Assembly: GCF_017432245.1 (NCBI RefSeq)
Contig: NZ_JAFRJO010000075.1
Coordinates: 1 to 34,408 of the forward strand
Length of the DNA stretch: 34,408 nt
Origin: Methanobrevibacter sp.
GTDB taxonomy: Archaea; Methanobacteriota; Methanobacteria; Methanobacteriales; Methanobacteriaceae
Direction of reading: 5' to 3'
The position numbers and the translations under genes were made by a program. Position 1 is the first letter of the stretch, and the number at the start of each line of letters is the position of its first letter. The notes under the pieces are model-generated. The model was not told the origin of the DNA. It saw only the letters and a list, made by a program, of their open reading frames with translations, and made no database searches. Of the stretch, positions 1 to 34,408 are shown piece after piece.

Positions 1-363
1 AATATCTGGATTTTGATAAATATACCTTATTCATAACTACCCCTTACTTTATGCCTATTGCAAAAATTCTTTTAAAATTAGAAATATATATGTTTTTAGA
101 AATTATTAAATGTTTATAAAACTTTTAAAAAAATTGAAAAATATTATAAAAATTAGTCAACATGAATAATTTTGTAATAATTGATTAGAATTATTATTTA
201 ATAATAATTCTAATAAAAAATTAATATTTTTATTAATAACTACTATTTTTTATCTTATAATAAAATTAAATAAATAATAATCTTTTTTTTAAAAAAATAA
301 ACTTTTTTAGAAAAATAATTATTTTTGATAAATCAAAAAAAGTAAAATTGTAATATGAAAATC
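1..363. other. AT-rich non-coding stretch
   Basis: Almost pure A/T sequence with no open reading frame of note and no recognisable RNA gene. It is rich in short oligo-T and oligo-A runs. It may hold the 3' end signals of a gene to the left of the window, but nothing specific can be supported. Confidence 0.5.
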
Positions 364-378
364 GAAAGATTTATATAG
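364..378 (+). promoter_or_regulatory. Archaeal promoter (BRE + TATA) for the gene at 559
   Basis: A CGAAA element at 364-368 is followed by TTTATATAG at 370-378, the usual methanogen BRE/TATA arrangement. Transcription would start near 400, which gives a leader of about 160 nt before the ATG at 559. The position is inferred from motif spacing only. Confidence 0.65.
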
Positions 379-420
379 TAATTATTACAAAGTATAAATT
401 ACATCATAAAACACACCAAA

Positions 421-497
421 AATAAGGGGAATAAAAAACCATACATCACTATCAAAATTTCCCTTATTATCAATTAACACTGCCTTTTACATAGGCA
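421..497 (+). promoter_or_regulatory. Structured 5' leader with two hairpins
   Basis: Positions 421-431 pair with 458-468 (11 bp including one G-U wobble). The loop contains ATACATCA. A second perfect 5-bp hairpin, TGCCT/AGGCA, lies at 481-485 and 493-497 with a 7-nt loop. Both fall between the predicted transcription start and the ATG at 559. A similar hairpin whose loop also contains ATACATCA sits before the gene at 4413, so this may be a cis-regulatory RNA. Function unknown. Confidence 0.4.
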
Positions 498-558
498 AAC
501 TATTTTTGGTCAGTGATTATGATCCATATTTATTTGAAAATAATCGGAGCGTGAGTTT

Positions 559-849
559 ATGGCAAAACTATTTAGCCTTAAATTAAACAACAAAGACATA
601 ATCTATGATGATAAAGTGAAAAAGACTTACGGTGGACAAGGAGTTGTTCGTCTTCATGACAGGTTTCTTGGACAAAGGGCATATGTAGTGTTTCCCATGC
701 AACGCGAAGACAGTGAAGATGGAGTTATCGTTACAGTTGATGAAATACTCAATAGGGGAATTCGCCCAAATAACGACCACACCAGCAAAATATTGTTAGG
801 AAAGGAATATGTAGGTCGCAGATGTCTTCTTGTATTGCAGGAAGCTTAA
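559..849 (+). CDS. Small AbrB/DUF2080-like protein with internal repeat
   Basis: A 96-residue protein of unknown function. The segments around residues 25-46 (GGQGVVRLHDRFLGQRAYVV) and 75-94 (SKILLGKEYVGRRCLLVLQ) resemble each other and the half-motif of AbrB/SpoVT-like and DUF2080 proteins (a short strand, then a K/R-x-hydrophobic-G-x-R turn, then a strand). The protein could therefore be a small DNA-binding or transposon-associated protein, but this is a weak pattern match. The start is supported by GGAG at 546-549. It is the first gene of a same-strand run reaching 3447 and has an unusually long leader. Codon use includes more G/C-ending codons than the housekeeping genes further right. 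Confidence 0.6.
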   Translation: MAKLFSLKLNNKDIIYDDKVKKTYGGQGVVRLHDRFLGQRAYVVFPMQREDSEDGVIVTVDEILNRGIRPNNDHTSKILLGKEYVGRRCLLVLQEA

Positions 850-873
850 TATCTTTATAATGGGGTGATATGT

Positions 874-1329
874 ATGAAAATAGAAAAGATATATGATACA
901 GAAAATAAGGAAATTCTGATTTTTGACTGGTGCATAAACAGGGTCCGCGAATATTTGGAGGACAATGAAATTGCACATAAGTGGCATAAAGCGTATAAGT
1001 ACGGCACCACAGGATGGGTCTTCGTGAATCTCAATAGAAGGACCTACACTCTAGGTGTCGGAGGAATCCGAACAGGGAGGCCTCTTAAGAATCATGCAAT
1101 AACATTCGATGAGTTCAAGCTCATCTTCGGTGTTTATGAGGAATATGGCGAAAGCAAGGCTCTTGATGAGGTCGTAGAGCATGTTTATGCCAAGTATGAG
1201 GGAATGGAAATATTCACCTTCCATAGTGAAAGGTTCGATTTGGAGAAGCCAGAGGGTTGGATTGAACCCCCGAAAAGAGAGAAAAAATATATAAATATGC
1301 ATAAGGATGTGATAAAGGATGATGATTGA
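874..1329 (+). CDS. Unknown protein, 151 aa
   Basis: Family not recognised. The start is placed at the ATG at 874, because GGGGTGAT (862-869) is an excellent ribosome binding site for it; the in-frame GTG at 865 lies inside that site. The protein is soluble, mixed in charge and rich in aromatic residues (WCINRVREYL, TTGWVFVNLNRR). A glycine-rich GVGGIRTGRP stretch is near residue 65, and the C-terminus is basic then acidic. There is no signal peptide, membrane segment or Cys cluster. Its last 11 bases overlap the next gene, which suggests translational coupling. G/C-rich codons such as CTC, GTC and AGG are used more than in the flanking core genes, which would fit recent acquisition. Confidence 0.65.
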   Translation: MKIEKIYDTENKEILIFDWCINRVREYLEDNEIAHKWHKAYKYGTTGWVFVNLNRRTYTLGVGGIRTGRPLKNHAITFDEFKLIFGVYEEYGESKALDEVVEHVYAKYEGMEIFTFHSERFDLEKPEGWIEPPKREKKYINMHKDVIKDDD

Positions 1330-1567
1330 TCCAAAAACTTACTCAGAAAGCATCAGGAATGAGAGCTTGACAGAGCTTAAAAAAGAGAGAAATAGATTAA
1401 TTGAGGAGATTAGGGAATATGATAATGCAATGTATGACAACAATATTGTCATGATTAGCAATCCTGATCCTGAAACCATCTACCTGAACAATCATTTATA
1501 CTTAGCCGAAGTATGCAGGCTGATTGGCGAAAGGCTTTCCCACGGCGACTTGAATTATGAATTCTAA
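1319..1567 (+). CDS. Small helical unknown protein, 82 aa
   Basis: Overlaps the end of the preceding gene by 11 bp, with ATGATG at the start (1319 or 1322 are both possible) and AAAGGATG just upstream. The protein is strongly helical: residues 10-40 are rich in Glu, Arg, Lys and Leu and could form a coiled coil, followed by a second helix at about 55-78. No known domain is recognised. Close coupling to the 151-aa gene suggests the two products act together. Function unknown. Confidence 0.55.
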   Translation: MMIDPKTYSESIRNESLTELKKERNRLIEEIREYDNAMYDNNIVMISNPDPETIYLNNHLYLAEVCRLIGERLSHGDLNYEF

Positions 1568-1641
1568 ATTATTTGCTTCTTTAAAATCTAATTAAAACTT
1601 ATGAGTAATTTTGAAACAAAAAAAGTAAAAGGAGGTATATC

Positions 1642-2025
1642 ATGCACGATTTGACAAACATTAGGAAAAGCTTTGATGAACTTGTATTGAGCAGATTGAG
1701 TGATGAGGTTCTAAAGAGAAACTGCATAGATAAGAATGAGGAACTGATAAGTGAAGAACTGTTAAACAGAGGGGAAATAATTGAAGTTCCCTTTGGAGCA
1801 ATCATTTACTTTTTAGTTCTTGAGGATGGAAATCCTGTATTGTATCTTGAGAAAGCTTCAAGAATGGGTTCAGATGACCTTTATATCATTAATGAAGAGG
1901 GATGCAAATATTATGACATTTATGATGGATATCCTCCTGAAATTAAGGAGAGATATTTCAATCATTTGGAAAATATAAAAGAAACCAGAAACAGATTTAA
2001 TAAAAAAGGAATAAAGGAGGAATAA
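1642..2025 (+). CDS. Unknown 127-aa protein, paralogue of the gene at 3067
   Basis: The start is fixed by a very strong ribosome binding site, GGAGGT at 1631-1636. The protein begins MHDL and has a conserved centre at residues 48-76 (VPFGAIIYFLVLEDG, then PVLYLEKASRM). This aligns closely with the protein at 3067 (IPFGYLTYFLVIEDG, PVVYVNAATRM). The two are almost the same length, 127 and 126 aa, and share the MHDL beginning, so they are paralogues. The alternating hydrophobic strands suggest a small alpha/beta fold of the kind seen in immunity or regulatory proteins, but no named family is recognised. It ends 2 bp before the ADP-ribosylglycohydrolase start and so is very probably co-translated with it. 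Confidence 0.7.
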   Translation: MHDLTNIRKSFDELVLSRLSDEVLKRNCIDKNEELISEELLNRGEIIEVPFGAIIYFLVLEDGNPVLYLEKASRMGSDDLYIINEEGCKYYDIYDGYPPEIKERYFNHLENIKETRNRFNKKGIKEE

Positions 2026-2027
2026 GT

Positions 2028-3044
2028 ATGGATTGCATTAAATCAGGAATTTTCGGAGCGATTGTAGGGGATGCACTTGGACTTCCTGTGCAATTTGAAC
2101 CAAGGAAATTCCGTGACATAGACCCTGTAACTAAAATGACAGGAAACGGTGCATTTGACCTTCCAGCAGGAAGCTGGTCAGATGACTCTTCATTAATTCT
2201 TGCAACAATTGATGGATTGAGCAAAAGTCTAAAGAACAAGGGATATGATGAAGACATGAAATTAAATGAACTCATCGACTATGAAATAATCATGAAGAAC
2301 TTTTCCCTTTGGCTAAATAATGGAAAATTCACACCATACGGCCAGGCCTATGACATAGGTGGTGCCACCATGGATGGAATTCATAGGTATGATAGGGGCA
2401 CTGAGCCAATATTATCTGGAGGAATAGGTGAAAGGGACAATGGAAACGGATCTTTAATGAGAATCCTTCCAATAGCTTTCTTCATCCATTATCTTTCTCA
2501 AAAAAACTCAATTGATGAAGATGAGAAGATGGCAGTTATCCATAACTTGTCTTCACTCACCCATAGGCATAGAAGAAGCCAGTTGTGCTGTGGAATCTAT
2601 GTGAACATTGCTCTTGAATTTATAGAAAAGCGGGACTGTGATTTAAGACTTGAAGAATTGATAGCTAATGGAATAAATAAGTCAAAGGAATATTATTTCA
2701 ATAATCCCTCTTTTAAAAAGGAATTACATCACTTTGATAGAGTATTCTCATTGAATATTCAGAATCTTCCAAGAGATGAGATCAAAAGTGGAGGATATTG
2801 CATATCTTCTCTTGAAGCATCCATTTGGTGTCTATTGAATAATGAAAATTATAGGGACACTATTCTAGAGGCAGTTAATCTTGGATATGATACTGATACA
2901 ACTGCTTGTATTGTTGGAGGATTAGCTGGAATTTACTATGGCTATAATGATATTCCTGCTGAATGGATAAATAAATTGGCTAAATTAGATTATATTGAAG
3001 AATTAGTTAATGATTTTCATTTGGCATTAAGTGAAAATCATTAA
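2028..3044 (+). CDS. ADP-ribosylglycohydrolase family protein
   Basis: A 338-residue protein matching the DraG/ARH family, which removes ADP-ribose from proteins or nucleic acids or hydrolyses O-acetyl-ADP-ribose in a binuclear Mg site. Visible family signatures are GDALG at 14-18, the metal-binding SDDSS at 51-55, GNGSLMRI near 140, THRHRRSQ near 180, and the second metal motif GYDTDTTACIVGGLAG at 286-301, with D288 and D290 as likely ligands. The length is typical and the protein looks intact and cytosolic. The ribosome binding site GGAGGA sits just inside the end of the previous gene. It is flanked by the paralogues at 1642 and 3067, which suggests a dedicated module, but no ADP-ribosyltransferase is obvious next to it. 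Substrate unknown. Confidence 0.9.
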   Translation: MDCIKSGIFGAIVGDALGLPVQFEPRKFRDIDPVTKMTGNGAFDLPAGSWSDDSSLILATIDGLSKSLKNKGYDEDMKLNELIDYEIIMKNFSLWLNNGKFTPYGQAYDIGGATMDGIHRYDRGTEPILSGGIGERDNGNGSLMRILPIAFFIHYLSQKNSIDEDEKMAVIHNLSSLTHRHRRSQLCCGIYVNIALEFIEKRDCDLRLEELIANGINKSKEYYFNNPSFKKELHHFDRVFSLNIQNLPRDEIKSGGYCISSLEASIWCLLNNENYRDTILEAVNLGYDTDTTACIVGGLAGIYYGYNDIPAEWINKLAKLDYIEELVNDFHLALSENH

Positions 3045-3066
3045 AAATTTTAAAAGGGGTGATATG

Positions 3067-3447
3067 ATGCATGATTTGAAAAAACTAGATGAAAAGTTTC
3101 ATGAATTCCTAAAAAACGGATTGAATGCAAAAGATTATAACTTTGATGAAATTGAAATAACTGAAAAGTTGTTGGATGAGAAAAAGGCATTTTACATTCC
3201 ATTTGGATACCTTACCTATTTTTTAGTTATTGAAGATGGAAAACCAGTAGTGTATGTCAATGCAGCTACCAGAATGGATACTGATACAATCTGCTTTGTT
3301 GGTGAGGATTCATACGAATGCTATGATGTATTTTTAGGAAATAATAGGGAAATCAGCGAAAAATATTACAGCCATTCGAAAAAAGTGAAGAAATTCAAAG
3401 ATATAGAATGCTTATATAAATTTAAAAAACAAGAAAAGAGGAAGTAA
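3067..3447 (+). CDS. Unknown 126-aa protein, paralogue of the gene at 1642
   Basis: The start is set at the second ATG of the pair at 3064/3067. GGGGTGAT at 3056-3063 gives better spacing to 3067, and the protein then begins MHDL like its paralogue. The centre (PFGYLTYFLVIEDG, PVVYVNAATRM) is the conserved core. The C-terminus is lysine-rich and differs from the paralogue. It follows the ADP-ribosylglycohydrolase by 22 bp. An in-frame GTG at 3031 overlaps the upstream gene and is less likely. Function unknown. Paired paralogues around one enzyme could reflect duplication of an inhibitor, a target or an adaptor. Confidence 0.7.
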   Translation: MHDLKKLDEKFHEFLKNGLNAKDYNFDEIEITEKLLDEKKAFYIPFGYLTYFLVIEDGKPVVYVNAATRMDTDTICFVGEDSYECYDVFLGNNREISEKYYSHSKKVKKFKDIECLYKFKKQEKRK

Positions 3448-3458
3448 AAAGAAAAATA

Positions 3459-3797
3459 TCATTGATGTTTCTTGTGAGAAAACTCAAGAAACTCAATTCT
3501 ATTCTCTTTTTTGCAGAATGAATAATATAACCTGAATGAATCTGCAACATAAACTTCTTGTTGACCTTTACGGTTACGAGACAAATGCTTGCCAACATCA
3601 GGATTTAGAAAGATTTGTTTGATCTTCTTCAATAATTGAGATAAAACGCTTTTATCCAATTTCTTTAGAGACTTGAAAAAATCTTTCTGATATATCCATT
3701 CTATTATTGAATCGCCTAAAATCTCTTGAAGCACAGCATTAAGCTGACTTTCGTTTCTGATTTTATTAGGGCAAGATGCATAGATCTTGATAATCAC
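3459..3797 (-). CDS. RelE/ParE-type toxin with N-terminal extension
   Basis: The C-terminal 80 residues (from about 33) look like a RelE-family ribosome-dependent mRNA interferase or ParE relative. They contain the basic helix YQKDFFKSLKKLDKS, a second lysine-rich helix, the central strand EVYVADSFRLYYSF and the C-terminal EFLEFSHKKHQ. Residues 1-32 precede the usual RelE start and may be a fused remnant or a wrong start. The reading frame begins with a GTG inside the GGTGAT ribosome binding site at 3793-3798, which is awkward; an internal start would give a standard-size toxin. It lies 16 bp after the 33-codon gene at 3814-3915 and converges with the gene ending at 3447. Confidence 0.7.
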   Translation of the reverse strand: MIIKIYASCPNKIRNESQLNAVLQEILGDSIIEWIYQKDFFKSLKKLDKSVLSQLLKKIKQIFLNPDVGKHLSRNRKGQQEVYVADSFRLYYSFCKKENRIEFLEFSHKKHQ

Positions 3798-3813
3798 CTA
3801 ACAAAACACGACT

Positions 3814-3915
3814 TTAAGTCTTTCTTCCTCCTGAAATATCGATTAGGCGGTATCCGCCTTTATCTAATTCAACCACTCTGTACTTTTTACCAGTTTTTGT
3901 GTTTAAAAAAGACAT
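3814..3915 (-). CDS. Candidate 33-aa antitoxin or leader peptide
   Basis: Reads MSFLNTKTGKKYRVVELD and then KGGYRLIDISGGRKT. GGAG at 3922-3925 lies 6 nt before the ATG, so translation is well supported despite the size. The peptide is basic with two short predicted strands and could be a truncated antitoxin for the RelE-type toxin that follows 16 bp later. I do not recognise its family. A frameshift joining it to the toxin's odd N-terminus is another possibility. Confidence 0.45.
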   Translation of the reverse strand: MSFLNTKTGKKYRVVELDKGGYRLIDISGGRKT

Positions 3916-3935
3916 GATTAACTCCGATATTTTCA

Positions 3936-3985
3936 TGTGGTTTTACAACCACAAAATATACTCTATTTTTGTTATATATAAAAAA
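3936..3985 (-). promoter_or_regulatory. Promoter and hairpin upstream of the RelE-type module
   Basis: On the minus strand a TTTTATATATAAC box (about 3971-3983) is followed by a perfect 7-bp hairpin, TGTGGTT (3936-3942) paired with AACCACA (3947-3953) around a 4-nt loop. The hairpin lies near the expected transcription start and could be an operator or a 5' RNA structure. Confidence 0.45.
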
Positions 3986-4281
3986 GTTTCTAATTTTAAA
4001 AAAAGGATTTTGCTATTGATATCTATTTTTAACTTTTTAGAAAATTTAAAAAAATGAAACTTAAAAATTACTTATTTAAAATCATATTTGATATAAAAAG
4101 TATAAAAATAATTAATTGAAACTTAAATTAAATGAGTTATATATTGAAACTATGATTAAAATATTGATTATAGATATATCCTAAATTAAATTACAAATGA
4201 ATATTTTAGGCATACTATTAAAATTATAACATTATCACTAAATATTTTTAATACTTTATGATATAAGTTATCAAAATATTA
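3986..4281. other. AT-rich divergent intergenic region
   Basis: The space between the leftward toxin module and the rightward histone-like gene. It is very AT-rich with no reading frame and no RNA gene recognised. The promoter elements at its two ends are listed separately. Confidence 0.5.
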
Positions 4282-4316
4282 ATCGATAATTTAATTATTA
4301 TCGATACATTTATATA
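4282..4316 (+). promoter_or_regulatory. Palindromic operator abutting TATA box of the histone-like gene
   Basis: ATCGATAAT at 4282-4290 and ATTATCGAT at 4297-4305 form a perfect inverted repeat with a 6-bp spacer. It is followed directly by a TTTATATAC box at 4309-4317. A protein bound there would cover the BRE, so repression, or activation through TFB recruitment, is plausible. Transcription should start near 4338-4341. Confidence 0.6.
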
Positions 4317-4341
4317 CTACAAAAACAAATATTATATTGTA

Positions 4342-4387
4342 GAAGCAAAGGGGGTGAAAATCACTATACATCAAGCCCATTGCTTTC
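4342..4387 (+). promoter_or_regulatory. Leader hairpin before the histone-like gene
   Basis: GAAGCAAAGGG (4342-4352) pairs with CCCATTGCTTTC (4376-4387): 10 pairs with one bulge and one mismatch. The loop contains GGTGA and ATACATCA. The first hairpin in the leader of the gene at 559 also has ATACATCA in its loop. The hairpin would occlude a GGGGGTGA sequence that is not the ribosome binding site actually used (AAAGGGGGA at about 4398-4406). Confidence 0.4.
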
Positions 4388-4412
4388 TCGATTTATGTAA
4401 AGGGGGACTTAT

Positions 4413-4820
4413 ATGTCAGAAGAAAAATTAGACAAAAGTTTAGAAGAAAACCAAGAAGAAAAATTGCCATTTGCAAAAGCTGAAATCATTAGATTGATGA
4501 AGGAAAATCTTTCAAAAGACAGACAGATCAAGGAAAGAGTCAAGGTTGAAATGAACAATTTCCTTTATGGCATTTTAGTGGATGTCTGCAGTGAACTTGA
4601 AAAATATCCATATGCAACCATTGATTATGAAATGCTTAAGGAATGCATTTATCCTTACACAAACATCAAGCAGATCAATCAGGAAAGAATGAGAATCCTA
4701 ATGCATTTGAATGCAATTAAATCAGATTGTGATGCGCTTGCCATGGATGTTGAAAAGACTCTTAGAATCAAGGACACAACTGAGAAAGATGATTTCTCTC
4801 CATTGACTGGAGAGATATAA
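4413..4820 (+). CDS. Divergent histone-fold protein with C-terminal helix
   Basis: A 135-residue protein. Residues 17-83 fit an archaeal histone fold: [14 protein letters not shown] resembles the first helix (LPIAPxxRIIK) of HMf-type histones, [22 protein letters not shown] fits the long central helix, and [15 protein letters not shown] fits the last loop and helix (the RKTIKAEDIELAV region, with the loop Thr kept but the Arg lost). Around this lie an acidic N-terminal tail and an extra helix of about 40 residues (84-125) with spaced hydrophobics, possibly a coiled coil. Histone variants with coiled-coil helices have been described in prokaryotes; membership is inference. It may bind or bridge DNA or only dimerise with normal histones. 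The start is supported by GGGGGA upstream. It is single-gene with its own operator. Confidence 0.65.
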
Positions 4821-4834
4821 ATTTCATGAATAAG

Positions 4835-5040
4835 AGTAAAAGAGTTATTTAAAAAGGTTTAGTCATTTATCATCCTTAATTTATTAATATTATCATTTTT
4901 CATCTCCTTTTTAATTATTGCTTAATTAAATAATTCCTTACTCTTATTCTTATTTTTTATCTATTTTTTTCAAAATAACAATCACTTATTTATCTATTTT
5001 TTAAGAATTTTTAATCCATTTTCAATAAAAACATCTAAAC
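4835..5040 (+). terminator. T-rich termination region after the histone-like gene
   Basis: Several oligo-T runs (TTTTTCATC, CCTTTTTAATT, TTATTTTTTATC, ATTTTTTTC, ATTTTTTAAG) are spread over 200 bp downstream of the stop, in the transcribed sense. This fits archaeal oligo-T termination. No strong hairpin was seen. Confidence 0.5.
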
Positions 5041-5105
5041 ATTTTAACAAACTATTTTTAACTTAAAATACAAAACATTAATCAGATGTGGAAAAGGTGA
5101 ATGCA

Positions 5106-5978
5106 ATGAATGAAATTATAGACAACTACAATGTTAATGCAGAAATTGAAATAGACAACAGTGAACTTGAAGACATAATGTTAATAGAGCCTGGCATGAT
5201 GACCATTGCAGATGAAGAGGAATTCTTCAGATTATTAAAGGAAGCCAAATTGTTCATCCCAATCCATTGGGAAAAGGAAGAGGTATTCAATATTGAAGAC
5301 CAAAGCGTTGTAGATGTTATCAAGCCTGTGCCTCCACTTGGATTCAATTTCATTTCACTTACCATTAATGATAATGAAAGAGCGCTTGTAGCATTCACAA
5401 GAAAGGAAATAATGAAGGAAATCAAGCTTAAGAAAGACCATATCATAATGAATATGCGTGATCTTGCAAAGATCTTATATGGATTCGGTGATGTCTTCTC
5501 ATCAATCATCATAAATCCTCAAACTGAACATTCCATTATAGTAAACGCTTCCACACTTATAGACCTATTTAAGGAAAAGGCAAAAAATCCATTTATTGCT
5601 TCACTTGAACAGACTTTAGCTACTTTGAAGACCAAATCAGTGAAACTTGACAATCATTACATGTTCTTTATCCGTTCAGAATATGAATTCATGGAAAATG
5701 AGGCTGTAGATGGAATTTTTACAGCAAAAATGCCACTAAGGGCATGCACAGACCCTAATTTCCAATCCAATCTTCCTATATTGCATAAGATAATGATGAT
5801 GGAAGGGCAAAAAATATTGTACACTGGCAAAAGTGAGGAAGTGACTGATTTCAATGTACTGATTGCTCCAGGATGTGAATTCCAAAAGTTCTATGATGAA
5901 GACGGTGACACTTCAGTATGGAGATGCATAAAACAGCCATTCTATGATAATCTTGAAGAAGAGGATGGTGAAGAATGA
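5106..5978 (+). CDS. SseB-family protein with extra C-terminal domain
   Basis: The start is at the ATG at 5106, with AGGTGA at 5095-5100; the upstream GTG at 5088 lies before this site. The product is 290 aa. Residues about 35-160 match the SseB N-terminal domain (PF07179): EEFFRLLKEAKLFIPIHW, a strand ending ALVAFTRKEI, and SSIIINPQTEHSIIV. Two smaller genes at 6960 and 7396 carry the same domain. Residues about 180-285 form a second domain not recognised with confidence. It contains HYMFFIRSEYEF, PLRACTDPNF and FNVLIAPGCEFQKF, the last resembling the final strand motif of ADP-ribosyltransferase toxins, though the ExE pair is not present. The C-terminus is acidic (EEEDGEE). SseB proteins have poorly known roles, named from serine sensitivity in E. 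coli. Confidence 0.75.
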   Translation: MNEIIDNYNVNAEIEIDNSELEDIMLIEPGMMTIADEEEFFRLLKEAKLFIPIHWEKEEVFNIEDQSVVDVIKPVPPLGFNFISLTINDNERALVAFTRKEIMKEIKLKKDHIIMNMRDLAKILYGFGDVFSSIIINPQTEHSIIVNASTLIDLFKEKAKNPFIASLEQTLATLKTKSVKLDNHYMFFIRSEYEFMENEAVDGIFTAKMPLRACTDPNFQSNLPILHKIMMMEGQKILYTGKSEEVTDFNVLIAPGCEFQKFYDEDGDTSVWRCIKQPFYDNLEEEDGEE

Positions 5979-6027
5979 TTAGATGATGATCTTAACTTCA
6001 TTCATCAAATTTTTTTTAATTTAAATT

Positions 6028-6303
6028 TTAAAACAATCTATAATTATTTTTTCTGGGAATTATATCGATTATTTCAATGCTCTGATTTCTTTCTGATACA
6101 TAAAAGATAATCCTATAGTCCCCTACCTTTGCTCTTTGACATTTAGGGCATTTATTGCTTTTCAATTCTTTAAAATTAGAATTATATGGATTTTTTAAAA
6201 TTTCCAAATACTTTTTATTAATTCTCAATAATAATTTTTTATCGTTTTTATGCTTATAAAGAAATTTCGCTGCCTTTTCATGTTCAAATAATTTATAACT
6301 CAT
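6028..6303 (-). CDS. RelE-family toxin with CPKC motif
   Basis: A 91-aa protein of the RelE/ParE toxin superfamily, probably an mRNA interferase acting on ribosomes. Visible features are the N-terminal KLFEHEKAAKFLYKH, a helical centre, the typical AKVGDYRIIFYVSE strand pair with the conserved Arg, and a C-terminal EIIDIIPRKNNYR. Just before the core strand is KCPKC, two cysteines that could bind a metal, in the loop where other RelE proteins have a short basic segment. The ATG overlaps the antitoxin stop by 4 bp (ATGA, 6300-6303), a hallmark of a coupled toxin-antitoxin pair. The pair is inserted leftward between rightward SseB-family genes. Confidence 0.85.
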   Translation of the reverse strand: MSYKLFEHEKAAKFLYKHKNDKKLLLRINKKYLEILKNPYNSNFKELKSNKCPKCQRAKVGDYRIIFYVSERNQSIEIIDIIPRKNNYRLF

Positions 6304-6563
6304 TTTTTTAACTCAAGTTCCAGTTTATTGATTCTTTCTTCTAAACTTTCTAGAGTTAATTCTTTAACATTTTCTAAATTGCCGTTTTCGAATTTTTCTA
6401 TTTCTTCATTATAAAATTCTGCTTCTTCATCACTGAATTCTTCATGAGTATAGTAATATTCTATTAAAAAACTTATAACATCATTAAAAGTATCATTTTT
6501 AGAAGCTAATTTTGATAAAGAATTATGGTTGGCTTTAGAGATTTTAATTGTTTTAGTCATCAT
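6300..6563 (-). CDS. Antitoxin of the RelE pair
   Basis: An 87-aa (or 86-aa, because two ATGs are adjacent) protein with an N-terminal strand-helix-helix region (TKTIKISKANHNSLSKLA, then NDTFNDVISFLIEYY) like ribbon-helix-helix/VapB-type DNA-binding antitoxins. A long acidic helical C-terminus (residues 40-87) would wrap the basic toxin. It is the first gene of the two-gene operon, and the perfect operator at 6576-6598 lies 13 bp upstream. It is expected to repress its own promoter and neutralise the toxin. Confidence 0.8.
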   Translation of the reverse strand: MMTKTIKISKANHNSLSKLASKNDTFNDVISFLIEYYYTHEEFSDEEAEFYNEEIEKFENGNLENVKELTLESLEERINKLELELKK

Positions 6564-6575
6564 AATACCACATAA

Positions 6576-6598
6576 TATAGTATACTCAGTATACTATA
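6576..6598 (-). promoter_or_regulatory. Perfect 11-bp inverted-repeat operator of the toxin-antitoxin pair
   Basis: TATAGTATACT (6576-6586) and AGTATACTATA (6588-6598) are exact reverse complements with one base between. The element is 13 bp before the antitoxin start and contains TATA-like sequence. It is most likely both core promoter and autoregulatory site for the antitoxin. Confidence 0.75.
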
Positions 6599-6959
6599 AA
6601 AAACTTTCTAAAAAATCTAAAAGAATAGAAATGAAAAATTAATATGCTTTAAATTTCAATTAAAAATTTTATAGATGCCCATATATAAATTAAACTATTT
6701 ATTAAGCTTTAAATAATATTATGACATGAAGATTGACTTAAAATTAAAAAATAATAAAAAATAATAAATTGATTTGAAAATAGAAAATTATATGAAAATA
6801 AAAAATTAATATGAAAATGAAAAATTTAAAACTAATTTGAATCTTTATTTAAATTTAAAACCTTGCTTGGATGGAAACCATTTAGCATATAAATAAATAT
6901 AATTGGTTTCATAAATATGATTAAATAAATAATATAATTAAAATAAATTACTGATTGAA
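6599..6959 (+). promoter_or_regulatory. AT-rich region with promoter for the SseB-like pair
   Basis: Mostly A/T with near-repeats of GAAAAT and AAAAATTAATAT at 6775-6830. GAAACCA (6874-6880) and TGGTTTC (6904-6910) form an inverted repeat around a candidate TATA box, CATATAAATAAA (6886-6897). A second candidate, AATATAAT near 6931-6938, would place the start of transcription at about the ATG at 6960, giving a leaderless mRNA. The choice between the two cannot be made from sequence. Confidence 0.4.
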
Positions 6960-7367
6960 ATGACTACACTAAACAACAAAAAGCTAAAGAAACTATTGAA
7001 ATCAAAGTCAAGAGTTAAGATAGAGCAGAACCCTGACTTGTTCTATAAGGAATTCTTAAAATCAGAAGTCTTTGTCCCAGTTATTGCAATGGAAGATGAA
7101 GAATCATTAAGCGATGGAGACACACTTGACTTGCAGATTGGCTTCTTTGATGAGGAAAACGGAGACCGCAACATATACCTGTTTACAGATACAAACGAAT
7201 TGGAAAAGGCAGGATACCAAATCAAGTCAATAGCTGTAAATGTTATGGAACTCTCAATCATATTGGCACAGTTTGACATTGATTTCAATCATATTGTGAT
7301 AAATCCATACAGCGTTGATTCATATAAGATAGACTTTGATGAATTTTTAGAGAAAAATAACTTTTAG
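6960..7367 (+). CDS. SseB-family protein, 135 aa
   Basis: A single SseB N-terminal domain (PF07179): LFYKEFLKSEVFVPVIAM at residues 27-44, an acidic loop, NIYLFTDTNELEKAGY, AVNVMELSIILAQFDI, and NHIVINPYSVDSYKIDFDEFL near the end. It is related to the genes at 5106 and 7396. The start has no clear ribosome binding site, so the transcript may be leaderless. Its basic N-terminus (NNKKLKKLLKSKSRVK) differs from the paralogues. It is 28 bp upstream of the next SseB gene and probably in the same operon. Role unknown. Confidence 0.75.
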   Translation: MTTLNNKKLKKLLKSKSRVKIEQNPDLFYKEFLKSEVFVPVIAMEDEESLSDGDTLDLQIGFFDEENGDRNIYLFTDTNELEKAGYQIKSIAVNVMELSIILAQFDIDFNHIVINPYSVDSYKIDFDEFLEKNNF

Positions 7368-7395
7368 ATATTAATTCTTAATTTTAGTGATAAAA

Positions 7396-7893
7396 ATGAG
7401 CATACTCTATAATGAAAAACTTGAAGAATTGATGAAAATACAATCAGAAATGAGCGAAGAGGAAAATGAACACTTCCTAAATGAATTCAGAAAATCAGAA
7501 CTGCTGGTTCCTCTTCAGATAGAGCTCGACTCACTAGACCTTGAAAACATGAATCTAGAGGGATTGAATGAAATCAATAAGGAAGTCAAGTTTCACTTAA
7601 AGTCATTTGTAGGCCCAAATGGAATCAAAGTCATACCTATTTTTACAGATGAGGAGAACATTCATGATGTACAATTGAACACAACAGTTGGATCCTTGTT
7701 CATGAGAGACTTGTACAAGTCCATAGTACCAATTCAAGACAGCTTTGATCAAATCATCATTAATCCAAGTGCAGAAAATGAATACAAGATAAGCATTGAT
7801 GATTTCTTAAATCTCTTTGATGAGGAAAGGGAATTTGAAGACATGATGAAAGAGATTGAAGAGGAAATGCTTGAAGATGAAAATATGGATTAA
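7396..7893 (+). CDS. SseB-family protein with acidic tail
   Basis: The start is at the ATG at 7396, with AGTGAT (7386-7391) as ribosome binding site; the GTG at 7387 lies inside that site. The product is 165 aa. The SseB-like signatures are EHFLNEFRKSELLVPLQI, VIPIFTDEENI, SLFMRDLYKSI and DQIIINPSAENEYKISIDDFL. The C-terminal 25 residues are strongly acidic (EEREFEDMMKEIEEEMLEDE). It lacks the extra domain of the gene at 5106. Co-oriented with, and 28 bp behind, the gene at 6960. Function unknown; such small paralogues often act as adaptors. Confidence 0.75.
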   Translation: MSILYNEKLEELMKIQSEMSEEENEHFLNEFRKSELLVPLQIELDSLDLENMNLEGLNEINKEVKFHLKSFVGPNGIKVIPIFTDEENIHDVQLNTTVGSLFMRDLYKSIVPIQDSFDQIIINPSAENEYKISIDDFLNLFDEEREFEDMMKEIEEEMLEDENMD

Positions 7894-8056
7894 TGGCTAA
7901 AAAATTCAATATAATATAATCAAAATATCGATTAAGAAAAAATAGACTTTCCTTAAAAATCATCATTTAATTGGTTGAGTAAGTCATTTAATTAAATCAA
8001 ATGCCTAATTTTTTATTTAATGAATTCTACTGATAGATGTATTGAGGTTAAAATCA

Positions 8057-8215
8057 TTAAATATAACCACTAACTGATAATACAAAAAATAGAATTATAA
8101 ATAAAACAGCAATGAAAACTAAAAATAAAGCCCCTTCTTTTGAAAATGGGCTTACTGGTGCACAAGTACCATCAGAACAATTTTCATCAATTTGACAATT
8201 ATCCTCTTTAGACAT
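8057..8215 (-). CDS. Small cysteine-containing membrane protein, 52 aa
   Basis: Begins MSKEDNCQIDENCSDGTCAP. Residues 28-48 form one hydrophobic membrane helix (ALFLVFIAVLFIILFFVL). The start is supported by GGTGAT at 8219-8224, 4 nt before the ATG, which is strong for this genome. Three cysteines (7, 13, 18) in the short acidic N-terminus could bind a metal or form a disulfide. Its N-terminus is probably cytosolic or exposed, but topology is uncertain. It lies downstream of rubrerythrin on the same strand, beyond that gene's terminator, and may be a separate unit. No family recognised. Confidence 0.65.
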   Translation of the reverse strand: MSKEDNCQIDENCSDGTCAPVSPFSKEGALFLVFIAVLFIILFFVLSVSGYI

Positions 8216-8299
8216 TTCATCACCAAAAATAGATTTAAAATAATTTTAATAATTTAAAATAATTACTGTTTTTAAAAATTGAATTTAATAAAAATAGCT

Positions 8300-8340
8300 A
8301 AAATATAAAAAAATGCTATTAATGAAAAATCATTAATAGC
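8300..8340 (-). terminator. Terminator of rubrerythrin
   Basis: GCTATTAATGA (8315-8325) and TCATTAATAGC (8330-8340) form a perfect 11-bp stem with a 4-nt loop, 14 bp after the rubrerythrin stop. On the minus strand it is followed by a T-rich run (8300-8314). Confidence 0.7.
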
Positions 8341-8354
8341 GAAAATCAATCAAC

Positions 8355-8900
8355 TTATTTGAAGTTGGTTGCTCTTTCTTCGAAGTAAGATTGAGGGTGT
8401 TTACATACTGGGCAAATTACAGGAGCATCGGTTCCTTTAATTATGTGACCACAGTTGATACATTTCCATTCAATTTCGCCTTCTTTCTTGAATACAGTTT
8501 CAGCTTCAACATTAGCGAGTAAAGCTCTGTATCTTTCTTCGTGTTCTTTTTCGATATTACCAACCATAATGAATAAACCTGCAATGTCATCGAATCCTTC
8601 TTCAGTTGCAGTTTCTGCGAATTCTTTGTACATTTGAGTCCATTCTTCGTTTTCACCGTCTGCTGCAGCGTTTAAGTTAGCAATAGTGTCTGGAACTTCA
8701 CCATCGTGTAAAAGTTTGAACCAAATTTTTGCATGTTCTTTTTCGTTTTTGGAAGTTTCCATAAAGATATCGTGGATTTGGACGTATCCTTCTTTTTTAG
8801 CTTTACTTGCGAAATATTGGTATTTAGCATGAGCTTGAGATTCACCAGCAAAAGCTGCTGCTAAGTTAGCTTCGGTTTTAGTACCTTTTAAATCTGCCAT
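8355..8900 (-). CDS. rbr: Rubrerythrin
   Basis: A 181-aa rubrerythrin, a non-haem di-iron peroxidase that protects anaerobes from hydrogen peroxide. The ferritin-like domain (1-140) shows E20, the E53-x-x-H56 motif and the second E117-x-x-H120 motif, which ligate the di-iron centre. The rubredoxin-like domain has C147-x2-C150 and C163-x2-C166 for one iron. Length and order are standard. The start is set at the ATG at 8900 (MADLKG), preceded by GGTGAT on the minus strand; an upstream in-frame GTG lies inside that site. It has its own terminator and a palindrome-rich promoter region, which suggests redox-controlled, monocistronic expression. Cytosolic. Confidence 0.97.
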
Positions 8901-8920
8901 TATAATCACCTAAATTTTTT

Positions 8921-8995
8921 TAACACATGTGTTAATTCTTAAAAAAATTAAGAATTGCAGTAGTTTAAACTACTTAAAATTATATTAGATTTATT
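8921..8995 (-). promoter_or_regulatory. Rubrerythrin promoter region with three palindromes
   Basis: Three symmetrical elements stand in a row: TAACACATGTGTTA (8921-8934), AATTCTTAA/TTAAGAATT arms with a 5-bp spacer (8934-8956), and AGTAGTTTAAACTACT (8959-8974). A TATA-like CTAATATAATTTT lies just upstream on the minus strand (about 8976-8988). The 16-bp palindrome falls between the TATA box and the expected start, a typical repressor position. The other two lie in the leader and could be RNA hairpins or further operators. Confidence 0.6.
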
Positions 8996-9141
8996 TCTTA
9001 ATAAATATTTCTAAAAGACTTTTTAAAATATTTAAACAAGATAAAAAGGTAGAATAAATTTAGATAAAAATTAGAAGAGATAGATGAAATTAGAGATAAA
9101 GATGAAAATTAGAGATAATAGATAAAAATTGGAAAAAGCAA

Positions 9142-9774
9142 TTAAATTCGGATAAGCTCATCAGTGCTGACAATCATATTCAATCTTCTATCATGGCTTT
9201 CCATTGGAATATGATCAATCAGTTGAAACGGATGAATTGTGGTAACTAAAGGAGTGTCTTCATAAATGAGATTCTTATTAAATAGGTCTTCAATTTCCCT
9301 ATCCCCATATCCTTTCCCTTTTCCAATTCGATTTCCACATCTATCTACACCAACAGAGCCTTCCACAAGCATATCAATAGCCATGTCAAATGAACTGCCT
9401 TTACCGAAATCAAAAAACTTAGAGCAATGATTGAATGCTCCTTCCTTAGTGGATGCTTCCCTTTCTTTTCCATCTAATTTGCATCCTTCAAGATACAAAT
9501 AGCCATGTTCAAGATTAGGGCTTGCCATGATAAGATTCTTATTTTCCTTTAAAGCAAGATATCGAACTGGAATTTGAGCAGAATCAGGACTGCAAAAAAT
9601 AGTTTTTGAATTTTTCCATTCATCAGTGCCAGCGAGCAATTCTGCTGCAATGTCTGATCCTTTAAAATCAGGAATCTTTCCATAATCCCCATTAGGTCTA
9701 AGAGACTGACCTTCATTAAACAATTTATCATAAATTGATTTTCTAATGTGTTCCTTTTCTTCCTTTAAAGACAT
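9142..9774 (-). CDS. 5-formyltetrahydrofolate cyclo-ligase family protein
   Basis: A 210-aa member of the MTHFS/YgfA family, which closes 5-formyl-tetrahydrofolate to 5,10-methenyl-tetrahydrofolate using ATP. It shows the N-terminal helix KEEKEHIRKSIYDKL, the central VGVDRCGNRIGKGKGYGDRE motif (142-160; glycine-rich nucleotide-binding segment), and the C-terminal PLVTTIHPFQLID. Methanogens use tetrahydromethanopterin, so the true substrate may be a folate or pterin relative; that is inference. No clear ribosome binding site precedes the ATG. It sits 22 bp after the PsbP-like gene at 9797, so it may be translated from the same mRNA. Downstream lies a T-rich tract in the transcribed sense. Confidence 0.85.
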   Translation of the reverse strand: MSLKEEKEHIRKSIYDKLFNEGQSLRPNGDYGKIPDFKGSDIAAELLAGTDEWKNSKTIFCSPDSAQIPVRYLALKENKNLIMASPNLEHGYLYLEGCKLDGKEREASTKEGAFNHCSKFFDFGKGSSFDMAIDMLVEGSVGVDRCGNRIGKGKGYGDREIEDLFNKNLIYEDTPLVTTIHPFQLIDHIPMESHDRRLNMIVSTDELIRI

Positions 9775-9796
9775 GATATCATAAAAATGAGAAATA

Positions 9797-10219
9797 TTAA
9801 TGGAATTCTAAAGTCCGATACATCATCAAAAATCCTTCTTTATCAGGATTATTCTCTCCAAAGCCTAAGAAATTAAAGCTAAAGGCATCATGATCATTTA
9901 TTGTTGATAAAGAATGGGTATTCAAAGGAGGTTCATGACTTGTATCCTTTGCTATGAGCTCATGAGTTTCCTTGTTTCCAATAATAGTTAGATGAGAATC
10001 TTCAACGATTAAGCTATCTTCCCTTGGAATGTCTTCAATTGCATTCTTAAGATATTCCATAGACAATCCTTCTTGAGGATACTTGAACACCATAACTCTG
10101 CTGAATTTGCTGTCACAGTCAAGTACTGCTATGCAATTTTCAATATCCTCTGCTTCAAGCAATTTCCAATTATTCGGATACTTAAAGCTTAATTCATCAT
10201 TTTTAAACATATTAGACAA
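9797..10219 (-). CDS. PsbP/DcrB-like protein with TTG start
   Basis: A 140-aa protein of the Mog1/PsbP/DcrB-like fold: the N-terminal NDELSFKYPNNWKL matches the 'F-x-Y-P-x-x-W' opening of this group, followed by strands and a helix (MEYLKNAIEDI). Paralogues are at 10303 and 14106. The start is taken as TTG at 10219, because AGGAG (10228-10232) lies 8 nt away and the product then begins MSN like the paralogue at 14106; the next ATG at 10210 is 17 nt from that site. No signal peptide, so cytosolic, unlike bacterial DcrB. Function unknown. Confidence 0.7.
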   Translation of the reverse strand: MSNMFKNDELSFKYPNNWKLLEAEDIENCIAVLDCDSKFSRVMVFKYPQEGLSMEYLKNAIEDIPREDSLIVEDSHLTIIGNKETHELIAKDTSHEPPLNTHSLSTINDHDAFSFNFLGFGENNPDKEGFLMMYRTLEFH

Positions 10220-10302
10220 GATTAAAACTCCTTTAAGTAAAGATAAATAAAAAAATAAAAGTAAAATTAAAAAATAAATAAAAAAATAGAAAAAAGAAAA
10301 AA

Positions 10303-10791
10303 TTATTCGAATTCAACTGAATCCATAATAGCTAAATAATCATTGTAAGCGTATGGGAATTCCTTAAAGTGCATCAATTCAAATACATACATGTTTCCAT
10401 CATTGAGCAATGCAGAAGTATAGTTTTCTAAAGTTATACGCTTTTCATCTTCAGATAATTCCTCAATGTTTTCTTTGACTTTCCCATCTTCACCAATCAC
10501 AGAATGGGCAATAATATTGTAAACTGGCATTCCATTTAGGTTTAAAATTCTAGATTCAACAATATTCCAACCTTGTTTTTTGAAATTCTCTTTAAATGAA
10601 TCTTCAAGCTCAGCAACTGCATTGACTTCACCAGCATCATTTTTATATACTGTAATTGTAGATGGATTGCCTTCTACAACTTTTACTAAAGCCTTGATAC
10701 AATTTGGAGCGACCATTTCTTTATTTTGTTCTTTCCAATTACTTAAATATCTAAATTTGATTCCTTCTTCATCAAATTGGACTTCATCCAT
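10303..10791 (-). CDS. PsbP/DcrB-like protein, 162 aa
   Basis: Member of the same small family, opening with EEGIKFRYLSNW and closing with NMYVFELMHFKEFPYAYNDYLAIMDSVEF, which parallels VYIFELRTISDLVSKFMEIVRTFEI in the gene at 14106. The start is set at the ATG at 10791 with GGTGAT (10795-10800). A TATA box on the minus strand at 10823-10830 puts transcription start near 10800, which would exclude the upstream TTG at 10818. It leads the run 10303-9797-9142. Cytosolic, function unknown. Confidence 0.75.
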   Translation of the reverse strand: MDEVQFDEEGIKFRYLSNWKEQNKEMVAPNCIKALVKVVEGNPSTITVYKNDAGEVNAVAELEDSFKENFKKQGWNIVESRILNLNGMPVYNIIAHSVIGEDGKVKENIEELSEDEKRITLENYTSALLNDGNMYVFELMHFKEFPYAYNDYLAIMDSVEFE

Positions 10792-10822
10792 AGGATCACC
10801 ATTTAAATTGATACCCAATAAA

Positions 10823-10840
10823 CTATATAAATATGAATAA
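10823..10840 (-). promoter_or_regulatory. TATA box for the PsbP-like/cyclo-ligase run
   Basis: On the minus strand CATATTTATATAG is a good TATA box about 25-30 bp upstream of the GGTGAT ribosome binding site at 10795-10800. The leader would be very short. Confidence 0.55.
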
Positions 10841-10914
10841 ATGATTAAAAATTTTAGAAAAATTTTAGATTGAATAGACTAAATAAGCCAGAATTACTAA
10901 AAGATCAAAGATAA

Positions 10915-11715
10915 TTATTCTCCACTTTCAAGCAAATAATCATCTGGAATTAGTTCTTCCAATTGAGTATAAGCCTTGCTTGAAATAGCATCCTTATGAA
11001 TTTCCGGTTCCTTGACAATAGTCAATCCCCTTATTCTTCTTATGATGCTGGTTTCACCTAATTCCTTATTGATCTCATTAATTGTTGCAGTCAAAGTTTT
11101 ATTAACAACCTCATCAAGCATGTTCTTATTGGTTCTAAGAATTATCTCAAAGATTTCCTTATGCTTCTCTTCCCTTTCACGGAGTCTTGAGAGTTCTCCT
11201 GCATCAAAACTCATCTTTGTCTTTAAGACATTCATGTCCTGCAATAATTCGATTCTTTCTTCATTTGATTCATTTAAATCCTTATTCAATTGCTTGATTT
11301 CAGAATTCAAATCATCAATATCCCCATTTAACTTTTTAACTTCGTCAATGAGAGAATTAGATTCTGAATCGGATAAAACACTGCTATTGATATAATTTGC
11401 TTTTTCAATTTGAGACAATTTAGTGGTAAGTTCTAAATTAATGTTCTCCAATTCCTCCACTTTTGAGAAAAGAATCTTTTCTTTAGACTTTGCTTCCTTA
11501 AGGTCATATTCTAATTTTACAACAGCTTCATCATCTGGGACTACTTCCAAAGTGGACACTTCGATTTCAGAAGAAGTTTTCAATTCCTCATATTCCTGAG
11601 GAGTCAAGATTACAAAATCTCCCTCTTCAAGATTATGTTTTTTCACATCTTCCTTACCAATTGTGAGACTAATATTACCTCTTGATTTGTTAATTTTCCC
11701 AGTCTTGATAATCAT
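10915..11715 (-). CDS. AbrB-like N-terminus fused to long coiled coil
   Basis: A 266-aa protein. Residues 1-45 (KINKSRGNISLTIGKEDVKK, then LEEGDFVILTPQEYEEL) resemble a swapped-hairpin AbrB/SpoVT DNA-binding domain. Residues about 65-190 are a near-continuous coiled coil with heptad spacing and many Glu, Lys, Asp, Ser and Leu (DEVKKLNGDIDDLNSEIKQL, KDLNESNEERIELLQDMNVL). Residues 190-240 are helical with TATINEINKELG, and the end is acidic. It could be a transcription or chromosome-organising factor that oligomerises. The transcript appears leaderless, with a TATA box about 25 bp upstream of the ATG, and an inverted repeat covers the start. No exact family recognised. Confidence 0.65.
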   Translation of the reverse strand: MIIKTGKINKSRGNISLTIGKEDVKKHNLEEGDFVILTPQEYEELKTSSEIEVSTLEVVPDDEAVVKLEYDLKEAKSKEKILFSKVEELENINLELTTKLSQIEKANYINSSVLSDSESNSLIDEVKKLNGDIDDLNSEIKQLNKDLNESNEERIELLQDMNVLKTKMSFDAGELSRLREREEKHKEIFEIILRTNKNMLDEVVNKTLTATINEINKELGETSIIRRIRGLTIVKEPEIHKDAISSKAYTQLEELIPDDYLLESGE

Positions 11716-11747
11716 ATTTAATAATATGATTTATGCCTTTATAAAGG
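11711..11747 (-). promoter_or_regulatory. Leaderless promoter and inverted repeat at the AbrB-like gene start
   Basis: ATCATATT (11711-11718) and AATATGAT (11723-11730) are exact inverted repeats that include the ATG at 11715. Upstream, CCTTTATAAAGG (11736-11747) is a perfect palindrome containing TTTATAAA, about 25 bp from the ATG. The layout suggests a leaderless mRNA and self-repression. Confidence 0.5.
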
Positions 11748-11862
11748 TTATTATTTAATTTAAAAAAATTATATAAAAATTAAAGCGATTTTAAAATAAA
11801 AATGAAAAAATAAGCAATAATTTGAAAAAAATAGCTAAAAACAAATGAATTAAAACTAAGTA

Positions 11863-11932
11863 CATGAAGTGAACATGAAATTTCATGCAATAAATTCATG
11901 TAATGAACTTCATGAAAAAACACACCAAAAAT
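11863..11932. repeat. TTCATG-rich imperfect hairpin cluster
   Basis: CATGAAGT (11863-11870) pairs with ACTTCATG (11907-11914), and inside is the 14-bp palindrome CATGAAATTTCATG (11874-11887). A related sequence, TTTCATG/CATGAAA with TTCATG nearby, occurs in the intergenic space at 26195-26223. It is followed at 11917-11932 by AAAACACACCAAAAAT, an exact copy of 408-423. Confidence 0.45.
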
Positions 11933-11945
11933 TTTTGAAAAAATT

Positions 11946-12076
11946 AAAATTAAAAACTAAAAAAATAGAATAAAAAAATCAAAAAAGAATTAAAAAAAAT
12001 AAAATTAAAAACTAAAAAAAATAGAATAAAAAAATCAAAAAAGAATTAAAAAAAAAATTAAAATTAAAAACTAAAT
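11946..12076 (-). repeat. Tandem T-rich 55-59 bp repeat after the esterase gene
   Basis: The unit beginning ATTAAAAACTAAAAAAA recurs at 11949, 12004 and 12063 (spacings 55 and 59 bp; the last copy is cut short by the esterase stop). On the minus strand it reads as repeated oligo-T runs directly behind the esterase gene, so it can act as a multiple terminator. Confidence 0.65.
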
Positions 12077-12078
12077 AA

Positions 12079-13863
12079 TCACCATAAGAAATTTGATTCA
12101 TCACTCATGCATTCATTGACCCAATTGATGAAATTTCCATTTGCAGATCCCTTTCTTTCAGCTTGGCTGTGGCCTTGACCCCACACTTCATTGAATTCAA
12201 CACTATCCACATCACCAATCTGCATCAAAGCTAGAGCCAAATTGGCTTCAACAGTGAATGAAGTGTCTGTCTGTTCAATTCCTGCGTTTATTCTCCAATA
12301 TTTAGCAGGATTTGATGATCCGATTCCATCATAGTAAGGAGAAACATAATACAATGGATTATACATATCGGAACGGTTAAGTGTAGTGTAATTGAATCTA
12401 TCCAATTTTTTCAAATCATTTGCATAACTGTTTGCTTTTGAGGAATCATAATCAGAGAACTCAGAGTATTTATCTGAATTTGCCTTTAAGACATTTGCCA
12501 TAATGCTATCAAAGTGCAATGATTCATCACCTGTACCGAATAATTCATTTTCAGCCTGGTCCTTGCCTAAATCATCAAAGGCGCCTACATCTTTAGTTGG
12601 GGATTTGCAATGTTTTACAAATGCTTCAATGCTTGTGATTTCTGCAGTGTTTGTTGAACTGTTATAGATAATCCATTCCTCGTCTCCATTCAATGAATCA
12701 ATATAATCCTGTGGAGTCCTATAAGTTCCTGAACTTGATTCAGTAAGATCACTTGAAATAAAGACACCATCAGGTACAGACCCCATATCCCTGCCTTCAC
12801 CGGAACTAGGGGAGTATGGGAAACTGGTTTCATTCAAGAAATTGTTCAAGGAATCCTCTACAATTTGAAGCATATAATCATAATAAGGTCCAGAAGCATA
12901 GATTCCATCTTCAGACTCTTCAAGACTTAAAGGTTTTCCATTAGGACTTCTAAGGCCTAAATCATTAATGTATTTTGCATAGGCACTAGCCAAATCATCG
13001 GATAATGCACCTGTCCAAGTGCCAGAGCCACGTGTTCCTTCACTAGAGTATTGGCCCATAGTCCATTCATAAGCCTCATCAGCAGTGTCTAAAGATATGA
13101 TAGGACACCAGCACATTGCTCCACAAATGCTATCAGATAACTTGTTTCCATTCCTATCTATAAGAGCAGCCCCAATGGATTCTAGATATGGTGTGTACAA
13201 TTCACTGTCTCCACTTGCACCTAAAACAGCACTTTGAGCTCCACCTCCACTGTGACCAAAGGAGAAGATCCTTTGACTGTCACCAGGTAAGGTATCGTCA
13301 TTGAATTTCAAGTAAAGCACAGCAGCTTTTAAATCAGCTACTCCCCAAGGAGCGCCTCCAGAGTAATTGTATCCATTTTCCCTACCTCTGCAACCTGCAT
13401 TGACATAAATGAAACCCTCATCAAGGAAATCCTTAACTTCATTAGCATTATATCTGGTAGGGGCTTTTTGAGCAGAATATCCTGCTGTGTTAATAGGCAT
13501 GACAATAGGGGCAGTGGATGCAGAATAATTTCCAACATGACCGTCTATCACTGTACATGTATAGGTTCCATTAGGATTTTCCTCACTTTTAAAGTAATCT
13601 CCAGGCACATAAATTCCTAAAGACTCATATTTAGTTGTTTCGGGATTTGTACAGTATGCCAGTCCAAGTTGATAATAGATATTGTTTTTCTCATCATATT
13701 TCCAATTGGACATGTCAATGGTTAATTCCTCATTCAATTCTGTGAGATTAACATTATAATTATTAGTATCATTCAATAATCCCATTTCACTTGCCGCCGC
13801 CAATATTGCAAGCAATGCAATCACTACTGCTATAAGCAAAACAAGTTTATTTGTTCTTCTCAT
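12079..13863 (-). CDS. Secreted alpha/beta hydrolase, tannase (subtype A)-like
   Basis: A 594-aa serine esterase. Residues 1-25 are a basic start plus hydrophobic segment (KLVLLIAVVIALLAILAAA), a signal peptide or membrane anchor. The rest matches bacterial tannase-type hydrolases: LGIYVPGDYF, VNAGCRGREN, WGVADLKAAVLYLKFNDD, the nucleophile elbow GHSGGG with Ser205, CPIISLDTADEAYEW, and WGQGH with His565. D533 lies 32 residues before the His, as expected for the acid of the triad. Such enzymes cleave galloyl or related esters of plant phenolics; the real substrate here is unknown. The start is at the ATG at 13863 with GGTGTGAT. It is unusual in an archaeon and common in gut bacteria, so transfer is likely (inference). 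Confidence 0.8.
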   Translation of the reverse strand: MRRTNKLVLLIAVVIALLAILAAASEMGLLNDTNNYNVNLTELNEELTIDMSNWKYDEKNNIYYQLGLAYCTNPETTKYESLGIYVPGDYFKSEENPNGTYTCTVIDGHVGNYSASTAPIVMPINTAGYSAQKAPTRYNANEVKDFLDEGFIYVNAGCRGRENGYNYSGGAPWGVADLKAAVLYLKFNDDTLPGDSQRIFSFGHSGGGAQSAVLGASGDSELYTPYLESIGAALIDRNGNKLSDSICGAMCWCPIISLDTADEAYEWTMGQYSSEGTRGSGTWTGALSDDLASAYAKYINDLGLRSPNGKPLSLEESEDGIYASGPYYDYMLQIVEDSLNNFLNETSFPYSPSSGEGRDMGSVPDGVFISSDLTESSSGTYRTPQDYIDSLNGDEEWIIYNSSTNTAEITSIEAFVKHCKSPTKDVGAFDDLGKDQAENELFGTGDESLHFDSIMANVLKANSDKYSEFSDYDSSKANSYANDLKKLDRFNYTTLNRSDMYNPLYYVSPYYDGIGSSNPAKYWRINAGIEQTDTSFTVEANLALALMQIGDVDSVEFNEVWGQGHSQAERKGSANGNFINWVNECMSDESNFLW

Positions 13864-13919
13864 AATCACACCACAATCTAATTTTAAACTATTTAATAAT
13901 TATACTCTTAATAAATAGG

Positions 13920-14105
13920 TTTATAAATCTTTATAAAAAAATCTAAAGAAATTGAAAATGAATAGAAGATAATAAAAGATAATAAGAAAAAAATGAAAGG
14001 ATAAAAACTAAAAAAAATAAAAAAAGAAAAGATAACAATAAAATAAGAAAAAATAAAAGGATAAAAAGTAAAATAAGAAAAAATGTTTTATCATTAAAGG
14101 AGAGA
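13920..14105 (-). other. A-rich (plus strand) spacer with near-repeats
   Basis: Between the esterase promoter and the PsbP-like gene end. The motif AAAAGGATAAAAA recurs around 13995 and 14055 within repeated AAATAAGAAAAAAT. On the minus strand this is a T-rich tract behind the gene at 14106 and is probably its terminator. A TTTATAAA box near 13919-13926 could serve the esterase. Confidence 0.4.
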
Positions 14106-14531
14106 TTATTCAAGAATCTCAAAAGTTCTGACTATCTCCATGAATTTGGAAACTAAATCGCTGATGGTTCTAAGTTCAAATATATAAACGAATCCATCGT
14201 CTAAAAATACAACTGAAAACATTTCAAAATCAATTTCTGGAATTGAAATCTTCGAATGGATTTGAATAGCTGACCTTTTTCCAACATTTGCTATTTCAGA
14301 GGATACTATTTGGGCATTGTCATTCAATAGACTTTCCTCAATTATTTCCTTAAACTCCTCCAAAGAAGGCATTTCAGATTGAAATGCAATTACATTTAAT
14401 AGGCTTCCATCCACATAACTTAAAGTAGCTATGCAATCAGGATTATTCTCTAATGGGATTTCCTCCAATTCCCATTCATCACTGTATTTGAATGAAAGTT
14501 TTTCATTTGAACATGTATTTAAATTAGACAT
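14106..14531 (-). CDS. PsbP/DcrB-like protein, 141 aa
   Basis: Third member of the local family. It opens MSNLNTCSNEKLSFKYSDEW, then has strands and a helix (SLEEFKEIIEESLL), KRSAIQIHSKISI and FVYIFELRTISDLVSKFMEI. The start is set at the ATG at 14531, so the product begins MSN like the gene at 9797; a weak GAGTG site lies upstream. Cytosolic, no signal sequence. It is separated from its paralogues by the AbrB-coiled-coil gene and the esterase, so the family probably spread by local duplication. Function unknown. Confidence 0.7.
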   Translation of the reverse strand: MSNLNTCSNEKLSFKYSDEWELEEIPLENNPDCIATLSYVDGSLLNVIAFQSEMPSLEEFKEIIEESLLNDNAQIVSSEIANVGKRSAIQIHSKISIPEIDFEMFSVVFLDDGFVYIFELRTISDLVSKFMEIVRTFEILE

Positions 14532-14540
14532 AAAAAGCAC

Positions 14541-15133
14541 TCTTTAATTATTGAATTGATTATATATTTCTCTTTATAATTTTTTAGAATATAAATCTTA
14601 TCTAATCACAGATTACAAAATGATGTCAATATATTAATCACAATAAAAAATAACAAAATAAGAGCAATATTATATTTAAAACAACAATAACAATTTAAAA
14701 TCAATTTATACATTAAAATAAGAAATTATAATCGTTTAGAAACCAAATAGAAAGATTTAAATTAGAATAAAGACAAAATAAGGTATGGGATTAACATTTA
14801 TAAAATACCTTTAAAGAATGATAAACTAAAAACTTATTAAGCATTTATTCACTCAATAAATCAAACTCTATAATTACATATTCAATAAGAAAAACCCTAA
14901 ACTCAATATATTTGTTAATCCCAACACCCCCTACTTGAAAACGGATTCAAATCATGAAATAAATCAAAAAAGTGTTCTGAGAGAATAATTAAAAAATAAC
15001 TGAAAAAATAGAAAAAATAGAAAAAATAAAAGAATAAAAAAGATCAAATGAAAATAATTAAAAATTAGAATAAAAAATTAGAATAAAAATATGAATAAAA
15101 ATATGAATAAAAGAAGTAAAAAGAATAGAACAA
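14541..15133. other. Long AT-rich intergenic region with distant inverted repeat
   Basis: About 600 bp without a credible gene. GGGATTAACA (14787-14796) and TGTTAATCCC (14913-14922) are exact inverted repeats 116 bp apart, and the latter is followed by a relatively C-rich CCAACACCCCC. From 14995 to 15125 there are short tandem repeats (AAAAAATAG, AAAAATTAGAAT, AAAAATATGAAT), which on the minus strand are oligo-T runs behind the DUF655 gene. A small RNA between the arms is possible but not shown. Confidence 0.45.
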
Positions 15134-15781
15134 TTATCTAATACGTTTTCCCTCTTTTTCAAGAAGTCCTTTTTCCTTAATCATTTCAATGAAACGACTG
15201 TCATCAGTTACGAATTCATCATATTCCTTGACTTCCTTTTTATTGGATCTTTTTACAACAGTGAATAAATAGGAAGGCCTTCCCTTTTTCTCTTTAGGAA
15301 GTTCAATCAATTCATAAAGGACTCTTTTTACAATGAGATCTTTAGAGCTTTCAATAAAGCTAATTCTATTGTCAATATCTTCAAAGCTTTCAAAGTCTCC
15401 GTTAAGCTCTTTTTCAGTTAAGATCTTTGAACCTAACTTTCTGCTGATTCCATCTAAAAAGTGCAATTTGCTAGCTTCCTTGCTTTGCTCATTGAAGAAT
15501 TTGACATACTTTGGCTCATTTTCAACAACTATGCAGTCAATAGCTTTTTCTGTTTTAAACTGCTGGTCTTTGCTTAAATCATCATAACTTAAATGAGCCC
15601 TTTCCTGTTTTACAAACTCACTATCCTTTCCAAGAGGAATCTTGTCTTCGACCTTAACATCAACGTCATCATTCAAGTCCAAATCCATTAATGTAAAGTG
15701 GTTTGTTCCAATAATCCGTGCAGTTTTTTTATCTTCACTTTCCTTAGTGCTTAAGACAAAACCGAAATTTTCATTTTTCAT
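15134..15781 (-). CDS. DUF655-like protein
   Basis: A 215-aa protein resembling archaeal DUF655 proteins, which have a beta domain followed by a helix-hairpin-helix. It shows NHFTLMDLDL near the start, KIPLGKDSEFVKQERAHLSY, IDCIVVENEPKYVKFFNE, then the HhH-like LHFLDGISRKLGSKILTE and FESFEDIDNRI. The first hairpin reads GISRKLG rather than the usual PGIGKK, so nucleic-acid binding there may be weakened. A C-terminal extension of about 40 residues is charged. The start is at the ATG at 15781, 13 bp after the aRF1 stop, with GGGGG upstream, so it is cotranscribed with aRF1. A role in RNA or ribosome function is inference. Confidence 0.7.
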   Translation of the reverse strand: MKNENFGFVLSTKESEDKKTARIIGTNHFTLMDLDLNDDVDVKVEDKIPLGKDSEFVKQERAHLSYDDLSKDQQFKTEKAIDCIVVENEPKYVKFFNEQSKEASKLHFLDGISRKLGSKILTEKELNGDFESFEDIDNRISFIESSKDLIVKRVLYELIELPKEKKGRPSYLFTVVKRSNKKEVKEYDEFVTDDSRFIEMIKEKGLLEKEGKRIR

Positions 15782-15794
15782 AAAAGCCCCCACT

Positions 15795-17039
15795 TTATCT
15801 TACATTATATCTTAAGATAGCGCCGATTCCACCAAATGCCCTATACAATTGGCTTCCCTCTTCAGTTTCAGTGGAAATGATTTCTACAGAAGAACCTAAT
15901 TCCTCAGCGATATTAGCCAAATCTTCAATTAAATCTTCCTCTTGAGTGATTTTCATTTTCTCATTGCATTGAGGACAAGTTAGATCTTCAACTTTTTGGC
16001 CCTCTTTTTGAGTGACTTCAGCATGGAACCCACATGCTTGACAATCAAGAGTTAACCTTTTGGATTTTAAGTCTTCACTAAGCAAAAGAACATCCACTGC
16101 ACCCATTTCCAAATTGGTTCTGACTTCCTTTTCACCATAGGAGTATAAACCATGGTCATCCCTTAACTCAGCAAGGAATCTTTGGACTAATTTCTTCTCT
16201 TGGATAACTCCTAACTCTTCCAATGCACCTGATGCCTTATCAATGGTTTCCCTAATACCGAATTCACCGGTATAGGAAGTGTCTACAGTAGTGATTACCT
16301 TATCCTTAAGCTCATAATGCATGTAATCTCCATTATAGTAATCCTCTTTGGTACCTCCAGGACCACCAAGAACAATTCCCTTCAAGTCATCCTTGATTGG
16401 AAGGAATTCATCATCCATATGAGTGCCTATCCTTTTCAAGAACTCGTGAGCCAATTGGTCAATAACCCTATCGAACCTTCTTTGTGATTGTCCCCCTGCC
16501 TTATGCTTTCCAGGGACACCACTGGTTAAGTTAGCCACAACATTGATTCTTTTACCTTTCAATGTAGCGATGGTTGCTTCATTCCTATCGATTACAGCAA
16601 TACCATAAACTTCTTTGGAAGCAATCATATCCTCCAAAGGCTCAAGGTAAAAAGTGCTGTCACAAATGTATCTGTAAGTTTGAATTTCTTCAGGAGGTTC
16701 AATAACTACAGTTTCCATCTTTTCAGTTCCAGGACCGCCTTTAGGGATCATACCAACAAATAAAACGAAACCGTTTGGCAATTCCTTGTTATCGTTTGTA
16801 ATCATACGGATTCTTTGCATGATTACCTCAATAGCTGATTGAACATTCTTACGAGTGGTTTTACTCTTAATGTTAGCACTTTGCCCTAATTCATCCCTCA
16901 TCTGCTTGATGATATCACTTAATTGCTTTGTTGGAGGAACGTACATGGAAACAAGCTCTGTTCCCTTTCCTTTCTTTTCAGCCAATTCCTTTAATGACTT
17001 CTTAAACTCATATAATTCTTTTGAGGATACCTCACTCAT
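15795..17039 (-). CDS. prf1: Archaeal peptide chain release factor aRF1
   Basis: A 414-aa class-I release factor of the eRF1 family, which reads all three stop codons in the ribosomal A site and triggers peptide release. The stop-recognition motifs NIKS (56-59) and YICDSTF (124-130, the YxCxxxF motif) are present, and the catalytic GGQ is at 182-184 within [14 protein letters not shown]. The C-terminal domain contains two CxxC pairs (CQACGF and CPQCNE) for a zinc-binding minidomain seen in archaeal members. The start is the ATG at 17039 with AGGTG about 7 nt upstream. Length normal, intact, and followed by the DUF655 gene in the same operon. Confidence 0.97.
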
Positions 17040-17391
17040 TTATAACACCTGATAAAATTGATAAATAATTTTTTGATAAGTAATTAGATAAAAATTAAAA
17101 TAAAACAATATAATTTAAGATTATTTTAAAACTTTAAAATAAAATTTTCAATGCGAAAAATTACTGAAACTGTAATTTTAATAGAAAATCATTCACTAAA
17201 ATAGAAATTTCTGTCAAACCATAATAATAACCTTAAATTGATATAATATATTATATATTGGTATAAGTTACTTATATAAGTAATGATGAAAAGTAGAATT
17301 TTTTAAGAAAATATTAATAATTGAAAGGATATAAGATTATTTAATTAGACTATTTAATAAGACTATTTTATAAGTTAACGGAGGAAAGTAA
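17040..17391. promoter_or_regulatory. Divergent intergenic region with 16-bp palindrome
   Basis: Between aRF1 (leftward) and the PAP2-like gene (rightward). It contains ATATAATATATTATATATTGG (about 17241-17261) as TATA-like sequence and a perfect palindrome, TTACTTATATAAGTAA (17268-17283). The palindrome could be an operator or carry a TATA box for the rightward gene. Nothing else recognised. Confidence 0.45.
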
Positions 17392-18342
17392 TTGTTTGGC
17401 CTAAAAAACATCAATACGGAAAACACATATGATGAAACTGACGAAAAGAAGCTTAAAATAGCTGATACAATCTCTATTTTTACAAATCCTCCTATAATTA
17501 CAATTCCATTATTTACAATTATTTGTATAATTCTTGCATGTGATGGAACTCCATTTACAAGTGGATTCAGATTTGATTGGACCCAATTCCTTATTATAGA
17601 ACTGATTTCACTTATCTTTGCATCCGTCTTGCCAATGGCAATCACCCTATATTGGGCAAAGAAATTGAATACAGACAAGGACATTTCAAATAGGGAAGAC
17701 CGTTTCGTTCCCCTTATTGTAGGAGTCCTGTCTTACCTAATAGGCTTTATAATTGCATGGGCTCTTGGAGTTTCTAATTTCCTGATTGTCTTAATCCTTT
17801 GTTATGCAGTGAACACTTTAATTGTATTGCTCATAACATCCAAATGGAAAATCAGCATCCATACAACTGGACTTACTGGACCAGTAGCTGCATTGATCAT
17901 GCTTCTTGGACCAATTGGCGCTTTGGTTGGATTGCTTTATCCAGTACTCATTTGGAGCAGATTCACACTTAAAAAGCATACAATGGCTCAAGCAATAGCA
18001 GGGGGAGTGTTTGGACTTGTCATGACTGTATTGGAAGCTTACCTTTACATGGATTTGCTTAATTTACCAGTTTACAATTTAGTTCCATTAGGTGAATGCC
18101 TATGGATAATTCTCGGACTTATCCTTGCACCAGTGATTTTAGGAATTCTCACAATATTGAATGATAATGGAAATAGCAATACAAAAGCAATATTCTATTT
18201 ATTATGCGTTTTAGCAATTGTGTTCTTCATATTCTTTGCTCCCCAATCTGCACTCATAACATTGATTCTTGCAATAATCACATCAATTTTAGTAAGTTAT
18301 TTTGGTGGAGAGAATTTCAGTTGGTTTAGAGCAATCCGATAG
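17392..18342 (+). CDS. PAP2-like membrane phosphatase, variant motifs
   Basis: A 316-aa integral membrane protein with about eight hydrophobic segments after a 25-residue charged N-terminus. It resembles PAP2-superfamily phosphatases acting on lipid or isoprenoid phosphates. REDRFVP (101-107) can stand for the first motif, SIHTTG (155-160) for the PSGH motif, and S189-R190-x5-H196 for the SRx5H motif. The usual Asp after the last His is Gln200, so activity is uncertain. The start is TTG at 17392 with GGAGG (17380-17384) 7 nt upstream. Monocistronic. A role in polyprenyl or archaeal lipid phosphate recycling is inference. Confidence 0.55.
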   Translation: MFGLKNINTENTYDETDEKKLKIADTISIFTNPPIITIPLFTIICIILACDGTPFTSGFRFDWTQFLIIELISLIFASVLPMAITLYWAKKLNTDKDISNREDRFVPLIVGVLSYLIGFIIAWALGVSNFLIVLILCYAVNTLIVLLITSKWKISIHTTGLTGPVAALIMLLGPIGALVGLLYPVLIWSRFTLKKHTMAQAIAGGVFGLVMTVLEAYLYMDLLNLPVYNLVPLGECLWIILGLILAPVILGILTILNDNGNSNTKAIFYLLCVLAIVFFIFFAPQSALITLILAIITSILVSYFGGENFSWFRAIR

Positions 18343-18481
18343 TAAATTTAAATATAATTAAATAGATAAATTAAAGTAATAAATTAAGTAATTTAACTAA
18401 ATTTCTACTAAATTTAAATTTATTTAAAAAAAACTTAATCTAACTAAAAACTATTAAAACATTTAATTAAAAGGTGAACTT

Positions 18482-19159
18482 ATGAGAATCGTAGCTGCTA
18501 TTGGTGGATCAATATTATTACAGGATTACAACGCTGAAAGATTTAAGGAATATGCAAAGCTCTTGAAGGAACAAAGCGAAGAGCATGAGATATTTGTTGT
18601 TGTAGGTGGTGGAAAACCTGCAAGAGAATACATTGGAGTTGTAAGAGACCTCGGTGCTGGAGAGGCAAAATGTGATGATATTGGAATAGAAGTTACAAGA
18701 GTGAATGCAAAGCTCTTATTGCTTGCACTTGGAGATGCAGCTTATCAAAGAGTTCCTCATAACTTCCAGGAAGCTTTGGAATTTTCTGCAAGCGGAAAAA
18801 TTATCGTTATGGGCGGAACTGAACCTGCACACAGTACCGATGCAGTATCTGCAATCTTGGCAGAGTATGTTCAAGCAGACCTTTTAGTTAACTTGACAGC
18901 AGTTGACGGTCTTTACACTAAAGACCCTAAAAAATATGATGATGCAGAACTCATTGAGGAAATCACTGCTTCTGACATGATGGGAATCATCAGCGGAAAC
19001 GATGTAAAGGCAGGAACATATGAATTCATAGACACAACTGCAATTCAAATGATTAAGCGTTCCAATTTAGAAACTGTAATAGCTAATGGTAATGAACCTC
19101 AAAACCTAATTAGGGCTATTAAAGGTGAAAAAATAGGAACCCGTGTTATTTCTGAATAA
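18482..19159 (+). CDS. pyrH: UMP kinase, archaeal type
   Basis: A 225-aa amino-acid-kinase fold enzyme, making UDP from UMP and ATP in pyrimidine nucleotide synthesis. It shows the N-terminal GGSIL phosphate loop (8-12), [11 protein letters not shown] (41-51), the acceptor region [14 protein letters not shown] and the nucleotide-binding [15 protein letters not shown]. The length matches short archaeal UMP kinases rather than the longer bacterial ones. AAGGTGA about 5 nt before the ATG fixes the start. Probably monocistronic: a hairpin terminator overlaps its stop codon. Cytosolic and intact. Confidence 0.95.
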
Positions 19160-19190
19160 ATAACACATTTTTACTTTTTTTAATTTATAA
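19143..19190 (+). terminator. Terminator of pyrH overlapping its stop
   Basis: GTGTTATT (19143-19150) and AATAACAC (19159-19166) form a perfect 8-bp stem with an 8-nt loop that contains the end of the gene, followed by ATTTTTACTTTTTTT. Confidence 0.7.
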
Positions 19191-19258
19191 AATAGAAAAA
19201 TTTTGTTCAAACTTTTTTTAATAATTTTTTACAAATCAAAAATGAAAATTATTTTGAT

Positions 19259-19279
19259 CAAACTTTTTCTAAAAGTTTG
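19259..19279 (+). repeat. Perfect 9-bp hairpin before tatD
   Basis: CAAACTTTT and AAAAGTTTG surround a TCT loop, followed by TTTTAG. A partial copy, TTCAAACTTTTTTTAA, lies at 19206-19221. It may be a second pyrH terminator or a 5' structure of the tatD mRNA. Confidence 0.5.
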
Positions 19280-19293
19280 TTTTAGTGATTTAA

Positions 19294-20088
19294 ATGACTG
19301 GATTGATTGATATAGGATTAAACTTAATGCATAAGTCCTTTGATAAAAACAGAGACGAAATCATAAGAAATGCAAATGATGTTGGAGTAAGCCAATTTAT
19401 CATTACTGGAACCAATATTCATTCAAGCGAAACCGCTCTCGAATTCGCAAGGCAAGACCAGTTTAAAGGAGTTTTATTCTCAACTGCTGGAGTCCATCCT
19501 CACGATGCAAAGACCTGTGATGAGAATACAATAGAAACTCTAAGGGAATTTGCAAAAGAGGACTGTGTAGTTGCTATTGGCGAATGCGGACTTGACTATA
19601 ACAGAAACTATTCCCCTCAGGATGTTCAAAGAAAATGGTTCGAGGAACAGGTAAAGTTAGCAGATGAACTGGATATGCCACTATTCTTGCATGAACGTGA
19701 AGCACATGAAGATTTAGTAAAAATACTTGAAAAGTACCCAAAAATGTGCAAAAAGGCTTGTGTCCATTGCTTTACAGGAACTAAAGAGGAAGCTGAGAAA
19801 TACCTTGAATTAGGTTGCTCCATAGGAGTGACAGGTTGGATCTGTGATGAAAGAAGAGGCCAGTCATTGCAAGAAGCGGTTACAGTCATTCCTCCTGAAA
19901 AGATGATGATAGAAACTGATGCTCCTTTCCTGATTCCAAGAAACTTCCCTAAAAAGCCAAAATCAAACAAGAATAAACCGGAATACTTGCCACATATTCT
20001 AAACACAATAGCTGAATACAAAGGAATGAATAGTGAAGAGCTTGGCAAAAAGGTAAGTGAAACAACAAGAAAATTCTTTAATATCTGA
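19294..20088 (+). CDS. tatD: TatD-family metal-dependent DNase
   Basis: A 264-aa TIM-barrel hydrolase of the TatD family, which has 3'-5' DNA exonuclease activity in studied bacterial members. Metal and active-site elements seen are AGVHPHDAKTCD near 67, GECGLDYNRN near 97 (Glu ligand), LHERE near 130, VHCFTGT near 155 and ETDAPFLIPR near 207. The N-terminal HxH of other family members is absent (IDIGLNL), exactly as in E. coli TatD (DIGVNL). The GWICDERRG and LPHILNTIAEYKG segments also match E. coli-type TatD closely. That likeness to the bacterial subtype suggests transfer from bacteria. AGTGAT precedes the ATG by 4 nt. Intact. Confidence 0.92.
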   Translation: MTGLIDIGLNLMHKSFDKNRDEIIRNANDVGVSQFIITGTNIHSSETALEFARQDQFKGVLFSTAGVHPHDAKTCDENTIETLREFAKEDCVVAIGECGLDYNRNYSPQDVQRKWFEEQVKLADELDMPLFLHEREAHEDLVKILEKYPKMCKKACVHCFTGTKEEAEKYLELGCSIGVTGWICDERRGQSLQEAVTVIPPEKMMIETDAPFLIPRNFPKKPKSNKNKPEYLPHILNTIAEYKGMNSEELGKKVSETTRKFFNI

Positions 20089-20248
20089 GTTTAATCTAAA
20101 TTTAGACAATTTTTAAATAATATTAAATTAATATTAAAATAATAGAATGTAATTTATTAAGATTTAAATAAATTAAAAAAAATCAAATAAATTAAATTAA
20201 TTAAATAAATTAAACTAAAATAATCAAAAACTAAAAAAGGTGAAAAAT

Positions 20249-20437
20249 ATGGTAGAACCACACAAACATTGCCCAGTATGCGGCAGCCCAATACCAATGA
20301 AAGAAAGAGTCTGCTCTGCAGATTGTCAAAAAGTATTAGAACAACAACAAAAGAACATTAAAAAAAGCAGAATGATGCTATTTGGTGTAATTGTAGTATT
20401 CATTCTCGTTTGGGCATATTTCATGTTCTTTAAATAA
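20249..20437 (+). CDS. Zinc-ribbon membrane peptide (DUF2116-like)
   Basis: 62 aa. N-terminal HCPVCGSPIP and ERVCSADCQK give a C-x2-C...C-x3-C zinc ribbon, and residues 40-60 are one hydrophobic membrane helix ending near the C-terminus (FGVIVVFILVWAYFMFF). This layout is that of small archaeal DUF2116 proteins of unknown role. The start is at the ATG at 20249 with AAGGTGA upstream; the GTG at 20240 lies inside that site. The zinc ribbon would face the cytosol. Confidence 0.8.
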   Translation: MVEPHKHCPVCGSPIPMKERVCSADCQKVLEQQQKNIKKSRMMLFGVIVVFILVWAYFMFFK

Positions 20438-20596
20438 ATCAATAATAAACAAATTAACATATTTAAAAACAAATTAATAGCTATTAATTAAATTTAATAG
20501 CTAACAATATTTTTATTGAAACAGATTTTCTTAAAAAACATAACTAAATCAAAATTATAATTATTTTTTTTAAACAAACAATTTTTAAGTGATAAA

Positions 20597-20920
20597 ATGT
20601 TATTATCCTCTACAAGTACTTTAGAAAACAAAACAATTGTAAAATATCATGGATTGGTTAATGGAGAGTCATTAATTGGATCCAATATATATAAAGACTT
20701 ATTCTCTGGAGTTAGAGACGTTGTGGAAGGAAGAACCAGCACTTATGCTGAAGAACTTGAATCAGCAAGAAATGAAGCATTCCAAACTATGGAAGACAAA
20801 GCTAAAGAACTTGGTGCCAATGGAATCATAGGTCTTAAGATATCATATAACAACCTTGGAGGCACCATGGGAAACACCATTTTAGTAACTGTATACGGAA
20901 CAGCTGTAAGTTACAAATAA
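20597..20920 (+). CDS. YbjQ/UPF0145 family protein
   Basis: A 107-aa YbjQ (DUF74) protein: [18 protein letters not shown] at the start, the helix region [34 protein letters not shown], then [12 protein letters not shown]. These form pentameric heavy-metal-binding-like folds of unknown function. AGTGAT lies just before the ATG. It precedes by 40 bp a membrane protein whose C-terminus looks like a diverged version of the same domain, so they likely work together. Confidence 0.88.
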
Positions 20921-20960
20921 ACATTTACTATTTTTTAAATCAACTTTGATGAGTGAATAA

Positions 20961-21896
20961 ATGCTGAATAAAATCAAACAAAAAATAAATGACTTGACCA
21001 TCACCAAACGTCTTAAGGATGAAGATGATAGAAAGGTACTCCTAAAAGAGATAGGATGCATTGATATAGGAATAATAGTAGGTATAGTAACCTATGTAAT
21101 TTGCCTATACACTCACTTTGACATTTATGGATGGAACTTCGGATTGGTCTTATCTCCACTTTTTGCAGGATATGCTGAAAGTTTAGCTGCAAAAAGGTAT
21201 CTTGAAGAAAGTACTGGTGCAATAAGTGCATTTATTCTATTCTTGATTACAGTTGTCTATGGATTCATCATATCAAACCCAACTTTAGGATTTAATGTCA
21301 TTACAGCAGGAAGCATAGTCATAATACTTCAAGCTGCATTCCCAATTGCTGTGAATTATTTCCTGATTGCAACAGTTTTAGGTATTATCTCCCACGTTAC
21401 AGGAGTCTTCAATAAAATTACAAGGTTCATATGGAATGCCTATGAAAAAATCTTCAAAAGAGAACCGAAAACAAAAGGGATATATATCGAAAAGCGAAAC
21501 ACCAAGAAAAGCAGTTTCTATGATGGGGAACTCGATATGAATAAATTAGGAGTCTTGATATTGACTATGGAAGATTCCCCTAAAGAATTGAACATAATTG
21601 AATATAAAGGAATCTACGAATCCAGCCATATCTTTTCAGTTAAACGAAGAAAAGAAATAAAGTCTGGAATTGAAGACTCATTAGAAAATGAATTGCTCAT
21701 CTGTGCAAAAATTGCTGAAGATAAGGCATTGTTGAAATTGATTAAGCAATTAAGGGCAGATGGATGCAATGGCCTATTGAACTTGAATATGGCAATTGAA
21801 ACATTAGGCCCAAGCAAGGGAGAAAACCTATCTCATGTTGTTATGAGAGGAACTGGAGTCATATTTGAAGAAAAAGAGGATGTAAGTTCCTTATAA
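20961..21896 (+). CDS. Membrane protein with C-terminal YbjQ-like domain
   Basis: 311 aa. After a basic 30-residue N-terminus, about four to five membrane helices occupy residues 33-155 (GIIVGIVTYVICLYTHF, ISAFILFLITVVYGFIIS, SIVIILQAAFPIAVNYFLIA). A basic linker follows, then a soluble domain (195-305) resembling the YbjQ protein encoded just upstream: LNIIEYKGIYESSHIF, an alpha-helix ending LRADGCNGLLNLNMAIETLG, and HVVMRGTGVIF. The adjacent stand-alone copy suggests a membrane anchor plus soluble partner. GAGTGA precedes the ATG. Function unknown. Confidence 0.65.
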   Translation: MLNKIKQKINDLTITKRLKDEDDRKVLLKEIGCIDIGIIVGIVTYVICLYTHFDIYGWNFGLVLSPLFAGYAESLAAKRYLEESTGAISAFILFLITVVYGFIISNPTLGFNVITAGSIVIILQAAFPIAVNYFLIATVLGIISHVTGVFNKITRFIWNAYEKIFKREPKTKGIYIEKRNTKKSSFYDGELDMNKLGVLILTMEDSPKELNIIEYKGIYESSHIFSVKRRKEIKSGIEDSLENELLICAKIAEDKALLKLIKQLRADGCNGLLNLNMAIETLGPSKGENLSHVVMRGTGVIFEEKEDVSSL

Positions 21897-21955
21897 TTAC
21901 AAAAAATAATTTCTCCATATCTTTTTTTTGAACTATTTTTAAAGATATTCTATTT

Positions 21956-22786
21956 TTATAAGCCCAATAGAATAGCTATTGGGTCAAATCCAATCATTTT
22001 TATTGCCATATAAATCAATATTATGGAAAATATCTGTTTTAATCTTTCCTTAGGCATCTTATAAACTAATTTTGCACCTAATGTTGCCATAGGAACTGAA
22101 AATAGTACAATAAGAACAAAATTAACCAAACTCACATAACCTAATGAATAAGGCATTGGGTTAACTGACCAACCAGTGTAAATATAGGAAATTAGCCCTC
22201 CAATAGCGGTCAATGCAATGAAAACTGAAGAGGTTCCAATAGCTTGAATCAAGCTGAATCCAAACAATATGCAAAGTGCTGGAATAAGGAACACTCCACC
22301 ACCTACACCAAGCATACCTGAGACAATTCCTATTGAAAAACCTACTATTGCTGCATTGAATAAATTAAAGTCAATGAGTGCCTTTTCACCATCAGTTCTG
22401 GATCCAAAGAGCATATCCAACGCTACAATAAAGAGCAGACATGCAAAGATGATCTGCAAGATTCTTGAAGGAACAACATTTGCAAGTAATCCTCCGCAAA
22501 ATCCTCCAATAATTCCAAAAATAGCTAATCTGATAGCTGGCTTTACAATGGACTTGTTCTTTTTTTGATGTTGATAAGCTCCAGATGAAGCGGTTGGAAT
22601 AATAATTGCCAAACTGGTCCCTAATGATACCATCATAGCAAGGGAAGGATCAACTCCTACAGAACTGAACAAGAAGAATTGCAGAGGAACCATCAGGAAT
22701 CCCCCACCTACTCCAAGCAATCCTGAAGCGAATCCTGCAAAGATTCCTATTAAAATCAAACCTATATAAAAACTAATTGGAAACAT
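21956..22786 (-). CDS. Sulfite exporter TauE/SafE family transporter
   Basis: A 276-aa membrane protein of the TauE/SafE family (export or import of sulfite, organosulfur or other anions; substrate not predictable). About eight membrane helices in two repeats, each with the family glycine motif: LLGVGGG at 23-29 and MLGVGGG at 158-164, each followed by a proline (MVP, LIPA). The start is at the ATG at 22786; TGTGAT just upstream acts as ribosome binding site and holds the in-frame GTG at 22792. Convergent with the gene ending at 21896. Intact. Confidence 0.9.
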   Translation of the reverse strand: MFPISFYIGLILIGIFAGFASGLLGVGGGFLMVPLQFFLFSSVGVDPSLAMMVSLGTSLAIIIPTASSGAYQHQKKNKSIVKPAIRLAIFGIIGGFCGGLLANVVPSRILQIIFACLLFIVALDMLFGSRTDGEKALIDFNLFNAAIVGFSIGIVSGMLGVGGGVFLIPALCILFGFSLIQAIGTSSVFIALTAIGGLISYIYTGWSVNPMPYSLGYVSLVNFVLIVLFSVPMATLGAKLVYKMPKERLKQIFSIILIYMAIKMIGFDPIAILLGL

Positions 22787-22952
22787 GATCACACATCAAA
22801 ATTTTAAAAAAAAACATTTTATATTAATAGTCTCTAAAAACTTATATTTAAAATAAAATATAAATAATTAATTATTATTAAAATAAATATGATACTAAAT
22901 ATCAAAATGAGAAATTGAAAAATAAAATGGATTCAACTCTGGAGAAATTCTT

Positions 22953-24095
22953 ATGAAAACAAACAAATACATTCCGTTTGGAATAATTCTAATCATTTTT
23001 GGAACTTTACTATTCTTCTTAAGTGGAATAGACCAATTCATAAGACCATTTACCCAACCTCTCCTAATGGGATCCTCAAAAGGGAAAGACATACTCTTTT
23101 TTGTTCTTTTAGGAATTACAATAATATTATCCATACTTGGAGACAATGAAAAAATATACAACTATTTTAAGAATCTCCATATTCCAGAAATCTTAAAAGA
23201 TAAGGAGTTCTACTTAAAGATATCCTTAATCTTATTGCTTTTTACTGCAATAGCAGGGCTAGTTATGGAATTTTACTTAAGGAATTCTCTTGGAATAGAT
23301 TGGAACACAATCCTTGTTATCATGAATCCAAGTGAAACAAGCACAAGCATTCTCCATTCCCATTTATACAAAGGAATATTTGGAATGATTCTTGGAATGC
23401 TTCTAACATACATTCCAGCTGGAATTCATACAGGAAGCTCATTAAGCGCTTACACTCCAGATTTGATTGGTCTCCTATTCATATTGATTCCAATCAATTA
23501 TCTTCTTATGGTCCTTTCAATGCAAAGACGAAAGGCAGTGCCAAGAATCTTCTTAGCATTTGCAAGCACAATTGGAATAATTGGACTTATAGATGGAGGA
23601 TTATTTGCTACTCCAACAGTTGGAGGAATCTATGGAATACTCATATTGATGTACAATAATGAAATACTTGAAGGATTTTCAGATTATATAACTGAAAAAG
23701 ATAAAAGAGATACAATTAAAAGCCAATTAAATGAAGAATTGGTGACAATTAAATCTATTTTAACAGGCAAAATAAGAGATAACAGTAAATCAGTTAAAAA
23801 GTATTTGAAGATTTTGATTCCACATATAGCTTTGATTCTAATCATTGCCTTAAGGTTTTCAATTGCATTTTATGGCGCTTGTCCTGATTCCTATGAATTG
23901 AATATAGACCATCCCCATGATCTTGATAGTTTAAATCAATACGATGTATTAAATTTAAGAGAGGATGAAAATAAAACAACATTTTATCTTTCAAATCAAT
24001 ATAATGAGATGGAATTGTTAAATAACTTAGCCATTGATTTAGAGGGAAAATGTGATTGGTATTCACTTAGCTGGAACATATATTCATACTTATAA
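22953..24095 (+). CDS. Multi-pass membrane protein of unknown function
   Basis: 380 aa with about eight membrane helices (roughly 8-25, 47-65, 90-110, 140-160, 170-190, 198-215, 220-236, 290-308). A cytosolic stretch (240-285) is rich in Lys, Glu and Asp, and the 70-residue C-terminal region is soluble (probably outside) and carries two cysteines (YGACPD and EGKCDW) that could form a disulfide. No conserved catalytic motif or family recognised. GGAG about 8 nt before the ATG supports the start. Divergent from the TauE gene. Confidence 0.65.
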   Translation: MKTNKYIPFGIILIIFGTLLFFLSGIDQFIRPFTQPLLMGSSKGKDILFFVLLGITIILSILGDNEKIYNYFKNLHIPEILKDKEFYLKISLILLLFTAIAGLVMEFYLRNSLGIDWNTILVIMNPSETSTSILHSHLYKGIFGMILGMLLTYIPAGIHTGSSLSAYTPDLIGLLFILIPINYLLMVLSMQRRKAVPRIFLAFASTIGIIGLIDGGLFATPTVGGIYGILILMYNNEILEGFSDYITEKDKRDTIKSQLNEELVTIKSILTGKIRDNSKSVKKYLKILIPHIALILIIALRFSIAFYGACPDSYELNIDHPHDLDSLNQYDVLNLREDENKTTFYLSNQYNEMELLNNLAIDLEGKCDWYSLSWNIYSYL

Positions 24096-24206
24096 AAAGA
24101 TTATTAAAAAAATCATTATTATTTATAAACAATAATTTTATTAAATAAATATATAAAACAAAAACAAAACAATTCAACTATATCTAATTATTCAGAGATG
24201 ATTGTA

Positions 24207-26138
24207 ATGAAAATTAGTATTATCATACCTACATACAACGAAGAGGAATATCTTCCTAAATTGCTTGAAAGCATAAAATCCCAGGATTTCACTGATTATG
24301 AAGTTATTGTTGCTGATGCACAATCCGATGATAATACTAGAGAGATTGCTAAGGAGTATGGTTGCATTGTTGTAGAAGGCGGACTTCCTGGACCTGGAAG
24401 AAACAGAGGTGCAGAAGTCGCTCAAGGAGAAATATTACTATTTTTAGACTCCGACTTGGAATTGACCGAAAATTACCTAAGCAATGTGATTGAAGAGTTT
24501 GAGTCCGAGGATTTGGGAATTGCAATTACCCAAATGACCCCACTTTCTGAAAAGAAAAGGGACAAGTACCTACATGACCTTGCAAACTGGTTTATGATTG
24601 CTGTTGAAAACATCAAGCCTCATGGAGCAGGATGCTATGGAATCATCTCAAAAAAGGAATTGCATGATGAAGTAGATGGATTTGATGAGAACCTAAGCTT
24701 TGGTGAAGACACTGACTATATCGAACGTGTTGCTGAAATAAGTGAATTTAAAGTGCTTAGAAATGCTAGAATCGGTGTTTCAACCAGAAGACTTGAAGAG
24801 GAAGGGCTTTACACATTGCTTAAGCAATATGGAAAAAGCACTGTAAATGACTTTAGAGGAAAAAGGACTTCAGCAGAGGACTTAGGTTACGAGTTTGGTC
24901 ATGACCCAATAGCTGCACTTGATAGTGTTGATATGGAAAGGATTGCTGAAAAATCCAGAAACAGAAAGATAAAAGATAGAATCAATAAATTCAAGGACAG
25001 AGAAATAGAAGAAAATGAACTTATTGAAGTTACTGAAGAGGAAACCGGCCTTATAATAAAAGAGGCAGCAGGATCTGAAGGCAAAAAAAGAATTTTCTAT
25101 TCCGTTTGTGGAGAGGGAATGGGACATGCAATCAGAAGCAGTGTCATTCTAGAGCATTTAACCAAAAAATATGATGTTTATATCTTTTCAAGCGAAAGGG
25201 CATATGAATTCCTCGCCAATAAGTTTGATAATGTATTTGAGATTGGAGGATTCAACACTGTCTATGAAAACAATGTGGTCAGAACCAAGAAAACATTCTT
25301 CAAGGCATTGAAGGCAAATCCTACAAACTTGAAGGAAGGATACAATGTATTATATAAGGAATGCAAAAGAGTTAAGCCTAATATAATCATATCAGACTTT
25401 GAAAACTATGCAAGTATGCTCAGTAAGCTTATGAACATTCCTTTAATCAGCCTTGACAATATTCATATGCTGACACAGTGCGAATATGATTATCCTCCAC
25501 ATCACAGAGCGGATATGTTGACTGCAAAGGCAGTTACAAAATCATATATCCTCAGGCCAAAAAGACATATAATAACATCATTCTTCTATCCTCCATTAAA
25601 GCATCCTAAGATGACTGCCCTTTACCCTCCAGTATTGAGGGAGGAGATAATGAAATTGGAACCTGTTGAAGGAGAGCATGTTTTGGTTTATCAAACAGCA
25701 GAATCAAGCATAAACCTTATGGAAGAGCTTAAGAAACTTGATTACAAATTCATCGTTTATGGTTTCAACAAGGATGAAGTTGATGAGAACTTGACATACA
25801 GGTCTTTCAATGAAGAGCAGATCTTTGAAGATATGAGAACAGCTAAGGCAATTATAGTGAACGGTGGATTCACTATGATCTCAGAGGCCATCTACCTTAA
25901 GAAGCCTATCTACAGCACTCCTGCACATAAGAACTTTGAACAGATATTGAATGGATTCTATGTTGAAAAGTTAGGATTTGGAGAATACCATGATAAATTA
26001 GATGTCAAAAAGATCGAAAGCTTTTTGGATAATCTTGACAAGTATCAGGAAAACTTAAACAAGGTCGAGCCATGGGACAATACTGAAATCCTAAAGGATC
26101 TTGACTTAAGCATTGAAAAATATGCAAGGCTTGATTAA
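24207..26138 (+). CDS. Bifunctional glycosyltransferase (GT2 + MJ1255-type)
   Basis: A 643-aa fusion of two transferase modules. Residues 1-225 are a GT2 domain: SIIIPTYNEEEYLPKLLESI, VIVADAQSDDNT, and the DxD-type FLDSDLEL near 80, with acceptor-side DENLSFGEDTDYIERV. After a charged linker (240-285), residues 290-640 form a GT-B domain of the archaeal MJ1255/UDP-GlcNAc-transferase-like group: YSVCGEGMGHAIRSSVILEH, IIISDFENYASM, and the donor-site region IIVNGGFTMISEAIYLKKPI. The start is set at the ATG at 24207, so the protein begins MKISIIIPTYN; ATG 24198 is also in frame. No membrane segments. A role in surface glycan or glycolipid synthesis is inference. Confidence 0.85.
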   Translation: MKISIIIPTYNEEEYLPKLLESIKSQDFTDYEVIVADAQSDDNTREIAKEYGCIVVEGGLPGPGRNRGAEVAQGEILLFLDSDLELTENYLSNVIEEFESEDLGIAITQMTPLSEKKRDKYLHDLANWFMIAVENIKPHGAGCYGIISKKELHDEVDGFDENLSFGEDTDYIERVAEISEFKVLRNARIGVSTRRLEEEGLYTLLKQYGKSTVNDFRGKRTSAEDLGYEFGHDPIAALDSVDMERIAEKSRNRKIKDRINKFKDREIEENELIEVTEEETGLIIKEAAGSEGKKRIFYSVCGEGMGHAIRSSVILEHLTKKYDVYIFSSERAYEFLANKFDNVFEIGGFNTVYENNVVRTKKTFFKALKANPTNLKEGYNVLYKECKRVKPNIIISDFENYASMLSKLMNIPLISLDNIHMLTQCEYDYPPHHRADMLTAKAVTKSYILRPKRHIITSFFYPPLKHPKMTALYPPVLREEIMKLEPVEGEHVLVYQTAESSINLMEELKKLDYKFIVYGFNKDEVDENLTYRSFNEEQIFEDMRTAKAIIVNGGFTMISEAIYLKKPIYSTPAHKNFEQILNGFYVEKLGFGEYHDKLDVKKIESFLDNLDKYQENLNKVEPWDNTEILKDLDLSIEKYARLD

Positions 26139-26194
26139 TGTTTAAATTAAAAAATAAGCATTTTATAACCTTTTCTTAAAAACTATTTTTTTGC

Positions 26195-26240
26195 TTCATG
26201 TAATTTCATGACATTGCATGAAACTATTTTTTATATTTTT
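26195..26240 (+). terminator. TTCATG-type hairpin and T tract between convergent genes
   Basis: TTTCATG (26204-26210) and CATGAAA (26217-26223) form a perfect 7-bp stem with a 6-nt loop, followed by CTATTTTTTATATTTTT. It is probably the terminator of the glycosyltransferase gene and resembles the TTCATG cluster at 11863-11914. Confidence 0.55.
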
Positions 26241-26324
26241 AGAAAAAAAGAATTTTGAAAAAAATTATAGTTTTATTGAATACGAACTAAAATAAATGAG
26301 ATAAAAAAAGAAAAGAATTGAGTG

Positions 26325-27314
26325 TTATAAAGTTACACCCATTTCTAATTGTTCAGTAAGTTCCTTGTATCTGTTACGGATAGTTACTTCAGTTACACCT
26401 GCAACTTCTGCAACATCCCTTTGGGTTTTTCTTTCACCTAATAAAACAGATGCAATGTATAATGCAGCAGCAGCTACACCAGTTGGACCTCTACCAGAAG
26501 TTAATCCTTTTTCCATTGCCTTTTCAATGATTTCAATGGATCTGGATTGCACTTCACCAGACAAACCGAGTTCACTTGCGAATCTTGGAACATAGTCTAC
26601 TGGAGATGTAGGAGGTAACTTAATGTTCAATTCTCTTGTCAAGAATCTGTAAGTTCTTCCAACTTCTTTTTTACTTACTCTAGAAACTTCAGCGATTTCA
26701 TCTAAAGTACGAGGTACTTTACATCTTCTACAAGCTGCATATAAAGAAGCAGCTACAACACCTTCAATACTTCTTCCACGGATAAGCTTGTTTTCCACTG
26801 CACTTCTGTAAACAACTGAAGCAGCTTCCCTTACACTTCTTGGAAGACCTAATCTTGAAGAGTCTCTGTCTAATTCACTTAAAGCAAAAGCCAAGTTACG
26901 TTCAGTAGCACCGGAAATCCTGATTTTTCTTTGCCATTTTCTTAAACGGTACCATTGAGCTCTGTTTCTTGCAGGAATATCTCTACCATAGATATCTTTA
27001 TTCCTCCAATCAATCATTGTACTTAAACCTTTATCGTGAATAGTGTAAGTAATAGGAGCACCTACTCTTGTACGTTTGTCTCTTTGTTCATGGTCGAATG
27101 CTCTCCATTCAGGACCCATATCTACAAGGTTTTCATCAATAACTAATCCACAGTTAGCACAAACCACTTCTGCCCTTTCATAGTCTCCAATCAAATCAGT
27201 TGATCCACATTGAGGACATACGGTTTGTTTTTCTGGCTCAGAGTCATCTTTTTGTCTTCTTCTTGAAGTTCTTTTGGAATTTTGAAGAACTTCTTCAGAT
27301 AATCCTTCTTTCGT
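26325..27314 (-). CDS. tfb: Transcription initiation factor TFB, non-canonical start
   Basis: A TFIIB homologue that recruits RNA polymerase to the TBP-TATA complex. The zinc ribbon (C33-x2-C36 in [11 protein letters not shown]52-x2-C55 in VCANCGLV), the B-reader/linker with [19 protein letters not shown], and two cyclin repeats ending near [18 protein letters not shown] are intact. Full length needs about 40 residues upstream of the first TTG (27194), which would cut the zinc ribbon. The frame is open back to a TGA near 27375 but holds no ATG, GTG or TTG. GGAG at 27323-27326 is 8 nt from an ACG (27312-27314), which I take as the start; ATT at 27318-27320 is an alternative. Follows gar1 by about 70 bp, probably as one operon. 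Confidence 0.85.
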
Positions 27315-27384
27315 GTTAATCTCTCCTATTATATTATTTTGAAAATTCTCTAAAAAATGAATAGAGAATCAATTTTTAAATGGA

Positions 27385-27723
27385 TTATTTGTTTCTTCTC
27401 TTTTTGGAATTGGATTTTCTACTTTTAGATCTTTTGGAATTAGATTTTGAATTCTTGTTTTTCTTACTTGTCTTTTCCATTTCACGCTTAGTAGAAACAA
27501 ATAGTTTTTCACCATGTCTACTTTCAAGATCCCTTCTATTAACTGACCTAAAAATATTTACAGAAACATATGGATTCTTAACTGGGCCAAAAATAGAATA
27601 TACCTTACCTATTTTCTGCTTATCATTAGTGAAAACATAAGCTCCAGCGGGAGGAGTCTTGGTTGTTTTGACTATAAGCTTTCCAGAATTGGCAAGGTGT
27701 GAGATGTTTCCTAAAAATTTCAT
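27385..27723 (-). CDS. gar1: Gar1, H/ACA RNP subunit, with basic tail
   Basis: A 112-aa protein; the Gar1/Naf1 beta-barrel is seen in residues 1-80 (LGNISHLANSGKLIVKT, PPAGAYVFTNDKQKIGKVYS, IFGPVKNPYVSV). Gar1 binds Cbf5 in box H/ACA particles that make pseudouridine in rRNA. The last 30 residues are almost only Lys, Ser, Asn and Arg, longer and more repetitive than expected for archaeal Gar1. The start is the ATG at 27723 with GGTGAT upstream. First gene of a probable gar1-tfb operon. Confidence 0.9.
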   Translation of the reverse strand: MKFLGNISHLANSGKLIVKTTKTPPAGAYVFTNDKQKIGKVYSIFGPVKNPYVSVNIFRSVNRRDLESRHGEKLFVSTKREMEKTSKKNKNSKSNSKRSKSRKSNSKKRRNK

Positions 27724-27758
27724 CAAATCACCTTAAAAATAAACATTAGTACATCTTA

Positions 27759-27792
27759 ATATAATGACATTATAATATATAAATGTTTCGAT
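27759..27792 (-). promoter_or_regulatory. gar1-tfb promoter
   Basis: On the minus strand CGAAACATTTATATATT (about 27776-27792) is a strong BRE/TATA. Just downstream is TATAATG/CATTATA, a 7-bp inverted repeat with one central base (27760-27774), near the expected start of transcription. Confidence 0.6.
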
Positions 27793-27898
27793 GCCTTTAT
27801 ATATAAAAAAATTTCTTCTTAAAAAGGATTACTAAAAAATCCTAATAAAAACTTTTTAATATAGTCATATTCATTCTTTAATCAACAAACAATTGATT

Positions 27899-27971
27899 AA
27901 TAATAGTTAATTCTGGTCATATATAAAGATTATGGAAGTAGCTGGAAAGAACAGTAAGAAATAATAGTTAA
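27899..27971 (+). promoter_or_regulatory. Promoter region of the sirtuin gene with direct repeat
   Basis: CATATATAAAG (27919-27929) is a TATA box. The 12-bp sequence AATAATAGTTAA occurs at 27899-27910 and again at 27960-27971, flanking it. No ribosome binding site is clear before the ATG at 27990. Confidence 0.4.
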
Positions 27972-27989
27972 CAGAAATATAATAGAATT

Positions 27990-28718
27990 ATGAATGAAAT
28001 TAGCGAGTTGCAGGAAATTATAGATAATAGCGACAATATTGTATTCTTTGGAGGAGCAGGTGTTTCTACAGAAAGCGGAATTCCGGACTTCAGATCTGAA
28101 AGGGGAATATTTAAAAGCTTAGAGAAATATGGCCATAGCCCAGAATATCTGGTTTCACACACTTACTATATGAATCATCCTGAAGAGTTTTTTAATTATT
28201 ACAAGGAAAATCTAATTTTCAAGGATGCAATGCCGAATCCCGCTCATTTAAAGCTTGCTGAACTTGAAAAAGCAGGCAAGCTAAAAGCTGTTATCACTCA
28301 AAATATCGATGGATTGCATCAAAAGGCAGGAAGCAAGAATGTTCTAGAGCTTCATGGAAGCATTCATAGAAACTATTGTGAGTTTTGCAAAATGGAATAT
28401 GACCTTGATTTCATCTTAAGAAATGAGGGAGTTCCAAGATGTGAATGCGGGGGGATAGTCAAGCCGGATGTTGTGCTTTATGAAGAGCCTTTAAATAATG
28501 ATGTCTTAAGCTCATCCATCAACTACATTGCTAATGCAGACACATTGATAATCGGAGGAACTTCACTTGTGGTTTATCCTGCTGCAGGATTGATAAATTA
28601 CTTCAATGGCTCAAAATTGGTTTTAATCAATAAAAGCGAAACTCCTTATGACAATTTAGCCAGTTTAGTCATTAATGAAGCTATTGGAGAAACATTAGAA
28701 CAGATAAAAATAGAATAA
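27990..28718 (+). CDS. cobB: NAD-dependent protein deacylase, Sir2 family
   Basis: A 242-aa sirtuin, removing acyl groups from protein lysines with NAD as co-substrate and giving O-acyl-ADP-ribose and nicotinamide. It shows FFGGAGVSTESGIPDFRS (19-36), TQNIDGLH (103-110), the catalytic His122 in LHGS, the structural zinc cysteines C130, C133, C151 and C153, and GGTSLVVYPAAG for NAD binding. The length is typical of small class sirtuins. Its product O-acetyl-ADP-ribose is a known substrate of some ADP-ribosylglycohydrolases, one of which is encoded at 2028, though that link is only a thought. Possible target: chromatin protein Alba or acetyl-CoA synthetase, as elsewhere. Confidence 0.95.
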   Translation: MNEISELQEIIDNSDNIVFFGGAGVSTESGIPDFRSERGIFKSLEKYGHSPEYLVSHTYYMNHPEEFFNYYKENLIFKDAMPNPAHLKLAELEKAGKLKAVITQNIDGLHQKAGSKNVLELHGSIHRNYCEFCKMEYDLDFILRNEGVPRCECGGIVKPDVVLYEEPLNNDVLSSSINYIANADTLIIGGTSLVVYPAAGLINYFNGSKLVLINKSETPYDNLASLVINEAIGETLEQIKIE

Positions 28719-28724
28719 TCATTT

Positions 28725-28783
28725 AAAATTAAAAAATAGGTTAAAAATAGAAAAAGAATTAAAAAGAATAGGTACTGATTTTA
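28725..28783. terminator. Short A-rich spacer between convergent genes
   Basis: AAAATTAAAAAATAGG-type sequence between sirtuin and RraA-like genes. On the minus strand it gives oligo-T runs directly behind the RraA-like stop, fitting a terminator for that gene. No strong hairpin. Confidence 0.35.
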
Positions 28784-29518
28784 TTACCTATTCAAACCAA
28801 TAATCTCAGACAATAATCTGCCTTTTTTCAATTCCTTAATGATATGGCTTTCCTTTACTTTCACGTTAAAGGTAGCCACCATGGTTTCATGGAAAAGCTC
28901 CTTAGGAATCACTACTACACCATTTTGATCTCCAAATACAAAGTCTCCTGGCTTTATGATGTCATCATCAATTTCCAAATCAATGTTTATTTCACCAAGA
29001 CCTAATGCCTTACCTGCATTTGGAAGATAATCAAGTGCAAAAACAGGATAATCCAAATCAACAAGTGCATCCATATCTCTTGCCCAACCGTATAAAACAG
29101 TTCCAGCGATTCCTTTCTCACCTGCACAAGTGGAAGCAAGTTCTCCCCAAACTGAAGCAGGCTTTCCATAAGTGTAAATGAATAGGACTTCACCTTTTTC
29201 TGCATTATCCATAGCCATCAATGAAGTTCCCCAATCATCAGTATTGGTCTTTGCAGTGAATATCTTACCATAAACCTTATTGTCATTCATCGGTTTCAAT
29301 CCATCTATAACACCACTGCGTCCAGAGACAGATGAGTAAGCATCTGATAGTTGACAAGCGGAACTTGAATCCAAGATCTTCTTCAATAAATCATGATTTT
29401 TGCTTTTTTCATCATCTAAATCATCAATGGAAAAATTATATTTGCTAATATCAACATCATCCAAGTCAATCACTTTGGATGATTTTTTCAATAAAGTCTT
29501 AGGAGTGATTTTAGCCAA
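28784..29518 (-). CDS. RraA-family protein
   Basis: A 244-aa protein. Residues about 45-235 match the RraA / HMG-aldolase-like fold: CQLSDAYSSVSGRSGVIDGL, WGELASTCAGEKGIAGTVLY, GWARDMDALVDLDYPVFA and GDFVFGDQNGVVVIP. Members are RNase E regulators, aldolases or unknown; archaea lack RNase E, so an aldolase/decarboxylase-type or other metabolic role is likelier. About 45 N-terminal residues precede the domain. The start is TTG at 29518 with GAGGTG at 29524-29529. Alone on its strand, with a long non-coding region upstream. Confidence 0.85.
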   Translation of the reverse strand: MAKITPKTLLKKSSKVIDLDDVDISKYNFSIDDLDDEKSKNHDLLKKILDSSSACQLSDAYSSVSGRSGVIDGLKPMNDNKVYGKIFTAKTNTDDWGTSLMAMDNAEKGEVLFIYTYGKPASVWGELASTCAGEKGIAGTVLYGWARDMDALVDLDYPVFALDYLPNAGKALGLGEINIDLEIDDDIIKPGDFVFGDQNGVVVIPKELFHETMVATFNVKVKESHIIKELKKGRLLSEIIGLNR

Positions 29519-30559
29519 TTTAACACCTCTTTTAAATATAAAATTATTAAATGATTATTAATTGATTATCAATAGATTATTAATTATATACACTTAAATT
29601 TCTAAAGTATGTTTAATAAACATTTCTAAAAATTTTAAAAAATTTTAAATTCATTAGAAAAATATAAAATAATTTATATATTATGATGTAGATATAATTA
29701 TGTGGATACTAAAATCATATAAAAATGATATTAAATTATAATAGAAATTATAATTACATTATTAATTAATTAAAAACTTAATTAATTCATTATTAATTAC
29801 AATTATTACATTATTATTAAAATTAAAGACTTAAGGTGAAAGGAAAATAGATTATTATTACTTAAATTAAACTAATTATCATTAAATTAATTCAGAATAA
29901 ATTTTTACTTAAATAAACAAAATTCATCAATTATAAGATAAAAAGAACAATTATTCATTGAGTTATTTGAATTAGCTTATATAAACAATATTTAAACTAT
30001 TAAATTTAACTACTTTTACCAATCCAAAATCAATGCGATTTTAAATGATCATCTTTAAATTTTAATCAAACAATATCTTTTTTTATATGAATCAATCATA
30101 GCGAGTTTCATGATTGAATAGCTATGTCTATTTACTTCAAGAAATTCTATAAAATTAGTATCTGCTTTTATCAATTAATTATAAAATTAATTAATCAATT
30201 TATTACAAATTACAGTATAATTTAAAATTATAATCAATTAAAAATTAACAGTTTATTAATTAAAATTAATTATAATTAAGCTAGTAGTAAAAATTGTTAT
30301 TATGCTAAATCTTAATTAGAATAATTAATTTTAAATCATTATTTAAAAAAGAAGTTTAAATTAAACCAATTACAAAAAACACGTTTAAAATAAACTAAAT
30401 GAGGTATTATTAATTATAAAAATGTTTAAAACTGGAGATAAAAAATTAAAAAAATTATTCATAGGTTTTAAATTATCATGATAGATATTGGTTATGATAA
30501 CAATTCTACGAAAAACTAGCCTTAAATTATCCTATTACAAAGCTCAAAGGAGGCTTATT
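29519..30559. other. 1-kb non-coding region before dnaG
   Basis: Extremely AT-rich with no gene. It holds a perfect 10-bp hairpin AATTAATTAA/TTAATTAATT (29764-29787), candidate TATA boxes near 29977-29985 and 30081-30090, and the alternative hairpins at 30092-30126 listed separately. TTATCAT (30473-30479) pairs with ATGATAA (30494-30500). A 19-codon frame (30422-30481) lacks a good ribosome binding site. It may hold long promoters or an unannotated small RNA; no proof. Confidence 0.45.
30092..30126 (+). ncRNA. Candidate RNA element with two exclusive hairpins
   Basis: TCAATCAT (30092-30099) pairs with ATGATTGA (30110-30117), while CATAGC (30097-30102) pairs with GCTATG (30121-30126). The two stems overlap and cannot form together, as in attenuators or switches. 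The GC content here is clearly higher than around it. Strand and transcription are not established. Confidence 0.3.
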
Positions 30560-31909
30560 ATGGGAAAAGGTGTAGAATTAACTACAACTAAATATCTTAT
30601 TCACGCTCAAATCAATGCAAACGGAATCGTAGAAAAGCCTGATGTAGTAGGTGCGGTTTTCGGACAGACTGAAGGTCTTTTAAGCAACGATTTAGATTTA
30701 AGAGAGCTCCAAAGAACTGGAAGAATCGGTAGAATCCAAGTTATCATTCACTCAAATGGTGGACGTGCAAAAGGTGAAATCGTAATTCCATCTAGTTTAG
30801 ATAGAATTGAAACCGCTATCCTTGCAGCATCCTTAGAAACCATTAATCGTGTAGGTCCTTGTGAAGCATCTATTGAAGTTCTTAGAGTTGAAGACGTAAG
30901 AGCAGTGAAAAGACAACAAGTTATTAATCGTGCAAAAGAAATTTATATGGGCATGATGGAAACTGTCTCTCCTGAAAGCATGAAAATGATTGAAGAAATC
31001 AGAGAATCAATGAGAGTTCATGAAATCTCTGAATTTGGAGCAGAAAGACTTCCTGCAGGTCCAAATGTACACACTTCCGATGCAATTATCGTTGTGGAAG
31101 GAAGAAATGATGTTTTAAATTTATTAAAATACGGAATTAAAAACACTGTCGCAGTTGAAGGAGTTAATATCCCTACCAGTGTAGCTGAATTAACTAAAAA
31201 AAGAACTGTAACTGCATTTGTTGACGGTGACCGTGGCGGAGAATTAATCTTAAAAGAACTCTTGCAAGTTGGAGATGTGGACTACATCACTAGAGCTCCA
31301 AGAGGCAAAGAAGTTGAAGATTTAGAAAAAGAAGAAGTTTTAATTGCTTTAAGAGACAAAGCTCCCACTGAACAAGTAATAAACAACCTTGATTTCAATT
31401 TAGACACTCAAGGTAAAGTGGGAAAAGGCAAAATCAACAGAACTAGCAAAACTAGTGATAGAAGAGCAAAAAACTTAAACAAATCCGACAAATTTCACGG
31501 AAACAAAAACGGCAGAAGCGAACGTAAAGACAAATTCGAAAGAAAAAACGGTAGAAACGATCGCAGAGGAAAAGATAGAAATTCCAGAGGCCGCAGAGAC
31601 AGACAAAACGACAGGATTCAAGATAGTAGAATAAAATTATTAAAGAACATGTTAAAAGATTTAGAAGGAACTGGAAACAGTGAAATCTACGATGATTCTT
31701 TAAACTTATTAAAAGAAACTAATGTTAAAACCCTTTACGAAGATTTAAAAGAGGACAATCCTGATGCAGACACCGTAATTTTCGATGGTGTAATCAGCCA
31801 AAGATTAGTCGACATTGCATACTCCAAAGGAATCAAAACATTAGTTGCTTTCAAATCAAGCAGAGTAATTAAAAGACCTGACAAGCTCAGATTAGTTACT
31901 TTAAACTAA
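30560..31909 (+). CDS. dnaG: Archaeal DnaG (primase/exosome subunit)
   Basis: A 449-aa bacterial-type DnaG homologue of archaea, known as a subunit of the RNA exosome and with primase activity in some species. The start is the ATG at 30560 with AGGAGG at 30549-30554; an upstream in-frame start would add 24 unrelated residues. The N-terminal region is conserved. The Toprim motif E180 (VVEGRND) and D222-x-D224 (VDGDRGG) are intact. Residues about 285-355 form a low-complexity linker rich in Arg, Lys, Asn, Asp and Gly ([20 protein letters not shown]), longer than expected and a possible RNA-binding tail. A conserved C-terminal domain follows. A strong terminator follows the gene. Confidence 0.95.
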
Positions 31910-31940
31910 ATAAATATTCAACTATTTAATTCCAAAGTAT

Positions 31941-31993
31941 AATAGAAATAATTATTTTATTTCTATTCTTTTTCTTTTTTTTAAATAATTCAA
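31941..31993 (+). terminator. Terminator of dnaG
   Basis: AATAGAAATAA (31941-31951) and TTATTTCTATT (31957-31967) form a perfect 11-bp stem with a 5-nt loop, followed by CTTTTTCTTTTTTTT. Confidence 0.8.
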
Positions 31994-32232
31994 ATAGTTT
32001 TATCTATTTTTCAAGATTTTTTATATTTTAAAAGTTTCAACAACAATCTTTTTTAAAAATTCAAAAATATTTAAATAAAACCATAAAGATAATTAGGTAT
32101 AACGAAGTAAAATTAATAAATAAATTAATGTTAATGAAAAATTAATAATCAATTTAAAAAATGAAAATTTTTAAAAAACTATCCTAAATTTAGATTTAAT
32201 GGGTTTGGTAAAGATCTAAAGAAGGAATTGAC
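31994..32232 (+). other. AT-rich leader region of the recombinase gene
   Basis: No gene. A possible promoter lies around 32095-32110, and GGAATTGAC precedes the ATG at 32233 as a modest ribosome binding site. No XerA dif-like 28-bp palindrome was recognised here. Confidence 0.35.
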
Positions 32233-33231
32233 ATGAATCTTTTTACAGAGCAATTGAACTTATCAAATGAACCTATTCAAAAGTCTCCAATAAAACTGCC
32301 GGTTATTGATGAAAATGGAGAAAAGAAGCATTTGATGGAAGTTTTTGATTTTGAAAGCATGCTCGAAGACTACTTGATTGAACTAGAGATTAGAAACTAT
32401 TCAGAAAACACTGTTAAAACATACAGTTCCATCATCCATAACCTAATCAATTATATGAAAAATGAGGAAAACCTATATGATGGAAAAAGATTTTTAGCCA
32501 GTTTCAGAAAGTATATCCGTGACCTGAAAAGGGACAAGTACCTTACCCAGAATTACATTTACTTGACTACAGTCGTTTCAAAAAAATTCCTTGAATTCAA
32601 TGACATCTATTTTTTAGAAGACATCAAGAATCCAAAGAGAACAAAGTCATTGCCTAAATCCCTTAATGAAAAGGAAGTGAAGGATTTGATAGAAGCTGTA
32701 GCGATTGATGAAAATGACACTCCTTTTAAACAGAAGTCAAAAAGAAGAGATAAGGTTATCCTCACACTGCTTTACTCTACAGGGCTTCGTATATCAGAAC
32801 TTGTAAAGCTATTGAAAAGAGACATTGATTTTGATGAAAGAACCATTAGAGTTAGAGGTAAAGGGGATAAGGACAGAATTGTTCTTTTCGATGAGCATAC
32901 AAAAGAGCTTCTATTGGATTATCTTGATGGGGATAGGCAGAATTCTGAATTCATTTTTGTAAATAAGAATGGAAACAGTCTCACACCAAGATACGTTCAG
33001 ATGATGATAAAGAAATATGCAGATAAAGCAGGAATCAAAAAGAAAGTTACTCCTCACGTCTTAAGACACTCCTTTGCTACACATCTTTTAAAGAATGGTG
33101 TGGACATTAGGGTTATTCAGCAACTTCTTGGACATTCAAGCCTTTCAACAACTCAGATTTACACTAGTGTAGACATGGATACAATCAAATCAGTTTATGA
33201 TCAAGCAAGAGAACAGGAAAATAACATTTAG
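32233..33231 (+). CDS. xerA: Tyrosine recombinase, XerA-like
   Basis: A 332-aa site-specific recombinase of the XerC/D/A type that would resolve chromosome dimers at a dif site or act as an integrase. After a 40-residue N-terminal extension come the core-binding SAM-like domain (about 42-125) and catalytic domain (145-325), with R186 (STGLRISEL), K210 (RGKGDKDR), H275-x-x-R278 (TPHVLRHS), H301 ([11 protein letters not shown]) and nucleophile Y310 (TQIYTSV). All catalytic residues are present. Housekeeping XerA is likelier than a mobile integrase, because no att repeats or phage genes lie nearby. It is followed 11 bp later by an ATP-grasp gene, probably in the same operon. Confidence 0.92.
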
Positions 33232-33242
33232 GGATGAAAATT

Positions 33243-34408
33243 ATGGAAAATTTACTTCTTATGGGAATTGACACAAGACCAATGGTTAATTCTGCATTGA
33301 AATTGGATTACAAAACATTTTCCATCAGCTATTTTAAAACAGTTGACTTTAAAATGCCATATATGGAAAAGCATGTTTTAGATCAGGAAAGTGTCATATC
33401 CTGTGGAAGGTTTGAAGAAAATTATTCACCTGAGAAACTTCTTGAATTATCAAAGGATTTTCTTTTTCAAAATAATGATGGGGATGAGATTGATAAGATT
33501 GTACTCACCACTGGAATAAATGCAAAAAATTTTTCTGGAGAATTTAAAAAATTTAGAAAAATTGTTCGTGGCAATAAGAACACTGAATCTGTTGAGAATA
33601 AATTCAAATTTTACAATAAGCTAAAAAACAAATTTAACGTTCCACTTACATTTCAACCATCTGATGTAGGGGAATTGAATGAGATTTTACAACAATACCC
33701 CAACAATCAATTTATTTTAAAACCCCTTCAAGGAAGTGGAGGGTTAGGAATTTTCCTGCTAAATAATGAAAGTTGTGATGAATTAAAACAAGTGGATGAA
33801 ATTTGTCAAAATATTTCACTTGAAAACTACATACTTCAGGAGTATATTGAAGGAACTAATGTGTCATCATCAGTGCTGTCAAGTCATGATGAGCAAAAAA
33901 ATTTGATCAATTCAAGATTGATCACTGCACATGACTTGGGAAATGATTCATATGAATATTCTGGAAACATTTTGCCATTGGATGAAAATAGCTTTAGAAT
34001 GTTTAATGATAATCAAACAGAAATTAATCTTGATGAGCTTAATGATGAGATGGAAAATACATCTGAAGATTTGATAAATGAATTTGGCCTTATTGGATCA
34101 AATGGTGTTGACTATATTTTGGATAAGGAGGGGGAATTGAAAGTCATTGAAATCAATCCAAGATTCCAGGGAACCTATGAACTGGTTGAGAATTCACTTG
34201 GCATAAATCTCTTGGATGCACACATCAAGGCATGTGAAGGGGAAATCATTGACATACCTAATCCTAATCAGTATTCATTCAAGAAGATCATCTATGCAAG
34301 AAAACAGATTAATATAGGAAACCTGAAGATTCCAAACGTATATGATATTCCATATGAAGGAGTGAAAATAGAAAAAGATCAGCCGTTAGTCACTATCATC
34401 AGTTCAAA
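33243..34408 (+). CDS. ATP-grasp protein, COG2232-like (3' end outside window)
   Basis: An open frame from the ATG at 33243 (ATG 33234 also in frame) to the window end, at least 388 codons; the stop is not seen. The N-terminus (MENLLLMGIDTRPMVNSALK) is a Rossmann-like pre-ATP-grasp domain as in archaeal 'predicted ATP-dependent carboligases' (COG2232). The ATP-binding region follows (QFILKPLQGSGGLGIFLL, then YILQEYIEGTNVSSSVL), and the metal-binding end reads VIEINPRFQGTYE, with the Glu and Asn ligands. Such enzymes ligate a carboxylate to an amine or thiol via acyl-phosphate. Substrate unknown; a cofactor pathway is a guess. Follows the recombinase by 11 bp. Confidence 0.85.
   Translation, partial: MENLLLMGIDTRPMVNSALKLDYKTFSISYFKTVDFKMPYMEKHVLDQESVISCGRFEENYSPEKLLELSKDFLFQNNDGDEIDKIVLTTGINAKNFSGEFKKFRKIVRGNKNTESVENKFKFYNKLKNKFNVPLTFQPSDVGELNEILQQYPNNQFILKPLQGSGGLGIFLLNNESCDELKQVDEICQNISLENYILQEYIEGTNVSSSVLSSHDEQKNLINSRLITAHDLGNDSYEYSGNILPLDENSFRMFNDNQTEINLDELNDEMENTSEDLINEFGLIGSNGVDYILDKEGELKVIEINPRFQGTYELVENSLGINLLDAHIKACEGEIIDIPNPNQYSFKKIIYARKQINIGNLKIPNVYDIPYEGVKIEKDQPLVTIISS

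Follow-up and report, generated by a model that had tools for sequence, protein, structure and literature searches.

Does an ADP-ribosylglycohydrolase (ARG) that is enclosed by two copies of a small protein family act together with them, and if so, what would such an arrangement serve? The question is raised by a window of 34,408 nucleotides (the whole stretch of DNA that was analysed) from the archaeon Methanobrevibacter sp. In this window, P1 (127 aa, 1642-2025, + strand) is followed after 2 bp by ARG (338 aa, 2028-3044, + strand, motifs intact), and ARG in turn by P2 (+ strand, ending at 3447), which begins at an ATG at 3064 or 3067 and comprises 127 or 126 aa depending on the choice. A ribosome-binding context, AAAAGGGGTGATATG, lies upstream of the P2 ATG; an alternative GTG start at 3031 gives 138 aa and overlaps ARG. 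P1 and P2, defined by open reading frame calls and by their paralogy, have 42 of 119 residues in common (35%, E=4e-24 in a single comparison), retrieve one another at E=7e-19 in a whole-genome search that found no further copies in the window genome, and both contain MHDL, PFG-x3-YFLV-x-EDG-x-PV-x-Y, and A-x-RM, a resemblance far beyond chance. The first-pass annotation had described paralogues flanking the enzyme at 2 and 22 bp, and this description is borne out by positions, identity, and motifs, with the second distance becoming 19 bp if P2 starts at 3064. Judged from their sequences, P1, ARG, and P2 all look functional.

The assignment of the central gene is clear. In a Pfam scan, ARG matches PF03747 with E=3.2e-65 (221 bits, cut-off 26.2 bits), and the motifs GDALG at 14, WSDDSS at 50, THRH at 178, and GYDTDTTA at 286 are present, with the metal-binding acidic and TH motifs retained. 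The gene is under purifying selection (dN/dS 0.09–0.26), and glycohydrolase activity can be predicted for its product. The nearest solved relative is Lmo0067, an ARG from Listeria (PDB code 8za7, E=1.3e-63 over 323 residues), which is, however, bacterial.

The flanking proteins are of a different kind. Neither P1 nor P2 gave anything significant in Pfam, NCBIfam, PADLOC, or PHROGs. To all four libraries the small family is new, in keeping with its earlier description as unknown. A match of P2 to PF15983 (E=0.0024, under its cut-off, spanning 31 residues) was set aside, and kinship of P1 and P2 to SseB was rejected after profile comparison (hhalign probability 2.3%). The AlphaFold2 models of P1 (pLDDT 86, pTM 0.81) and P2 (pLDDT 86.5, pTM 0.80) concur in placing a five-strand meander between an N-terminal and a C-terminal helix, an arrangement for which Foldseek returned no significant match in the PDB or BFVD. 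The TY-chaperone fold has been described as a five-stranded meander with two helices on one side and similarity to CesT/YbjN (PMC9503650), and the predicted order of elements in P1 and P2, which is all that was compared, is compatible with this description.

A profile search placed the small family in 21 of 152 Methanobacteriota genomes, which belong to only two genera of the Methanobacteriaceae; weak matches in G026, G050, G066, and G129 (with E between 0.006 and 1e-7 according to the query) were left out of the count. No member was found in the scans made of viral contigs, phages, and plasmids. In the genus of the window, all seven clear family genes (two in the window, and one each in G019, G021, G029, G031, and G034) touch a single ARG clade. 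For the sister genus, the flanks fetched around about 12 family genes, spread over 11 genomes, contain no ARG (in G094 they extend only a few kb). Several of these genes stand alone between genes on the opposite strand, others are coupled to zinc-ribbon, TPR, or HIRAN proteins or to the zinc-ribbon protein c39, which abuts the family gene in G099, and two copies contain stops. The possibility raised at the outset, that the paralogues occur widely without the enzyme, thus applies in part, while the tie at genus level holds. Because the sister-genus genes are free of ARG and often coupled to zinc-ribbon or TPR proteins, the role of the small family cannot depend on ARG. The relatives compared are genome bins, many of them incomplete, so that absence from any single relative is weak evidence. 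G069 and G086 are the only genomes in which macro-domain genes share a contig with a family gene, a link that was judged coincidental. In G079 of the sister genus (L129:1-16000), degraded fragments of one ARG and one small-family gene lie 6 kb apart on the same contig, and this remnant pair is the sole hint of linkage outside the genus of the window.

Where the two genes do meet, their geometry is tight. In six genomes, ARG is immediately preceded by a family gene, at distances of 2, -4, -4, 0, 3, and 1 bp, and because of this spacing the pair looks like a case of translational coupling. In the family tree, P1 groups with the genes of G031 and G019 (support 98/100), and P2 is closest to those of G034 and G029 in a grouping that is not well supported; the slot directly upstream of ARG therefore holds a P1-type protein in some species and a P2-like protein in others. 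Other occupants are also seen. In the near relative G020, the slot of P2 holds an SseB-domain gene, and in G033 the P1 slot is taken by c39, which is unrelated to P1. The second ARG clade of the genus, at another conserved locus, has no small gene. The proposal of an undescribed module therefore survives as a genus-level coupling to one ARG clade, but not as a defined sandwich, since the order P1-ARG-P2 occurs in the window genome only.

The DNA around this slot has been exchanged piecemeal. Between the window and G021, identity is 88–94% over 1450-2050 and 73–84% over ARG, and dS rises from 0.08 in P1 to 0.91 in ARG; compared with G031, identity peaks at 93–98% over 1150-1600. This pattern implies that P1 and the two genes upstream of it moved between species without ARG. 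An in-frame stop makes P1 a pseudogene in G021, where ARG itself is intact and adjoined by an SseB remnant; an SseB gene directly follows ARG in G031, G033, G020, and G029. The two upstream genes are c14 (874..1329, + strand), an unknown protein of 151 aa present in 4 of 139 genomes, and c15 (1319..1567, + strand), an unknown protein of 82 aa that overlaps c14 and is present in 22 of 139 genomes, for the most part not near ARG. In G028, c14 and c15 are fused into one 238-aa protein (L142:1492-2208), which is evidence that they work together. The fusion lies at a place without ARG or a small gene, and the pair is a separate unit rather than part of the module to which it had been provisionally assigned. 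The first gene of the operon-like run, c3 (559..849, + strand), has a weak DUF2080 match (PF09853, E=0.0047, under cut-off); its product may be AbrB-like, a weak suggestion drawn from a repeated KVKK-x-YGGQG motif. Homologues of c3 also occur in L089-L094, and wherever this end of the locus can be seen in the other genomes, one of them comes first. The first-pass annotation had offered a reading in terms of conflict or immunity, which the mosaic, modular make-up of the locus renders reasonable. Its other suggestion, control of ADP-ribosylation, is not supported, and in G021 the P1 pseudogene adjoins an ARG that has stayed intact.

A Pfam scan found no ADP-ribosyltransferase (ART) domain in the proteins encoded in 559-5978, and PF03496, the only ART family searched genome-wide, is not found in the window genome, which is 87% complete. 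Congeners do carry such domains. In G031 and G029, PF03496 domains with the R, STS, and E residues present are fused to the phage head protein Phage_Mu_F (L135:1450-3024 and L138:1450-3006, - strand), and in L135 a portal gene lies just upstream of the fusion. PF03496 also matches in G017, as an ART-only piece (L136:1468-2208, - strand), and in G027. Since prophages of four congeners carry ART domains, a plausible opponent for ARG exists. The genomes with the ARG clade and those with an ART prophage overlap only partly, and a close-pattern scan found no virus with the window ARG or the prophage ART.

Systems centred on ARG that lack a linked ART and include SseB and peptide-binding chaperones were predicted in 2022 to act against ADP-ribosylation by viruses (PMC9503650, section 3.8). 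As in these systems, the window locus combines an intact ARG with SseB-domain neighbours and no linked ART, and it has small accessory proteins of predicted alpha+beta structure and a mosaic gene content. Unlike them, it is archaeal, its accessory family is different and lineage-restricted, with no detectable TY-chaperone match, and Pfam scans of the operon and its immediate neighbours gave no Nudix or WYL regulator and no phosphatase, components that about half of the systems described there possess (PMC9503650). The arrangement fits best among the ARG-centred conflict loci, as a variant with a putative function.

The explanation that we tentatively prefer is that of a recombining, ARG-centred accessory operon without an ART of its own, which would undo foreign ADP-ribosylation with the help of P1 and P2 as exchangeable subunits. 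According to this proposal, a virus or rival would ADP-ribosylate proteins of the archaeal cell, and ARG would hydrolyse ADP-ribose off the modified proteins. P1 or P2 would be produced along with ARG by translational coupling, and might bind either ARG or its modified clients, much as has been proposed for SseB and the TY chaperones in the ARG systems of bacteria. Duplication (P1 and P2) and exchange (SseB for P2, a zinc-ribbon protein for P1) could then shift the clients or opponents that are covered. Both viral targets of ARG and physical contact between ARG and P1 or P2 are presumed elements of this scheme. The intact ARG under purifying selection, the coupling geometry, the association with SseB, and the mosaic exchange count in favour of the accessory operon. 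Counting against it are the persistence of ARG in G021 beside the P1 pseudogene, the joint travel of P1 with c14-c15 and not with ARG, the ARG-free family in the sister genus, the lack of a Nudix/WYL regulator or phosphatase, the lack of a fold match or of a profile relation to SseB, and the merely partial overlap between genomes with the ARG clade and those with an ART prophage. A bolder version, which we regard as improbable, holds that P1 and P2 form a new accessory family with a fold outside the PDB that delivers an archaeal ARG to proteins modified by ARTs carried in virus particles, and that this would be the first archaeal repair system for virus-made ADP-ribosylation, diversified by gene exchange. 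The predictions of host systems that reverse ADP-ribosylation by viruses come from the genomes of bacteria, and the literature searched contains no test of one in archaea; the window offers a compact test case, with an intact ARG, a co-translated partner in natural variants (P1, P2, SseB, and zinc-ribbon), and the prophage ARTs of the genus as candidate opponents. Should the ARG-based reading fail, the small family would still stand as a group of gut-methanogen proteins that recombines and awaits characterisation.

Only modestly less likely than the accessory operon, although still on the doubtful side, is a heterogeneous immunity cluster in which ARG, c14, c15, P1, P2, SseB, c39, and c7 are separate antidotes against different foreign toxins and do not cooperate. 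ARG is known as an enzymatic immunity protein, Imm-ARG (PMC3482391), and the top curated NCBIfam model for the window enzyme, with which it shares the ARG domain, is the immunity protein Tri1 (NF041672). The swapping of single genes between relatives fits such a cluster as well as it fits the accessory operon, and the small family stands alone elsewhere and decays to pseudogenes. Against this, ARG scores 143 bits with NF041672, far under the equivalog cut-off of 490, and the profile aligns to it from position 69 onward only, so that the N-terminal extension of Tri1 is absent; in contrast to Tri1, no ART toxin gene adjoins it either. Scans of the neighbouring proteins turned up neither a toxin gene nor a secretion component, nor any of the known Imm, SUKH, or SuFu domains, and the conserved coupling at -4 to +3 bp favours joint use with ARG. 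The differing gene content of close relatives would also suit a polyimmunity locus, but several known immunity domains in tandem were not found, ARG being the sole domain of immunity type.

ARG and the small family could also be chance neighbours with unrelated jobs, their adjacency being one event inherited at one locus. We consider this rather unlikely, yet it has to be taken seriously, as the association with ARG is limited to a single locus of a single genus: every ARG-linked case falls in a single ARG clade, the sister genus has no such link, and P1 has recombined without ARG. Chance does not readily account for members of both the P1 and P2 types filling the slot directly upstream of ARG, for a near-zero gap retained through heavy divergence, or for the second copy on the other side of ARG in the window. 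Least convincing is an endogenous switch resembling dinitrogenase reductase-activating glycohydrolase (DraG), in which ARG would reverse regulatory ADP-ribosylation by the cell's own transferase under the control of P1 and P2: ARG has the same fold family and motifs, and coupled small proteins could behave like PII-type regulators, but the enzyme scores 89 bits with TIGR02662 against an equivalog cut-off of 337, the DraT partner (PF07357) gave 0 matches in 19 genomes (as did the control genomes), no nitrogenase genes occur in the scanned neighbourhood, and a patchy, mosaic distribution is unlike that of a housekeeping switch. We regard the DraG-like reading as very improbable.

Downstream of P2, the window continues with a ParE/RelE-like toxin gene that is convergent with P2 (3459..3797, - strand; PF05016, E=3.3e-4, just under cut-off), and with three SseB-domain proteins on the + strand, at 5088..5978 (SseB N-terminal domain, PF07179, E=6e-13), 6960..7367, and 7387..7893. 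Three of the four SseB genes of the window genome thus lie within 3 kb (5088-7893). The region is shared with G020, where the ParE/RelE-like gene is 96% and SseB 93% identical at protein level; the toxin-like gene at 3459-3797 has no obvious antitoxin partner adjoining it. Between the SseB genes, two overlapping small genes (6028-6563, - strand) look like a RelE/HigB-type toxin with its antitoxin. In an ARG-adjacent SseB protein (L091:8603-9580), the SseB domain is followed by an uncharacterised conserved domain (residues 148-325). This domain was considered as a linked ART and discarded, as no ART domain emerged when the protein was scanned with Pfam. It also ends TPR-containing or longer proteins of the sister genus (L086 and L088).

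Follow-up and report, generated by a model that had tools for sequence, protein, structure and literature searches.

The window, i.e., the whole stretch of 34,408 nucleotides that was analyzed (Methanobrevibacter sp., contig NZ_JAFRJO010000075.1), carries on its minus strand a tannase gene lying between two smaller genes. The features to which the text refers are the following.

14106 to 14540, minus strand: upstream flank gene, with a weak PsbP-like match below the cut-off; it adjoins the coiled-coil gene where the tannase is absent
13869 to 13872, minus strand: GGTG, an SD-like stretch upstream of the ATG at 13863, read from same-genus copies
12079 to 13863, minus strand: subtype A tannase gene, 594 amino acids, ATG at 13863
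13789 to 13845, minus strand: hydrophobic N-terminal segment (residues 7 to 25), signal peptide or membrane anchor (Kyte-Doolittle, window of 19)
13249 to 13251, minus strand: Ser205, nucleophile in GHSGG (49-row alignment)
12592 to 12594, minus strand: Lys424, gallate-binding position (alignment with subtype B; PMC8958541)
12550 to 12552, minus strand: Glu438, gallate-binding position (alignment with subtype B; PMC8958541)
12271 to 12273, minus strand: Gln531, in the column of the subtype B catalytic Asp (alignment)
12265 to 12267, minus strand: Asp533, gallate-binding Asp (alignment with subtype B; PMC8958541)
12169 to 12171, minus strand: His565, catalytic His in GQGH (49-row alignment)
10915 to 11715, minus strand: downstream flank gene, for a putative coiled-coil protein (from weak matches and inspection of the sequence)

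The open reading frame at positions 12079 to 13863 is real. Its stop end is at 12079, and an in-frame GTG at 13869 starts the longer version of the ORF. A GGTG stretch that resembles an SD sequence directly precedes the ATG in the window and, unchanged or almost unchanged, in nine other copies from the same genus, and the ATG at 13863 was therefore chosen as the start. An A-rich tandem repeat (positions 11938 to 12075, period 56, 2.4 copies) directly follows the tannase stop. Three small proteins (9797 to 10219, 10303 to 10818, and 14106 to 14540) display weak PsbP-like matches below the cut-off and belong, together with the coiled-coil gene, to a single conserved cluster. A small minus-strand ORF at 3459 to 3797 resembles, by reading, a RelE-type toxin.

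Comparison of the protein with NCBIfam models revealed a full-length match to NF041555 (subtype A tannase) at 831.6 bits, for a cut-off of 550, with an E value of 4.4e-250 that excludes a chance match. The score against NF041556 (subtype B tannase) was 251.5 bits, below the cut-off of 300, which leaves the protein outside subtype B. Its length agrees with the approximately 600 residues of subtype A, and among solved chains, tannases come closest (best, 6yq4 at 1.6e-41). Assignment to the tannases by the first-pass annotation, which pointed to subtype A for comparison, was thus borne out; subtype A is a bacterial-type family. As judged from its sequence, the gene is a full-length subtype A tannase gene. 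The host most likely belongs to the M. ruminantium/olleyae type of Methanobrevibacter, and the gene is predicted to encode a working enzyme. The N terminus had been described as a signal or anchor segment, and its hydrophobic character was confirmed: residues 7 to 25 are strongly hydrophobic, with a mean Kyte-Doolittle value of 3.10 in comparison to at most 1.02 for all later 19-residue stretches. The segment is kept in nine same-genus copies (2.73 to 3.14), and the tannase is most likely membrane directed, as predicted from this hydropathy.

The active site was analyzed in an alignment of 49 proteins, of which 32 come from archaea, 11 are subtype A tannases of Clostridia, and 6 belong to subtype B. 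Eight of the 57 sequences extracted were omitted before alignment and tree construction, namely, three pieces of the broken gene of G310, the fragments L041, L036, and L110, and the near-duplicates L104 and L029. Ser205, within the GXSXG motif, and His565 are conserved, as in subtype A. The column of Gln531 contains Gln in all 43 subtype A rows and Asp in all 6 subtype B rows, indicating that the window protein has the Gln that replaces the catalytic Asp in subtype A and lacks the Asp triad of subtype B. Asp533 falls in the column of the second, gallate-binding Asp of subtype B and completes, with Lys424 and Glu438, the Lys/Glu/Asp gallate-binding set of subtype A. In the active subtype A enzyme CbTan1 of Clostridium butyricum, the corresponding roles are assigned to Ser216, Gln577, and His611 and, for gallate binding, to Lys469, Glu483, and Asp579 (PMC8958541); the spacing from Gln to His is 34 residues in both proteins. 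The triad proposed initially (Ser205, Asp533, and His565) is therefore correct for Ser205 and His565 and mixes two roles at its third position, because Asp533 aligns with the gallate-binding Asp and Gln531 with the catalytic one. Asp533 may nonetheless serve in both binding and catalysis, a dual role that the authors of PMC8958541 leave undecided for the binding Asp of subtype A enzymes. An AlphaFold2 model computed from a five-row alignment had a mean pLDDT of 33.8, probably because the alignment was too shallow, and was not used for active-site geometry or fold search.

By alignment with characterized tannases, the following mechanism can be proposed. The hydrophobic N terminus would translocate the chain, and outside the membrane Ser205, assisted by His565 and Gln531, would attack galloyl esters that Lys424, Glu438, and Asp533 hold in place, with release of gallate and sugar. 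The benefit would be to lessen gallotannin stress at the cell surface rather than to supply nutrients. Relief from tannins is the most likely role, as the literature has also proposed, and the detoxification suggested by the first-pass annotation is plausible on the basis of the family and residues. A tannase-fold esterase that now prefers another ester (a feruloyl or protocatechuoyl ester, or a methyl ester from which methanol would be released) appears unlikely. The sole Pfam match of the window protein is to the broad BD-FAE domain (31.5 bits for a cut-off of 26.8), and TanALp is reported to use protocatechuic as well as gallic esters (PMC8958541), both of which would fit such a preference; however, the window copy retains the residues at all three gallate-binding positions, even though these vary in 5 of the 32 archaeal rows. 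Release of methanol as a substrate, also put forward earlier, found no support, and it would need methyl gallate to be a main natural substrate. Among the archaeal copies, Lys is replaced by Arg at the gallate-binding position in G071, G086, and G091b, Asp by His in G089, and both Asp by Asn and Glu by Gln in G116. These altered copies (L017, L019, L020, L021, and L031) perhaps reflect changed specificity or decay.

Members of the NF041555 family scoring above the cut-off were detected in 29 of the 151 genomes of the phylum, which belong to 3 of its 20 sampled genera. Within the genus of the window, 10 of the 19 genomes carry a tannase, the source genome included. Five of 391 genomes passed the cut-off in the Clostridia sample. 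Further family samples, with the starting genome counted in each, gave 2/21, 5/70, 3/194, and 1/38, and the one positive genome among 398 in a phylum sample was the starting genome itself. The subtype A gene of one Clostridia genome (L047 in G310) is broken by in-frame stops. None of 61 stretches of viral contigs that matched a pattern encoded a relative. The 29 matching plasmid records were all below 60% identity, and the tannase-named entries among the 20 listed were of subtype B.

The same pair of flank genes encloses the tannase in the seven genomes in which both flanks are visible (G000, G032, G023, G030, G031, G033, and G027), with aRF1 nearby in all of them except G027, which has a short contig. 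Four outlying genomes (G017, G019, G028, and G029) have an empty site, where the flank genes are directly adjacent. In a tree computed from seven flanking proteins of 16 genomes, all 10 carriers fell into one group (99/98) with G022, in which a contig end interrupts the tannase site, and the four empty-site genomes lay outside. In the gene tree, all 32 archaeal sequences group together as a single clade (98/99), in which the window copy belongs to a clade of ten rows from its own genus. The dN/dS ratios ranged from 0.10 to 0.23 over 13 pairs. The gene and flank trees conflict on the placement of G030 and G027, so that some recombination is likely. Together, the shared site, the empty sites, the flank tree, and the dN/dS values support one gain followed by constrained inheritance. 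Most simply, the gene was gained once within the genus, on the stem of a group of about 11 sampled species, and was then inherited under purifying selection.

These data also bear on the remaining accounts of the origin of the gene. An old gene of the ancestor of the archaeal family, lost in most lineages, would explain the single clade of the 32 archaeal rows, but 17 of the 20 sampled genera of the phylum are without a tannase, tannase loci differ between genera, the outermost branches of the window's own genus have an empty site, and two second copies from that genus nest in another; we consider such an origin quite improbable. Recent transfer from a rumen Firmicute at the species level is very improbable. 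Clostridia do carry subtype A tannases, with 46 to 53% identity to the window protein, and the empty sites show that the gene was gained within the genus. Against this, the nearest rows to the window copy all come from the same genus and are up to 90% identical over the kept columns, a tannase occupies this site even in species whose protein identity falls to 67%, and the third-position GC content of the tannase gene (0.29) is like that of the neighboring genes. The shared site and the flank tree contradict this transfer, and the single archaeal clade and the vertically inherited clade of the genus speak against recent acquisition by the source species. The proposed acquisition from gut Firmicutes stays plausible as to the source. 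In a tree in which Clostridia supply all of the bacterial subtype A rows, holding Clostridia as one clade costs just 0.71 log units (p-AU, 0.453), so that the tree does not decide the direction of transfer; a bacterial origin of the gene is probable. Bacterial DNA binned with a methanogen, for which the fragmented draft (104 contigs, 87% complete) could be invoked, has practically no likelihood, since the contig bears aRF1 and an archaeal-type UMP kinase and its gene order recurs in seven genomes, a synteny that refutes the artefact.

Having weighed these alternatives, we find it probable that the window encodes a membrane-directed, working subtype A tannase that would relieve tannins by cleaving galloyl esters, and that its gene, of bacterial source, entered one site once and then evolved under purifying selection. 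Ruminant diets are supplemented with tannins to lower methane production, and direct inhibition of Methanobrevibacter has been described (cited in PMC4987999). If a group of rumen methanogens keeps a tannase with predicted export under selection, its carriers are the species predicted to resist tannin treatment, and the map of presence and absence points to carriers and non-carrier relatives for comparison.

Other loci were found outside this site. The tannases in G038, G051, and G039 adjoin a malate-dehydrogenase-like ORF, and second copies in two genomes of the window's genus (L080 in G018:C45 and L084 in G032:C4) sit among biotin-synthesis-like ORFs, all of these ORFs being named by reading. 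The two second copies nest in the clade of another genus, which suggests transfer of the tannase between Methanobrevibacter genera. More tentatively, and with somewhat less than even confidence, the tannase could be a circulating fitness gene of gut Methanobrevibacter: a single archaeal clade would occupy several unlinked sites in at least three genera and pass between them, with some binding residues altered, and its carriers would withstand tannin-based methane control.

The first-pass annotation regarded the enzyme as unexpected for a methanogen, a view that does not hold, since signal-peptide-bearing tannases of M. millerae SM9 (sm9_1028) and ZA-10, 50% identical to TanALp, were published in a 2016 genome paper that proposed acquisition from a rumen microbe and a role in tannin tolerance or detoxification (PMC4987999). 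A 2023 review repeats this account (PMC10658910); the tannase sequences given in PMC8378336 are bacterial only. For the M. ruminantium-type lineage, its fixed site, and the empty sites, we found no report in the open-access literature that was searched. What is new here is a lineage separate from the published one, in its own genus, with a fixed site that is empty in relatives.

The window tannase shares with those of M. millerae SM9 and ZA-10 a methanogen host, export (predicted for the window copy), relatedness to subtype A, of which TanALp is the prototype, and the hypotheses of transfer and tannin tolerance (PMC4987999). It differs from that of SM9, presumed to be G038, in its genus group, its chromosomal site, and a protein identity of about 57%. 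Similar to CbTan1, it comprises about 600 residues, is exported by prediction, and combines a Gln at the acid position of the triad with a Lys/Glu/Asp gallate site (PMC8958541). CbTan1 and TanALp (Lactiplantibacillus plantarum), neither of which is in the alignment, come from bacterial hosts and have measured activity. The subtype B tannases FnTan (6yq4), CbTan2 (7q6y), and TanLp (4j0c) are related to it by sequence but are shorter and have a catalytic Asp where the window protein, which scores below the NF041556 cut-off, has Gln531.
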